Assembly: GCA_021647985.1 (NCBI GenBank) | Contig: JAKITQ010000020.1 | Coordinates: forward strand, 1 to 55,561 | Reading direction: 5' to 3' | Source of the DNA: Flavobacteriaceae bacterium | GTDB taxonomy: Bacteria; Bacteroidota; Bacteroidia; Flavobacteriales; Flavobacteriaceae | Length of the DNA: 55,561 nucleotides | Shown here: one piece after another, positions 1 to 55,561 of the stretch | Position numbering within the stretch: position 1 is the first letter of the stretch | Layout of the letters: every line of letters starts with the position of its first letter | Made by a program: the position numbers and the translations under genes | The notes under the pieces: model-generated | The model's input: only the letters and a program-made list of their open reading frames with translations | Databases searched by the model: none | Told to the model about the DNA's origin: nothing

Positions 1-119
1 CCAAAATAATCTTGTTGAAATTGACTATTAAGATACTGAATATCAATAACTTAAACAAGTTTAAACTGTTGTTTTTTTAACTAATTTAACTTGTTTTTTT
101 GTTTGTTTTTAACTCTTGA

Positions 120-431
120 TTCGCATTATTAACCTATAAACTATCTGGTTTACCTCTTCAAATGGATTCAGGTTTAATAAAAAAATACACAAAAGGATCT
201 AAGGCAACTACAGATGTATCAAAAGAAGAAGTTGCCTATGTAAGAAATAATTTGGTTACCTTGGTTTTGAAGGTTCAAGAAGATTATAATAATGGTATTT
301 TTAAAAATTATAGTCCGTATTTAACGAGTGTAGATATTGGATTAAATAATATTGAAGATTCGTTAAAATTTATGGCATTTCATGACGGTATTCACTTGGG
401 GGTAATATTGTCATTAAAAAAGGCGGTATAA
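120..431 (+). pseudogene. DinB-family protein, C-terminal remnant
   Basis: The reading frame is open from a stop at 117-119 and the first ATG is at 162. Homology-like sequence starts before that ATG (LLTYKLSGLPLQM), so the piece is a 5'-truncated gene rather than a short protein. The tail carries the metal-binding pattern of DinB_2 four-helix proteins ([17 protein letters not shown]). The N-terminal half, with its own histidine, is missing, and bases 1-119 are T-rich with no readable coding frame. The stop is 2 bases before the antiporter start. It could still be translated from 162, but I would not expect activity. The family identification is from memory of the motif. Confidence 0.55.
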
Positions 432-433
432 TT

Positions 434-1672
434 ATGAGTATATTTTCTGTAATAACTATTTTAGTTGTTTTCGCGGCGGCTTTTGGATATATCAATGTGA
501 GGTTTTTAAAAATGCCAAACACCATAGGATTAATGTCTATAACAATAACTTTTACTTTATTGGTAATAGGCATTAGTTTTTTTGATAATACGCTTTTAGA
601 AAAGGAAAAACAATTTATTTCTTCTATTGATTTTGAAACGGTTTTATTAGATGTAATGTTAAGTTTTTTGTTATTTGCAGGTGCCTTGCACACTAATTTT
701 CAACAGTTAAAGGTACAGCGTAAACCAATTCTAACCTTTGCTACTTTTGGGACTATTACCTCTACGTTATTAGTAGGAGTACTTACATATTTTTTATTAA
801 GGGGCATAAATTTAGAAGTAGATTTTATTTATTGTTTATTATTTGGTGCATTAATCTCTCCAACAGATCCAATAGCCGTTTTAGGTATATTAAAGCAAGT
901 AGGAGCACCTAAAAAACTGGAAACAAAAATAGTAGGAGAATCTTTATTTAATGATGGTGTTGGTGTAGTAATTTTTTTAACAATTTTTCAGATAGCCAAA
1001 GGAGGAGGAGGTATTTCTATTATTCATATTGGTGAATTATTTTTAGTAGAAGTAATAGGAGGAATTGCTTTAGGCTTGATTTTAGGCTGGATTACGTTTC
1101 GTTTATTAAAATCGATAGATGATTATGATATTGAGGTTATTCTTACAATTGCCTTGGTTATGGGAGGAACTGTTATTGCACAAAAATTCCACTTATCAGC
1201 TCCATTGGCCATGGTTACGGCTGGATTGGTAGTTGGGAACGATACCAACAGAGAGGCTTCAATGAGTGGAATAACAGAACAATATGTAGATAAGTTTTGG
1301 GAATTAGTTGACATACTTTTAAATACGATTTTATTTGTACTGATAGGTATGGAAATGTTGATATTAACTTTTGATGGAAAATATATATTAGCTGGAGTAT
1401 TAGCGATTCCTCTTTTATTATTCGCAAGATATTTATCGTTGATGTTGCCAATTAAAATTTTTTCGAAAAAATTAGATTTTGTTCCAAACACAAACATTAT
1501 AATGACTTGGGGTGGATTACGTGGAGGTATTTCAATAGCTTTAGCACTTTCATTAACTCAAGAAATGCATAGAGATTTGTTTCTGGTTATTACTTATATT
1601 GTAGTAGTTTTCTCAATTATTGTACAAGGGCTGACTTTAGGTAAAGTTGTAAAAAAGTTTGCTAAAGAATAG
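434..1672 (+). CDS. Na+/H+ antiporter, CPA1 (NhaP-like) family
   Basis: A 412-residue integral membrane protein with about twelve hydrophobic segments. It exchanges cytoplasmic Na+ (or K+) for protons across the inner membrane. Family hallmarks seen are [13 protein letters not shown] near residue 140, the [11 protein letters not shown] motif near 172 with the ion-binding Asp, and [17 protein letters not shown] near 357. Length matches bacterial CPA1 proteins, which lack the long cytoplasmic tail of NhaP2-type members. It starts 2 bases after the DinB remnant, so the two may once have been co-transcribed. Ion specificity cannot be read from the sequence. Confidence 0.9.
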
Positions 1673-1745
1673 GATTAAATAGGATTTAATTTAAAAGGAA
1701 TTATCTTATTGATATATAAAACAAAAACATTAAAAAAGAATTAAA

Positions 1746-2891
1746 ATGGAGTTCAATACTAAAGTTATTCATGGTGGTCAACAGCACGATCCAAGTACGG
1801 GGGCGGTAATGCCTCCTATTTATCAAACTTCAACATACGCACAATCATCGCCTGGAAAACATAAAGGGTATGAGTATTCCCGTACTGCAAACCCAACAAG
1901 AACAGCATTAGAAAAAGCACTAGCTAGTATAGAAAATGGAAGTTTTGGACTGGCTTTTGGATCTGGTTTGGCAGCAATTGATGCGGTTGCAAAATTGCTC
2001 AAACCAGGTGATGAGGTTATTTCTACCAATGACCTTTACGGAGGAACCTATAGACTTTTCACAAAAATATTCGAAGTTTTTGGCATTAAGTTTCATTTTA
2101 TTGGAATGGATAATGCAGATAATATTGCAAAGTATGTTAATAAGAACACTAAAATGATTTGGGTAGAAACACCTACCAACCCAATGTTAAATATCATTGA
2201 TATTGAAGCAGTGGCTAATATTGCGAAATTAAATAAATTACTTCTGGTTGTTGATAATACTTTTGCCACGCCATATTTACAATTACCATTGGATTTGGGT
2301 GCAGACATAGTTATGCATTCTGCAACAAAATATTTAGGAGGCCATTCAGATGTGGTGATGGGGGCTTTGATAGTAAAGAATAAGGATTTATCAGATAAAT
2401 TATATTTTATTCAAAACGCTAGTGGAGCCATTTGTGGGCCTATGGATAGCTTTTTGGTATTAAGGGGTATTAAAACATTGCACTTACGAATGCAGCGACA
2501 TTGTGAAAACGGCAAAGCAGTTGCTCATTATTTGGCTTCACATCCAAAAATAGATAAAGTTTATTGGCCTGGTTTTGAGAGCCACCCAAATCATGAAATT
2601 GCAAAAAAACAAATGAAAGATTTTGGAGGTATGTTGTCATTTACAATTTTTGGAAATAATTATGACAAGGCAATAAAAGTGATAGAAAACTTAAAGATTT
2701 TTACTTTGGCTGAATCTTTAGGAGGAGTGGAATCGTTAAGTGGTCATCCAGCGAGTATGACTCACGCATCAATACCAAAAGAAGAAAGAGAAAAAACAGG
2801 GGTTATTGATTCACTTATTAGATTGAGTGTTGGGATAGAAAGTGAAAAGGATCTTTTAGAAGATCTCAAAAACGCCTTACAATTAATTTAA
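1746..2891 (+). CDS. Cystathionine gamma-synthase/lyase-type PLP enzyme
   Basis: A 381-residue Cys/Met-metabolism PLP enzyme (fold type I, soluble tetramer). The PLP lysine lies in [12 protein letters not shown] (near residue 198). Other family marks are [11 protein letters not shown] near 43, the [10 protein letters not shown] loop and the C-terminal [18 protein letters not shown] block that contacts the substrate carboxylate. Members either make cystathionine from activated homoserine (methionine synthesis) or cleave it to cysteine; the sequence does not separate the two, so no symbol is given. It follows the antiporter by 73 bases with no clear terminator. Its last four bases overlap the end of the convergent gene. 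Confidence 0.88.
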
Positions 2892-3685
2892 TACTTACCA
2901 AATACATAAACGATTCCTACATTAACAAAAATAGCGGTATCGTTATTTTTATTTCCCGGGTCATTTGGTGCGTCTAATCCATCAATCTGATCTGAAAAGA
3001 AATATTGATAGCGACCATCAAGTACCAAATCAAAAGTATCTATACTATATCGGATACCTGCACCTGCTGATACACCAAAGCTGCTTCCTTTTTCTAAATA
3101 AACAGCTCCGGTTTGCCATTTATCAATTAGACCTGTATAAGGTTCGGATTGCCCTTCAAGGGATACTTCATTTACTTTAATGTCTGGGTCGTAAAAACTA
3201 TAATGAACACCAGCACTAATAAAAGGATTTAAAGTTCCAGAGCTTTTATAAAAGGAAGAATAATCTTCTAGTTCTAAAAAATAATATTCTAAATTAGTTC
3301 CAATATTATACATTTTAATTTCACCCGTCATTGCACGTAGTTTTTGGGCTGTTTCACTACCTCCAACCGCATACTTACCTTCGTGTTCTATCCTTGTATT
3401 TAATACATAATTGAACTCGGTTTTTAACTTAAAATGCTCGGAAAAATAACTAGAACCACTTCTCCAACTGTATTGGTTACCAAAAAACTTTAAATAATGC
3501 GCAAAACCTACTGAAAAAGTTGATGCATTAGCACTGGCAAAATCATTGCTTACACCAAAATCTGTTTGAAATGAAGCAACTCCAAATGAGGCTCCTAATT
3601 CGTGACTAAACCTAGATTGGGCATAAGTAGAAGTATAAAAGAAGAAAGTTAATAATACGATAAATAATGGTAATGGTTTCTTCAT
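2888..3685 (-). CDS. Outer-membrane beta-barrel protein, flavobacterial
   Basis: 265 residues beginning with a Sec signal peptide (MKKPLPLFIVLLTFFFYTST, cleavage likely after YAQ at residues 22-24). The rest alternates aromatic and polar residues in short strands and ends in a strand with terminal Tyr (IVYVFGKY), typical of a small outer-membrane barrel. It resembles the flavobacterial THC0290_0291 group in its opening (HELGASFGVASFQTDFG), a family of unknown role. It converges on the PLP-enzyme gene with a 4-base overlap. No ligand or function can be inferred. Confidence 0.7.
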   Translation of the reverse strand: MKKPLPLFIVLLTFFFYTSTYAQSRFSHELGASFGVASFQTDFGVSNDFASANASTFSVGFAHYLKFFGNQYSWRSGSSYFSEHFKLKTEFNYVLNTRIEHEGKYAVGGSETAQKLRAMTGEIKMYNIGTNLEYYFLELEDYSSFYKSSGTLNPFISAGVHYSFYDPDIKVNEVSLEGQSEPYTGLIDKWQTGAVYLEKGSSFGVSAGAGIRYSIDTFDLVLDGRYQYFFSDQIDGLDAPNDPGNKNNDTAIFVNVGIVYVFGKY

Positions 3686-3780
3686 AATTTTGGTTAATTT
3701 AATAACAATTATTTACAAATATAAAAAAAGAAAATGTTTATTTAACTCATTTAAAATTAAAAAACTTAAAAATATAACTT

Positions 3781-4116
3781 TTATTGTAATTTAAGTTCAA
3801 TAATTGGGTTCCAAAAAACAGTATTAAATTCTAAAACTTGATGATTTAAGACCTTAACACCCTCATTTAATAATAGTTGTTCCATTAAATTAGACCCTGA
3901 AAAATGATGCTTCCCGGTAAGTACACCTTTTCTATTTACAACGCGATGTGCAGGAATGATATCAGCTAAATTTGAATTATTTAATGCCCACCCTACCATT
4001 CTGGCTGATCTTGGTGTGCCTAAATAATTCGCAATCGCTCCATAGGAAGTTACCCGACCATAAGGGATTAGTTTTGTGATTTGATAAACTTTTTCAAAAA
4101 ATCCGTCTTTCTCCAT
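3781..4116 (-). CDS. Alkyltransferase-like protein (MGMT fold, no catalytic Cys)
   Basis: 111 residues, the length of the C-terminal DNA-binding domain of O6-alkylguanine-DNA alkyltransferase. Family features are the helix-turn-helix IPYGRVTSYGAIANYLG and GWALNNSNLADIIPAHRVVNRKG. In true methyltransferases the active site is PCHRV; here it is PAHRV (Ala near residue 75), so the protein cannot accept an alkyl group. Alkyltransferase-like proteins with this loss bind O6-alkylguanine and flag it for nucleotide excision repair; that role is inferred. It is the last gene of a minus-strand group with trmB and a small membrane protein. Confidence 0.85.
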   Translation of the reverse strand: MEKDGFFEKVYQITKLIPYGRVTSYGAIANYLGTPRSARMVGWALNNSNLADIIPAHRVVNRKGVLTGKHHFSGSNLMEQLLLNEGVKVLNHQVLEFNTVFWNPIIELKLQ

Positions 4117-4143
4117 AAAGTTAAATTTACTATTAATAATGGA

Positions 4144-4818
4144 TTAAAAAAAATTCGTTTTAAACTTAACGTATGTAATCGATTTATTTTTTTCTAAATA
4201 TTGTTTTTCGTAAAAAGTTTGAATAGAGGTAGCTTCATCAGGAGGGCTTGTACTATTATATATGTCGTGATGAGCAAACAGGATTTCGTGATTTCCTTCG
4301 TGAAGAAGACCTAATAAATAACCATGTAAAAATTCACTATCCGTTTTTAAATGAACAAAACCATCTATTTTTAATATTCCCTCATACTTTTTTAAAAACG
4401 GTTGCGTAACCAGTCTATGTTTTGTACGCTTATATTTTATTTGAGGATCGGGAAATGTAATCCAAATTTCAGAGATTTCATTTTTAGAAAAACAAAAATC
4501 AATCAGCTCAATTTGGGTTCTTAAAAAGGCAACATTTGACAAATTTTCTTCTAAAGCAGTTTTCGCACCTCTCCAAAATCGAGCACCTTTAATGTCGATT
4601 CCAATAAAATTTTTATTTGGGTATTTTTCGGCAAGAGAAACAGTATACTCTCCTTTACCACAACCTAATTCAAGTACTATAGGATTATTATTTTTAAAAA
4701 ACGTTTGCCAACCTCCCTTTAAGGGAAGACCCCGAATTACTTCATCTCGGGTAGGTTGAATTACGTTGCTAAAGGATTCGTTTTCACGAAATCGTTTCAT
4801 TTTATTTTTACTACCCAC
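4144..4818 (-). CDS. trmB: tRNA (guanine-N7)-methyltransferase TrmB
   Basis: 224 residues. It transfers a methyl group from S-adenosylmethionine to N7 of G46 in the tRNA variable loop. The SAM-binding motif is VLELGCGKGEY (near residue 50). The acceptor region holds WITFPDPQ and TKHRL (RHRL in most homologues), and the basic N terminus (MGSKNKMKRF) is usual in Bacteroidota. It lies 27 bases upstream of the alkyltransferase-like gene and 26 bases downstream of the small membrane protein gene, so the three probably share a transcript. Confidence 0.93.
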   Translation of the reverse strand: MGSKNKMKRFRENESFSNVIQPTRDEVIRGLPLKGGWQTFFKNNNPIVLELGCGKGEYTVSLAEKYPNKNFIGIDIKGARFWRGAKTALEENLSNVAFLRTQIELIDFCFSKNEISEIWITFPDPQIKYKRTKHRLVTQPFLKKYEGILKIDGFVHLKTDSEFLHGYLLGLLHEGNHEILFAHHDIYNSTSPPDEATSIQTFYEKQYLEKNKSITYVKFKTNFF

Positions 4819-4844
4819 TTTAATGAGGATTTTTTGAATAAAAT

Positions 4845-5042
4845 TTATTCGTTACTGGTCTTTTTAAATTTTTGTAATTGGGATAACCAGAATAAAAACA
4901 ATCCAAAAACGATAACAAAAAGAATTGCATTAAAAAAATTTGAAAGCCACCAGCCATCTATAGATCGTAAAGCATCATAGGGTATAAATAAAACATTGGT
5001 GCAAAAATCGGCAATAGCTCTAAAAAAATTAGTTGGTATCAT
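4845..5042 (-). CDS. Small single-pass membrane protein (DUF6341-like)
   Basis: 65 residues: an amphipathic N-terminal part, the motif SIDGWWLSNFFN, one strong transmembrane segment (residues 36-55, AILFVIVFGLFLFWL) and a short basic tail. I recall small proteins of this kind next to a DUF6427-type membrane protein in flavobacteria, which is the arrangement here (divergent neighbour at 5167). No function is known to me. The TGG-rich block and spacing to trmB argue that it is a real gene. Confidence 0.65.
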   Translation of the reverse strand: MIPTNFFRAIADFCTNVLFIPYDALRSIDGWWLSNFFNAILFVIVFGLFLFWLSQLQKFKKTSNE

Positions 5043-5146
5043 ATAAATAATTTTAAAATCAAGACAAACGGTTAGGTTTGTTATATAAAGTTTTTTTACA
5101 TTCGCTAAAACTTGTATTCAACAAGTTAAGAAATAATTTAATAGCG

Positions 5147-5177
5147 CAAAAGTAAATAATATCATTATGATTGCCAA
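5147..5177 (-). promoter_or_regulatory. Promoter for the small membrane protein-trmB-ATL group
   Basis: On the minus strand a perfect TAnnTTTG box (TACTTTTG, 5154 to 5147) lies 20 bases downstream of a TTG (5177 to 5175). This is the Bacteroidota housekeeping promoter layout. It points toward the gene starting at 5042 and overlaps the start of the divergent gene at 5167. Confidence 0.5.
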
Positions 5178-6090
5178 TTTTTTTAGTAAAACTAAACCAA
5201 TTAATTTTTTGGTCCTTTCTGTTATAATGATAATAGTTTATATCATAGGATTGAAAAATAATTTGACTGGAGATTTTTCGTTGATTTTATTATTAGAAAA
5301 AAGTGTTTTTACCTTACCGATAGTTCTTCTAATATTCATTTTAAATTTTATTATCAGAAAAAATATATTAACGGAAGATAATACTTATGCGATATTATTG
5401 TACATATTAATGTTTGGTTTTTTTTCGAATAGCTTTTTTAATAAAAGTGTTTTTTTTTCTAATTTTATTTTATTGTTTGCCTTTAGAAGAATTTATAGTT
5501 TACGTTCGGATATAGAGACAAAAAAGAAAATATTTGATAGTGCATTTTGGATTGGCATAGCAAGCATGTTCTATATTTGGAGTTTTATTTACTTATTTTT
5601 AATATATGGTGCTTTTTGGATATTTAGAAAAAGGAACTGGAAAAATATATTCCTTCCAATTATTGGTTTTGTTACGCCAGTATTTTTACTATTTGTTTAT
5701 CAATTATTGGTAGAAGATTTGAATAAATTTTACGATTTATGGGTATTTGAATACAGTTTAAATTTTCATCCATATACTATGATGAAGTTCTTTCTGCCTA
5801 TTATTTTTTTATTAATTTTAGGTGGTATTTCAATTTTTCCAACTACTAAAAAGTCTTTATTGTCGAAAATAGACATCAAATCGAATTGGACAATTTTAAT
5901 GATTCATATTTTCTTATCGTTTATAATTGTAATTATTGCACCTATTAAAAATGGTTCAGAATTTCTATTTTTCTTTTTTCCTTTAGGTATTTTATTTGCA
6001 AATTATTTACAATTTATTCAAAGGTATTGGGTAAAAGAATTGATATTGTATTTATTTTTAATAATGCTAATAATAACAAACGTTATATAA
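5167..6090 (+). CDS. Polytopic inner-membrane protein (DUF6427-like)
   Basis: 307 residues with eight to ten predicted transmembrane segments and very high Phe/Ile/Leu content. The start MIANFFSKTKPINFL and a central RRIYSLRSDIETKKKIFD loop match a flavobacterial family I remember as DUF6427, of unknown function, commonly beside upp. It converges on upp with only one base between the stop codons. No catalytic motif or transporter signature is visible. Confidence 0.7.
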   Translation: MIANFFSKTKPINFLVLSVIMIIVYIIGLKNNLTGDFSLILLLEKSVFTLPIVLLIFILNFIIRKNILTEDNTYAILLYILMFGFFSNSFFNKSVFFSNFILLFAFRRIYSLRSDIETKKKIFDSAFWIGIASMFYIWSFIYLFLIYGAFWIFRKRNWKNIFLPIIGFVTPVFLLFVYQLLVEDLNKFYDLWVFEYSLNFHPYTMMKFFLPIIFLLILGGISIFPTTKKSLLSKIDIKSNWTILMIHIFLSFIIVIIAPIKNGSEFLFFFFPLGILFANYLQFIQRYWVKELILYLFLIMLIITNVI

Positions 6091-6091
6091 A

Positions 6092-6742
6092 CTAAATTTT
6101 TTGACCAAATGCTAAATCTCCTGCATCACCTAACCCAGGAACAATATAACCTTTGTCATTAAGCTGATTATCAATAGTGGCAACCCAGAGATGTGTGTTC
6201 TTTGGAAAGTAATTTTTTATATATTCAATTCCTTCAGTAGCGGCAATAACACATACCAAATGTATTTGCTTGATATCCCCTAATTTTTTTAAGGTGTTAT
6301 AAACGGCTACCAAAGAGCTTCCTGTAGCGAGCATAGGATCGGCTAAAATTAAGATTTTTTGATCTAAGGATGGCGAGGCTAAATATTCAACACGAATTTC
6401 AAATTTATCTTTTGAAGTATGATGACGATAAGCAGAAACAAAAGCATTATCAATTGTATCAAAATAATTCAAAATACCTTGATGCAAAGGCAAGCCTGCT
6501 CTTAAAACGGAGCATAATACTAAATCTTCACTTGTTGTATTAATATTTTTTTCCCCTAAAGGTGTTGTAATTTTTTGATTGGTATAATTTAATTCTTTAC
6601 TTAATTCATAGCTTAAAACCTCACCGATTCTTTCAATATTTCTGCGAAAACGCATGGCATTTTTTTGAATTTTCGAATCTCTAATTTCAAGAATAAAATT
6701 ATTTAAAACGGAATTGTTCAGGTCGAAATTATGTATTGTCAC
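6092..6742 (-). CDS. upp: Uracil phosphoribosyltransferase
   Basis: 216 residues. Salvages uracil: uracil + PRPP gives UMP + PPi, in the cytosol. The PRPP-binding loop is LILADPMLATGSSLVAVYNT (near residue 130). The C-terminal uracil-binding segment YIVPGLGDAGDLAFGQK is also present. Length is close to the usual 205-215. It is probably transcribed alone, since the next gene upstream on this strand ends at 6880. Confidence 0.95.
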   Translation of the reverse strand: MTIHNFDLNNSVLNNFILEIRDSKIQKNAMRFRRNIERIGEVLSYELSKELNYTNQKITTPLGEKNINTTSEDLVLCSVLRAGLPLHQGILNYFDTIDNAFVSAYRHHTSKDKFEIRVEYLASPSLDQKILILADPMLATGSSLVAVYNTLKKLGDIKQIHLVCVIAATEGIEYIKNYFPKNTHLWVATIDNQLNDKGYIVPGLGDAGDLAFGQKI

Positions 6743-6879
6743 AACGAATTAGATTAGTAAAAAATTACACAGTGTTTTGTTTCAAAACAACTTATACTTT
6801 TTTGGTAATTTAACCAAATAAAATGAATTGAATACCAATCCAATCGAAATAACCTCGATTAGTTTTTAAATCATGGATA

Positions 6880-7929
6880 TTATTTAATAAGATTCATTAT
6901 TTTTTTAATAATTACCTCCGGTAAAATAGTGCGCATTACATTTTCATAGCCTAGACAAACTTTATTGCCATAAATGGAACAAGGTATATTTGGGTATTTA
7001 CTTAGATCGGGTGTGATTGTATTTTTTATAGATTGATTAAATGGTGCAAACCCTGTAAAAGGATGTGTAACACCCCAAAGGGTTATGGTTTTTACGTTTA
7101 ACATTGCTGCTAAATGAGCATTGGCAGAGTCCATACTAACCATACAATCTAAATTTGAAATAGTATATAATTCATCCTTAAGTTTAACTTTTCCCGCTAG
7201 AGAAATTGTATTCTCAAATTTGTCGGCAAGATTTTTTAATAATTCAATTTCATTTTTACCGCCACCAAATAACAATATTTTGTTGTTATTATTTTTAGAA
7301 ATCATTGCAATAATTTTTTCCATCAAGTCCAAGGGATACATTTTTGATTCGTATTGTGCAAAGGGTGCAATGCCGATAAGTTTAGTATAGTTACCTAATA
7401 ATGTTAGCATATTATTAGGTATATTTTTCTTTTCAGGAAACTGTGGATTCGACAAATCTATGGGAAACCCTAATCTTCTAAAAACATCAGCATAACGTTC
7501 ATGTGTAGATTTGAGTTGTTTAAAAATTTTATTTTCTGTTCTGGTTAATGCTTTCTTTTCTGATCTTCCCTTGTTAATTACCACAATTCTATTCCACTTT
7601 GACGGTAGACAAGAAAGCGAAAAAAAGAAACGTAAAATTTTTGACCGTAAAACATTGTGAATATCGGCAACGGCATTTATTTTTAATGATTTAAGCTCTT
7701 TAGAAAGCTTATACAATCCAAATACTCCTTTGTGTTTACCTTCTACATCAGCTACATAAAAGCTCACATTTGGAATTTCTTCAAACAATGGTTTTAAATA
7801 AGCCCTAGACAACACAGTAATTTTTACTTCAGGATTTTGATAAACAAAAGCTCTTAATACTGGAACACTCATTGCTACATCACCCATTGCTGAAAGCCTG
7901 ATAACCAAAATATGTTTAGGAGTATGCAT
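6880..7929 (-). CDS. Glycosyltransferase family 9 (heptosyltransferase-like)
   Basis: 349 residues. The N terminus HILVIRLSAMGDVAMSVPVLRAF is the GT9 signature, with the acceptor-side Asp. The C-terminal Rossmann domain has LLFGGGKNEIE and VSMDSANAHLAAMLNVKTITLWG, where the donor nucleotide sits. GT9 enzymes add heptose or related sugars to the lipopolysaccharide core at the inner-membrane cytoplasmic face; the actual sugar here is unknown. The start lies immediately beyond the terminator of the aromatic operon, so it probably has its own promoter, which I could not locate with confidence. Confidence 0.88.
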   Translation of the reverse strand: MHTPKHILVIRLSAMGDVAMSVPVLRAFVYQNPEVKITVLSRAYLKPLFEEIPNVSFYVADVEGKHKGVFGLYKLSKELKSLKINAVADIHNVLRSKILRFFFSLSCLPSKWNRIVVINKGRSEKKALTRTENKIFKQLKSTHERYADVFRRLGFPIDLSNPQFPEKKNIPNNMLTLLGNYTKLIGIAPFAQYESKMYPLDLMEKIIAMISKNNNNKILLFGGGKNEIELLKNLADKFENTISLAGKVKLKDELYTISNLDCMVSMDSANAHLAAMLNVKTITLWGVTHPFTGFAPFNQSIKNTITPDLSKYPNIPCSIYGNKVCLGYENVMRTILPEVIIKKIMNLIK

Positions 7930-7940
7930 TGTTTTAAATT

Positions 7941-7972
7941 AAAAAAACCTGCCCAAATATAGGCAGGTTTTA
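7941..7972 (-). terminator. Rho-independent terminator of the Phe/Tyr operon
   Basis: Minus-strand stem AAACCTGCC (7970 to 7962) and GGCAGGTTT (7953 to 7945), 9 perfect pairs, followed by a T run (7947 to 7941). It lies 24 bases past the stop of the last operon gene. Confidence 0.85.
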
Positions 7973-7995
7973 TGAATTATATATTTGTTGAGAAT

Positions 7996-9075
7996 TTAAC
8001 CATTGATAATTTTTTCTTGATGGGAAATAGACTCTTGATGAATGGCTTTAAACATTTTTTCAATAAAGATTTTTGATAGTCCATGTTCTTCTCCTTTTTC
8101 AATCATGCTGTTTAAAATTTCTTGCCAGCGAGTATTTTGTAATACAGCGACATTACTTTCTTTTTTTGCTTTACCTATACTTGCAACTATTTGCATTCGT
8201 TCAGATAATGTTTCTAACAATTGATCATCTTTTGCATTGATCTCTTTACGTAAAGCATCTAATTTTGAAAGAGAATCTTCTTTTTCAAACCTAGGTTTTC
8301 TAACTTTTAATTCATCCATTATTTCAACCAAACGATTTGGTTTGATTTGTTGTGCAGCATCACTCCATGCCTCATCTGGATTACAATGCGTCTCAATCAT
8401 TAAGCCTTCAAATTTTAAATCGAGTGCAGTTTGTGAAATTTCAAAAATACCTTCACGGTTGCCACAAATATGAGATGGGTCGTTTATTATTGGTAAAGTA
8501 GGATACTTCGCTTTTAAATCAATAGGAATTTGCCAACTAGGAATATTTCTATATTTTGATTTTCTAAAAGAAGAAAAACCTCTATGAATTGCTCCTAAAT
8601 TAGTAACGCCCATTTTATGAAAACGTTCAATGGCACCAATCCAAAGCGCTAAGTCAGGGTTAATAGGATTTTTCACCAAAACAATTTTATCCGTACCCTG
8701 AATCGCATCAGCAATTTCTTGAACAGCAAAAGGGTTTACTGTTGTACGTGCACCAATCCATAAAATATCAATATCAAATTCAATGGCTAATTTTGCATGA
8801 TTGGCATTCGCAATTTCAATTGCGGTTAGCATACCGGTTTCTTCTTTTACTTTTTGTAACCAAGGCAATGCTTTAACGCCATTCCCTTCAAAAGTACCGG
8901 GTCTTGTTCTTGGTTTCCAAACACCAGCTCTAAAAATAGTGGCATCTGTATTTTTTAGCTCATGAGCTACTTCTAAAACTTGTTTTTCACTTTCTGCACT
9001 ACATGGGCCTGCAATTACCAATGGGTGGTTTAACTGCATGTTCTCTAGCCATGTTTTAAAATTTTTATTTTCCAT
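7996..9075 (-). CDS. Bifunctional DAHP synthase / chorismate mutase
   Basis: 359 residues with two domains. Residues 1 to about 260 are a type I-beta (KDSA-like) 3-deoxy-7-phosphoheptulonate synthase: VIAGPCSAESEKQVLEVA, FRAGVWKPRTRPGTFEG, LVKNPINPDLALWIGAIER and DPSHICGNRE hold the PEP and metal ligands. Residues about 265-355 are an AroQ-type chorismate mutase (LDALRKEINAKDDQLLETLSERM). It therefore catalyses the first shikimate step and the first Phe/Tyr-specific step. It is the last gene of the operon; its start is 6 bases past the tyrA stop. In related fusions the mutase domain gives feedback control by prephenate; that is family knowledge. Confidence 0.95.
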   Translation of the reverse strand: MENKNFKTWLENMQLNHPLVIAGPCSAESEKQVLEVAHELKNTDATIFRAGVWKPRTRPGTFEGNGVKALPWLQKVKEETGMLTAIEIANANHAKLAIEFDIDILWIGARTTVNPFAVQEIADAIQGTDKIVLVKNPINPDLALWIGAIERFHKMGVTNLGAIHRGFSSFRKSKYRNIPSWQIPIDLKAKYPTLPIINDPSHICGNREGIFEISQTALDLKFEGLMIETHCNPDEAWSDAAQQIKPNRLVEIMDELKVRKPRFEKEDSLSKLDALRKEINAKDDQLLETLSERMQIVASIGKAKKESNVAVLQNTRWQEILNSMIEKGEEHGLSKIFIEKMFKAIHQESISHQEKIING

Positions 9076-9080
9076 AATAT

Positions 9081-9935
9081 TTAATTCTTAATACCAGCCA
9101 ATACACTTTTTATTTTATTTGTATTTTCCATAATTTTATATACTTCTTCTGCCGATTCTGTTTTTAATATTTCTTTAAATTGATTTAGGTTTTTAATATA
9201 TTCTTCTATTGATTTTAATAAATTTTCTTTGTTTTGTAAAAATATAGGCGTCCATGTTTCAGGATTACTTTTGGCTAATCTTACAGTAGAAGCAAAGCCA
9301 CTTCCCGCCATATTAAAGATGCTTTTTTCATCTTTTTCTATCTCTAAAACTGTTTTACCCAACATAAAAGAACTGATATGAGAAAGGTGAGATACATAAG
9401 CAATATGTTTATCATGCTGTTTTGCCGAATCCATAAAAACATTTTTCATTTTAAGGGTTTCAAACAAAGTAATTACTCTTTTTATCATCTCTTTGCTACT
9501 TAAATCTTGCTCACAAATAATATTGACCTTATTGGTAAACAAATCATAAATAGCCGATTCTGGCCCCGAGAACTCAGTTCCAGCAATAGGATGTAATGCT
9601 ACAAAATTTTTCCTTTTAGGATGCTTCTTTACCATGTCACAAACTGCCAGTTTGGTAGACCCAACATCAAATACCAAGGTATCATCGCCAATTAAATCTA
9701 ATACTTTTGCTGTTAAATTTGGTATGATATTTACGGGTACAGCAATGATTACTATATCTACTTCACATACAATATTTATATCTGCCTTTTTATAAATTAT
9801 TCCAAGTTCTAAAGCCTTTTGTAAATGATCTTGATTTTTATCAACGCCATAAATCGTTGCCCAGGTGCTCTTTTTTAACTCCAAAGCCAATGATCCTCCA
9901 ATAAGACCCAAACCAATAACTGCGATTTTTTTCAT
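9081..9935 (-). CDS. tyrA: Prephenate dehydrogenase
   Basis: 284 residues. Oxidatively decarboxylates prephenate to 4-hydroxyphenylpyruvate with NAD+ for tyrosine synthesis. The nucleotide-binding loop GLGLIGGSLA is at the N terminus. VFDVGSTK, LHPIAGTEFSGPESA and the HIAYVSHLSHISSF helix follow. There is no ACT domain, so feedback is likely to come through operon control rather than this protein. It sits 30 bases after the aminotransferase gene and 6 bases before the DAHP synthase fusion. Confidence 0.93.
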   Translation of the reverse strand: MKKIAVIGLGLIGGSLALELKKSTWATIYGVDKNQDHLQKALELGIIYKKADINIVCEVDIVIIAVPVNIIPNLTAKVLDLIGDDTLVFDVGSTKLAVCDMVKKHPKRKNFVALHPIAGTEFSGPESAIYDLFTNKVNIICEQDLSSKEMIKRVITLFETLKMKNVFMDSAKQHDKHIAYVSHLSHISSFMLGKTVLEIEKDEKSIFNMAGSGFASTVRLAKSNPETWTPIFLQNKENLLKSIEEYIKNLNQFKEILKTESAEEVYKIMENTNKIKSVLAGIKN

Positions 9936-9965
9936 GTTTATATTTTATTTTTTACCGGTAACATA

Positions 9966-11108
9966 TTAATTGGTTTTTGTAATTCTTGTTAATACTTCTT
10001 TTATTTTGTCTTCCTGTACACATAGAGAAAATCGAATATACCCTTCACCATTTGAACCGAAAACAGTGCCAGGTGTTATAAATACGTTGTATTTATACAA
10101 TAATTCATCTGTAACCTCATTTGATTTTTTTTCTTTTGGAATTTTAGCCCAAACAAACATTCCTGTACTCAATTTATCATAAGCGCAGTTTATATGGTCA
10201 CAAATTTGCCAGACAATGGCTCTTCTCTTTGTGTAAATTGCGTTGACTTTATCAAACCATGTATCTGATAAATTCAAAGCAGCAATTGCTCCTTTTTGAA
10301 TACCATAATACATACCAGAATCCATATTGGTCTTAACTTTCAAAATATTATTTAAATATTTTGAACTACCAACCACCATACCAATTCTCCAACCGGCCAA
10401 ATTAAAAGATTTACTCAATGAATTTAATTCTATGGCTACATCTCTTGCACCTTTAACCGATAAAATACTTTTTGGGTTATTATTTAAAATAAAACTATAA
10501 GGGTTATCATTAACAATTAAAATTTCATGCTTTTTTGCGAAGTCAATTAATTTTTCAAACAGGTCTTCATCAGCATTACTTCCAGTTGGCATATGTGGAT
10601 AATTAACCCACATGATTTTTACTTTAGATAAATTTAGTTTTTCTAAAGATTCAAAATCTGGTTGCCAATTATTTTCTTCGATTAAATCATAAAAAACAGG
10701 TTTAGCCTGTACCAAATTTGTAACCGAAGTGTAGGTTGGATACCCTGGATTTGGAATTAATACTTCATCACCGGCATTTAAATAAGCCATAGAAATATGT
10801 AATATGCCTTCTTTCGACCCCATTAATGGTAAAATTTCATTGTCGCTTGAAAGGTTAACCTTGTAATGCTTCTTATAAAAGTCACCCATTGATTTTCTTA
10901 GCTCCGGTATGCCTTGGTAATTTTGATATCCGTGAACATCAGCATTTTTTAAGGCCTCTAATACTTCAACAGGAGGGTTTAAATCCGGGCTGCCAATTCC
11001 TAAATTAATAATAGGTTTTCCAGCTGCAATCAATGCGCTTACTTCTCTCAATTTTATTGAGAAATAATACTCCTTAACGGTTTCTAGTCTTTGCGCTATT
11101 GCTATCAT
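9966..11108 (-). CDS. PLP-dependent class I/II aminotransferase (aromatic operon)
   Basis: 380 residues. The PLP lysine is in NSLSKSFNLAGWRIGM (near residue 230). Other marks are LGIGSPDLNPP, VNYPHMPTGSNAD and VNDNPYSF. By position between pheA and tyrA it most likely transaminates phenylpyruvate and hydroxyphenylpyruvate to Phe and Tyr; this is inferred from context, as the fold also covers aspartate and LL-diaminopimelate aminotransferases. Its ATG overlaps the pheA TGA (ATGA at 11108-11105), indicating translational coupling. Confidence 0.88.
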   Translation of the reverse strand: MIAIAQRLETVKEYYFSIKLREVSALIAAGKPIINLGIGSPDLNPPVEVLEALKNADVHGYQNYQGIPELRKSMGDFYKKHYKVNLSSDNEILPLMGSKEGILHISMAYLNAGDEVLIPNPGYPTYTSVTNLVQAKPVFYDLIEENNWQPDFESLEKLNLSKVKIMWVNYPHMPTGSNADEDLFEKLIDFAKKHEILIVNDNPYSFILNNNPKSILSVKGARDVAIELNSLSKSFNLAGWRIGMVVGSSKYLNNILKVKTNMDSGMYYGIQKGAIAALNLSDTWFDKVNAIYTKRRAIVWQICDHINCAYDKLSTGMFVWAKIPKEKKSNEVTDELLYKYNVFITPGTVFGSNGEGYIRFSLCVQEDKIKEVLTRITKTN

Positions 11109-11941
11109 TTCTTTAAAGCATTTTCATGGTACTCCCCCAATATTTTTAAATGATTTACTTTTTTGCCGAGTAAGTGCAAAGCATTTTCATACAATTTGAA
11201 ATCGTCAATAATTAAATCGATAAAAAAGGCATAACGCCAAGGTTTATCAATAATTGGCATCGACTGAATTTTTGTAAGATTTATATCGTGTTTTGCAAAA
11301 ATATCTAAAACTTCAGCGAGGCTACCTTTATTGTGTTTTGTTATAAATTTTATAGAAGCTTTATTCAATGTTCCATGCATCTTACCTTTAAGATCGTTTG
11401 CATTTTTTTCTAAAATAAAAAAACGTGTTGAATTGTGTTTTATCGTTTGAATATCATCTCTAATGATTTTAAGGTTGTATATATTTGCCGCCTCTTTACT
11501 TGCTATTGCGGCAATGCCTCTTAATTTTTTTTCATGAATTCTTTTAGCAACTTCAGCAGTATCTTTTTCTTCTACCAATTTGATATTAGGATGATTCCTA
11601 AAAAACTTTCTACATTGTAAAATAGCCATTGGGTGTGACCAAACTTCTTTGATATCTTTTAGTTTTTGATTTTCTAAAGCCATTAAATGGTGATGGATGT
11701 TTAAAAATACTTCTCCCTTAATATTTAGATCATACTCATCAATTAAAGCATAATTTGGTAAAATAGCCCCAGCAATAGAATTTTCTATGGCCATCACAGC
11801 GCTATCAACTTCGTTATTTTTTAACAAGACAGGAATCTCAGTAAAAGTCATGCACGCAACCAATTTAATGGAATCACCAAAGAATTGTTTAGCCACTATA
11901 TCGTGAAAAGATCCTTTTATACCTTGTATTGCTATTTTCAT
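11105..11941 (-). CDS. pheA: Prephenate dehydratase
   Basis: 278 residues. Converts prephenate to phenylpyruvate. The catalytic region has the conserved IENSIAGAI, HPMAILQC and the NSTRFFIL motif with catalytic Thr-Arg. Residues about 190-275 form an ACT domain (KGSLAEVLDIFAKHDINLTKIQS, PWRYAFFIDL). The Phe-binding ESRP motif of other bacteria reads QSMP here. There is no fused chorismate mutase; that activity is supplied by the last operon gene. It is the first structural gene after the attenuator, with its ATG about 14 bases downstream of the terminator T-run. Confidence 0.93.
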   Translation of the reverse strand: MKIAIQGIKGSFHDIVAKQFFGDSIKLVACMTFTEIPVLLKNNEVDSAVMAIENSIAGAILPNYALIDEYDLNIKGEVFLNIHHHLMALENQKLKDIKEVWSHPMAILQCRKFFRNHPNIKLVEEKDTAEVAKRIHEKKLRGIAAIASKEAANIYNLKIIRDDIQTIKHNSTRFFILEKNANDLKGKMHGTLNKASIKFITKHNKGSLAEVLDIFAKHDINLTKIQSMPIIDKPWRYAFFIDLIIDDFKLYENALHLLGKKVNHLKILGEYHENALKK

Positions 11942-11954
11942 TTCAATTATTGAT

Positions 11955-11986
11955 AAAAAAAAAGCCTCGAAAATTTCGAGACTTTT
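11955..11986 (-). terminator. Attenuator hairpin before pheA
   Basis: Minus-strand arms AAAAGTCTCGAA (11986 to 11975) and TTCGAGGCTTTT (11971 to 11960) form 12 pairs including one G-T wobble, followed by a T run to 11955. A terminator placed between promoter and first gene only makes sense as a regulated stop. The 5' arm contains AGTCTC (11983 to 11978), which is exactly complementary to GAGACT (12024 to 12019) near the end of the upstream leader ORF. That supplies the competing antiterminator helix. Confidence 0.85.
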
Positions 11987-12006
11987 AATGTTATATTATA
12001 TTTTAA

Positions 12007-12087
12007 TTATACATATATAGTCTCACTTTTAACTTTATAAAAAAAGTAAAAGAAGAAATAGTTAAATATGTACAATGTGTTTTTCAT
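12007..12087 (-). CDS. Phe/Tyr-rich leader peptide of the pheA operon
   Basis: A 26-codon ORF from ATG at 12087 to TAA at 12007. Residues 6-17 read YIFNYFFFYFFY; in total 6 Phe and 5 Tyr among 26 residues. It lies just downstream of a consensus promoter and just upstream of a terminator hairpin, and the operon it precedes makes both Phe and Tyr. The layout is that of ribosome-mediated attenuation: a ribosome starved of charged tRNA-Phe or tRNA-Tyr stalls on the run and leaves GAGACT (12024-12019) free to block the terminator. A translated ribosome reaching the stop would cover it. The ORF is inferred; translation is not shown. Confidence 0.85.
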   Translation of the reverse strand: MKNTLYIFNYFFFYFFYKVKSETIYV

Positions 12088-12103
12088 ATTCTGAATATCA
12101 CGG

Positions 12104-12134
12104 CAAATCTATAAATATATTTTGCAATTGCAAA
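12104..12134 (-). promoter_or_regulatory. Promoter of the pheA attenuator and operon
   Basis: Minus-strand TTTG (12134 to 12131), 19 bases, then TAGATTTG (12111 to 12104), a full match to the Bacteroidota TTTG-N19-TAnnTTTG promoter. The expected start point near 12097 gives a roughly 10-base 5' UTR before the leader peptide. Confidence 0.75.
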
Positions 12135-12141
12135 ATATATT
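12114..12141. promoter_or_regulatory. 28-bp perfect palindrome across the pheA promoter -33 box
   Basis: Fourteen bases (AATATATTTTGCAA) are followed directly by their exact reverse complement, centred at 12127/12128. The palindrome covers the -33 element and most of the spacer of the pheA promoter. Its core TTTTGCAATTGCAAAA is dyad-symmetric and could be an operator for a dimeric regulator. In AT-rich DNA part of the length is cheap, so the function is a guess. Confidence 0.45.
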
Positions 12142-12268
12142 ACTATTTTATTCAAAACTATATTAATTTTTACCATTAAAATTAAATAATTCTAAATTTT
12201 TTTTCTCGAACAAATAACATAACCCTACCAAACTTGCACAACACAATCTACATCAAGATTATTCCCTA

Positions 12269-12434
12269 ATATACCCAAACCATTTAGGTTTTCGGGAGTT
12301 TTGGCGAAAGTTATTTTTTTCTTTAAAAAGGCAAAAAATTCAACCATAACCTTTGTTACGGTTTTATTTTTTAACGCATTTAAAGGAAGAAAGAACGAGT
12401 CAAAAAACCGAAAGGCTAAATGGTTTGGGTATAT
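12269..12434. repeat. Fold-back repeat, copy 1 (166 bp, 19-bp terminal inverted repeats)
   Basis: The ends ATATACCCAAACCATTTAG (12269-12287) and its perfect reverse complement (12416-12434) bracket a body very similar to the copy at 15636-15795. A second hairpin sits in the middle (AACCATAA near 12341 with TTACGGTT). It carries no transposase. It lies between the pheA leader and the stop of the T9SS cargo gene. Reading frames within it are not constrained: differences from copy 2 fall about equally on all three codon positions. It is a MITE-like or structured intergenic repeat of unknown class. Confidence 0.8.
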
Positions 12435-12467
12435 AGAGGCTTCTATTTATTTTTAGCCTTTCCAAAT

Positions 12468-14132
12468 TTAATGAGCAATAATTATTTTTTGAGACTTCAC
12501 CTTTTCTTCAGAAATATATTTAAGCACATACATTCCGTTAGGTAATTCTTTTACATCTATAATTTCTATAGCATTATTAAGTGAGACCTCTTTTACCAAT
12601 ACACTTTTTAGATCAAATATTTGTATTTTATAATGGTTAGTATTTTTTTGATTTAAAACATGTAAATGTATTTCCTCTTTTACTGGGTTTGGAAATATAG
12701 AAAAAACACCGTTGTTTATCCCAAAGTCAATATTGTTCTTTTTGGGTGTAGTTTTTGGTTGTTGCCCACCACCAGTATTACTAAAGTTCACACTAATATA
12801 TTTTGCACCACCATTACCACAAGTATTTTTACCCCAAACTTGTACATAACCAGAGTTGCCTCCATAACCTGTAAAAGAAGTAATGGCATTAGAAGTGCTT
12901 GTAGCTAGTAATAGTTGCCAATTGTTACTCCAATAGTTAATATTAAAAACGGTAGTATAAGGGTATGGTAAACGCCATTCATAAGTAGTGGCTCCTGCAA
13001 TTGTTGGTGTAGAATAATTTGCCAAAACACCATAATTTACAGTTTTTGGACCAAAAATTTTAGTAGCTGGTTGCGGTCTTCCAATATAAATTTCTTTAGT
13101 TATTGGTGGTGATACCTGACCACAAGAATTGGTTAAAACTGCTGTTAAAGTTACCAAGCCATAGCCAACTACTGTTAAACTTGTTTGGTTACCACTTGTA
13201 TTGCTAATACTTGCAATAGAAGCGTTTGATATTGACCAAGATGTTACATTTACATTGCTTGGCAAATTACTAATACTGTAGGTTTGACCTGAAGAACATG
13301 CTGTTGCACCACCCACAATTGTGTTGGTTGGGTTATAAGGTGCTAAACTTACTGTACTTGTAAGCGTAGGGTAGCTTGTGCCATTTAGTTTAGGCACAAC
13401 GCTAACATTACCTAGCGGGTTGCCATTTGGGGTTAATGTTATAGTATTTGTACTTGTAGTAATACTACTTGGGGCTGTATTACCATTATACAACCAACCA
13501 CTACCAACAGACCATTGATAAGATAAATTACCTGGGTGGTTGTGTACATTGGTAACTTCAAAAGTTACTGGGTTGCTACTGCTACAAGGTATGGTTAAGG
13601 TTGGATAATTTAAAGTAAACCTTGGGTTTTTAACCACATCATAATTACAAGATTTATAATAGGTAGAAGGGTTGTCATCAACAGATTGATATCTGGCAAA
13701 TAAGATACCGTTAGAATAATTAAAAAAAAAGCTTGGTAATTTTAAGTTACCAATTGTTATAGTTGCGGTTTTTTTATTGTCGTTTACTTCCCAATCTGTA
13801 ATAAGAACAGGTTCTATTAAAATACGAGAACCTGTGCCAGGATCATTATAATGAGATTTAATAAAAATTTCGATATCACCTTGAGTATAGTAGTCATCAT
13901 TAGTCGATTTAGTTAATTTTACTTTAAATGAAATTTCTGTATCAGGTGTAGTTATCAAATCTATTTCACCACAATTACTAATATTAGGTGCGTTTTGCGG
14001 GTTATTTATATAGGTGACATTAATTAGTTCTGTTGTTATAGCCTGACTGTAACTAAAAGAAAAAAAGAAGGTACAGATTAAAAAAGTATAAAATAATTTG
14101 GCTTTGTATTGAGGTAATTGTATTTTTTTCAT
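12468..14132 (-). CDS. Secreted T9SS cargo protein with PKD-like repeats
   Basis: 554 residues. An N-terminal signal peptide (hydrophobic FYTFLICTFFFSFSYSQA, cleavage near residue 31) is followed by Ig/PKD-like beta-sandwich stretches rich in Ser/Thr/Asn (WSVGSGWLYNG, SISNLPSNVNVTSWSIS, TYEWRLPYPYTTVF). From about residue 475 there is a type A type IX secretion sorting tail: FSIFPNPVKEEIHL, YKIQIFDLKSVLVKEV, LPNGMYVLKY and SQKIIIAH. The protein is thus exported through the outer membrane and anchored or released at the surface. No catalytic domain is visible; adhesion is possible. It is followed by fold-back repeat copy 1. Confidence 0.85.
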   Translation of the reverse strand: MKKIQLPQYKAKLFYTFLICTFFFSFSYSQAITTELINVTYINNPQNAPNISNCGEIDLITTPDTEISFKVKLTKSTNDDYYTQGDIEIFIKSHYNDPGTGSRILIEPVLITDWEVNDNKKTATITIGNLKLPSFFFNYSNGILFARYQSVDDNPSTYYKSCNYDVVKNPRFTLNYPTLTIPCSSSNPVTFEVTNVHNHPGNLSYQWSVGSGWLYNGNTAPSSITTSTNTITLTPNGNPLGNVSVVPKLNGTSYPTLTSTVSLAPYNPTNTIVGGATACSSGQTYSISNLPSNVNVTSWSISNASIASISNTSGNQTSLTVVGYGLVTLTAVLTNSCGQVSPPITKEIYIGRPQPATKIFGPKTVNYGVLANYSTPTIAGATTYEWRLPYPYTTVFNINYWSNNWQLLLATSTSNAITSFTGYGGNSGYVQVWGKNTCGNGGAKYISVNFSNTGGGQQPKTTPKKNNIDFGINNGVFSIFPNPVKEEIHLHVLNQKNTNHYKIQIFDLKSVLVKEVSLNNAIEIIDVKELPNGMYVLKYISEEKVKSQKIIIAH

Positions 14133-14250
14133 AATTTTGTTATGTTTTAATTAATTGTTTTGAACGATGGTTTTTTAAGACTGGAGAGGTCGCTACAATC
14201 GTGTAGTGACTTTCTCTTTTTTGAAGGTGTATTATTTCATATTAAATTTT

Positions 14251-14796
14251 TTATGATTTTTTTCTTTCTAAATGAATTTGTAAGCCTATTCCAAAAATTA
14301 AGCCATTACTAATTAAGTTGTTTGCATCGGGAGCTTTCCCATAATAATACTTTAAACTTGCCTCTAGAGCAACACTGCTATTCAAAAAGTATATTAATCC
14401 AGGTTTTATATTATACCCATAACTTAAGGTGTTTTCATTATTCTTAATAAAACGGATTGAATTTGTAAAAGATACTTCTGTAAAGAAATTTATTTTTTTA
14501 TCCGGATTTAAAAAATAATATCGTAAAAAAGGACTTAGACTAAGAAAATAGCGATTGTTATTTCCTCTAAAACTAAAAGTTGTATAGCTACCAACAGCAA
14601 GTTTATCTATTACAAAATAACCAATGTTGGGACTAACAACTACATTCCAAGTAGGGTCTGTGTTTGAATTATCTCTTTTAGCGTCGTAATAACTAAATGA
14701 CCCATTTCCTCCTAACATCCAATAACCTTTTGTTATTTGGGCTTTTATATTTATACTTAAAAAAAGTATGGATATCACTAAAATTGTTTTTTTCAT
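14251..14796 (-). CDS. Outer-membrane beta-barrel protein, tandem paralogue B
   Basis: 181 residues with a signal peptide (MKKTILVISILFLSINIKAQ) and an eight-strand-like barrel. Blocks include GYWMLGGNGSFSYYD, NIGYFVIDKLAVGSYT, SPFLRYYF, NIKPGLIYFLNSSVALEASL and the end LIFGIGLQIHLERKKS. The neighbour upstream (14802-15353) is a close paralogue and the two are 5 bases apart in the same direction, a recent tandem duplication. No enzymatic motif is seen; function unknown. Confidence 0.75.
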   Translation of the reverse strand: MKKTILVISILFLSINIKAQITKGYWMLGGNGSFSYYDAKRDNSNTDPTWNVVVSPNIGYFVIDKLAVGSYTTFSFRGNNNRYFLSLSPFLRYYFLNPDKKINFFTEVSFTNSIRFIKNNENTLSYGYNIKPGLIYFLNSSVALEASLKYYYGKAPDANNLISNGLIFGIGLQIHLERKKS

Positions 14797-14801
14797 TTTT
14801 T

Positions 14802-15353
14802 CTATTTTTTTGATGATTTTTTTCTTTCAAAATGAATTTGTAAGCCTATACCAAAAATTAAACCATTGTTAATCATGTTTACATCAGGTGCTCTATTATA
14901 ATGATATCTTAAACTTGCCTCTAAAGCAACACTACTATTTAAAAAGTATATTAACCCCGGTTTTATATTATACCCGTAATTTGAGGGATTTTCATTATTC
15001 TTAATAAAATTAATTGAATATTCAAAAGACACTTCAGTAAAGAAATTTATTTTTTTATCCGGTTTTAAAAAATAATACCTTAAAAAAGGCCCAAGGCTAA
15101 GAATAAAGCCATTGCTATACTTTCCAAAGCTAGTAGATGTATAGCTACCAACAGCAAGTTTATCTATTACAAAATAACCAATATTTGGATTGACAACTAT
15201 ATTCCAAGAAGGGTCTGGGTTTGAAATATCGCTCTTCCTATCTGTATAACTAAATGATCCATTTCCTCCAAGCATCCAATTTCCCTTTGTTATTTGGGCT
15301 TTTACATTAATACTAAAAAGAAGTATTGTTACTACTAAAATTAGTTTTTTCAT
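14802..15353 (-). CDS. Outer-membrane beta-barrel protein, tandem paralogue A
   Basis: 183 residues, colinear with the protein at 14251-14796 over its whole length: same signal peptide type (MKKLILVVTILLFSINVKAQ), same ITKGNWMLGGNGSFSY opening, same NIGYFVIDKLAVGSYT and NIKPGLIYFLNSSVALEASL blocks. It ends FERKKSSKK. The most divergent part lies around residues 65-80, which should be an external loop. It is presumably the first gene of a two-gene transcript. Function unknown. Confidence 0.75.
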   Translation of the reverse strand: MKKLILVVTILLFSINVKAQITKGNWMLGGNGSFSYTDRKSDISNPDPSWNIVVNPNIGYFVIDKLAVGSYTSTSFGKYSNGFILSLGPFLRYYFLKPDKKINFFTEVSFEYSINFIKNNENPSNYGYNIKPGLIYFLNSSVALEASLRYHYNRAPDVNMINNGLIFGIGLQIHFERKKSSKK

Positions 15354-15635
15354 TTGCTTTGTTTTAAGGTTTTTATTATTTTCATTTTATTAGAACTTTT
15401 CTTGACTTTTTGTTTTTGACCGAACCCACCTGCCGGATGGGCAGAAACGAGTTAAAATTTGTACAGGTAAGATACTTTTCGTAATGCGTAGAAGCCTACA
15501 CATAAGTAAAGTTTATTGTGTTTATTTCATAGGCATTGGTTTTAAGTTAGACATATTCGCGTATTTTAATTTATATTTTTTAACCAGAGGTTTTTGTATT
15601 TATAAATCCTTATCATTTAGTTGTAAATATTACTA

Positions 15636-15795
15636 TACTCAAACCAGATAGGTTTTGGGGAATTTTGACGAATATTATTTTTTTCTTTAGTAAGGCAAAA
15701 AAATCAATCATAGCCTTAGTTATGGTTTCTTTTTTTAACGCAGATAAAGAGAAAAAGAACGAGACAAAAAACCGAAAAGCTATCTGGTTTGAGTA
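15636..15795. repeat. Fold-back repeat, copy 2 (160 bp, 16-bp terminal inverted repeats)
   Basis: The ends TACTCAAACCAGATAG (15636-15651) and the perfect reverse complement (15780-15795) enclose a body that aligns with copy 1 throughout (for example TTATTTTTTTCTTTA and CAAAAAACCGAAA in both). The terminal repeats differ from copy 1 (CCCAAACCATTTAG there) yet remain perfectly self-complementary, so changes on one arm are matched on the other. That pattern points to selection or copying constraint on the folded form. Confidence 0.8.
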
Positions 15796-15863
15796 GATAA
15801 CCACTTGGTCTTAAAGTACAAAAAAAAAAAAGGAATCTGCCAAACATTTTAACATATTTTTTA

Positions 15864-15936
15864 AAAACACCCATAAACCATGAGAAAAATAGTGGTTTAT
15901 AGGTAGGTTATAAAATCATGGTTTATGGGTAGTTTT
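15864..15936. repeat. 15-bp inverted repeat upstream of gldA
   Basis: ACCCATAAACCATGA (15869-15883) and TCATGGTTTATGGGT (15916-15930) are exact reverse complements around a 32-base loop. The loop itself contains a partial third copy of the motif (GTGGTTTATAGG). It lies about 50 bases before the gldA promoter. It could be a bidirectional terminator without a T tract, a protein site or another small mobile repeat. Confidence 0.6.
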
Positions 15937-15981
15937 ATTAATGTGTACAAATTAAAAGAAGTAGAAATAGATCATTGCCTA

Positions 15982-16011
15982 TTGTGAGTTAATCAAAGTT
16001 TTGTTTCTTTG
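15982..16011 (+). promoter_or_regulatory. Promoter of gldA
   Basis: TTG (15982-15984), 19 bases, then TTTCTTTG (16004-16011), one base off the TAnnTTTG consensus, 17 bases before the gldA ATG. Confidence 0.55.
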
Positions 16012-16028
16012 CTCCGCAAAATACAGTT

Positions 16029-16922
16029 ATGTCAATTTTAGTTAAAAACGTTTCTAAATTCTACGGAAAACAGAAAGCATTGAACAAAGTTTCTTTTAAA
16101 ATTTCAGGTGGAGAAATTGTGGGTTTTTTGGGGCCAAATGGTGCAGGAAAATCAACCATGATGAAAATTTTAACAAGCTATTTGAATGCAAATGAAGGAA
16201 CGGTGATAGTTAATGGTTTTGATGTACTTACACACGACCTAGATGTTAAGAAATCAGTTGGGTATTTACCCGAACACAATCCATTGTATTTAGATTTATA
16301 TATAAAAGAATATTTAAATTTTCATGCGGATATTCACCACATATCTAATGAAAGAATAAATGAAGTTATAGGATTGGTAGGTTTATCCCCTGAAAAGGGA
16401 AAAAAAATAAGTCAATTATCGAAAGGGTATAGACAAAGAGTAGGATTGGCTGCAGCTTTGTTGCACAACCCAGAAGTTTTAATTTTAGATGAGCCAACAA
16501 CAGGTTTGGATCCCAATCAATTGGCTGAAATTAGAAGTTTAATTAAAGAAATAGGTAAAACCAAAACGGTACTCTTATCAACACACATTATGCAAGAAGT
16601 AGAAGCCATGTGTGATAGAGTAATTATTATCAATAAAGGAAAAATTGTTGCCGACAAAAAGTTAAGTGATTTATTAGAAAATCAGGAACAAATTATTGAA
16701 GTGGAATTTGACCTTCGGGTAGAAAAAGAACTTCTTAAAACAATACCAAACATAGAAAGTATTAACAATATATTTGATAATACTTGGGCACTATCTTTTG
16801 ACACAAAAAAAGATATGCGTCCGGTTATTTTTGATTTTGCCAAATCTAATGGATTAAGAACCTTATTATTACACCAAAAAACAAATAGTTTGGAAAGTTT
16901 ATTTCAAAACTTGACCTCTTAA
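16029..16922 (+). CDS. gldA: Gliding-motility ABC transporter ATP-binding subunit GldA
   Basis: 297 residues. An ABC ATPase with Walker A GPNGAGKST (residues 35-43), signature QLSKGYRQRVGLAAALL (near 136), Walker B VLILDEPTTGLDP (near 157) and the H-loop STHIMQEVEAMCDR. The D-loop and C-terminal extension (residues 215-297) match the length of GldA, which with the GldFG membrane subunits is needed for flavobacterial gliding. GldF/GldG are not in this window. Other single-ATPase exporters are similar, so the symbol rests on overall resemblance (YLPEHNPLYLDLYIKEYLNF). Confidence 0.8.
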   Translation: MSILVKNVSKFYGKQKALNKVSFKISGGEIVGFLGPNGAGKSTMMKILTSYLNANEGTVIVNGFDVLTHDLDVKKSVGYLPEHNPLYLDLYIKEYLNFHADIHHISNERINEVIGLVGLSPEKGKKISQLSKGYRQRVGLAAALLHNPEVLILDEPTTGLDPNQLAEIRSLIKEIGKTKTVLLSTHIMQEVEAMCDRVIIINKGKIVADKKLSDLLENQEQIIEVEFDLRVEKELLKTIPNIESINNIFDNTWALSFDTKKDMRPVIFDFAKSNGLRTLLLHQKTNSLESLFQNLTS

Positions 16923-17091
16923 ACTCCTCAATTTACAGTAATTTTGAATCAGTATAATTCTATTTATCAAACAATTTTTTTATTATTAAATGTTTAATTT
17001 AATGTTATCAGATTGTTAAATAATACAGGTATAAGATTGTAAATTAAATAACATAAGTATTTTCGCAAAAAAAATACTTAACAAATCCGAA

Positions 17092-18267
17092 ATGAATCGA
17101 ATTATTATTATCCTTATTTTATTTTATTCAGTATCCTTTTTTGGTCAAGAAAATAACAATGATTTTTATATGACCAAAGGAAAAGGATTTGAGTTTCATA
17201 TGTTAAATGATTCCTATTTATTACAAATCGACTTTAGAGGCCAGTTTAGAAGTGTATTTTCTTCTGATCAATTTTCTGAATTAGGTGGTGATTTCTTCGA
17301 TCAAAATACAACATTTGGAATCAATAGAGGTAGGATTAAAATGGGAGGATATGCCTACAAGCCGTATTTTAAATTTTATTTAGAGCAAGATATTGTTGGA
17401 GGCAACTTACTTGATTTTAGATTTATGATTGAAAAGTATTCGTTTTTAAAATTAAGAGTAGGGCAATGGAAATCACGTTATTCACGCGAAAGAATTATTT
17501 CATCAGGAAAACAAGAGGCTGTAGATAGATCAATTGTAAACGCTGTGTTTACGATTGACAGGCAACAGGGAGTTTCATTATACGGAAACTTAAAAGGAAA
17601 AAAAGCTACTAGTTTTAATTATTGGGTATCCATATTCTCAGGTACTGGCAGAGGTGGTACTCCTAATGATAATAATACTTTTATGTATATGGGTCGGTTG
17701 CAATGGAATCCAAATGGAGAAGTTATGAAGTTTTCAGGATCTGATTTAAAAAATCGTCAAAAATTTATTTCCTCTATTGCAATTGCTGCTGTTACAAATG
17801 TAAGCAGATATACCCGGTTCTCATCAAGAGGAGGAGGGCAATTACCCGGTTTTGAAGACGGTGTAGATGGGCAATATAAAATTGATCAATTGATGTTTGA
17901 AACAGCTTTTAAATACAAAGGTTTTTCTTGGGAACAAGAGCTGCATTATAAAGGCATTGATGATACCGTTAACAATAATGAAACGGTTTTGATAGGAAAC
18001 TACATCCAATTGGGATATTTTTTACACAATAGTTTCTCAAAAATTCCCAAAAAATTAGAACTTTTTGCAAGGCATGCATTCTATAATCCGGATATAAATA
18101 TATCAGATAATGATAATTTTGAATATACTGTTGGTTTTAATTGGTTTTTTAGAGGTCATAAAAATAAATTGACATTGGATTATTCCTATCTAACAACAAA
18201 TAAAATAGGAAGCCCATATACCGAAGAGAATAGAATACGGTTACAATGGGATATTTCTATATTTTAG
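17092..18267 (+). CDS. OprP/OprO-type porin
   Basis: 391 residues with a short signal peptide (MNRIIIILILFYSVSFFGQ). The body is a 16-strand-type porin: ALD-like alternation, the FGINRGRIKMGGYAYKPYFKFYLEQD strand pair, and LRVGQWKSRYSRERIISSG, a basic stretch typical of anion-selective family members. The last strand ends with Phe (RLQWDISIF), the usual outer-membrane assembly signal. Phosphate selectivity is the family description and is not shown here. It lies 169 bases after gldA with a possible TATTTTCG box about 20 bases upstream. Confidence 0.8.
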   Translation: MNRIIIILILFYSVSFFGQENNNDFYMTKGKGFEFHMLNDSYLLQIDFRGQFRSVFSSDQFSELGGDFFDQNTTFGINRGRIKMGGYAYKPYFKFYLEQDIVGGNLLDFRFMIEKYSFLKLRVGQWKSRYSRERIISSGKQEAVDRSIVNAVFTIDRQQGVSLYGNLKGKKATSFNYWVSIFSGTGRGGTPNDNNTFMYMGRLQWNPNGEVMKFSGSDLKNRQKFISSIAIAAVTNVSRYTRFSSRGGGQLPGFEDGVDGQYKIDQLMFETAFKYKGFSWEQELHYKGIDDTVNNNETVLIGNYIQLGYFLHNSFSKIPKKLELFARHAFYNPDINISDNDNFEYTVGFNWFFRGHKNKLTLDYSYLTTNKIGSPYTEENRIRLQWDISIF

Positions 18268-18285
18268 GGTGTAAGGAGTAAATAG

Positions 18286-18293
18286 TATCTTTG
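18286..18293 (+). promoter_or_regulatory. -7 box of kdsA
   Basis: TATCTTTG matches TAnnTTTG exactly and ends 15 bases before the ATG at 18309. A TTG in-frame upstream (18291) lies within this box, so it cannot be the start codon. No clear -33 TTG is seen. Confidence 0.5.
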
Positions 18294-18308
18294 CCAAAAT
18301 TTTTTACA

Positions 18309-19127
18309 ATGGACTTAAATAAAATTTCTAGGTTAAAATATTTAGATAGTAATAATTTCTTTTTACTTGCTGGCCCTTGCGCAATTGAAAGTGAAGATAT
18401 GGCGATGCAAATTGCCGAAAAATGTGTTGAGATTACAAATAAGTTAGAAATTCCATTTATTTTTAAAGGCAGTTTTAAGAAAGCCAATAGGTCTAGAATT
18501 GACAGTTTTACTGGAATTGGAGATAAGAAAGCATTAAAAATCCTTGAAAAAGTAGGAAAAACATTTGATATTCCAACCGTCACAGATATTCATGAAATAT
18601 CTGACGCTTTGAAAGCAGCAGAACATGTTGATATTTTACAAATACCTGCTTTTTTAGTACGTCAAACCGATTTAGTAGTTGCCGCGGCTAAAACTGGTAA
18701 AGTTGTAAACCTCAAAAAGGGGCAATTTATGAGCCCTGAAGCAATGCAACACGCAGTAAAAAAAGTCCACGATAGTGGTAACCAGCAAGCCATGATTACA
18801 GATAGAGGAACTATGTTTGGTTATCAAGATATGGTAGTTGATTTTAGGGGAATTCCGGTTATGCAGAACTATGCACCTACGGTTTTAGATATTACGCATT
18901 CTTTACAGCAACCAAATCAGGCTAGTGGCGTTACTGGAGGTAAACCAGAATTGATTGAAACGATTGCAAAAGCAGGAATTGCTGTAGGTGTTGATGGTCT
19001 ATTTTTAGAAACTCATTTTGATCCCAGTACTGCCAAATCTGATGGTGCCAATATGTTAAAATTAGAATATTTAGAAGATTTGTTGAGTAAATTAGTACGA
19101 ATCAGGCAAACGATAAATCAATTCTAA
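18309..19127 (+). CDS. kdsA: 3-deoxy-8-phosphooctulonate synthase
   Basis: 272 residues. Condenses PEP with arabinose-5-phosphate to make Kdo-8-phosphate for lipid A-core synthesis. Marks are LLAGPCAIESEDMAMQIAE, FIFKGSFKKANRSR, LQIPAFLVRQTDL, VVNLKKGQFMSPEAM, DRGTMFGYQDMVVDFR and ETHFDPSTAKSDGAN. I chose ATG 18309 because the only upstream start (TTG 18291) is inside the promoter box. The end overlaps the convergent methyltransferase gene by 4 bases. Confidence 0.95.
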   Translation: MDLNKISRLKYLDSNNFFLLAGPCAIESEDMAMQIAEKCVEITNKLEIPFIFKGSFKKANRSRIDSFTGIGDKKALKILEKVGKTFDIPTVTDIHEISDALKAAEHVDILQIPAFLVRQTDLVVAAAKTGKVVNLKKGQFMSPEAMQHAVKKVHDSGNQQAMITDRGTMFGYQDMVVDFRGIPVMQNYAPTVLDITHSLQQPNQASGVTGGKPELIETIAKAGIAVGVDGLFLETHFDPSTAKSDGANMLKLEYLEDLLSKLVRIRQTINQF

Positions 19128-19846
19128 CGTTTAAATTCACTTAATAAAATTGCAGTTGCCATAGCAACATTTAGGCTTTCTGTATTTTGTGTTTCTCCAA
19201 ATTGTGGTATCGTTATTTTGTTTGTAACCCATTTTAAAACGTTGTCACTTATACCATTCGCTTCATTGCCCAAAACTAAAACGGCCTGTTTAGGTAAAGG
19301 AGATTTATAAACATTTGTTCCGTTTAATAATGCGCCAAATACTGGTCTGCTTTCTTTTTTAAAAAAAATTGATAAATCACAGTAATGCATAGAAACGCGT
19401 GATAAGGATCCCATACTTGCTTGAACTACCTTAGGGTTGTAACAATCAACTGTATTTTTTGAACAAACTATTTGATCAATACCAAACCAGTCGCATAGGC
19501 GAATGATTGTTCCTAAATTTCCAGGGTCGTTAATTTCATCTAAAACTAAAGTCAATCCAGAATTTATTTGATCTTTTATTTCAGGAATTTCAAAAATTGC
19601 TATAATTTGATTGGGGGAAGAAAAACCACTTATATGATTTAGTTCTTTATTTGAAATTAATTGCATATTATCAACTGAAAATTTATTGATATAATCCGTA
19701 GTGTAAAACAATTTATACAAATTAAATTTTGAATCAAGAAGTTCTTCAACAACTTTAATTCCTTCCGCCAGAAATAAATTATGTTTGGTTCTGCTTTTTT
19801 TTTTCTTTAAATCAGTTATTAATTTAATTTGATTTTTGCTTAACAT
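19124..19846 (-). CDS. TrmH/SpoU-family RNA 2'-O-methyltransferase
   Basis: 240 residues. An N-terminal substrate-recognition domain (NLFLAEGIKVVEELL) is followed by a knotted SPOUT domain with the three motifs: LDEINDPGNLGTIIRLCDWFG, LVLGNEANGIS and IPQFGETQNTESLNVAMATAILL. It methylates ribose in rRNA or tRNA; the target is not readable. It is divergent from tamL and convergent with kdsA. Confidence 0.9.
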   Translation of the reverse strand: MLSKNQIKLITDLKKKKSRTKHNLFLAEGIKVVEELLDSKFNLYKLFYTTDYINKFSVDNMQLISNKELNHISGFSSPNQIIAIFEIPEIKDQINSGLTLVLDEINDPGNLGTIIRLCDWFGIDQIVCSKNTVDCYNPKVVQASMGSLSRVSMHYCDLSIFFKKESRPVFGALLNGTNVYKSPLPKQAVLVLGNEANGISDNVLKWVTNKITIPQFGETQNTESLNVAMATAILLSEFKR

Positions 19847-19865
19847 TTAAATAGTGTTACTTTTG
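19836..19865 (+). promoter_or_regulatory. Promoter of tamL
   Basis: TTG (19836-19838), exactly 19 bases, TACTTTTG (19858-19865), a full consensus match. The predicted transcript starts around 19872, only about 17 bases before the proposed TTG start codon. Confidence 0.65.
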
Positions 19866-19888
19866 AAATATATTTAAAATATTGCTTT

Positions 19889-22411
19889 TTGCCACATTAT
19901 TTCACAAAAATACTATTCTTTATGTTAATACTAACGTATTTAACGTCATGTAATAGTATTAAATATGTGCAGGAGAATGAAAATCTTCTAAAGAAAAACA
20001 CAGTTTATATAAATGATAAAAAAGAAAGAAAAGGCGATTTTGATAAATTTTTAATCCAAAAACCCAATCAAAATGCTTTAGGAATTCCTTTGTCTTTATA
20101 TTTTTATAACTTAGGTAATCCTGATTTTGAAAAATCCTATGAAGAATGGGTAGCAAATAATGCAAAAAAACACAATTCATATAAACGCATTTTTTCACAA
20201 AAACAAACAAAAGTAATATACAATACAAATCAAGGGTTTAACAATTGGTTTATTAGCAAAGGGCAATCACCAATTATTTATGAGCCTTCAAAGGCAAAAA
20301 AATCGACTAAATATCTTACTAATTATTATCATTCAAAAGGTTTTTTTGACGCTGAAATAACATTTGATTCAAAACAATTAAAAGAAAAGGAAATAGGTAT
20401 TGATTATAAGATAACTACCAATAAACAATATTATATTGATTCGATTTCTACAGAAATCGAATCACCGGTTTTAGATTCAATTTACAAATTACATCAAGAT
20501 ATGTCAATTATAAAAAAAGGAAAGGCATTTGTTTTTGATGATTTTGATCAGGAAGAGAATCGTTTAATCACTTTATTTAGAAACTCGGGTATTTATTATT
20601 TTACCAGAAATAGTATGGGTTTTTGGACAGATTCAATTAAAGGTGACTACAATAAAGATGTTTTGATTAAAATACCAGATAGAATTTTAATGGTAAATGA
20701 TAGTGTTAAAAAATCTTCATATAAAGTCCGAAATATTACAAGCGTAAATATTATTACTGATTTTAGTATCAAGAACCGAGGCTTAAAGTATAAAGACTCG
20801 ATAAAATACAATGGTTATAATTTTTATAGTTATGGAAAAATGAAAGTTAAACCAAAGCATTTGGTAAACGCCATATTTATTAAGCCTAATAATTATTTTA
20901 AAGAGGCGGAAAGAAGTTTGACTCGAAATCACATACGTAAATTAAACACATTTACGTCGTCAGTTGATATTAATTATACTGAAAACTATGATGAATCATT
21001 AGATGTAGATATTTATCTAACACCTTTAAAAAAGTTTGCACTTACGTTTGATTTAGATGCAACCACATCTAATATTAAACCTTTTGGTATTTTAGGTAAA
21101 ACATCTCTTTTGGGAAGAAATATCTTTAATGGGTCAGAAACACTCGAACTGTCATTTCAAGGGGCGTTTCTCAATGTTTCTAATGATGCTTCAAATAGTT
21201 CTAAATTTTTCAACGCATGGGAAATGATTTCTTCGGCTTCATTAAAATTTCCTCGAATCTTGTTTCCAATAAATACAAGTTCAATTATTCCGAAACATAT
21301 GATACCCAAAACCAACATGAATATGAGTGTTAGTTTTCAAAAAAATATTGGTTTAGATAGGCAAACAATTACTGGAGGTATGGGCTATACTTGGAAAAGT
21401 TCTAAGGCTACTGGGCACAGATTTGATTTGATAAATTTACAATACATTAAAAACCAAAACACCAATAATTATTTTTTTATATATGATTCAGAGTATCAAA
21501 AATTAAATAACATATATATTGATATTACTGGAAATGAACTACCCGAAAACAAGGTTGAAAACTATAATGCAATAAATAATGAAATGGTAAATTTTTTAGC
21601 AGATAGTGATAATCAAGATAATTACCCTGAAGACTATGATACGGTTTCTGACGTAAGTGAACGTCAAGATATTTTAACTGAAGATGTAATGGTGCCAGTT
21701 TTTTCATACTCCTTTGTTTATAATTCAAGAAAAAATGTAAACGATAATAATTTTTCTTATTTCACAACGAGGTTTGTTTCGGCAGGTTTAATATCAACTG
21801 CAATAGCAACAAATGAAAATATTCTTGGTCAAAAATTAATGTTTGGTTTACCCATTGCTCAGTATTTTAAAATAGAATTTGAATATAAAAAATATTGGGA
21901 ACTAAGAAAAGATAACATATTAATTTTTAGAACTTTTGTAGGTGCTGCAATTCCTTATGGAAATTCGACAAATATTCCATTTAGTAGAAGTTATAGTGCA
22001 GGTGGTAGCAATGAAATAAGAGCATGGAGAACATTTGATTTAGGACCTGGAGCTCAGTTGAACACTTTAGAATTTAATGTTGCCACATTTAAATTGGTTA
22101 GTAACTTAGAATATAGATTTAGGTTAACATCAAAAATACACAGTGCTTTGTTTATTGATGCGGGGAATATTTGGGATATCACCGATTCGAATTTATATGA
22201 GGATGCCGCCAAATTAATTAATTTTAGTTCCTTAAAAAACACAGCTATAGGTTCTGGTATTGGTATAAGGTATGATTTCGGATTTTTAGTTTTTCGTTTT
22301 GATGTTGGTTTTAAAACATACGAACCTTACTTACCAATAAATAATAAATGGTTTGTTAATTATAATTTTGGAAATGCAGTTTATAATATAGGTATTAATT
22401 ATCCTTTCTAA
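19889..22411 (+). CDS. tamL: Translocation and assembly module lipoprotein TamL (Omp85 family)
   Basis: 840 residues. The start is TTG at 19889: it gives MPHYFTKILFFMLILTYLTS followed by lipobox Cys 21, a proper lipoprotein signal. The first ATG (19922) would leave a signal with no basic start. POTRA-like segments occupy roughly residues 140-350 (YYHSKGFFDAEITFD). The 16-strand Omp85 barrel runs to the end and includes the conserved RSYSAGGSNEIRAWRTFDLGPG loop (near 690). Bacteroidota carry this lipidated TamA relative with TamB for outer-membrane assembly. It is divergent from the TrmH-type gene. Confidence 0.85.
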   Translation: MPHYFTKILFFMLILTYLTSCNSIKYVQENENLLKKNTVYINDKKERKGDFDKFLIQKPNQNALGIPLSLYFYNLGNPDFEKSYEEWVANNAKKHNSYKRIFSQKQTKVIYNTNQGFNNWFISKGQSPIIYEPSKAKKSTKYLTNYYHSKGFFDAEITFDSKQLKEKEIGIDYKITTNKQYYIDSISTEIESPVLDSIYKLHQDMSIIKKGKAFVFDDFDQEENRLITLFRNSGIYYFTRNSMGFWTDSIKGDYNKDVLIKIPDRILMVNDSVKKSSYKVRNITSVNIITDFSIKNRGLKYKDSIKYNGYNFYSYGKMKVKPKHLVNAIFIKPNNYFKEAERSLTRNHIRKLNTFTSSVDINYTENYDESLDVDIYLTPLKKFALTFDLDATTSNIKPFGILGKTSLLGRNIFNGSETLELSFQGAFLNVSNDASNSSKFFNAWEMISSASLKFPRILFPINTSSIIPKHMIPKTNMNMSVSFQKNIGLDRQTITGGMGYTWKSSKATGHRFDLINLQYIKNQNTNNYFFIYDSEYQKLNNIYIDITGNELPENKVENYNAINNEMVNFLADSDNQDNYPEDYDTVSDVSERQDILTEDVMVPVFSYSFVYNSRKNVNDNNFSYFTTRFVSAGLISTAIATNENILGQKLMFGLPIAQYFKIEFEYKKYWELRKDNILIFRTFVGAAIPYGNSTNIPFSRSYSAGGSNEIRAWRTFDLGPGAQLNTLEFNVATFKLVSNLEYRFRLTSKIHSALFIDAGNIWDITDSNLYEDAAKLINFSSLKNTAIGSGIGIRYDFGFLVFRFDVGFKTYEPYLPINNKWFVNYNFGNAVYNIGINYPF

Positions 22412-22425
22412 TTCGTATTATTTCG

Positions 22426-22433
22426 TATTTTTG
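22426..22433 (+). promoter_or_regulatory. -7 box of the aldolase gene
   Basis: TATTTTTG, an exact TAnnTTTG match, 32 bases before the ATG at 22466 and just past the tamL stop. The -33 position shows only a TTT. Confidence 0.45.
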
Positions 22434-22465
22434 TCAATTAATTATATTCAAAAAAAAGAAACAAA

Positions 22466-23533
22466 ATGTCACAAAAAATCAAATCTGGTGTTGCTACAGG
22501 AGATATTGTTCAAGAAATATTTAAATTAGCTAAAGAAAAAAGTTTTGCTTTACCAGCTGCAAATGTAATTAGTTCAAGTACAATTAATGCTGTTTTAGAA
22601 ACGGCTAAAGAATTAAATGCACCTGTAATTATACAATTTTCTAATGGTGGGGCACAATTTAATGCAGGTAAGGGCTTGAGCAATGAAAACCAAGCCGCAG
22701 CTGTAGTTGGGGCTATTGCCGGCGCCAAGCATGTACATGTAATGGCTAAAGCTTATGATATACCAGTAATTCTTCATACAGACCACTGTGCAAAAAAATT
22801 ATTACCATGGATTGATGGATTATTAGATGCCGGGGAAGTGTTTTTTAAAGAAAACGGAATACCGTTGTTTAGTTCTCATATGATTGATTTATCGGAAGAA
22901 TCCTTAGAAGAAAACATTGCAATTTCTAAAAAATATTTAGAAAGAATGAGTAAAATGGGTATGACCCTCGAAATTGAACTAGGTATTACTGGTGGTGAAG
23001 AAGACGGTGTTGATAATTCAGACATTGATGTCTCAAAATTATATACCCAACCAGAAGAAGTAGCTTATGCCTATGAGGAGTTATTAAAAGTAAGTGATAA
23101 ATTTACAATTGCAGCATCTTTTGGTAATGTTCACGGTGTTTATAAGCCAGGGAACGTTAAGTTAACTCCAAAAATATTAGACAATTCTCAAAAATTCATT
23201 GAAGAAAAATACAAAACGGATACCAACCCTGTTGATTTTGTTTTCCATGGTGGTTCAGGTTCATCATTAGAAGAAATTAGAGAGGCTATAGGATATGGTA
23301 CAATTAAAATGAATATTGATACCGATCTTCAATATGCTTATATGGCTGGTATTAGAGACTATATGAATGATAAGAAAGAATATTTAAAAGGGCAAATAGG
23401 CAACCCAGAAGGAGACGATGTTCCTAATAAAAAATATTATGATCCAAGAAAATGGGTTAGAGAAGGTGAAAATACTTTTAAATCAAGATTAAAACAGGCA
23501 TTTGAAGACCTAAATAATATCAATACACTTTAA
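22466..23533 (+). CDS. fbaA: Class II fructose-bisphosphate aldolase
   Basis: 355 residues. Zinc-dependent cleavage of fructose-1,6-bisphosphate in glycolysis and the reverse in gluconeogenesis. Zinc ligands lie in HTDHCAKKLLPWIDGLL and in ASFGNVHGVYKPGNVKL and FVFHGGSGSS. The GITGGEEDGVDN loop marks class IIA. Length matches the E. coli type. It is followed at once by a 32-bp palindromic hairpin. Confidence 0.95.
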   Translation: MSQKIKSGVATGDIVQEIFKLAKEKSFALPAANVISSSTINAVLETAKELNAPVIIQFSNGGAQFNAGKGLSNENQAAAVVGAIAGAKHVHVMAKAYDIPVILHTDHCAKKLLPWIDGLLDAGEVFFKENGIPLFSSHMIDLSEESLEENIAISKKYLERMSKMGMTLEIELGITGGEEDGVDNSDIDVSKLYTQPEEVAYAYEELLKVSDKFTIAASFGNVHGVYKPGNVKLTPKILDNSQKFIEEKYKTDTNPVDFVFHGGSGSSLEEIREAIGYGTIKMNIDTDLQYAYMAGIRDYMNDKKEYLKGQIGNPEGDDVPNKKYYDPRKWVREGENTFKSRLKQAFEDLNNINTL

Positions 23534-23539
23534 TTTTTA

Positions 23540-23571
23540 TATAGAGAATCTATTTAAATAGATTCTCTATA
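23540..23571 (+). terminator. 32-bp perfect palindrome after fbaA
   Basis: TATAGAGAATCTATTT and its exact reverse complement abut at 23555/23556. It begins 7 bases past the aldolase stop. The following AATTTTTATA is only a moderate T tract, so it is a likely terminator or 3'-end stabiliser. Confidence 0.65.
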
Positions 23572-23651
23572 ATTTTTATATCTTGCCCAACTAATTTATT
23601 GTTAAAAAGAGGGTTGGATTTTTTTAGTTTGACTTCGTAAATGATGATTAT

Positions 23652-24512
23652 ATGAGTTCATGGTTTAAGAGAAAAAATAAAGGCATACAAACTCCTACGG
23701 AAGAGAAAAAAGATGTGCCCAAAGGTTTGTGGTATAAAACCCCAAGCGGAAAAGTAATTGACACCGATGATTTAAAAGCTAATTTATATGTAAGTCCGGA
23801 AGATGGTTATCACGTTAGAATTGGTAGTGCTGAGTATTTTGAAATTTTGTTTGATGACAATAAATTCAAAGAACTAAATGCCAAACTTACTTCTAAAGAT
23901 CCTTTAAAATTTACCGATACTAAAAAATATACCGACCGCTTAAAAGAGGCGTATAAAAAAACAAATTTAAAAGATGCAGTTCGTACTGCTGTTGGTAAAT
24001 CTTATGGAAAAGAATTGGTAATTGCAGCAATGGATTTTAGTTTTATAGGAGGGTCGATGGGTAGCGTTGTTGGTGAAAAAATTGCAAGAGCAATTGATTA
24101 TGCAATCAAACATAAAACACCTTTTTTAATGATTTCCAAATCAGGTGGTGCTCGTATGCAAGAGGCATCCTTATCATTGATGCAACTGGTAAAAACTTCA
24201 GCAAAATTGGCACAGTTCTCTGAGGCTAAGCTACCGTATATTTCATTATGTACTGATCCTACAACAGGAGGCACTACGGCATCGTATGCTATGTTAGGCG
24301 ATATAAATATTGCAGAACCGAATGCCTTAATCGCTTTTGCCGGACCAAGAGTTGTAAAAGATACAACAGGAAAAGATTTGCCTGAAGGTTTTCAACGATC
24401 TGAATTTTTGCTAGAACATGGTTTTTTAGATAAAATAATTGAACGTAAAAACTTAAAACAACAGGTTAATTTGTATATTGATTTAATTCAAAATATTCCA
24501 ATTCGAACTTAA
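23652..24512 (+). CDS. accD: Acetyl-CoA carboxylase carboxyltransferase subunit beta
   Basis: 286 residues. With AccA it transfers carboxyl from biotin to acetyl-CoA, giving malonyl-CoA for fatty-acid synthesis. The crotonase-type core is clear: [54 protein letters not shown] and [13 protein letters not shown]. The N-terminal domain aligns with the usual four-Cys zinc finger ([10 protein letters not shown]...[12 protein letters not shown]), but every Cys is replaced (Thr, Gly, Ser, Asp). The zinc ribbon is therefore metal-free or lost. Confidence 0.93.
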
Positions 24513-24556
24513 ATAAGCCAAAAAATAGTTTTGCAAAGGATTTAAATTGTTATATT

Positions 24557-24598
24557 AAAAAACTCCTTAAAGTATTAACTTTAAGGAGTTTTTTTTAT
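24557..24598 (+). terminator. Terminator of accD
   Basis: AAAACTCCTTAAAG and CTTTAAGGAGTTTT pair perfectly around a short TATTAA loop, followed by a run of T's. It lies 45 bases past the accD stop. Confidence 0.9.
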
Positions 24599-24624
24599 TT
24601 GTCAATATTTTTAGTTAAATTGTA

Positions 24625-24710
24625 TTAGGTGCTTCTTTTCTTTCTTCTTTTTAGAAATATTTCGTGTGCAACACCATCAATTTTTGCTATTGCAATATTA
24701 TAAAAATAGA
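24625..24710 (-). pseudogene. C-terminal remnant of a lipoprotein paralogous to 25694-26569
   Basis: On the minus strand the frame ending at TAA 24625 reads NIAIAKIDGVAHEIFLKRRR. This parallels the last residues of the lipoprotein at 25694-26569 (NLATATINGVEHEFNLKKRR). An in-frame stop lies a few codons upstream and no start is available, so only the tail survives. It is separated from its intact relative by the lipoprotein gene at 24834. Confidence 0.6.
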
Positions 24711-24833
24711 ATTAGTAACCTTTTTTTCAGAATTAATTAATAGTATTGATTTATTTTTACAAAAAAATACTAACTAATAATGATTTTTCCTTTGAGTAGC
24801 TATCGCAATTCGAGGAAATAAAAAAATTATTCA

Positions 24834-25574
24834 ATGAAAAAATTATTCTTAACCTTTTTAATAAGCACAATATTGGTTTCTTGTAAACAAGAAAAACAGC
24901 TTAATACTCAAGATATTATTAATAGTGCAATAGAAGTTTCGGGAGGAGCAAAGTTTGAAGTTTCTACAATTGCGTTTGATTTTAGAGATAAGCATTATGT
25001 AGCAAAACGCAATAACGGAATGTATCAATACGAGCGTCATTTTAAAGGTTCAACAGGAATAATTAAAGACGTATTGTCAAACGATGGATTTCAAAGATTT
25101 GTCAACGATGTTTTGATTAAAGTTGCAGATACCATGGCTCCAAAGTATTCAAGATCTGTAAATTCGGTGCATTATTTTTCTGTGTTGCCTTTTGGTTTAA
25201 ATGATGTAGCAGTTAATAAAAAGCTATTAAGCGAAGTTTTAATTAATGAAAAAGCTTACCATAAAATAAAAGTAACTTTTAATCAAGAAGGAGGAGGAGA
25301 TGATTTTGAAGACGTTTTTGTGTATTGGATAGCCAAAGAAGGTTATAAAGTAAATTATTTAGCTTACTCTTATTTAGAAGATAATGGTGAACTTGGTTTA
25401 CGATTTCGAGAAGCCTATAATGAACGATTTGTTAACGGAATTCGCTTTGTAGATTATAATAATTATAAGCCAAAAAATAAAGAAGCAGATTTGTTAGATT
25501 TAGATAATTTGTTTGAAAATGGCAAACTAAAACTATTATCTAAAATCGAAAATAAAAATGTTGTAGTGAAATAG
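24834..25574 (+). CDS. Lipoprotein (DUF6503-like)
   Basis: 246 residues. Lipoprotein signal MKKLFLTFLISTILVSC with Cys 17. The mature part starts KQEKQLNTQDIINSAIEVSGG and continues with alternating beta segments (FDFRDKHYVAKRNNGMYQY, YHKIKVTFNQEGGGDDFEDVFVYWI, LAYSYLEDNGELGLRFREA). It resembles a flavobacterial family I remember as DUF6503, in the LolA/LppX-like fold space; that is not certain. It is followed by a hairpin at 25651 shared with the convergent gene. Confidence 0.65.
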   Translation: MKKLFLTFLISTILVSCKQEKQLNTQDIINSAIEVSGGAKFEVSTIAFDFRDKHYVAKRNNGMYQYERHFKGSTGIIKDVLSNDGFQRFVNDVLIKVADTMAPKYSRSVNSVHYFSVLPFGLNDVAVNKKLLSEVLINEKAYHKIKVTFNQEGGGDDFEDVFVYWIAKEGYKVNYLAYSYLEDNGELGLRFREAYNERFVNGIRFVDYNNYKPKNKEADLLDLDNLFENGKLKLLSKIENKNVVVK

Positions 25575-25650
25575 TTTGAAGATAGAATGCAAAAGCCCGA
25601 AATTTTATTTTCTCCAGACAATATCCAGTAAAGTGTGTAAACTTAAAATC

Positions 25651-25682
25651 ATAGGGTTCAATTTTTCAGAGTTGGACCCTAT
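25651..25682. terminator. Bidirectional terminator-like hairpin
   Basis: ATAGGGTTC (25651-25659) and GGACCCTAT (25674-25682) form nine pairs with one G-T. It lies between two convergent lipoprotein genes; flanking T/A tracts are short. Confidence 0.5.
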
Positions 25683-25693
25683 TTTCAAAAACA

Positions 25694-26569
25694 TTAACCT
25701 TTTCTCCTCTTTTTTAAGTTAAATTCATGTTCAACTCCGTTTATTGTTGCAGTTGCTAAATTATCACATGCTCCATCTCCATAATTTAGTATAATTGTTT
25801 TGTTTTTCTTTTGAATTTCAACAATTCCGCTAACTAAAAAATGACAAGCCATCTTTCTTTTCAAAGCCACTATGATTTTGGAAGTTCTAACATTTCCATT
25901 TTTATTGGTAATCGTTCGAGAACCAGTTATTAAATATACATTATCACCCCAGTTTCCGTTTCTAACACCCTCTATCCATTCTCTTTTTTTCTCTGCTGCT
26001 ACAGATACAAATGAACCATCTTCCCAAATAATTTTTATATCTCGGTTTGTGGTTACTTCTGGATTGCCTTTATCGTTTACTCTTAATTTATATTTATGAA
26101 CTACGCCCTCCACTTTTTTATCATTATAATAAAAGTTGTCAAAAGTATAATCAAGTTGAGTTGATTTTTCTTTAAAATTAATACCAACAGAGATGATGAT
26201 TTTTCCACGAAGTATATTCCCATTTTTAGTAGAGCACCCATCACCAAAATCAAGTATTATATTTTTACCAGTTTCAGTAATACTCGTGGTTCGGATTACA
26301 CAATCTAATAAAAACGATTTTTTAGTATTAGATTTCGACAAATTAATCTTGTTAAAGTTTCCTGATGAAAAATCAATGGAGAGGTTATCAACCACATCAT
26401 CAATACCTTCGCTTACATCATCAATTTTAGCTTGTGTAACTGCAATTTCTAATGTTTTGTTTAGCGCATCATCGTCTAATGGTGAGTTTTGTTGTTCACA
26501 ACCAGTAAACAGTATACCAGTTAAAATCATTAGGCTTGAATAAAAAATAAATTCTTTAATTGTTTTCAT
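25694..26569 (-). CDS. Lipoprotein of unknown function
   Basis: 291 residues using the ATG at 26569, which gives MKTIKEFIFYSSLMILTGIL and lipobox LFTGC (Cys 24). A longer frame runs to 26677 but would bury the signal. The mature part has two similar halves: CVIRTTSITETGKNIILDFGDGC and CHFLVSGIVEIQKKNKTIILN YGDGAC, so it is probably a duplicated beta domain with paired Cys. It ends in a basic KKRRKG tail. A decayed paralogue tail is at 24625. I do not recognise a named family. Confidence 0.65.
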   Translation of the reverse strand: MKTIKEFIFYSSLMILTGILFTGCEQQNSPLDDDALNKTLEIAVTQAKIDDVSEGIDDVVDNLSIDFSSGNFNKINLSKSNTKKSFLLDCVIRTTSITETGKNIILDFGDGCSTKNGNILRGKIIISVGINFKEKSTQLDYTFDNFYYNDKKVEGVVHKYKLRVNDKGNPEVTTNRDIKIIWEDGSFVSVAAEKKREWIEGVRNGNWGDNVYLITGSRTITNKNGNVRTSKIIVALKRKMACHFLVSGIVEIQKKNKTIILNYGDGACDNLATATINGVEHEFNLKKRRKG

Positions 26570-26691
26570 TTTGACAATTGTTTTTAAATTCTGATTATAG
26601 CAATTTATTGTATATAGCTTTGACTTTTTAAAAGTACAAAGGTTTAAAAGTACTATAAAAAAAGCAATAATAAGCAAGGTGAGATAATTTA

Positions 26692-26721
26692 TTGTAAATC
26701 AAAATAATAATATTATCTTTG
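26692..26721 (+). promoter_or_regulatory. Promoter of rpsO
   Basis: TTG (26692-26694), exactly 19 bases, TATCTTTG (26714-26721), a full match to the Bacteroidota consensus. It leaves a 5' UTR of about 50 bases before the ATG at 26777. Confidence 0.75.
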
Positions 26722-26776
26722 CCCCCCTAATGAAATATTAGTACATAAAAATTATTAATTAAAATTTAATGTTAGC

Positions 26777-27046
26777 ATGTATTTAACAGCTGAAAAAAAG
26801 AATGAGATTTTCAAAAAACACGGAAAATCTGAAAAAGACACAGGTACGCCTGAAGGACAAATCGCATTGTTCACTTACCGTATTAACCATTTAACAGAGC
26901 ATTTGAGAAGCAATCGCAAAGATTTCAATACGCAACGCTCACTTGTTAAATTAGTAGGTAAACGTCGTAATTTTTTAAACTATTTAATTAAAACAGATAT
27001 TACAAGATATCGTGCAATAATTAAAGAATTAAGTTTAAGAAAATAA
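26777..27046 (+). CDS. rpsO: 30S ribosomal protein S15
   Basis: 89 residues, the universal length. Binds the central domain of 16S rRNA and the 23S bridge. Typical motifs are GTPEGQIALFTYRINHLTEHL and LVKLVGKRRNFLNYL. It is followed by a strong terminator and then pnp, the common rpsO-pnp order. Confidence 0.97.
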   Translation: MYLTAEKKNEIFKKHGKSEKDTGTPEGQIALFTYRINHLTEHLRSNRKDFNTQRSLVKLVGKRRNFLNYLIKTDITRYRAIIKELSLRK

Positions 27047-27053
27047 ACTATAG

Positions 27054-27080
27054 AGAGAGGCTTTGTGCCTCTCTTTTTTA
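27054..27080 (+). terminator. Terminator between rpsO and pnp
   Basis: AGAGAGGC (27054-27061), TTTGT loop, GCCTCTCT (27067-27074) and then six T's. Eight perfect pairs. It separates the rpsO transcript from pnp, which has its own TAnnTTTG-like box (TAAATTTG) at 27121-27128. Confidence 0.9.
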
Positions 27081-27144
27081 TTTTAAGAAAAGATTATATT
27101 TAATCTATTTAATTTTTGATTAAATTTGTTCGAAATTTACAAAA

Positions 27145-27271
27145 TCTCAAACTTTTATTTTATATTGAGAAACTAAGTAATTCATTGGCAAACGAACTCT
27201 TAAGGCAAAGAGTAAAACAACACAACTACTAGTTTAACCATGAATTAATAAATTTACTCATAAAGAGTAAA
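27145..27271 (+). promoter_or_regulatory. Structured 5' leader of pnp with competing hairpins
   Basis: The roughly 160-base leader holds TCTCAA/TTGAGA (27145-27150 with 27165-27170), ACTCTT/AAGAGT (27196-27201 with 27208-27213) and TTTACTC/GAGTAAA (27253-27259 with 27265-27271). A second GAGTAAA at 27210-27216 can pair with the same TTTACTC, and doing so would break both of the last two hairpins. The last hairpin ends 16 bases before the ATG. PNPase mRNA leaders are autoregulated in enterobacteria; a similar role here is inference. Confidence 0.4.
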
Positions 27272-27287
27272 TACAAAAAACAAATGT

Positions 27288-29486
27288 ATGATTCCAAAAG
27301 TATTTAAAGAGGTCATAGACCTTGGTGATGGAAGAGAAATCTCTATCGAAACCGGAAAATTAGCAAAACAAGCACACGGTTCTGTTGTTGTGCAATCTGG
27401 TAACTGTATGTTATTATGTACAGTAGTTTCTAACTACAAACAAAGCGATCTTGATTTTTTACCTTTAACGGTTGATTATCGCGAAAAATTTGCAGCATCG
27501 GGTCGTTACCCTGGTGGATTTTTCAAAAGAGAAGCGCGCCCAAGCGATGGTGAAGTATTAACAATGAGATTGGTTGATCGTGTTTTACGTCCGCTTTTCC
27601 CAAAAGATTACCATGCAGAAACACAAGTAATGATTCAAATGATGTCTCATGATGAGAATGTAATGCCTGAAGCAATGGCTGGTTTGGCAGCATCTGCAGC
27701 TATTCAATTATCGGATTTTCCATTTGAATGTGCTATTTCAGAAGTCCGTGTTGGTCGTGTAAATGGTGAATTTATTATTAACCCTTCAAGAGCACAGTTA
27801 GAAGAATCAGACATTGAAATGATGATTGGTGCTTCTGCTGATTCAGTAATGATGGTTGAAGGAGAGCTTGATGAGGTTTCTGAAGAGGATATGATAGAAG
27901 CAATTAAGTTTGGACACGAAGCAATAAAAATGCAATGCGCTGCTCAAATTAAATTAGCAGAAGCATTTGGCAAGAAAGAAGTTCGTGAATATACTGAAGA
28001 AAGAGAAGATGTCGATCTTGCTGAAAAAATTAACGGAATGGCTTATGATAAAATATATGCTATTGCTAAAGGAGGATCATCAAAACAAGAAAGAACAGCA
28101 GCTTTTACTGAAATAAAGGAAGAAATAAAAGCAAGTTTTTCTGAAGAAGAAGTTGAAGATTATGGAGATTTAATCTCTAAGTATTACCATAAATCCGAAA
28201 AAGCCGCTATTCGAAACCTTACTTTAGATGAAGGTTTGCGTTTAGATGGAAGAAAAACAGACGAAATCAGACCAATTTGGTGTGAGGTAGATTATTTACC
28301 ATCAACGCATGGCTCAGCAATTTTTACTCGTGGTGAAACCCAAGCGCTAGCAACAGTAACCTTAGGAACATCAAGAGAAGCAAACAAAATTGATATGCCT
28401 TCTTTTGAAGGAGAAGAAACTTTCTATTTACATTATAATTTCCCTCCATTTTGTACAGGTGAAGCAAGGCCTTTAAGAGGTACTTCACGTAGAGAAGTTG
28501 GTCATGGAAATTTAGCACAACGTGCATTAAAAGGAATGATTCCGGCTGATTGCCCTTACACAGTAAGAGTAGTATCGGAAGTTTTAGAATCAAACGGTTC
28601 TTCATCAATGGCAACAGTATGTTCGGGTACAATGGCATTAATGGATGCTGGGATTAAATTGAAAAGTCCGGTTTCAGGTATTGCTATGGGTTTAATTTCT
28701 GATGCTGAAACAGGAAAATATGCAGTATTATCTGATATTTTAGGAGACGAAGATCACTTAGGTGATATGGATTTTAAAGTTACAGGTACTAAGGATGGTA
28801 TCACTGCTTGTCAAATGGATATCAAAGTGAAAGGCTTATCTTATGAGATTTTAGTCAACGCACTGAAACAAGCGAGAGATGGTCGTTTACATATTTTAGA
28901 TAAAATAACCGATACTATTGCAGCTCCTAATGAAGATGTAAAAGCACATGCACCAAAAATGGTTACAAGAACAATTCCAAACGAATTTATTGGTGCGTTG
29001 ATTGGACCTGGTGGGAAAGTGATTCAAGAATTACAAAAAGAAACTGGATGTACCATAGTAATTAATGAAGATCCTGTTACTGAAGAAGGTATTGTTGAAA
29101 TTCTAGGAACAAATCAAGATGGAATTGATGCAGTTTTAGCTAAAATAGACTCTTTATTGTTTAAACCTGAAAAAGGAAATATATATGAAGTAAAAGTGAT
29201 TAAAATGTTAGATTTTGGTGCTGTTGTTGAGTATATAGAAGCTCCAGGTAATGAAGTTTTACTTCACGTAAGTGAATTGGCATGGGAACGCACCAATAAT
29301 GTAAGTGATGTTGTTAATCTTGGAGATGTTCTTGAAGTGAAATACTTTGGTGTTGACCCAAGAACCCGTAAGGAAAAAGTATCACGTAAAGCTTTGTTAG
29401 ATAAACCAGAAGGTTTTGTTGAAAGACCTCCTCGTGATAACAATAGAGGTAGAGATAATCGTAGTCGCGACAGACGAAGAGATTAA
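27288..29486 (+). CDS. pnp: Polyribonucleotide nucleotidyltransferase
   Basis: 732 residues. Phosphorolytic 3'-5' exoribonuclease, trimeric. Order: RNase PH-like domain 1 (residues about 15-145, [19 protein letters not shown]), helical linker, RNase PH-like domain 2 (about 310-540, [52 protein letters not shown] with catalytic Asp), KH domain ([16 protein letters not shown]) and S1 domain ([20 protein letters not shown]). The C terminus is an Arg/Asp-rich tail. The leader and a terminator at 29511 make it a single-gene transcript. Confidence 0.97.
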
Positions 29487-29510
29487 TTCACTTCTTTATA
29501 AATAACTTCA

Positions 29511-29540
29511 AAACCACCTATGATTAGGTGGTTTTTTTAT
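29511..29540 (+). terminator. Terminator of pnp
   Basis: AAACCACCTA, loop TGAT, TAGGTGGTTT, then T's. Ten perfect pairs, 24 bases past the stop. Confidence 0.92.
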
Positions 29541-29627
29541 TTTTTACCTTTTTTGTAACATTCTTTAAGATTCCTACGTATAAGATAATACACAACAAAA
29601 CTTAAACAATTAAATTCCATATATTAA

Positions 29628-30491
29628 ATGAGACAGCTTAAAATTACCAAACAGGTAACAAACCGTGAAACGGCATCCTTAGATAAATACTTACAAGAAA
29701 TAGGTAAAGTAGATTTAATTACTGCTGATATGGAAGTTGAATTGGCACAGCGTATCAAGGCAGGTGACCAGATAGCTTTAGAAAAATTAACAAAAGCAAA
29801 TTTGCGTTTTGTTGTATCTGTTGCAAAACAATACCAAAACCAAGGTTTGACCTTGCCAGATTTAATTAATGAAGGTAATTTAGGATTGATAAAAGCAGCA
29901 AAAAGATTTGATGAAACTCGTGGGTTTAAATTTATTTCTTATGCTGTATGGTGGATTCGCCAATCTATTTTACAGGCTTTGGCAGAACAGTCAAGAATTG
30001 TTAGGTTGCCATTAAATAAAATTGGGTCTATCAATAAGATCAATAAAACTTTTGCTAGATTAGAACAAGAAAATGAAAGACCTCCATCTGCAGAAGAAAT
30101 TGCGAAAGAATTAGATATGACTGTTAGTGATGTAAAAGAGTCTATGAAAAATTCTGGACGTCACGTATCTATGGATGCTCCTTTAATTGAAGGTGAAGAT
30201 TCAAACCTATATGATGTTTTAAATTCTGGAGAATCTCCAAACCCTGATAGAGCACTATTACATGAATCTTTAAAAGTGGAGATATTACGTGCATTAGAAA
30301 CATTAACACCAAGAGAGGCCGATGTTGTTAAATTATATTTTGGATTAGGTGATTCTCATCCAATGACTTTAGAAGAAATTGGAGAAACTTTTGATTTAAC
30401 TCGTGAACGCGTTCGCCAAATTAAAGAAAAAGCTATTCGTAGATTAAAACATACCTCAAGAAGTAAAATTTTAAGAACCTATTTAGGTTAA
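29628..30491 (+). CDS. rpoD: Primary sigma factor RpoD/SigA, short Bacteroidota form
   Basis: 287 residues. It directs RNA polymerase to TAnnTTTG promoters such as those noted in this window. Region 1.2 starts at once ([20 protein letters not shown]). Region 2 has [29 protein letters not shown] and [18 protein letters not shown]. Region 3 has [13 protein letters not shown], and region 4 has [15 protein letters not shown] and [20 protein letters not shown]. Region 1.1 and the large non-conserved insert of proteobacterial sigma-70 are absent, the normal state in this phylum. Confidence 0.93.
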
Positions 30492-30512
30492 AATTGAAAA
30501 TAGATTTACTAA

Positions 30513-30547
30513 AAAAAGCCTACAATTTTCGTAGGTTTTTTTGTTTT
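30513..30547 (+). terminator. Terminator of rpoD
   Basis: CCTAC (30519-30523) and GTAGG (30531-30535) with flanking A and T runs that extend the stem, then TTTTTTTG. It starts about 20 bases past the rpoD stop. Confidence 0.8.
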
Positions 30548-30584
30548 TAATCTTTTAATTAAATTTTAAATCATTAAATTGTTT

Positions 30585-30592
30585 TATTTTTG
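30585..30592 (+). promoter_or_regulatory. -7 box of rpe
   Basis: TATTTTTG fits TAnnTTTG exactly and ends 15 bases before the ATG at 30608. The in-frame TTG at 30590 is part of this box, which argues against it as a start codon. Confidence 0.5.
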
Positions 30593-30607
30593 CAAAAAAT
30601 AAAACAT

Positions 30608-31258
30608 ATGTCACACATTATTGCTCCATCAATATTAGCAGCAGATTTTGCTAATCTTCAAAAAGAAATCGAAATGGTTAATCAAAGCGAGGCAGATTGG
30701 TTTCATTTGGATGTTATGGATGGTGTTTTTGTACCAAATATATCTTATGGAATGCCAGTAATTTCGGCAATCAAAAAACACGCAAAAAAAACATTGGATG
30801 TACATTTAATGATTGTTGACCCCGATAGGTTTATTGCTGATTTTAAAAAAGTTGGTGCAGATATTTTAACCGTACACTATGAAGCATGTAAACACTTACA
30901 CAGAACCGTGCAGGCAATTAAAGCCGAAGGTATGCAAGCAGGTGTTTCGTTAAACCCACATACGCCGATAGCTGTATTGGAAGATATAATTCACAACTTA
31001 GATTTGGTATTAATAATGAGTGTAAACCCTGGTTTTGGGGGTCAGAGTTTTATTGAAAATACGTATAAAAAAATAAGTCAGTTAAAGGAATTGATTGAAA
31101 AAACAGGATCAAGAGCAATTATTGAAGTCGACGGAGGTGTAAACGATAAAAATATTAAAAAACTAATTGAAGCTGGAGCAAATGCATTGGTTGCTGGAAG
31201 TTTTGTATTTAAAAGTGAAAACCCAATAGAAACGATTAAAAAATTAAAAGAGATTTAA
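30608..31258 (+). CDS. rpe: Ribulose-phosphate 3-epimerase
   Basis: 216 residues from ATG 30608. Interconverts ribulose-5-phosphate and xylulose-5-phosphate. TIM barrel with metal ligands in WFHLDVMDGVFVPNISYG, LDVHLMI, MSVNPGFGGQSFI and IIEVDGGVND. The N terminus MSHIIAPSILAADFANL is the usual one. Transcribed alone, between the rpoD terminator and the convergent recJ. Confidence 0.95.
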   Translation: MSHIIAPSILAADFANLQKEIEMVNQSEADWFHLDVMDGVFVPNISYGMPVISAIKKHAKKTLDVHLMIVDPDRFIADFKKVGADILTVHYEACKHLHRTVQAIKAEGMQAGVSLNPHTPIAVLEDIIHNLDLVLIMSVNPGFGGQSFIENTYKKISQLKELIEKTGSRAIIEVDGGVNDKNIKKLIEAGANALVAGSFVFKSENPIETIKKLKEI

Positions 31259-31336
31259 TACCTATTTTCCCTCCTTTAGTGTTTGTTTTGCAAGTTCCAA
31301 AATAAAAGCAACAAAAAGGTTTACAAGATTTTATTA

Positions 31337-33034
31337 TTATTCAGCTTTTATATCTTTTAAATTTAGTTGTAAAGAAGTAATGCCATTCCAATGATTTTCT
31401 TCAATAGTAAAAACTGCTTTAAAAGAATTTCCATTATTTATTAAATCATATTTATCTCCCAAACCAAAGCCAATAGCATTGTAAGTTTTTTGATCAGTAC
31501 CAGCAATGATATTTAATTTTAAATGTTCACCATCTCCTCCTACTTTTTTACCATAACCATTATCTCTTAAACCGGTAGCAATAAATGTTGGTTTCATATT
31601 TTGAGGTCCAAATGGCCCAAATTGCTTTATAATTCGATTGAGTTTAGGGGTAATATCCGAAAGAAATAAATTTGTATCAATAGTGATTTCAGGAATCAAT
31701 AACTCTTTTGGGATGCTTTTTTTTACAACTTCTTCAAATTTTTTCTTAAAATTCATATAATTTGCCGGATCTAAGGTTAAGCCTGCAGCATATTTATGAC
31801 CTCCAAATTGTTCAATAAACTCACTGCATTCATGTAAGGCATTATAAACATCAAAACCCTTTACGGAACGGGCAGAAGCCGCTAGTTTTTCACCACTTTT
31901 TGTAAACACCAAAGTTGGGCGATAATATTTTTCAATGAGTCTAGATGCAACAATACCAATTACTCCTTTATGCCAATCCTCTTTAAAAACAACGGTTGTA
32001 AAATTACTTTTTTCATTATTTTTTTCAATTTGCACTAAAGCTTCTAGGGTTATTTGCTTGTCTAATTCTTTTCTGTCGGAGTTAAAAGTCTCAATTTTTG
32101 AAGCTATTTCTTTCGCCTTTTCAATATCTGTTTCGGTTAAAAGATTAACCGCATACAAACCGTGTTTCATACGTCCGGCAGCATTTATTCTTGGCGCTAT
32201 GGTAAAAACAACATCGGTGATATTTAAAACACCTTTTTTGGTATTTTGAATTAAAGCTTTTATTCCGGGTCTGGGAGATTCATTTATAACCTGAATACCA
32301 AAATAGGCAAGAATTCTATTTTCACCTGTAATTGGTACTATATCGGCAGCAATCGCAGTAGCTACCAAATCCAAATAGGGTATAAGCTCCTGAAAATTTT
32401 GATTTCTTTTTTCGGCCAATGCCTGAATTAATTTAAATCCGACTCCACACCCACAAAGTTCATCATAAGGGTAATTACAATCATTTTGTTTGGGATCTAG
32501 AACAGCAACCGCATTTGGTATTTCTTTACCTGGTCTATGATGATCACAAATAATAAAATCTATCCCTTTTGTATTGGCATATTCAACTTTATCAATGGCT
32601 TTTATACCGCAATCTAAGGCAATTATTAATGAAAATTCATTATCATCAGCAAAATCAATGCCTTGAAAAGAGACACCATATCCCTCTCCATACCTATCAG
32701 GAATATATGTAGCAACATTTTTATAAAAACTGAATATATACGAATAAACCAATGACACAGCAGTAGTTCCATCAACGTCATAATCGCCATAAATTAAAAT
32801 ATTTTCATTATTTGCAATAGCTTTTGAAATTCTCAAAACCGCTTTTTCCATGTCTTTCATTAAAAAAGGACTGTGTAAATCACTCAAAGAGGGTCTAAAA
32901 AAGTGTTTTGCTTGATCAAATGTTTCAATATTTCTATGTGCTAATAAAGTGGCAAGTGTTGCATCCAAATGCAATTCCTCTGACAAGGTTTTTATAATAT
33001 TTTTATTGGGTTTGGATTTAATATTCCAGCGCAT
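31337..33034 (-). CDS. recJ: Single-stranded-DNA-specific exonuclease RecJ
   Basis: 565 residues from ATG 33034 (MRWNIKSKPNKN), the usual RecJ opening; a longer frame to 33088 adds an unlikely extension. 5'-3' ssDNA exonuclease in recombination and mismatch repair. DHH motifs: IYGDYDVDGTTAVSLVY, IALDCGIKA, FIICDHHRPGKEIP and VAVLDPKQ. DHHA1 region: FGGHKYAAGLTL. The C-terminal OB-like domain (FKAVFTIEENHWNGITSLQL) binds DNA. Confidence 0.94.
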   Translation of the reverse strand: MRWNIKSKPNKNIIKTLSEELHLDATLATLLAHRNIETFDQAKHFFRPSLSDLHSPFLMKDMEKAVLRISKAIANNENILIYGDYDVDGTTAVSLVYSYIFSFYKNVATYIPDRYGEGYGVSFQGIDFADDNEFSLIIALDCGIKAIDKVEYANTKGIDFIICDHHRPGKEIPNAVAVLDPKQNDCNYPYDELCGCGVGFKLIQALAEKRNQNFQELIPYLDLVATAIAADIVPITGENRILAYFGIQVINESPRPGIKALIQNTKKGVLNITDVVFTIAPRINAAGRMKHGLYAVNLLTETDIEKAKEIASKIETFNSDRKELDKQITLEALVQIEKNNEKSNFTTVVFKEDWHKGVIGIVASRLIEKYYRPTLVFTKSGEKLAASARSVKGFDVYNALHECSEFIEQFGGHKYAAGLTLDPANYMNFKKKFEEVVKKSIPKELLIPEITIDTNLFLSDITPKLNRIIKQFGPFGPQNMKPTFIATGLRDNGYGKKVGGDGEHLKLNIIAGTDQKTYNAIGFGLGDKYDLINNGNSFKAVFTIEENHWNGITSLQLNLKDIKAE

Positions 33035-33380
33035 AAAATCTCGTTTCAAATTACTATTTAAATTAAAAATAGCAACTGGGTTGGTCATGTTTTAGTATGG
33101 TAACAAATGTAAGGTTAACATATTGAAAAAATACATAATGCGATTAATAGAATTTTTGATTAGTACTTCGTTTAGGAGTAATCAAATGTAAAAAAATAAA
33201 ACTATTTTTCATATTTGTGTAGAACTGGCTTTGGAATAGAATACCTGTGAATAATTCGGGTTAAGTTGGAGGTAATTTCATTCCACTAATTGACATTCGA
33301 AATGTTTTCCGGAATTAACACTAATGTAACCCATCACCTGGCTGGAATTTATACGACTGTTTTCCTCACAATCTCGAATG
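33035..33380. other. Gene-free stretch at the cluster boundary
   Basis: 346 bases between recJ and the sialidase-fold gene. I see no ORF, tRNA or clear hairpin. Base composition changes across it, from AT-rich recJ flank to the G+C-richer cluster. Confidence 0.5.
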
Positions 33381-34643
33381 TCACTTTGTTTCTTCCTTTG
33401 TGATTTCTTCCTTGCTTGGCATCTTGAGGTTATCGATATCACTAATTTTAATTTTTAAAACCTCTACCGACTGCTTTTCACCTGAAAACGCTACAAGTAA
33501 ATATCCATTGTGTTCAATTATATGTGGATAATCTACCTGTCTACCTCCAATAAGGTATCCCATATTATTAAAAACCATTCCATCGTCGCTAATTGACAAT
33601 ACAAGAGGGTCTCGTTTTATAGGATCTGGATTTGAGACCAGTATATAACGTCCATCACTCAATTGCAGTCCGCTAAATTTCGATCTGGCATCTGGAAAAT
33701 CAGTCCGTACAGGTTTGCTCCAGGTACGGCCAAGATCAACTGAAAATGCACGAAATAGAAATCCACCTCGAGCATTATCTCGAAATAGTGCTAGAAGGTT
33801 TTTATCAGGTAAAACCCACCAATAAGGCTCTTCTGCGACTAACTCACTATCCCTATAATTTGTAACAGGATGTGTTTCCCATTGATTAAAACTTTTAACA
33901 CCACCCGTAAGCATATGAACATCTCTATCATACGAACGGCGAGTCATCATCCATTCACCGCTGGGGAGCAATTTTGGCGGAAAATTGTTAATTGCGTTAT
34001 CATAAACTACCCCAATATCTTCCCATGTCTCATTTTTAGGATTAAGCCGAAAAGCACGCAGTTCCAAATCAGATCCGAAAAATCCATCTGCTTCATCTTT
34101 TGAAACCAGTGCAAGTAATTCACCATTAAGTTGCCAAAACCCACGAGAGATATAGCGAAACCCTTTTTCAGTTCGTGTATTATAATGTGGTGAGTAGGTA
34201 TCAGAACCAGGGGGATATGGTGTAATAAATTTCTTATCACTCCATTTTAATCCATCTGTACTTGTTGAAAAAGCGACTCTTTGACCAACCCGATCTTCTA
34301 CACCAGGGCCGTCACTCCACATTGCCCAATATTTTTCATTAAAATAGGTAAGGTAGTTATGTTGGTTCACTCCATTAAGAACTTGAACATCACTCACTAC
34401 ACTATGCTGACTTTTAATGAGAGGTAATTTGTTGAAATCAATTTCATGGTGATTATCCGGAACCCAACTACCCTCGAGCATTTTAGGAGACTCGGGGTTG
34501 TTTTTAGGGTGTGGTTGTGCTATAGGTTCTTGCTCTTTACCCTGTTTTTGAACACACGAAACAGCGGATGAACACACAATAATTAAAATAAAAAACAACC
34601 ATTTCCAATTCGCAATATTTTGAGTAATTTTTTTAATTTTCAT
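33381..34643 (-). CDS. Sialidase-fold (Asp-box) lipoprotein
   Basis: 420 residues. Lipoprotein signal with Cys 30 (IIVCSSAVSC), so it is tethered to the inner or outer membrane. The body is a six-bladed propeller of the sialidase type: Asp-box-like turns FSTSTDGLKW, FSVDLGRTWSKPV and SISDDGMVF, and blades such as WQLNGELLALVSKDEAD and LLPSGEWMMTRRSYDRD. The sialidase Arg triad cannot be assigned by eye, so hydrolase activity and sugar are open; family members also include glycan hydrolases and lyases. Last gene of the seven-gene cluster, 97 bases after the oxidoreductase. Confidence 0.7.
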   Translation of the reverse strand: MKIKKITQNIANWKWLFFILIIVCSSAVSCVQKQGKEQEPIAQPHPKNNPESPKMLEGSWVPDNHHEIDFNKLPLIKSQHSVVSDVQVLNGVNQHNYLTYFNEKYWAMWSDGPGVEDRVGQRVAFSTSTDGLKWSDKKFITPYPPGSDTYSPHYNTRTEKGFRYISRGFWQLNGELLALVSKDEADGFFGSDLELRAFRLNPKNETWEDIGVVYDNAINNFPPKLLPSGEWMMTRRSYDRDVHMLTGGVKSFNQWETHPVTNYRDSELVAEEPYWWVLPDKNLLALFRDNARGGFLFRAFSVDLGRTWSKPVRTDFPDARSKFSGLQLSDGRYILVSNPDPIKRDPLVLSISDDGMVFNNMGYLIGGRQVDYPHIIEHNGYLLVAFSGEKQSVEVLKIKISDIDNLKMPSKEEITKEETK

Positions 34644-34740
34644 AATTACTTTTAATCTAGTATTTGTATATAAAACAATATTTTAATTATTTCTATGTTA
34701 TTTGCGTTGAACACAAATTTAACAGAACCTACTACTTGCA

Positions 34741-36054
34741 TCAAGCCTTTCCCTTATCTAAAAGGTCTTTGTGAAAAGACTCAATATCCTTCAAGTATTC
34801 GCCATAAAATGATAGATCTAGTGATTGACCTCCAGCTTCAATTTCTTTTTTTAATTCAGAAATATCGATTTTTTGAATATCGATATCCTTTTGAATACAT
34901 TGCTTTGCTGCTTTACCCGCTGCAAAACCCATTTGGGAAATGGTTGCCATTACCCTAAACGAACTCATTGCCATTTGTTCCGCAGAAGCACCTCTTCCGG
35001 GCACGAGTACATTTTTTACTCCTTTGGGAATAAAACAACTTAAAGGTATTTGATACGGGTCTAGCATTTCCATGATACCGGTTCCGGCTCTTTGCATCTT
35101 ATCGGGCCAATGAAAATCGGTATGGTACGTACCAACTGCCACACCATCATCAAAAACACAGGCATGCCTAATTTCATCTAAAGTTAATACATGTTCACCA
35201 ACTATACGGTTTTGCTCTCGAATTCCGATGGTTCTGGATACAGATGCAAGAACATGCGTGTCTAACACCTTATTTTGATATCCTTTTGTTTGTAAAAAAT
35301 AGATCAACCCTATCATTTGTCTACGTGCTGCTATTTCTGCCTGAGATAAACTATAACCGTCTGCAGCATCAAATCCAACAACTTTCATTTTAATTTCAAC
35401 TTTACCCGATGAAAAATAATGAAGCGATGTCATAGGAATTTCTTCATCATTGTGCCATTGGGGACACTCAGGTGGTAGGATTGGTTTGTTTTTTTTACCG
35501 GTATCCCACATTGTAAAGTAGAGGCTCATTGGCAGTTGTTTGTTAGCACCTTCGTTGATAAGGGGAAAACCTGCACGTGACGATACAACATTAACACCCG
35601 AAGTGTCAATCACAAATTTAGGGTAGCAAATAAACTCTTCTCCAGCCGTAGAGATTCGTACACTATTTACATGTCCATCTGTTGCAGTAGCATCGGTAAC
35701 TCTTGCGTGTAGTAGAACATCTATGTTTCTGATCATTACCATTTCCTGAAGAAAAAAAGCGAACCATTCCAAATCATACGCACGTCTGTCTGCATTTGGA
35801 TCGTATTCGGCAATCAAATCATGAGCCGCTAATTTTTCAATAAGTTCCTCAAAAATTGAATTGACCCTTTTAGTATCTCCACAAAAACCTGCCACACCAC
35901 CTGCTGAACCCTGACCACCTAATACATTACTAGATTCAACGACTAACACGCTATTTCCTTCATCCTTTGCAGCCATTGCTGCCATTAAACCCGACATTCC
36001 ACCACCTACGACCAGAATATCTACTTTTTCTAATGATTGCGTCTTTTTTAACAT
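34741..36054 (-). CDS. FAD-dependent oxidoreductase (FAD_oxidored type)
   Basis: 437 residues. The dinucleotide-binding motif is at the N terminus: DILVVGGGMSGLMAAMAAKD followed by VLVVESSNVLGGQGSAGGV. The C-terminal FAD contact is LVPGRGASAEQMAMSSFRVM. Between them is a substrate domain with VIDTSGVNVVSSRAGFPL and TIGIREQNRIVGEHVLTL, seen in PF12831-type proteins near glycan-utilisation genes. There is no signal peptide, so it is cytosolic. The substrate is unknown; oxidation of a sugar or sugar acid imported by the neighbouring symporter is a reasonable guess. It follows the symporter gene by 19 bases. Confidence 0.75.
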   Translation of the reverse strand: MLKKTQSLEKVDILVVGGGMSGLMAAMAAKDEGNSVLVVESSNVLGGQGSAGGVAGFCGDTKRVNSIFEELIEKLAAHDLIAEYDPNADRRAYDLEWFAFFLQEMVMIRNIDVLLHARVTDATATDGHVNSVRISTAGEEFICYPKFVIDTSGVNVVSSRAGFPLINEGANKQLPMSLYFTMWDTGKKNKPILPPECPQWHNDEEIPMTSLHYFSSGKVEIKMKVVGFDAADGYSLSQAEIAARRQMIGLIYFLQTKGYQNKVLDTHVLASVSRTIGIREQNRIVGEHVLTLDEIRHACVFDDGVAVGTYHTDFHWPDKMQRAGTGIMEMLDPYQIPLSCFIPKGVKNVLVPGRGASAEQMAMSSFRVMATISQMGFAAGKAAKQCIQKDIDIQKIDISELKKEIEAGGQSLDLSFYGEYLKDIESFHKDLLDKGKA

Positions 36055-36073
36055 TTTTCCTTATTTTAATTTA

Positions 36074-37603
36074 TTACTGTACTGGAGTTTTATTTGGAGT
36101 CCATACTGTTAATCCTGTTAGATCCATATCTTTTTTACGTTGAAAAAAACTAAATACAAATGCGAGAATAATAAATAAACCATTGACGATTGCACCCACC
36201 CAATAGCTGTGTATATGCAGTGTTATTGATGCAGGCAACCAGCCAAGTAGGCCTATACCAAGATAGATGTTAAATAAAATAGCCATTATCATCGCAATAG
36301 TTGCTGAAGTTCCATTGATACGACGGGTAAAGAACCCTAGCATAAATAAGCCCATCAAACACCCTCCAAAAATACTGGTAACAATCAAACTCACATCATT
36401 CATACTCTCCTTTTCAATTTTGCTGAAAGTGATGGCACCCAAAATTACAAGTACGGTAACTGCCAATGCAATAAGTCTTGCCGACCTTAGATAATATTTG
36501 TCACTTCTTTTCTTAGTCTCATTTGGTTTCATTAAATCAATAACACAAACTGTTGAAATCGCATTGATACCAGAATCCAAACTACTCATTGCAGCTGCGA
36601 GCACAGCCGAAATTACAATACCAGCTACACCAGCGGGAATTTTGTTCAAAATAAAATACGGAAGTACTTGATCTGGTTGAAGCCCATTAACATTTGGATC
36701 TGGAAAAGTGGTATAATAAACAAAGAGAGAGGTACCTACAAAAAAGAAAAGTACCCACATCGGTAAGGCAATTATCGAGTAAAGTGCGGTTGCTTTTCGA
36801 GCTTCTTTCATAGAACGGGCTGCGGCATAGCGCTGCACCATATTTTGGTCGCCTCCATAAATCATTAACCAATTGATTATACCAAGAATGGTCACTGTCC
36901 AAAAGGTCCGTTCTGTAAGATCCCAATCAAAACTCCCTAGGCTAAACTTGTCATGAGCCATACCTATATCTATAATTTGACCAATACCACCAGGAAGATC
37001 CATGGCTATAATAATAAAAGACAATAGACCACCAAAAATAAGAATAAACGCCTGTATAACATCCGTCCAGATTACGGCCTCAATACCTCCGGCAATGGTA
37101 TAAAAAGCAATAAATATTCCGGATACTATAATAACCAGTTCTATGGGTGCACCCGTAAGAAATTGAATTGGTAAAGCAACCAAAAAAAGAATTTGAGCCA
37201 TACGAATTAGTTGCAACACAATAAAGCTGATCGCGCCATATAAACGTGGTGCCACACCATAGCGTCGACCTAGGTATTCAAAAGCAGAGGTGAGATTGCC
37301 TTGACGAAAGAACGGAATGAATACAATGATGGCTACAATAGCAACAAAAGGCAGTACAAGATTGACACTTAATTGCCTCCAATCAAGCACATAGGCAGCG
37401 GCAGGCAAGGCAAGAAATGTTGCGGAACTTATGATGGTTCCTAACATAGACAGACCAATCACCCAACCTGGAAAAGATCGGTTACCAACAAAGTATTCTT
37501 CTGTAGTCGTATTTCGACGGCTAAAGTAAACCCCTATTGAGATCATTGCAACGAGGTAAAACAAAACAGCTATTATATCAAGTAATCGGATTTCTAACTC
37601 CAT
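36074..37603 (-). CDS. Sodium:solute symporter (SSS family)
   Basis: 509 residues with about 13 transmembrane segments. Na+-coupled import across the inner membrane. SSS hallmarks: ISIGVYFSRRNTTTEEYFVGNR at the N terminus, GGIEAVIWTDVIQAFILIFGG (near residue 170), MIYGGDQNMVQRYAAARSMKEA and AAMSSLDSGINAIST. Sialic-acid, sugar and proline carriers all look like this, so the substrate must come from context: sugar or sugar acid released by GH92 and the sialidase-fold protein. The gene lies 12 bases after the GH92 stop. Confidence 0.85.
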   Translation of the reverse strand: MELEIRLLDIIAVLFYLVAMISIGVYFSRRNTTTEEYFVGNRSFPGWVIGLSMLGTIISSATFLALPAAAYVLDWRQLSVNLVLPFVAIVAIIVFIPFFRQGNLTSAFEYLGRRYGVAPRLYGAISFIVLQLIRMAQILFLVALPIQFLTGAPIELVIIVSGIFIAFYTIAGGIEAVIWTDVIQAFILIFGGLLSFIIIAMDLPGGIGQIIDIGMAHDKFSLGSFDWDLTERTFWTVTILGIINWLMIYGGDQNMVQRYAAARSMKEARKATALYSIIALPMWVLFFFVGTSLFVYYTTFPDPNVNGLQPDQVLPYFILNKIPAGVAGIVISAVLAAAMSSLDSGINAISTVCVIDLMKPNETKKRSDKYYLRSARLIALAVTVLVILGAITFSKIEKESMNDVSLIVTSIFGGCLMGLFMLGFFTRRINGTSATIAMIMAILFNIYLGIGLLGWLPASITLHIHSYWVGAIVNGLFIILAFVFSFFQRKKDMDLTGLTVWTPNKTPVQ

Positions 37604-37615
37604 ATTTTTCTCTTT

Positions 37616-40009
37616 TTATTTAACATTTTTTGCAGTCATAGATGGTGGCGCATCTTTAGAATTATTTCCCCACAATTTATTTGGCTCAGAACCCATTTCA
37701 AAAATCAGATCTCCACCTTCAATTATTTCATAATGATCTATCCAGGTTCTATTCAAATCTTTTCCATTTAATTTCACAGACTGAATAAATACATTCTCTT
37801 TTAAATTATTATTGGCAATAACCGTAAAGGTTTTCCCATTGTTAAGGTTTATGGTTGCTTTTCCAAAAAGCGGACTTCCTATGGTGTAGCTTGTACTACC
37901 TGGAGTTACAGGATAAAAACCCATAGCACTCAAGATGTACCATGAGGAATGCGACCCCATATCTTCATTTTCGCTTAAGCCACCAGAGCCTGTTTTATAA
38001 AAATTATCTAACACCTGTCTTACTCTTTTTTGTGTTTTCCATGGTTGTCCGGCATAACTGTACAAATATGCCACGTGATGAGAGGGCTGATTTCCGTGAA
38101 CATATTGTCCTATTGTTCCAGATACACCTGCATATTTTGGTGGAGTAATTATGGAACTCATTTCAAAGAATGTATCCAGTTTATTAATGAATTTGTCCTT
38201 ATTACCAAAAAGATTTATCAAGCCCTGGACATCATGTTGAACAGCCCATAGATACTGCCAGGCATTAGACTCCGTGTAATGACGGTTTGGTCGTCTGCCT
38301 ATCAATAATGGATCAAAATACTTATAATAGGAGTGCCCTGATGAAGTTTCAACAACACTTTGTTCCTTGCCATTTATTTCTTCAAGAAAGGTACCATCAA
38401 ATTTTCGTGGACGAAAGAATTCAGTTTCAGAATCCCACACATTTTTGTAATTACTGGCTCTGTTTATAAATAAATTGTAATCATCCTCTTTTCCGAGTTC
38501 TTTAGCCAATTGAGCAATACACCAATCGTCATAAGCAAGTTCGAGGGTATTGGGAACGGCTTCCGTTACTTTATCAATTGGAGCGTAACCAAGATCAATA
38601 TAATCTTCCAATCCTGATCTGCCGGCATACTGAGGTACAGGAGGTTTAGGAAGTTCTAGTGCTTTTTTACGCATTGCCTCATATAAGAGTTCGATATCAT
38701 AATCGCGATACCCCTTTTTATAGGCATCAACAATAATCGGTATCAAATGATCACCAACCATTGTTTCGCCATGAACATTCAAGAAATGTTGCGCAGGAAG
38801 CCAGCCGTAATTTTTTACCTTATCTACTATAGATTTCATCATATCATTCACATGATCGGGCGCGGTTAATGTTAACAGAGGATGCTGTGATCGATAGGTA
38901 TCCCAAGCTGAGAATGAACCATAAAAATCATAATTATCGGTACTATGGATTTTTCCATCCGAACCAAAGTATTTTCCATCGACATCCTGAGAGATATATA
39001 AGGCAAGATAAGAATGATATGCAGCAGTATAAAAAATTTGCTTTTGATCTTTTGTTGCTCCATCAATTGTAATTCTGGATAATTCTTTGTTCCAAATCTT
39101 ACGGGCATCATTTTTAATCTTGTCAAAATTCCAATGCGGAATTTCTGTTTCAAGATTTTTACGGGCACCTTCAACACTAGTATATGAAATACCAACCTTA
39201 ACTAATATTTGTTCATTTTCTTCCGTGCTGTAATATACGTAAGCGCCAATTTTATTCCCTTTTTCAGCATCTTTGTAAGGGAAAATACCAACTCCGGTTT
39301 CAGGAGATTTATATTCTGCATCAAAAGTTCCATAATAATGAAAGGGTTTGCTAAACTCAGCTACAAAATATACTCTTCCCAATCCGGCACTTTTTGAACC
39401 TTCAATACGGTTGTTATCAATGATTTTAAATTCTGATTTTCCTTCACTTTTCATGTTCCCAATCTGGTGTCCGATATCTAAAATAATTTTAGATGCATTT
39501 TTTGTTTTAGGAAAAGTATAACGATGAAAACCAGCTCTTTGCGTAGTGGTTAATTCAACTTTTACGTTGTAATCTTTTAATTCAACAGAATAATACCCAG
39601 GTGATGCGGTTTCCGCATCATGGCTGAATCTGGATCTGTATCCTTCATCCGGATTATCTTTTGAACCTGGAAGAACCTGAAGATTATCTCCCACCGTAGG
39701 CATAAGTAATATTTCTCCTCCGTTGGTCATACCCACTCCGCTCCAATGCGTGTGACTGAATCCAATAATTGAAGTATCCTGATAATTATAGCCGGAAGAA
39801 TATGTCCAGCCTTGTGTGTCAACATCCGGACTTAAATGAACCATGGCATAAGGCAGAGATGCCCCCGGAAAGGTATGTCCAAAAAAGTTGGTACCTATAA
39901 AAGGGTCAACATAATTAGTAAAATCCTCTGACTTTGATTCTTCTTCACATGACGACACTACAGTGAACACCATGGTTAACAAAAGAAATATTAATGTGTT
40001 TGATTTCAT
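37616..40009 (-). CDS. GH92 alpha-mannosidase-like lipoprotein
   Basis: 797 residues from ATG 40009 (signal MKSNTLIFLLLTMVFTVVSS, lipid Cys 21). Exo-acting, Ca2+-dependent alpha-mannosidase family. N-terminal domain: YVDPFIGTNFFGHTFPGASL, SPDVDTQGWTYSSGYNY and IIGFSHTHWSGVGMTNGGEI. Catalytic (alpha/alpha)6 domain: YTESNAWQYLWAVQHDVQGL. The family block usually close to GNEDCGQMSAWYVFSALGFYP reads ENEDMGSHSSWYILSAMGFYP: the acidic pair is kept, but Cys and the Gln-Met pair differ, so linkage specificity may be unusual. Probable periplasmic or surface glycan trimming; it precedes the symporter gene. Confidence 0.9.
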   Translation of the reverse strand: MKSNTLIFLLLTMVFTVVSSCEEESKSEDFTNYVDPFIGTNFFGHTFPGASLPYAMVHLSPDVDTQGWTYSSGYNYQDTSIIGFSHTHWSGVGMTNGGEILLMPTVGDNLQVLPGSKDNPDEGYRSRFSHDAETASPGYYSVELKDYNVKVELTTTQRAGFHRYTFPKTKNASKIILDIGHQIGNMKSEGKSEFKIIDNNRIEGSKSAGLGRVYFVAEFSKPFHYYGTFDAEYKSPETGVGIFPYKDAEKGNKIGAYVYYSTEENEQILVKVGISYTSVEGARKNLETEIPHWNFDKIKNDARKIWNKELSRITIDGATKDQKQIFYTAAYHSYLALYISQDVDGKYFGSDGKIHSTDNYDFYGSFSAWDTYRSQHPLLTLTAPDHVNDMMKSIVDKVKNYGWLPAQHFLNVHGETMVGDHLIPIIVDAYKKGYRDYDIELLYEAMRKKALELPKPPVPQYAGRSGLEDYIDLGYAPIDKVTEAVPNTLELAYDDWCIAQLAKELGKEDDYNLFINRASNYKNVWDSETEFFRPRKFDGTFLEEINGKEQSVVETSSGHSYYKYFDPLLIGRRPNRHYTESNAWQYLWAVQHDVQGLINLFGNKDKFINKLDTFFEMSSIITPPKYAGVSGTIGQYVHGNQPSHHVAYLYSYAGQPWKTQKRVRQVLDNFYKTGSGGLSENEDMGSHSSWYILSAMGFYPVTPGSTSYTIGSPLFGKATINLNNGKTFTVIANNNLKENVFIQSVKLNGKDLNRTWIDHYEIIEGGDLIFEMGSEPNKLWGNNSKDAPPSMTAKNVK

Positions 40010-40070
40010 TTTATACATTTTTATTCGGAGGCTCTAAATAATTAATTCAAGTACACTTTGTTTTATTTAT

Positions 40071-41258
40071 CTAAGTGAGAAAGAGTTTTTCTTTTGCAAT
40101 TGGTTGGATGTTTTCTACAATCCACTTTCTCATCTTTTTTCCCTCTTTTGTGTGTTGAGGAAATGACATAAAATCGAGTTCAATTCTCAGACTTTGTTCG
40201 ATTAAATAAGCCATGATTGGCCATATTTTACCAATATCACCAATGATTGGAATGCTGTTTTCCAATCGTGCAAAACCAGACATTTCCATTCTAAATGGGA
40301 TTTTCATTAATTTTGTTTTTGGCTCGCCCTTGTCAATTGCTTGTTGAACTGTATTGGATTTTTTTTCAAAATCAACAGCTTTCTTCAAATTGGAGTCGAG
40401 ATCAATTCGAATTAAGGTTTTTTTGGCCAAACTATAGGTAGGGTATCCTTCCCAATCTGCCCAAATTCCGTGCCCAGTATAAGTTTCAAAAGGACCATCA
40501 TGAATTTCCTGCGTTAGCGCAACTGCAGATTCGATTATCACATCTGCACTTCCCATCATTTCAGCAATTTTAGTTGTTCTTTCCATTATTGAAATTGAAT
40601 CAGCAATTGCAATACCAACCATTCCACCACCAATTAATTGTGGGACGCTAACCAAAAAGGGAATGTTTTTTTGTTTGGCGGCACCAAGCATAGTGTGTGT
40701 ATCTGCTCCTGCACCAGCAACAACTTCAAATGGCACTCCTTTTGATTTTGCAATGTATAAAATTTCCTTAGAGAGATTTTCAGATCGCAACCCCAATGGA
40801 TATGCCATATTTCCGGCAGCTTTGATTATTTCATCACCTTCTGTATCTAACACTCTATTTATTAGATCGGTATCGATAATCATTTCTTTTTGAAGTTGCA
40901 CCAATAATTCTGGAGACATTTTCGTAATTTCAAATTTATCGCCACGTGGTAATTTCTCTTTCGAAAAACCTAGTTTCTTTCCATCAACTCTTCTTACTTC
41001 ATCCAAAACTCCTGCCATTTCATGTGCAACAACTGCTGAACTTGATGTTACACCGTCGATAATTTCTTTATGGATAAGTTCTGCTATAAGCGTAGTAACT
41101 CCTTCATGAAGATTTGGTCCACTTCCTGTTACAACCACAACTTTTCCTCCGTTGTTTTTTGCAGTGACGATGCTCTTTACTGAACGGTCAACCATTTCTT
41201 TAACATCTGGCGAAAGTTCCTTATAATATTGCTCAATTATTTTTCGGCTTGTTTCCAT
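40071..41258 (-). CDS. Unrecognised cytosolic protein coupled to the CMP-Kdo-synthetase-like gene
   Basis: 395 residues without signal peptide or membrane segment. The N-terminal part has a Rossmann-like opening, GGKVVVVTGSGPNLHEGVTT (residues about 37-56), then SSAVVAHEMAGVLDEVRRVDG. The middle has VPFEVVAGAGADTHTMLGAA and VPQLIGGGMVGIAIADS with Gly-rich turns, and a conserved-looking acidic/aromatic block HDGPFETYTGHGIWADWEG. The layout faintly recalls deoxyhypusine-synthase-like NAD-binding folds; I would not assign a reaction. Its ATG overlaps the TAA of the upstream gene (TAATG), so the two products are made together. Confidence 0.6.
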   Translation of the reverse strand: METSRKIIEQYYKELSPDVKEMVDRSVKSIVTAKNNGGKVVVVTGSGPNLHEGVTTLIAELIHKEIIDGVTSSSAVVAHEMAGVLDEVRRVDGKKLGFSKEKLPRGDKFEITKMSPELLVQLQKEMIIDTDLINRVLDTEGDEIIKAAGNMAYPLGLRSENLSKEILYIAKSKGVPFEVVAGAGADTHTMLGAAKQKNIPFLVSVPQLIGGGMVGIAIADSISIMERTTKIAEMMGSADVIIESAVALTQEIHDGPFETYTGHGIWADWEGYPTYSLAKKTLIRIDLDSNLKKAVDFEKKSNTVQQAIDKGEPKTKLMKIPFRMEMSGFARLENSIPIIGDIGKIWPIMAYLIEQSLRIELDFMSFPQHTKEGKKMRKWIVENIQPIAKEKLFLT

Positions 41259-42007
41259 TAATGCTCTTTTTTAATTAGATTCACTACTTTTTTAAGATCT
41301 TCCGGTGTATCTACACTTATGCCAGCAATACTTTTACATTTTGTTTCTATGACCTTTATTTTATATCCCTTTTCTAAGACTCTAAGTTGCTCTAACATTT
41401 CAATTTTTTCTAAATAGGTCTGAGGTAATTTGGATATTTTTAATAAAAAATCTTTGCGATAAATATATATTCCTATATGTTCATATACATCCATTTTCTC
41501 ATTATCCCGTGAGAAAGGGATTATAGATCTTGAAAAATAGAGTGCATTGTCATTTTCATCAACCACTACCTTAACAACCGTAGAGTCATTATAATCTTCT
41601 TCACCAATTTTTGTTTTTAGCGTGGACATTTGAACATTAGGGTCGTCTAACATTGGTTGCACTGCCTCTTCGATCATTCTTGCATCAATCAAAGGTTGAT
41701 CACCCTGAATGTTTACCACAATATCTGCATCCATATTTTCAACAGCTTCAGCAATCCGGTCTGTGCCAGATTCGTGACCTATATTGGTCATCACCACATT
41801 TCCTCCAAACCCCTTTACACAATCGTAAACACGAACATCATCAACGGCAACGAAAAGTTCATCCAGTAGTGTTGATTTGTTGGTCTGTTCATATACTCTT
41901 TGAATCATTGGTTTATTTACAATATCTGCAATCACCTTACCGCGAAACCTGGTTGAGGCATAGCGAGCGGGAATCATTCCAATAATTTTTAGTTTTTTTT
42001 TCATCAT
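41258..42007 (-). CDS. CMP-Kdo synthetase-like cytidylyltransferase
   Basis: 249 residues. Homologues activate Kdo (or a related 3-deoxy-ulosonate) with CTP. Motifs: IGMIPARYASTRFRGKVIAD, NIGHESGTDRIAEAVEN, IVVNIQGDQPLID, MSTLKTKI, YFSRSIIPFSRD, YEHIGIYIYRKDFLLKI, EKIEMLEQLRVLEKGYKIKV and ISVDTPEDLKKV. The glycine-rich CTP loop normally reads RxPGKPL; here it is RFRGKVI. Kdo activation for lipopolysaccharide is normally a housekeeping job, whereas this gene sits in a catabolic-looking cluster, so a different sugar acid is plausible. ATG at 42007 or 42004. Confidence 0.82.
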   Translation of the reverse strand: MMKKKLKIIGMIPARYASTRFRGKVIADIVNKPMIQRVYEQTNKSTLLDELFVAVDDVRVYDCVKGFGGNVVMTNIGHESGTDRIAEAVENMDADIVVNIQGDQPLIDARMIEEAVQPMLDDPNVQMSTLKTKIGEEDYNDSTVVKVVVDENDNALYFSRSIIPFSRDNEKMDVYEHIGIYIYRKDFLLKISKLPQTYLEKIEMLEQLRVLEKGYKIKVIETKCKSIAGISVDTPEDLKKVVNLIKKEH

Positions 42008-42153
42008 TAATTTATTGAGGATTAGATATAAATTATTTTTTGGTTATTCATTGTTTCTTAAAACATAAGATGTTCATCAATCTAAAAAATAGTTTTTCTG
42101 TTGAATAACTGAACAGTTCTGCCTAATGGGTTATTTGTTTGAATTTATAGTTT

Positions 42154-44409
42154 TTATTCTTCAATAATATCAAGATAACGCGCCATCCAATAGGGCCATA
42201 GCCAAAAAACAGGCTCCCGAACTCTGCTGGGGTTTCCTTGAATAGCAGCCCATGGGTTTACGTCCCATCTAACAGTAGCTCTTTCACTTGCAGCCGGCAA
42301 TACCGAAATCTGTAATTCTTCCAGAATTGGTTTTCTAACAAGCTGAACATCTTCACGTAAAGTATGGTCTATTTTCCAATCAACCAAATCAAGTGGTGCA
42401 TCTCTTAAAAAATCAATAGTTTGTTTGGTATTCACTTTCTTTCCTGTTGCTAATGCATACGTCATATTACTAATTAGATTCTCGCCATACGTTTGCTTAG
42501 CCATCCATTCATCCATTAAATTTGTATAGAACTTTTTAAGTTCGGGATCTTTTTCATACTTTAATAAAATTGGAAAAAGATACGCTTCTAGGGTAATATC
42601 AAAATATATTTGCCATGCAGGGTTTTTTGTGTTCATTTGAGAGTCATTTTCTAAATACCCTTCTTTATCAATTAAACGTTTATATTCTTTGTCGTATTTT
42701 TTATCAGCTGTAATGTGGGCTGCAAATTTTAGGAAAGCAAGAAGTTCAAACGAGTTAATGCTTTTTTCAGATGCCCAATCGGGGTCACCATTTAAATAAT
42801 CTGGAGACCAAACACCCCATCGTGTCGCCTTTCCATCAAGATCAATAAGATTATAATTTGTTTTTATTAAATGATCAATTATTTTTTTTACATGTGCACG
42901 AATCAGTTCTTTTTCTTCCGCATCGGCAGCATACTCATAATAATAAAAATAAGCCATTATATGACCAGACATCTCATCGGTACTGGTATCGCCTTTCCAT
43001 AACCATTTACCGTCTTTTGATTTATGCCATCTCTTTTCTACAGGTTTATAGCGTGGGTCTCTAACGAGTCTGTCTGCAATTTGCCTTTTAGTATATGTCC
43101 TATTTGGATCTTTCATTTCTGTCCAATCAGAAGGTATGATAGTACGAGCAATAAAGCCTTCAGTACCCGTTACTTCTTGTAATAAACTAAGAAAATCAAA
43201 TGCTTTTCTGGCATTAATTTTTGCTTGATTATCCTTTGTAACGGCATATCTAAAACTTTCCATCGCAAGGTATCCTCCGGTAAACTCGCCATCATTATCA
43301 TCATCTGAATTATGCCATGTGGCAGTATCTCCAGGGATATCGAGACGTAGGTTACCACAAATCCAAGGTTTACGAATATGTTTTTTCATTAATTGATTGT
43401 AGTAGTATTGCTCTTTTTCGGCAAGTGTCATTATACGACGTTTTATGGCACTAACACCATTGGCTGTGGCTATCCAAGCATTGCCCGATTTATCAAAAGC
43501 TATATCATTTACTTTATTATGAGTTAGCCAACGTTTACTAAATCGTATAGTGTGTGAACCATTTTTGTCATAACGAACAATTCCTACATCGGTACCAACC
43601 CACATAATACCTTGTGGCGATTGGCTTATACAATTAACAAAAATAGAAGGAATACCTTCTTTGGGTGTTAAGTTTTGTAGCAGTTTATTTTCCTGCCGAA
43701 TGGATACACCTCCCATAACTCCAACCCAAATATCGCCTTCAGGACTTGCTGAAATTCCACTTGCATAGCTGCTAATTAATTCATTGGTATCCTGATATAA
43801 TTGTGTTTTTCCATCTTTGCAACTGTAAAGGCCAGCATTCGTTGCTACTAATAAAGCCCCGATATTATCAACAATAGCATCACGTACCGAGCGGGCAATT
43901 TTATAATCCTGATATTCCCAGCCCATACCCGTAGAATACCATATTCCGTGAGGACCTAAAGCATAGGTTCCTTCTGCGGAATTACAGATTACTGATATCG
44001 GTGGTTTGGGACCTTCTTCTTTGGTAAGCTTTTTATTTTTGTACCTGTATAAACCATTCCATGTACCCATAAATACAGAATTATCCTTAGTAACAACCAC
44101 AGAATAAGCAGGCCCTCGGTTCTCTCCAGAAATAACCGGATTCCACAGTTGTGTGTTCACCTTTTTATAAAAAATACCTGATGCAGTCGCTATCCATACA
44201 GAAGATTCATCATCAACAGCAATGCTTCTTATTTCATTATCTGCACTGTTATTACTAATGTAATATGCCTCGTGATACTCTTGGATAAATTTAGTATCAT
44301 TATATGAGCTTTGTTCTGAAACTACAGACTTACTTTTTTTTCTCTGATTACAGGATAGTAGGATAAAACCACTAATTATTATTATTACTGGAATAAAAGG
44401 TTTTAACAT
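42154..44409 (-). CDS. Lipoprotein: regulator-type beta-propeller fused to an (alpha/alpha) toroid-like domain
   Basis: 751 residues from ATG 44409 (MLKPFIPVIIIISGFILLSC, lipid Cys 20); a longer frame to 44463 would place 18 residues before the signal. Residues about 60-330 are propeller blades of the two-component-regulator type: SVWIATASGIFY, VFMGTWNGLYRY, LLVATNAGLYS, DIWVGVMGGVSI, IMWVGTDVGIVRY and NAWIATANGVSAI. No kinase follows. Instead residues about 345-745 are helical repeats with WHNSDDDNDGEFTGGYLAME, ARKAFDFLSLLQEVTGTEGF, WKGDTSTDEMSGHIMAYFYY and REPVFWLWPYWMARYLDII, resembling glycoside-hydrolase or lyase toroids. First gene of the cluster. Confidence 0.7.
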   Translation of the reverse strand: MLKPFIPVIIIISGFILLSCNQRKKSKSVVSEQSSYNDTKFIQEYHEAYYISNNSADNEIRSIAVDDESSVWIATASGIFYKKVNTQLWNPVISGENRGPAYSVVVTKDNSVFMGTWNGLYRYKNKKLTKEEGPKPPISVICNSAEGTYALGPHGIWYSTGMGWEYQDYKIARSVRDAIVDNIGALLVATNAGLYSCKDGKTQLYQDTNELISSYASGISASPEGDIWVGVMGGVSIRQENKLLQNLTPKEGIPSIFVNCISQSPQGIMWVGTDVGIVRYDKNGSHTIRFSKRWLTHNKVNDIAFDKSGNAWIATANGVSAIKRRIMTLAEKEQYYYNQLMKKHIRKPWICGNLRLDIPGDTATWHNSDDDNDGEFTGGYLAMESFRYAVTKDNQAKINARKAFDFLSLLQEVTGTEGFIARTIIPSDWTEMKDPNRTYTKRQIADRLVRDPRYKPVEKRWHKSKDGKWLWKGDTSTDEMSGHIMAYFYYYEYAADAEEKELIRAHVKKIIDHLIKTNYNLIDLDGKATRWGVWSPDYLNGDPDWASEKSINSFELLAFLKFAAHITADKKYDKEYKRLIDKEGYLENDSQMNTKNPAWQIYFDITLEAYLFPILLKYEKDPELKKFYTNLMDEWMAKQTYGENLISNMTYALATGKKVNTKQTIDFLRDAPLDLVDWKIDHTLREDVQLVRKPILEELQISVLPAASERATVRWDVNPWAAIQGNPSRVREPVFWLWPYWMARYLDIIEE

Positions 44410-44828
44410 AGCAATACCTCTTGTTGTGTTAGCATACTCAAATTGAATGATTCTTTTTTTCATAAAAAAAATGAGTTAGTATTAAACTATTCTTCAAAAT
44501 TATGGGAATAGCTTACATAAAACGAATAGTAAATTATCCATTATACATTGTTTTTTACTAGATTTACTACACACACATACATTAAGGGTAAAATATCATT
44601 AGTTTAAAGCAAAAAACTTGTCTTGCATGTTTTTTGAATAATAAATTACACTAATCTTTTGGTCTAATAGACAAAATGGTTGCACATTTTAAGTGAAACA
44701 TTTCAAGTGGACATAATGGTTGCTATATTTTTCATCATTTTTTTGCTATGAAACACCAATATTCTATTTTTGATTTGCTCCAAAACTAAAGAGAGTAAGC
44801 CATACAAAAAATTCTATCAACTATTTTG
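44410..44828. other. Intergenic stretch between glycan cluster and metal-efflux module
   Basis: No gene is seen. On the minus strand TAATTTTG (44502 to 44495) is a possible -7 box for the cluster. GACAAAATGGTTGC (44670-44683) and GACATAATGGTTGC (44710-44723) are near-identical direct repeats 40 bases apart. The 11 bases TAATGGTTGCT at 44714-44724 recur at 52433-52443, beyond the other end of the efflux module. Confidence 0.5.
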
Positions 44829-46127
44829 TCATAATTGATATTTATATAATTCTGCTATTACTAAATAATATTCCTTTTCTAATTGTAAATATTTGTCAAA
44901 GGAATTGTAAAAATAGTTGACCTCCATAAAATATTGAATAGATGAAATCTCTCCCAACTTCAAAGCTTTTTCCAACAATTCTGTATTATTAATTGTCGTT
45001 AAAATTTGTTTGTATTCCGTTAAAGTAATATTTAAATTTTGGTAATTGTAATAAAGTTGCTGTATTTCAGAATGATGCTGATTTTTATGTTCTTCAATTT
45101 TCACCTCACTGAATAAAGTTTGCGCTTTTTGAAATTTCACCGTGTTTTTATTCTCCCAGAGAGGAATAGTAAGACCTAAATGTATTCCTTGATATTGCTG
45201 TCCCAATATTGACTGGTAGCGATATCCTGCTTCCATTTTTGGTAATGTCATGGCCTTAGTTAATTCGACTTTCTTCTGATTTATTTCTTCTTCTTGTTGT
45301 AGTGAATTTAAAGTAGGGCTGTTTGACTCTATTGAATCCATAAGTGAATTAAACTCTGGAATGTTTGGTGGAACTGAATAAAAAGTATCTTCAAAAACAA
45401 TGGATAATCCACCATTTAGTTCAGTCAATTTTTGATTTAATTGAATGATTTTACTTGAATTAAAACGCATATCGTTTTGTAGATTAATCAACTGTAATTT
45501 AGCTTTGTTTGCATCTAAAATATTAGCTTCTCCATTATTTAGTTTTTTTTGATAATCACTATTTAATTTTTCTGCATTTTGAATTCGTTTGTCAAGTTCA
45601 ACTTGTTTTTTATTGTAATAAATCATTTCAATACAAGTTTGCTTTGCATTCAAAAGAATGTCTCGTTTTAATGCGGTTAATTGAAAATCAGTTTGTTCTA
45701 TTTGTAAGTTAGCGACTTGTTTTTTCTTACTGTAAGCGGTAGGGAAATCAAAGCTTTGCACTGCTAAAAAATCAGTTTGATTACCAGCACCTACCGGCGT
45801 ACCATTTAAATATTCATATTCAATGGAAGGGTTTTTTAGCGTTAAACCAGTTTTATATTGTAACTTTTTAGCTTCAATATACTGTTCGTTTGCTTGTATA
45901 GATTTGTTGTTCTTTTCTATATCTAAAAGCACGCTGTTTAAATTATGAATTTTGAATTTTGAATTTTGAATTTCACTTTGTGCACTTATATTTAATGTTA
46001 ATAGTATAAGAAAAGTCAAACAAATTTTGTTGAAAGTTTTAAATTTAAAATTCAACATTTCTAATTTAACATTCCCTTGCATTTCTAATTCAACATTTCC
46101 TGTTTTATTTTTTATATTATATTTCAT
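44829..46127 (-). CDS. TolC-family outer-membrane efflux protein
   Basis: 432 residues: a signal-like segment at about residues 36-50 (ICLTFLILLTLNISAQ), then the long helices and coiled coils of outer-membrane efflux channels (two OEP repeats, for example NKSIQANEQYIEAKKLQYKTG and LNSDYQKKLNNGEANILDANKA). It is the outer-membrane duct for the pump gene 11 bases upstream. The N terminus before the signal is unusually long and repetitive (GNVELEMQGNVKLEMLNFKF), encoded by short AT-rich repeats; ATG 46058 may be the real start. Four tandem copies of a 7-base unit at 45947-45974 lie just after the signal peptide. Confidence 0.85.
   Translation of the reverse strand: MKYNIKNKTGNVELEMQGNVKLEMLNFKFKTFNKICLTFLILLTLNISAQSEIQNSKFKIHNLNSVLLDIEKNNKSIQANEQYIEAKKLQYKTGLTLKNPSIEYEYLNGTPVGAGNQTDFLAVQSFDFPTAYSKKKQVANLQIEQTDFQLTALKRDILLNAKQTCIEMIYYNKKQVELDKRIQNAEKLNSDYQKKLNNGEANILDANKAKLQLINLQNDMRFNSSKIIQLNQKLTELNGGLSIVFEDTFYSVPPNIPEFNSLMDSIESNSPTLNSLQQEEEINQKKVELTKAMTLPKMEAGYRYQSILGQQYQGIHLGLTIPLWENKNTVKFQKAQTLFSEVKIEEHKNQHHSEIQQLYYNYQNLNITLTEYKQILTTINNTELLEKALKLGEISSIQYFMEVNYFYNSFDKYLQLEKEYYLVIAELYKYQL
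45947..45974 (+). repeat. Four tandem 7-base repeats in the 5' part of the TolC-like gene
   Basis: GAATTTT occurs at 45947, 45954 and 45961, then GAATTTC at 45968 (plus-strand reading). They encode residues about 52-61 of the TolC-like protein. Seven is not a multiple of three, so gain or loss of one unit would shift the frame. Confidence 0.75.
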
Positions 46128-46138
46128 TGTTTCTTAAT

Positions 46139-49100
46139 TTATAATTTAGCATTCAACATTTCATCATTCCTATTTGTCATGTAATAAACTACAGGCACGA
46201 TAAATATATTTAAGAGTGTTGAACTTAACAGCCCACCTAAAATCACTTTTGCCATTGGACTTTGTATTTCATTTCCTGGCAGATCGCCCGTTAATGCCAA
46301 TGGAATTAATGCCAATGCAGTTGTAAGGGCAGTCATTAAAATGGGATTCAATCTGTCTAAGGAGCCATTGATAACGGTATCATAAAGATTTACACCTTGT
46401 TCTCTTAATACTTGGTAGCGCGAAACGAGCAATATCCCATTTCTGGTGGCGATCCCAAAAAGTGTGATAAACCCAATAATGGAAGGAATACTGATAATGC
46501 CTGATGTAAACCAAATACTCAACACACCTCCAATAAGTGCTAGTGGCAGGTTGAGTAGAATAATACTTGCCATTTTCACATTTTTAAATTCTTGATAAAG
46601 CAAAAGGAAGATAATTAGCAAAGCCATTATGGAAGTAAAAAACAATATTTTTGACGCTTTTTCTTCGCTTTCAAATTGTCCACCGTATTGGATATGATAG
46701 CCCTCTGGAAGTTCAACATTACTGTTTACCCGTTCTTTAATTTGATTGACTATGCTTCTTAAATCTGCTCCTGCAACATTGGCTGAAACCACAATCTTGC
46801 GCTGTACATTTTCTCTGTTTATTGTGTTTGGTCCTGTTGTGGAAACAATATCAGCCACGTAATGTAAAGGAATTACGAATGATGAATTACGATTTTCGGA
46901 TGACTCGTAATTCCTAATTCCTAATTCATAATTATTTAGTTCACAATTAATTAAAGCGTTTTTAATATTTTCAATACTACCTCTGTTTTCATCATTAAAC
47001 CGTAATATCAAATCAAAACTTTTGTTGCTTTCAAAAACTTGAGACACCTTTTCTCCAGCAAAGGCAACATCAATAAACTTAGTGAATTGCCCAATTGAAA
47101 TACCATATTTTGCCAACATATCTCGTTTTGCTTTTATTTGTATTTGTGGAATTTCAATTTGCTGCTCTACACTAATGTCCACAAGACCTTCAATATTCTC
47201 AATATTCTTTTGAATTTGATTGGCAAGGGAGAACATTTTATTTAGGCCTGTACCAAAAAGTTTGATGGCAATATTGGCTCTGGTGCCTGATAGCATATGG
47301 TCAATTCGGTGTCCGATAGGTTGCCCAATTGTAATACTCGCTTCTGAAACAGCACTTAATTTCTTTCGAATGTCAGCCATAAATTCTTCTCTACTTCGGT
47401 CTGTTAAAACAAAGGGAGCATCAATTTCGGCTGCGTTTACGCCTTGTGCGTGTTCGTCTAATTCGGCTCTACCTGTTCTACGTGAGGTAATAGATATTTC
47501 GGGAACTGACAACAAAATAGTTTCGACCCTAGTCCCTATTTTATTGGATTCTTCCAATGAAATACCAGGCAAACTTACAGCTGCTATTGTTAGAGTTCCT
47601 TCATTGAATTGAGGCAAGAAACTTCTGCCCAAGCCAAACATTAAAAATGCAACTGCTAAAAAAAGCACAATAGATAAACCAAGAACTACTTTTTTAACTT
47701 TCATTACATTCGTTAAGGCAACTCGATAATGTTTGCCTAAAAAATTCTCTAACCAACTACCATCTGCTTGTTTTAAAAGCATTTTATTGTTCTTCAACAT
47801 AAAACTGCAAAGCACAGGAGTAAGTGTTACGGCAATAATTAATGAGGCAAAAAGTGAAACGATAAACGAAATACCGAGTGGCTGTAGCATTCTGCCTTCC
47901 ATTCCGCTAAGGAAAAACAGCGGAATAAATGCGACAATAATGATAAGTGTTGCATTAAATATGGAGGAACGTATTTCTTTTGAACCTTCATAAACAACAA
48001 CAAGCGTACTTTTTCTTTCCGATTTTTCTTTTTGTGCATTTTGTTTCAATCGTTTAAACACATTTTCAACATCTATTACCGCATCATCTACCAAAGAACC
48101 AATGGCGATCGCCATTCCTCCTAACGACATGGTGTTAATGGTCAACCCTAAAAATTTGAGTGTTATTATTGAAACGATAAGAGAAAGCGGAATGGCTACA
48201 AGGGAAATTACGGTTGTTCTAAAATTCATCAAGAACAAGAACATAATGATTACGACAAAAATTGACCCTTCAATCAATGCTTTTTGGATATTGCTGATGG
48301 ATGCTTGAATAAAATCTGCTTGACGAAATATTTTAGTATTGATTTCAATATCAGCAGGTAAAGTTTTGCTAATCTCTAAAATCGCCTCGTCAATTTTCTC
48401 TGTAAGCTCTAAAGTATTGGTGTTCGGTTGCTTTGCTACGGTCATTATAACAGCAGGATTTGCTTTTAATGAACCATCGCCTATTTTTGGAATGGCGCTG
48501 CCTATTTTAATTTCGGCAACATCTTCTATTTTTATGGGAACGTTATTTACTGTTTTGATTACGGCATTGCCAATTTCTTGGGTATTGTTTGACCTCCCAA
48601 TTCCTCTGATGATGTATTCACTACCATATTGGTTTAAAAATCCACCCGAAGAATTAAGATTACTTTCCTCACTTGCTTTTAGCAATTCAGATAAAGTAAT
48701 ATTGTAATACTTCATTTTTTGTGGAGATGCTAATATTTGATATTGCTTGTATTCTCCGCCAATTACAATAACATTAGAAACACCACCTGTTGCTAACAAT
48801 CTTGGTCGAATATTCCAATCGGCAAGCGTTCTTAAATCCATTGGACTAGCACTATCTGACGATAAACTGATGAGCATAATTTCACCCATAATGGATGATT
48901 GCGGTGCAAGAATAGGGTTACCAACGCCTTGTGGTAATTTTTCGGTTAGGGTGATTAGTTTCTCATTAACTATTTGTCTTGCTTTAAAAATATCCATTCC
49001 CCATTCAAACTCAATCCAAACAATTGAAATTCCAGCGGCAGATGATGACCTCACTCTACGCACATTGGTTGCTCCATTAACGGAAGTTTCAATCTGAAAA

Positions 49101-49294
49101 CTCACTAATTTTTCCACTTCTTCGGGAGCCATTCCGTGAGCCTCTGTCAATACTACGACTGTTGGTGCAGTAAGGTCGGGAAATACGTCAACTTCCATTT
49201 TAGAAGCAGTATAAATACCTGCTATTAAAAGAAGTGCAGATGCTACAATAATCATCAAGCGATTATGTAGTGAATATTGTATGATTTTGTCCAT
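46139..49294 (-). CDS. Heavy-metal efflux RND pump (CusA/CzcA family)
   Basis: 1051 residues, 12 transmembrane segments and two large periplasmic loops. Proton-driven export of metal cations with the adaptor and TolC partner. Family marks: MEVDVFPDLTAPTVVVLTEA near residue 31, the TM4 proton-relay motif AIAIGSLVDDAVIDVENVFK near 400, the second-repeat ITLFGIATRNGILLVSRYQ near 950 and PLALTGDLPGNEIQSPMA near the C terminus. The metal (Cu/Ag or Zn/Co/Cd) cannot be fixed by eye. An insertion of about 20 residues at about 787-808 (ELGIRNYESSENRNSS) is encoded by repeat-like DNA at 46869-46934. Confidence 0.92.
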   Translation of the reverse strand: MDKIIQYSLHNRLMIIVASALLLIAGIYTASKMEVDVFPDLTAPTVVVLTEAHGMAPEEVEKLVSFQIETSVNGATNVRRVRSSSAAGISIVWIEFEWGMDIFKARQIVNEKLITLTEKLPQGVGNPILAPQSSIMGEIMLISLSSDSASPMDLRTLADWNIRPRLLATGGVSNVIVIGGEYKQYQILASPQKMKYYNITLSELLKASEESNLNSSGGFLNQYGSEYIIRGIGRSNNTQEIGNAVIKTVNNVPIKIEDVAEIKIGSAIPKIGDGSLKANPAVIMTVAKQPNTNTLELTEKIDEAILEISKTLPADIEINTKIFRQADFIQASISNIQKALIEGSIFVVIIMFLFLMNFRTTVISLVAIPLSLIVSIITLKFLGLTINTMSLGGMAIAIGSLVDDAVIDVENVFKRLKQNAQKEKSERKSTLVVVYEGSKEIRSSIFNATLIIIVAFIPLFFLSGMEGRMLQPLGISFIVSLFASLIIAVTLTPVLCSFMLKNNKMLLKQADGSWLENFLGKHYRVALTNVMKVKKVVLGLSIVLFLAVAFLMFGLGRSFLPQFNEGTLTIAAVSLPGISLEESNKIGTRVETILLSVPEISITSRRTGRAELDEHAQGVNAAEIDAPFVLTDRSREEFMADIRKKLSAVSEASITIGQPIGHRIDHMLSGTRANIAIKLFGTGLNKMFSLANQIQKNIENIEGLVDISVEQQIEIPQIQIKAKRDMLAKYGISIGQFTKFIDVAFAGEKVSQVFESNKSFDLILRFNDENRGSIENIKNALINCELNNYELGIRNYESSENRNSSFVIPLHYVADIVSTTGPNTINRENVQRKIVVSANVAGADLRSIVNQIKERVNSNVELPEGYHIQYGGQFESEEKASKILFFTSIMALLIIFLLLYQEFKNVKMASIILLNLPLALIGGVLSIWFTSGIISIPSIIGFITLFGIATRNGILLVSRYQVLREQGVNLYDTVINGSLDRLNPILMTALTTALALIPLALTGDLPGNEIQSPMAKVILGGLLSSTLLNIFIVPVVYYMTNRNDEMLNAKL
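46869..46934. repeat. Repeat-derived insertion inside the RND pump gene
   Basis: GGAATTACGA (46869-46878) and TCGTAATTCC (46905-46914) are inverted, followed by further CTAATTC units. The same AATTACGAATT words fill the intergenic region at 49295-49441. The segment keeps frame and adds about 20 residues where related pumps have a short loop before IPLSQVADI-like sequence (here IPLHYVADI). Confidence 0.65.
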
Positions 49295-49441
49295 AGTTAA
49301 TTACGAATTTTAAATTACGAATTACAAATTGTGTATTTCGAATTATGCCTGTTAAATAGTAATTTTTTCATGTTTATATTCAGTTAATTACGAATTACAC
49401 TATGTTTTCGTTTTTTACCATTAATAATTCGTAACTAGTAA
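49295..49441. repeat. Cluster of AATTACGAATT-type short repeats
   Basis: The gap between the pump gene and the four-helix-bundle gene has repeated AATTACGAATT, AATTACAAATT and AATTCGTAACT words in both orientations. Similar words continue at 49793-49815 before the adaptor gene end. Confidence 0.7.
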
Positions 49442-49793
49442 TTAATTAGAATTACGAATTGATTTTTGAATACTTCCTATAATTTTAAGTAATTCTGTTA
49501 CATCCGCTAGAAGGCTTTCGCTTTGTTCATTGCTAATATATCCAGTGTCTGTTAATAACCTAATCCAATAGTGTGTTTCTCTTGCTTCTTTGTATGATAT
49601 AGTCAGTTTTGCAAAAAAATCTTTTTTACTTTGCCCTCCAATAGCCTCCTCAACATTTGCACCTATCGAAGTACCACAGCGTAATAATTGTTTACTCAAT
49701 ACGAATTCTTTCTTTTCAACACAGAGATATTGGTATAATTTTACAATTCTTACAGAAAAAGCGTAACTCTTAATTTATATTATCTTTTCTCAT
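49442..49793 (-). pseudogene. Four-helix-bundle (S23/IVP-type) protein, frameshifted
   Basis: The intact downstream part encodes EFVLSKQLLRCGTSIGANVE, EAIGGQSKKDFFAKLTISYK and EARETHYWIRLLTDTGYI, typical of the small four-helix proteins first known from 23S rRNA intervening sequences. The N-terminal part starts at ATG 49793 (MRKDNI) and is one frame off. Removing one A (T on the plus strand near 49775) restores IKSYAFSVRIVKLYQYL. As given it is a single-base frameshift pseudogene of about 117 codons; a sequencing error is possible. It sits between pump and adaptor genes and is flanked by short AT repeats. Confidence 0.8.
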
Positions 49794-49820
49794 AATTCGT
49801 AATTAAACATTCGTAATTTA

Positions 49821-51320
49821 TTAATGTTCATGACCGTGATCAGGCAATTTACCAGACATTGTCGCCAGTTTTATTTGGTATGCTCCTTTCGTCACTACTC
49901 TTTCATTTTCTTTTATGCCCGCTAATACTTGTACATTAACACCATCATTTATTCCGAGATTTAACTCTCTTTTTTGAAACCCTTCACCTGATGTTTGTAC
50001 ATAAGCATAATAATTCCCTTGCTCTTCTATAAGCGATGAATAAGGAATTACTAAAGCATTTTTAATCACATTTGTTTTTAGAAAAATTTCGATAAAAGAA
50101 CCTGGAATTATTTCTCCTTTATTGTCAATTTCAATGTTTACAGGAATATAATAGGCATTGTTGTTTGTGTTTTTACCATAAGAAATCAGCTTTCCGTTTA
50201 GGTTATCTGTACTGTAAACTTTATCATCATAAGCCATTTTGAAGTTGGCAGATGAAATACTGTTAAGCTTTGAAAAATATTTTTGAGGAACTTCAGCTTT
50301 TAGTATAAGCTTTCGGTTTTGTGAAATGCTTGCAATGGGTTGCCCAACTTCTACATATTGTCCTTCGCTGACCAATAAATTTTTGATATAACCTTTTATT
50401 GGTGATTTTACTTTTTGTCCACCTGCGCTATAACTATTAGCAATATTGTTATAAGTTGTTTTAGCATTCTCGTATTTAAGCTGTCTTTCGTAAAATTCTT
50501 TCTGTGAAATTATGTTGTCTTTTACCAGCTCATTGGCTCTTTCAAAGTCGGTTTTAGCTTTTTCGTAATTTGCTTTTGCATGCGTATATTTTGCATCTAA
50601 ATTATTTTCAATCAAGCCTTTTCCCGAAATTGTAAATAAGGTTTCACCTGAATTAACGGCTGATCCAATCAACTTTTTATTGTTTCCAAAAGTGATAACA
50701 CCACTACTTTTAGCAGTTATTATTACTGCATCACCTTGTGCAGGTAAAATTTGCCCTGTTGTTTTTATAATTTCAGTAAATGCTTGTCTTGCAACCACTG
50801 TATTCGCAAATTTTATTTGCCAAGCCTGATCTTTCAGATAAACAATTTGTTCACCAATTACATCTTCAAAAGGGTTTGACAAAGCGGTTTTTCCATCAGG
50901 GTAAACACGAATATTTTCAATAACAAGCTTATCCGTAAAATCTTTGGTTTTAATATCGAAAATAAGTTTTCCCTTTCCTGTATTTTTCGGGTTTAAAGCA
51001 AGTATAAAAATACCTGGAGAACTTGCCTTATTGCTGCTATTTCTTATGCCATTTTCGCCAATAATTAAGCTAACTGTTACTTTACCTTCTGTTAATGGTA
51101 AAAAATTTTCTCCGAGAACAGTAAAATGAGCAGCAAATTTTGAAGTTTCACCAACTATTAGTGGTTTAAATTCTACAAATAATTCCGATTTATCAGAATA
51201 CAATGTATAAGTAAGCTTTTCTAATCCGCTTGCTTCGTGTTCATGTTTTTCTTCAGTTGGGTTGTTGCAATTAATGAATAAAAGAGTAAACACAGTAATT
51301 ATAAATGATACATTTTTCAT
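49821..51320 (-). CDS. Efflux RND periplasmic adaptor (CusB-like)
   Basis: 499 residues. Lipoprotein-type signal (FIITVFTLLFINC, Cys near 19), then an His-containing segment (EEKHEHEASG), an extra N-terminal beta domain (residues 30-160), and the adaptor core: lipoyl/barrel-sandwich half SSGVITFGNNKKLIGSAVNS, coiled hairpin (KANYEKAKTDFERANELVKD), second half VKSPIKGYIKNLLVSEGQYV, and a membrane-proximal domain. It ends in GHEH, a possible metal ligand. It bridges the pump and the TolC-like channel. It precedes the frameshifted four-helix gene. Confidence 0.9.
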   Translation of the reverse strand: MKNVSFIITVFTLLFINCNNPTEEKHEHEASGLEKLTYTLYSDKSELFVEFKPLIVGETSKFAAHFTVLGENFLPLTEGKVTVSLIIGENGIRNSSNKASSPGIFILALNPKNTGKGKLIFDIKTKDFTDKLVIENIRVYPDGKTALSNPFEDVIGEQIVYLKDQAWQIKFANTVVARQAFTEIIKTTGQILPAQGDAVIITAKSSGVITFGNNKKLIGSAVNSGETLFTISGKGLIENNLDAKYTHAKANYEKAKTDFERANELVKDNIISQKEFYERQLKYENAKTTYNNIANSYSAGGQKVKSPIKGYIKNLLVSEGQYVEVGQPIASISQNRKLILKAEVPQKYFSKLNSISSANFKMAYDDKVYSTDNLNGKLISYGKNTNNNAYYIPVNIEIDNKGEIIPGSFIEIFLKTNVIKNALVIPYSSLIEEQGNYYAYVQTSGEGFQKRELNLGINDGVNVQVLAGIKENERVVTKGAYQIKLATMSGKLPDHGHEH

Positions 51321-51392
51321 TTTTAAGATTTTTATATTAATTTTTATAATGTTGAATTATGTTGTAATTCATCATTTAAAATTCAAAATTTA

Positions 51393-51653
51393 TTAGTGCT
51401 GATGTCCATCTTCGTGATTATGCTCGTGATTATCAGTATTGTTTGAAACACTATCTATTTCTACCTTAAACTCTTCTTGTTGATGTTTTTCGTCAAGGTG
51501 TTCTTCGTGTACAGATCCATCTTCGTGCTGATGTGTTTTTGGTGCGTGTTCGTGTGCTTCTTCTCCGTCGTGAGAATGACTATTTGATGTTTTTTTGCCA
51601 CAACTGGCAAACATAAAGGCTATTACAGTCAATGATAAAACTAATTTTTTCAT
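51393..51653 (-). CDS. His-rich small lipoprotein
   Basis: 86 residues. Lipoprotein signal MKKLVLSLTVIAFMFASC (Cys 18). The mature part is dense in His and acid: SHSHDGEEAHEHAPKTHQHE, VHEEHLDEKHQQEE and a NHEHNHEDGHQH tail. This suggests a metal-buffering or metallochaperone role in the periplasm for the efflux system. Low complexity means no family can be named. It lies 72 bases before the adaptor gene in the same direction. Confidence 0.75.
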   Translation of the reverse strand: MKKLVLSLTVIAFMFASCGKKTSNSHSHDGEEAHEHAPKTHQHEDGSVHEEHLDEKHQQEEFKVEIDSVSNNTDNHEHNHEDGHQH

Positions 51654-51775
51654 GGTAAGTGTTTTTAAGAAATGTTGAATTAGGAATGTTGAGTTTTAAA
51701 TTAAATGAAAAGAAAATACTGAAATGAAAAACTCAACATTTAAAATCCAAAATTTAAAACTTCTAAAAGTCTTGA

Positions 51776-52207
51776 TTATACAGCAATTGCAGGAGGGCCT
51801 CTAAGAGTATGTGTAGAATAGAAAAGTTGAAGGGGAACTACATAAATGTAATTAGGAGGTTTCTGTTTTATGGAAACTACTGTTGGCTTAAAAACTAAGT
51901 CTGTAATCTGAAAAAATGGATTAACACTACATGTCTTTTGCATACTATTATCAGTACTAAACACAAATTCAGTAAAAGCGAAAATATATGTAGAATGAGA
52001 AAAAAGATCAATTGGCTCATCATTTTCATCATGGTGGTCTTTTTCTTTATTGTCGTGATGATGGTGGTGTTTCCCATTCTTGTGGGACGGGCTGTGATGG
52101 TTTATTTCCGTAATATCATCATGATGATCATGAGGGATGACATTATGCACCAATACGAATGAAAATACTAATAATAGTACTAATGCTATGTAATTATTTT
52201 TTTTCAT
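51776..52207 (-). CDS. His-rich membrane-anchored or secreted protein
   Basis: 143 residues. One hydrophobic N-terminal segment (YIALVLLLVFSFVLVHNVI) is followed by a His-rich stretch (PHDHHDDITEINHHSPSHKN, GKHHHHHDNKEKDHHDEND), then a conserved-looking C-terminal part ending YSTHTLRGPPAIAV. Such proteins open metal-efflux operons in Bacteroidota, as here. It probably binds the exported metal or senses it; this is inference. First gene of the efflux transcript. Confidence 0.7.
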   Translation of the reverse strand: MKKNNYIALVLLLVFSFVLVHNVIPHDHHDDITEINHHSPSHKNGKHHHHHDNKEKDHHDENDEPIDLFSHSTYIFAFTEFVFSTDNSMQKTCSVNPFFQITDLVFKPTVVSIKQKPPNYIYVVPLQLFYSTHTLRGPPAIAV

Positions 52208-52214
52208 TCACTTG

Positions 52215-52222
52215 CAAATATA
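52215..52222 (-). promoter_or_regulatory. -7 box of the metal-efflux operon
   Basis: Minus-strand TATATTTG (52222 to 52215), an exact TAnnTTTG match, 7 bases before the first gene start at 52207. The -33 TTG is not evident, which would fit an activator-dependent promoter. Confidence 0.45.
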
Positions 52223-52368
52223 TTAAATTTAACGGTTTTTAGTTTTTTTTTAACTTTTTTTTCTTTGGACGTTAGAAAAACAAACTATGAAATCATAACG
52301 GGTTATCAAGTTCAAAAAAACGAAAATTTATTGATGGGTTTTTAAAGGCATAACCTTCTTAAAATATC

Positions 52369-52402
52369 AAAAAAAAGAAGTGCAAAAAGCACTCCTTTTT
52401 TG
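52369..52402 (-). terminator. Terminator of the phosphoesterase gene
   Basis: AGTGC/GCACT stem around a 5-base loop (52379-52393), extended by AAGG-type pairs, with a T run on the minus strand (52377 to 52369). It lies about 130 bases past the stop at 52531. Symmetric flanks could make it bidirectional. Confidence 0.65.
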
Positions 52403-52530
52403 ACTTTCTCGTCAGGCATCAAGGTATCCCTTTAATGGTTGCTCTCCAGCAGAGTCAATATTCGTTTAACGTAATTTTTAAAAGATAAGAGGTGTTCAAT
52501 TAATTACCGAAAATCAATTAAAATTAGAGC

Positions 52531-54114
52531 CTAATTTTTGTCTATTAAACCGTCATACACATAAATTATTCTATTTTCTTTATAATGTTGACCATACATA
52601 TCGGTGGTTTTTACTTGGATTGTATTTGCACCTAATTTAAGATCTCCAAGAAGATTACCTTCCCACATATGCCTTGATATTTTCGGATAACCCATCGGCC
52701 GACCCAAAGTATTCTCAATTTCTTCTCCATTAAGTTGCAGTTTAAAAAAAGGTGTTAAGTTATGCATCCTCAAAATTTCAGGATCAATTTGATCTATCTT
52801 TTTAAGCGTTTGCCATTGTCCGTTTTTCCCAACTTTCATTTGAACAATAGATTTTTCTGAACCAGCAAACACATTCACCAATACTTTAGTAGTACCAATT
52901 GCTGTAACATCAATTTTATTTGGCGTGTAAATATTCATTTGATAATCGGCAGGTCTTCGGGCTGCCTTAAATTCTACATTGTAGGTATTGCCATCAAAAG
53001 TAATTATAGAATGACCATTAGGTGCACCATCTTTCATGGTGGAATGAGGAATTCCCTCTTCATCTAGCTGTCCACTCCACCAACTTCCACAAGCGGTTGC
53101 ATTTATTAAATGGTGGTGAGGCTCATTACCTTTCCAACCATATTCTTCATCAAGAAATATATTAATTTGATCGTGCACATGGGCAGAAATCGAAAAAGTG
53201 TGTTGCCTATCCTTCAAAACATCAAACAATTGTTCTTTGTTTTCACAATTAAAAATTGGAATGTGCATCATCAAAACAATTAACTTATCGTCTGGAACAA
53301 AACTTAGATAATTCTTTAAAAATTGAATTTGATCTTCTGAAAAATGCGATTTGTATTTACCATCTGGCTTAAAATAAACATTATTAAATCCGATAAAAAC
53401 GACTTCACCAACTTCAAACGCAAAATTGCTAGGTCCAAAATAACGTTCATAGGTTTCGTCTCTATGTTCATTCTTTTTTGCTGCCATATTATCATCGTGA
53501 TTTCCATAAACATAATACCAAGGAATCCCAATCTGACCAATTCCTTCACTAATTTCAGTAAATAACTGCGTGTCATCTCCAACAATATCTCCAAGAATAA
53601 CTCCAAAATTAGCCTCTGAACCAATAAGATCTTCAACGATATCATGATTTAAATAATTCACTTCCTCGGCGGTAGTTGTTTGGGTATCTCCAAAAAATAA
53701 GGTTTTAAATTTCTTTGGTTCCGGCTTATATACTATCGGAAAATTAATTGATTTCGGCAACTTTCCGGTGGGTTCAACACCTGCAATGGCTGATTTCGGA
53801 GAGCCATTAGGTTTGTGTAAATAATAATGTTGTGGAATCATATTTGCATTTACAGGCACAGCGTAATTGGAAGGTTTGATCACAAACAAACCGGTATCTT
53901 CGGTAATTGGAAGTGTCCATTTTCCTTCAGAATCCGTTTGAACAACTTCTACACCGTTAGAGACAGAAACCTTTTCTACTCCTTTTTCATTTGAGTCCAT
54001 TTTTCCGTTTACATTGCTGTCATTAAACACAATTCCAGTTGCTGTTTGTGAATAAACAACCGATGAAATAAGAAATATTAAAACAGAGAACTTACTTTTC
54101 ATTTGGTTTTTCAT
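52531..54114 (-). CDS. Calcineurin-like metallophosphoesterase, secreted
   Basis: 527 residues (start 54114 or 54102). Signal peptide (FSVLIFLISSVVYSQ). N-terminal SdrD-like beta domain (GIVFNDSNVNGKMDSNEKGV), central metallophosphatase with LFFGDTQ, ILGDIVGDD, VYGNHDDN, MMHIPIF and SAHVHDQ (metal ligands in order), then a C-terminal beta domain (AARRPADYQMNIYTP, GANTIQVKTTDMYGQ). This three-part layout is the MetallophosN/C family, probably acting on phosphorylated or sulfated extracellular substrates; specificity is unknown. It is followed upstream by a decayed DUF4838-like gene. Confidence 0.88.
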   Translation of the reverse strand: MKNQMKSKFSVLIFLISSVVYSQTATGIVFNDSNVNGKMDSNEKGVEKVSVSNGVEVVQTDSEGKWTLPITEDTGLFVIKPSNYAVPVNANMIPQHYYLHKPNGSPKSAIAGVEPTGKLPKSINFPIVYKPEPKKFKTLFFGDTQTTTAEEVNYLNHDIVEDLIGSEANFGVILGDIVGDDTQLFTEISEGIGQIGIPWYYVYGNHDDNMAAKKNEHRDETYERYFGPSNFAFEVGEVVFIGFNNVYFKPDGKYKSHFSEDQIQFLKNYLSFVPDDKLIVLMMHIPIFNCENKEQLFDVLKDRQHTFSISAHVHDQINIFLDEEYGWKGNEPHHHLINATACGSWWSGQLDEEGIPHSTMKDGAPNGHSIITFDGNTYNVEFKAARRPADYQMNIYTPNKIDVTAIGTTKVLVNVFAGSEKSIVQMKVGKNGQWQTLKKIDQIDPEILRMHNLTPFFKLQLNGEEIENTLGRPMGYPKISRHMWEGNLLGDLKLGANTIQVKTTDMYGQHYKENRIIYVYDGLIDKN

Positions 54115-54126
54115 TTGATAAAATTA

Positions 54127-54445
54127 TTATTTAGACTTATTTACTTGTTCTATAAATGCACGTACATGAGGCTCTCCTGCCTCTACGAAATGTGTTATTT
54201 CCTTTCTTTTTACTATTTTGAGAAAGCGCTCAAAGGTTCCAATATATTTAGAATTCACCGGATTTCTTTTGCGTTTCAAATACATTAGGGGCAATCGGTG
54301 CCATCTCTACTCTTTTTTTAATCTCTTCGCTTTCTGCAATAATTTCAGCTTGATTAAATAGTTCTGTTGCTTCTTCAATAAATCCATTTGTAAATAGCTC
54401 GTCATTAGCACTTAAACCCAAACGAATAGGAGTGTTTGGAAGAAT
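54127..54445 (-). pseudogene. DUF4838-like protein, decayed C-terminal remnant
   Basis: Two overlapping frames join at one extra base (54297-54298). The upstream frame reads PIRLGLSANDELFTNGFIEE and ESEEIKKRVEMA. The downstream frame continues RLPLMYLKRKRNPVNSKYIG, FERFLKIVKRKEITHFVEAG and EPHVRAFIEQVNKSK to a stop at 54127. A TAG stops the frame at 54446, and no N-terminal part is found. This resembles the end of DUF4838 proteins of carbohydrate-active loci; the family call is from memory. Confidence 0.6.
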
Positions 54446-54489
54446 CTAGCCGTGTAACAAATCTAAGTGTTGTTATATTTACTAAACCT

Positions 54490-54981
54490 TTAAAATCCGT
54501 ACCCTACGTGAACTCCTAAACTTATATGATAATCATTCGGGTCATAGGCAAATTCAAAAGCTGGTCCAATATGAAAATCTCCGATTTCAAATTCGTAAGC
54601 TGTTTCCACATGAAATGCAAAAAAAGCACCTGGATTAGCGTCTTCAAAAGTTATACCTGGAGATAGTGTAAAGCTTAATTTTTCAACAGGGTAGTATGCG
54701 AATACCATTCCAAAAGTGCTGTGCTTAGGGTCAAGAACTATTCTTTCAAAACTTGCTCCGATTCCGAATTTTGTATTTGGAATAATACGTACGTAATGAA
54801 TATGCATTGAAACTGTCCATACTTTTTCTTTGATGAAATAGGCTGGTGAAATAGCAATTCCTATTTCATTTTTACCATGTTCGTGCGAGTTAGTATTTTT
54901 TAAAGGGTCTTTATCTGTTTGGCCATATAGATTAGATGATACTATTGTGGACAAAAACGTCAATAAAAGTAGTAATCTCAT
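54490..54981 (-). CDS. Small outer-membrane barrel-like protein
   Basis: 163 residues. Signal peptide (MRLLLLLTFLSTIVSSNLYG), then a His motif NTNSHEHGKNE and six to eight short beta strands (IGIAISPAYFI, FGIGASFERIVLDP, FTLSPGITFEDANPG, YHISLGVHVGYGF) ending in Phe. Genes like this are commonly near metal-efflux modules in the phylum, fitting its position, but its role is unknown. Confidence 0.65.
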   Translation of the reverse strand: MRLLLLLTFLSTIVSSNLYGQTDKDPLKNTNSHEHGKNEIGIAISPAYFIKEKVWTVSMHIHYVRIIPNTKFGIGASFERIVLDPKHSTFGMVFAYYPVEKLSFTLSPGITFEDANPGAFFAFHVETAYEFEIGDFHIGPAFEFAYDPNDYHISLGVHVGYGF

Positions 54982-55466
54982 TTTTTGTTTTTCTCTGTAG
55001 TTATTTTGTTTTTAGTCTTTTTACTACGACCGCTAACGGTTTTGTCTCTTATGTTTGTTACATAAATTTAAAAAAGTGTAAATATATACTTTTAAAGATG
55101 TATAACAAAACCAAAATAGAAGGGGTTTGGGATACAATTTATTGATATAGCTTCTTCCCTTATATGATCTACATAAATTTGAACAGTAACTAGATTCCAT
55201 AAAATGAGACCGTATCAAAAGTGAGCTTTTTCATTAGCTCACTTTCTATTAAAATTAATGATCTATCTGTGGAGCTACGGGCCAATGTCGATAAGTTAAG
55301 CTTTTTTGTTCTTCCCCTTGCCCTAAAGGGAGTCAAAAAAGTTAAGCATTCAATGATTTTCCCCTTTAGCCCGAAAAATTCACTATAATATTAGTTAAAT
55401 AGGGTGTAAAGTGTTATATTTGAAATAGTTAAAGACAAAAACAACACTTTTAAAAACACCCAAATA
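54982..55466. other. Gene-free flank with IS-like sequences
   Basis: Contains a hairpin AAAGTGAGC/GCTCACTTT (55218-55247) close to GAGACCGTATCAAAA (55206-55220), which looks like the end of an IS1182-type element but has no partner in view. AAGTTAAGC occurs twice (55293-55301 and 55339-55347). CCCTAAAGGG and CCCCTTTAGCCC (from 55361) may belong to the left end of the IS1380-type element. Confidence 0.4.
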
Positions 55467-55561
55467 TGAGTGATAAAAATACAATTTTTTACCGAGGAAA
55501 CACAGCAATTTCAGTTGATTTTTCTTCATCAGAAATAAGCACTGACGGATCACTTATACTT
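55467..55561 (+). mobile_element. IS1380-type transposase, 5' end (cut by window edge)
   Basis: ATG at 55467 opens a frame to the last base of the window. Its first 31 residues include NTAISVDFSSSEISTDGSLI, the N-terminal pattern of IS1380-family transposases (FDxxxITSDGGLLLL type). The element's left inverted repeat should lie in the 100 bases before it; CCCCTTTAGCCCGAAAAATT at 55361-55380 is a candidate. Confidence 0.65.

Follow-up and report, generated by a model that had tools for sequence, protein, structure and literature searches.

The pheL attenuator of Escherichia coli pheA consists of a leader ORF with a run of Phe codons, followed by competing antiterminator and terminator structures, with the prephenate dehydratase gene downstream. 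One leader peptide can also read several amino acids, as in the ilvGMEDA and thr leaders of enteric bacteria, which do so for a single operon or pathway. A comparison of attenuators published by Vitreschak and co-workers in 2004 reportedly lists some Bacteroidetes as well. For Flavobacterium psychrophilum, signs that strongly suggest control by leader peptides have been reported before amino-acid operons, together with structured 5' elements without Rfam hits, including elements before pheA and hisG, which are found also in other genera of Flavobacteriaceae (PMC9723704). In Bacteroides thetaiotaomicron, small ORFs reminiscent of attenuation have been described (PMC7366714). A sequence-only reading of the locus described below had called attenuation established in Proteobacteria, which holds, but not for that group alone, as the F. 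psychrophilum work is in print (PMC9723704).

We analyzed a window of 55,561 nucleotides, the whole of the stretch of contig JAKITQ010000020.1 from a Flavobacteriaceae bacterium (GCA_021647985.1), and compared the DNA upstream of its pheA gene with that of relatives. We conclude that the element before pheA is very likely a ribosome-mediated transcription attenuator responding jointly to the supply of charged tRNA-Phe and tRNA-Tyr (Table 1). The principle of a pheA attenuator is classical. The layout is that of E. coli pheL, with the difference that Phe and Tyr codons are interleaved here, the operon also makes Tyr and holds a DAHP synthase gene, and the promoter is of the Bacteroidota type. 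The proposed joint reading of different amino acids is shared with the ilvGMEDA and thr leaders, whose codons are branched-chain or Thr/Ile rather than aromatic. A closely similar described element is the one before pheA in F. psychrophilum, which concerns the same gene in the same bacterial family and comes from a study proposing attenuation for amino-acid operons; its leader codons and antiterminator are not stated in the available portions of that paper (PMC9723704). Therefore this kind of attenuator and, in part, the pheA element itself are already in print, and what we add is the putative joint reading of Phe and Tyr, the geometry, the covariation and a possible Trp input, none of which appears in the available text of the two papers (PMC9723704, PMC7366714). 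Among the open-licence papers listed in our searches, we recognized none describing a Phe/Tyr leader before pheA in Bacteroidota apart from PMC9723704.

Table 1. Predicted attenuator parts and the operon genes behind them, in window coordinates.
Feature	Position	Strand	Basis or remarks
Bacteroidota-type promoter (predicted)	12104..12133	-	TTG 12133-12131, 19-base spacer, TAGATTTG 12111-12104
Leader peptide ORF, 26 codons, MKNTLYIFNYFFFYFFYKVKSETIYV	12007..12087	-	6 Phe and 5 Tyr
Control codon run YIFNYFFFYFFY, residues 6-17; also the 5' partner of the leader hairpin (region 1)	12037..12072	-	
Region 2, TGAGACT (GAGACT 12024-12019), antiterminator 5' strand	12019..12025	-	11 bases past the run's last aromatic codon
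Region 3, AAAAGTCTCGAA, terminator 5' arm and antiterminator 3' strand	11975..11986	-	
Region 4, terminator 3' arm (11971-11960) and T run (11963-11955)	11955..11971	-	
Gene 1, presumed pheA (prephenate dehydratase)	11105..11941	-	ORF and homologues
Gene 2, presumed aminotransferase	9966..11108	-	ORF; order conserved
Gene 3, presumed tyrA (prephenate dehydrogenase)	9081..9935	-	ORF; order conserved
Gene 4, DAHP synthase with presumed C-terminal chorismate mutase-like part	7996..9075	-	PF00793 match 8314-9024

Most of these parts had been proposed in the sequence-only reading, and a direct check of the minus-strand letters bore out its coordinates: the 26-codon ORF with its six Phe and five Tyr codons at 12087-12007, the run YIFNYFFFYFFY at residues 6-17, GAGACT at 12024-12019 as an alternative pairing site, and the 12-bp terminator with a nine-base T run before pheA, which we place at 11986-11955. 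The terminator hairpin (11986-11960) has 12 pairs, one of them G-T, and a 3-base loop, and its nine T lie at 11963-11955. Bacteroidota ribosomes rarely use Shine-Dalgarno pairing, and Bacteroidota promoters follow the pattern TTG-N19-TAnnTTTG. The consensus promoter named in the sequence-only reading matches this pattern perfectly (with TAGATTTG as its downstream element), though a generic sigma-70 scan gave no promoter at the pheA leader, and a promoter of that type was dropped. Allowing spacers of 17 to 21 bases, we found TTG-N17..21-TAnnTTTG at most 75 bases before the leader in 66 of 142 leaders, compared to 20 of 7100 single-base shuffles; the strict pattern was unmatched in the remaining 76. 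In the window, a perfect 28-bp palindrome (AATATATTTTGCAATTGCAAAATATATT, 12114-12141) overlaps the -33 element of the pheA promoter. We rejected it as an operator belonging to the conserved device, since in none of the 141 other leaders examined do the preceding 80 bases contain a palindrome of more than 14 bp; it is either a lineage-specific operator or due to chance.

Phe_leader is the name of an Rfam leader family. Searching positions 11800-12400 of the window against Rfam gave two low-scoring sRNA matches only, far below the cut-offs, and 20 relatives' loci gave no match at gathering level; the T-box model matched neither the window segment nor these 20 loci. With no qualifying match, an identity with a known RNA family (the Rfam leader families or T-box) was rejected.

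The combination of a short, aromatic-rich ORF with a terminator behind it is rare in the window: when both strands were scanned in 490 overlapping tiles of 450 bases, only two tiles had it, and both contain this site. The leader-terminator region folds at z = -4.88 relative to shuffles. By itself the leader forms a hairpin involving the codon run (-16.0 kcal/mol), and the antiterminator between regions 2 and 3, before the 3' arm of the terminator is made, has -9.7 kcal/mol. In the complete window RNA the minimum-energy fold is the terminator (-14.8 kcal/mol) even when region 2 is free, so we rejected thermodynamic switching and kept a kinetic switch, whose outcome would have to be fixed while the RNA is still being made, as the classical model has it. 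The pairing of GAGACT with AGTCTC suggested in the sequence-only reading is present, with modest support from the single sequence, as 9 of 200 shuffles were equally good; its strength comes from the relatives.

To find these, we used PheA as a query, which yielded 80 loci from 113 confirmed relatives in named genomes. Loci were obtained from 19 of 22 genomes in a same-genus sample, and 53 of 60 genomes in a family sample had a PheA match, with 51 upstream regions read. We added samples of the order, class and phylum (20 same-phylum regions read); from the additional same-family matches in this wider sample, only G074 and G155 were read. Duplicates were removed by the last 150 bases before pheA, and one of 173 regions was dropped because it was shorter than 150 bases, leaving 172 distinct upstream regions. 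A region was scored positive if it had a terminator and a short ORF in which 6 or more of 10 residues are aromatic.

By this definition, leader and terminator are present in 145 of the 172 regions, compared to 4 of 3440 dinucleotide shuffles; with a stricter threshold of 7 in 10, the numbers are 144 of 172 and 1 of 3440. The short ORF with codons for the pathway's products that is expected of a ribosome-mediated attenuator is thus found in the window (12087-12007, presumably translated) and in these 145 regions, and the terminator expected between leader and first structural gene is found at 11986-11955 and behind 145 of 147 leaders, the two others (L020 and L166) having a leader but no detected terminator. 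The sequence-only reading had proposed a search of relatives for Phe/Tyr codon runs plus terminator, and its expectation was borne out in 49 of the 51 family genomes read and in 13 of 16 from other families of the class, together with compensatory changes in the antiterminator (described below). Neither of two regions from the same order has the pair, and 3 of 20 sampled from the same phylum do. Among the 80 loci in named genomes, 77 have both parts; the exceptions are L049, L067 and L035, whose upstream DNA amounts to just 44 bases.

The pair might also be no more than the ordinary terminator of an upstream transcript beside a chance hydrophobic ORF, or a functional small protein, and the peptide is indeed hydrophobic and the terminator would also stop transcription arriving from upstream. 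We consider this extremely unlikely, given how few of the 3440 shuffles produce an ORF with a terminator, and because what stays constant across the leaders is the aromatic run, while their length, start and C-terminus vary.

The composition of the run argues for an attenuator that reads both amino acids. Every one of the 145 leaders has at least two Phe and at least two Tyr codons. Aromatic residues fill the run's last five positions in 94-100% of leaders and the next five in none, although defining the end of the run as aromatic necessarily sets the final column to 100% and accounts for part of the depletion in the columns just behind it. Phe makes up a larger share of leader residues than Tyr (0.237 versus 0.155) and occupies the last-but-one position of the run in 113 of 145 leaders, so that Phe alone might be sensed, with Tyr codons serving as filler because UAY triplets fit a hairpin strand rich in pyrimidines. 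The run does pair over at least 6 bp with the stretch up to region 2 in 133 of 141 minimum-energy folds; this hairpin is only slightly more stable than in single-base shuffles (mean z -0.91). Sensing of Phe alone is nevertheless improbable in our view: Leu or Ser codons would give a pyrimidine-rich strand equally well, yet they are uncommon there, few residues other than Phe and Tyr occur in the last five positions, and no leader falls below two Tyr codons.

We found a good helix between regions 2 and 3 in 130 of 141 loci and a poor core helix in 11 (4 of the 145 leaders, without a recognizable core motif, were left out of the core counts). The search for region 2 did not require any particular distance from the codon run, yet in 100 of the 130 good cases 9-11 bases separate the last aromatic codon from the start of region 2. 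Judged by the size of a ribosome footprint, this is the spacing expected of a ribosome-mediated attenuator, as it would leave region 2 just outside a ribosome stalled at the last aromatic codon. The position of the stop codon floats, from 29 bases after the start of region 2 to 7 bases before it; at the few loci where it lies 24-29 bases past this start, a terminating ribosome would cover region 2 only partly.

The region 3 core differs between clades, and in the 141 loci it is GTCTCG (80), GTCCCG (31), GTCCTG (13), ATCCCG (6), GCCTCG (5), GTTCCG (4) or one of two singletons. Taking the best match as region 2 biases the comparison toward pairing, and we therefore assessed covariation by permutation. 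In 127 distinct loci the mean score of each region 3 with its own region 2 is 0.814, whereas permuted partners give 0.659 (sd 0.012) and the best of 2000 permutations reached 0.702, in a test that ignores relatedness among the loci. The fourth core pair is T-A in 83 loci, C-G in 56, T-G in 2 and C-A in none. The six ATCCCG loci score alike with their own and with swapped cores (0.74 and 0.73). A PheA tree of 108 loci requires at least 10 changes of the core and at least 5 of its fourth position; in four independent pairs on well-supported branches, the partner changes the same way in 2.8 on average, shows no difference in 1.2 and changes the opposite way in none, a number of pairs too small to reach 0.05. 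A mutually exclusive antiterminator with compensatory change is seen both in the good helices and in the permutation test, and the small set of tree pairs agrees in direction. Spacing and covariation fit RNA switching, and the covariation contradicts a chance ORF or a small protein with an unrelated terminator.

On the sequence features tested, the pheA device is a ribosome-mediated attenuator, and from its parts, which are conserved, regularly spaced and covarying, we infer stalling, readthrough and the dependence of both on Phe and Tyr. Judging from the promoter, RNA polymerase would begin some 10 bases ahead of the leader AUG. With ample Phe and Tyr, a ribosome reaching the stop codon would cover region 2 (TGAGACT), leaving region 3 to pair with region 4 as a terminator, and transcription would stop before pheA. 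A shortage of either amino acid would stall the ribosome among the interleaved Phe and Tyr codons with its front edge just short of region 2, and the free region 2 could pair with region 3 before region 4 exists. Polymerase would then continue past this antiterminator into the Phe/Tyr synthesis genes and the DAHP synthase gene. Without translation, the codon run would pair with the stretch up to region 2, favoring termination. Antitermination would be kinetic, relying on the antiterminator of -9.7 kcal/mol forming first. In short, the leader very probably switches on the genes for Phe and Tyr synthesis when either is scarce, and the proposal in the sequence-only reading of pheL/trpL-type logic with a leader for two amino acids gains support from the comparison of relatives.

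Both parts were missing in 27 of the 172 regions, and we fetched wider stretches for six of these and for G158, a genome not represented among the 172 regions. At L049 the leader lies 1041 bases upstream of pheA. Several hundred extra bases with short repeats ('acctgttaggt ... cctgataggtct'), lying between about -915 and pheA, set the leader and terminator apart from the gene. At L067, pheA stands alone and has no leader, and L223 (the same operon as L132) has the four genes in order with no detectable leader. At five other loci (L222, L225, L226, L227 and L228), the 8-9.5 kb read contains pheA but neither a match to any of the remaining three operon genes nor an aromatic leader on the pheA strand. 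Among the other families of the class, the three regions scored negative are L152, L166, with its leader but no detected terminator, and L151, in whose genome (G097) the leader precedes the DAHP synthase gene. There, on the minus strand of the wider stretch L224 (span 8161-6933), the aromatic-rich leader MLITAAIYFTFFYFYFRSQSRIGAVYCLAKN (8161-8066) and a terminator (8048-8019) stand before the DAHP synthase match (from 7988) and not before pheA, which follows the DAHP synthase gene with other DNA between them; G097 is the sole genome read with DAHP synthase first. Two loci have a leader with no DAHP synthase match: L061, in the final 0.5 kb of its stretch, and L048, which has pheA, the aminotransferase gene and tyrA but no such match in almost 4 kb after position 4886. 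The leader at L048 therefore accompanies the Phe/Tyr genes even without an adjoining DAHP synthase gene.

We take the first gene behind the leader to be pheA, as the sequence-only reading also named it, the second an aminotransferase gene, the third tyrA (prephenate dehydrogenase), and the C-terminal part of the fourth chorismate mutase-like. This order is complete in 66 of the 80 loci from named genomes, and judging by locus lengths most of the remaining 14 are cut by contig or stretch ends. In the source genome (86.6% complete), PF00793 matches the operon's DAHP synthase and one other gene (18351-19109 of the window), which is presumably KDO-8-phosphate synthase, and PF01474, the other DAHP synthase class, has no match, so the operon's DAHP synthase is the only one found. 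Elsewhere in the window (14251-15353) are two adjoining, very similar genes of 181 and 183 residues, which we take to resemble outer-membrane proteins.

Two other operons of the source genome provide positive controls for our reading of the pheA leader. Upstream of trpE (L193) there is a leader whose control codons are for Trp only (MKTKKLHTWWWSLQKINL), followed by a terminator. It resembles the pheA leader in having a control-codon ORF and a terminator before the first gene, and differs from it in the codons, which are Phe and Tyr at pheA. All 10 same-genus trpE loci examined (L189-L198) have a Trp-Trp-Trp leader with a terminator (GGCTTGTCTTCACGACAAGC in L193). By eye, a stretch near the stop codon of the trpE leader (TTGTGAAG) seems complementary to the terminator loop, an antiterminator layout unlike that of pheA. 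Upstream of hisG (L221) there is an ORF with HHHHFH and a strong terminator.

The sequence-only reading had proposed sensing of Phe and Tyr at pheA. Both are indeed present throughout, but 74 of the 145 leaders also contain Trp codons, and sensing may be wider. The operon usually includes a DAHP synthase, which supplies the Trp branch too, and for this reason Trp codons in the upstream part of the run could be a third input, so that many relatives would sense all three aromatic amino acids. The Trp residues are concentrated up to the end of the run (76 of 2228 residues, compared to 1 of 1100 after it) and take positions held elsewhere by Phe or Tyr (at -10, 47 Phe, 22 Tyr and 23 Trp; at -5, 63 Phe, 39 Tyr and 19 Trp), and the sole DAHP synthase found in the 86.6% complete source genome sits in this operon. 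Against this, the leader in the window has no Trp, and Trp presence is labile, with at least 17 changes over 108 leaders, 55 of which have it. The four positions that precede the last aromatic residue hold Trp in only 1, 1, 0 and 0 of 145 leaders. A ribosome halted at a Trp codon 10 codons ahead of the run end may also be too far back for region 2 to be freed. Moreover, trpE has its own Trp leader in the source genome, and L048 keeps the pheA leader with no DAHP synthase match nearby. We therefore regard a Trp input as possible but doubtful, and retain joint reading of Phe and Tyr as the better account of the pheA leader.

This element provides a Bacteroidota example of leader-peptide attenuation whose codon run, spacing, antiterminator and terminator are each traceable over 145 loci. 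A single leader is proposed to read two, perhaps three, aromatic amino acids and so to adjust the one DAHP synthase that we found in the genome. Tentatively, a single leader peptide might let Bacteroidota steer the whole aromatic pathway by reading Phe, Tyr and, in roughly half of the leaders, Trp; the leader would stay at the head of the operon when gene order changes, and the 9-11-base spacing would imply close coupling of the leading ribosome and polymerase. Together, the pheA, Trp and His leaders suggest that several amino-acid operons in these bacteria are controlled by attenuation, which would require transcription and translation to be closely coupled.
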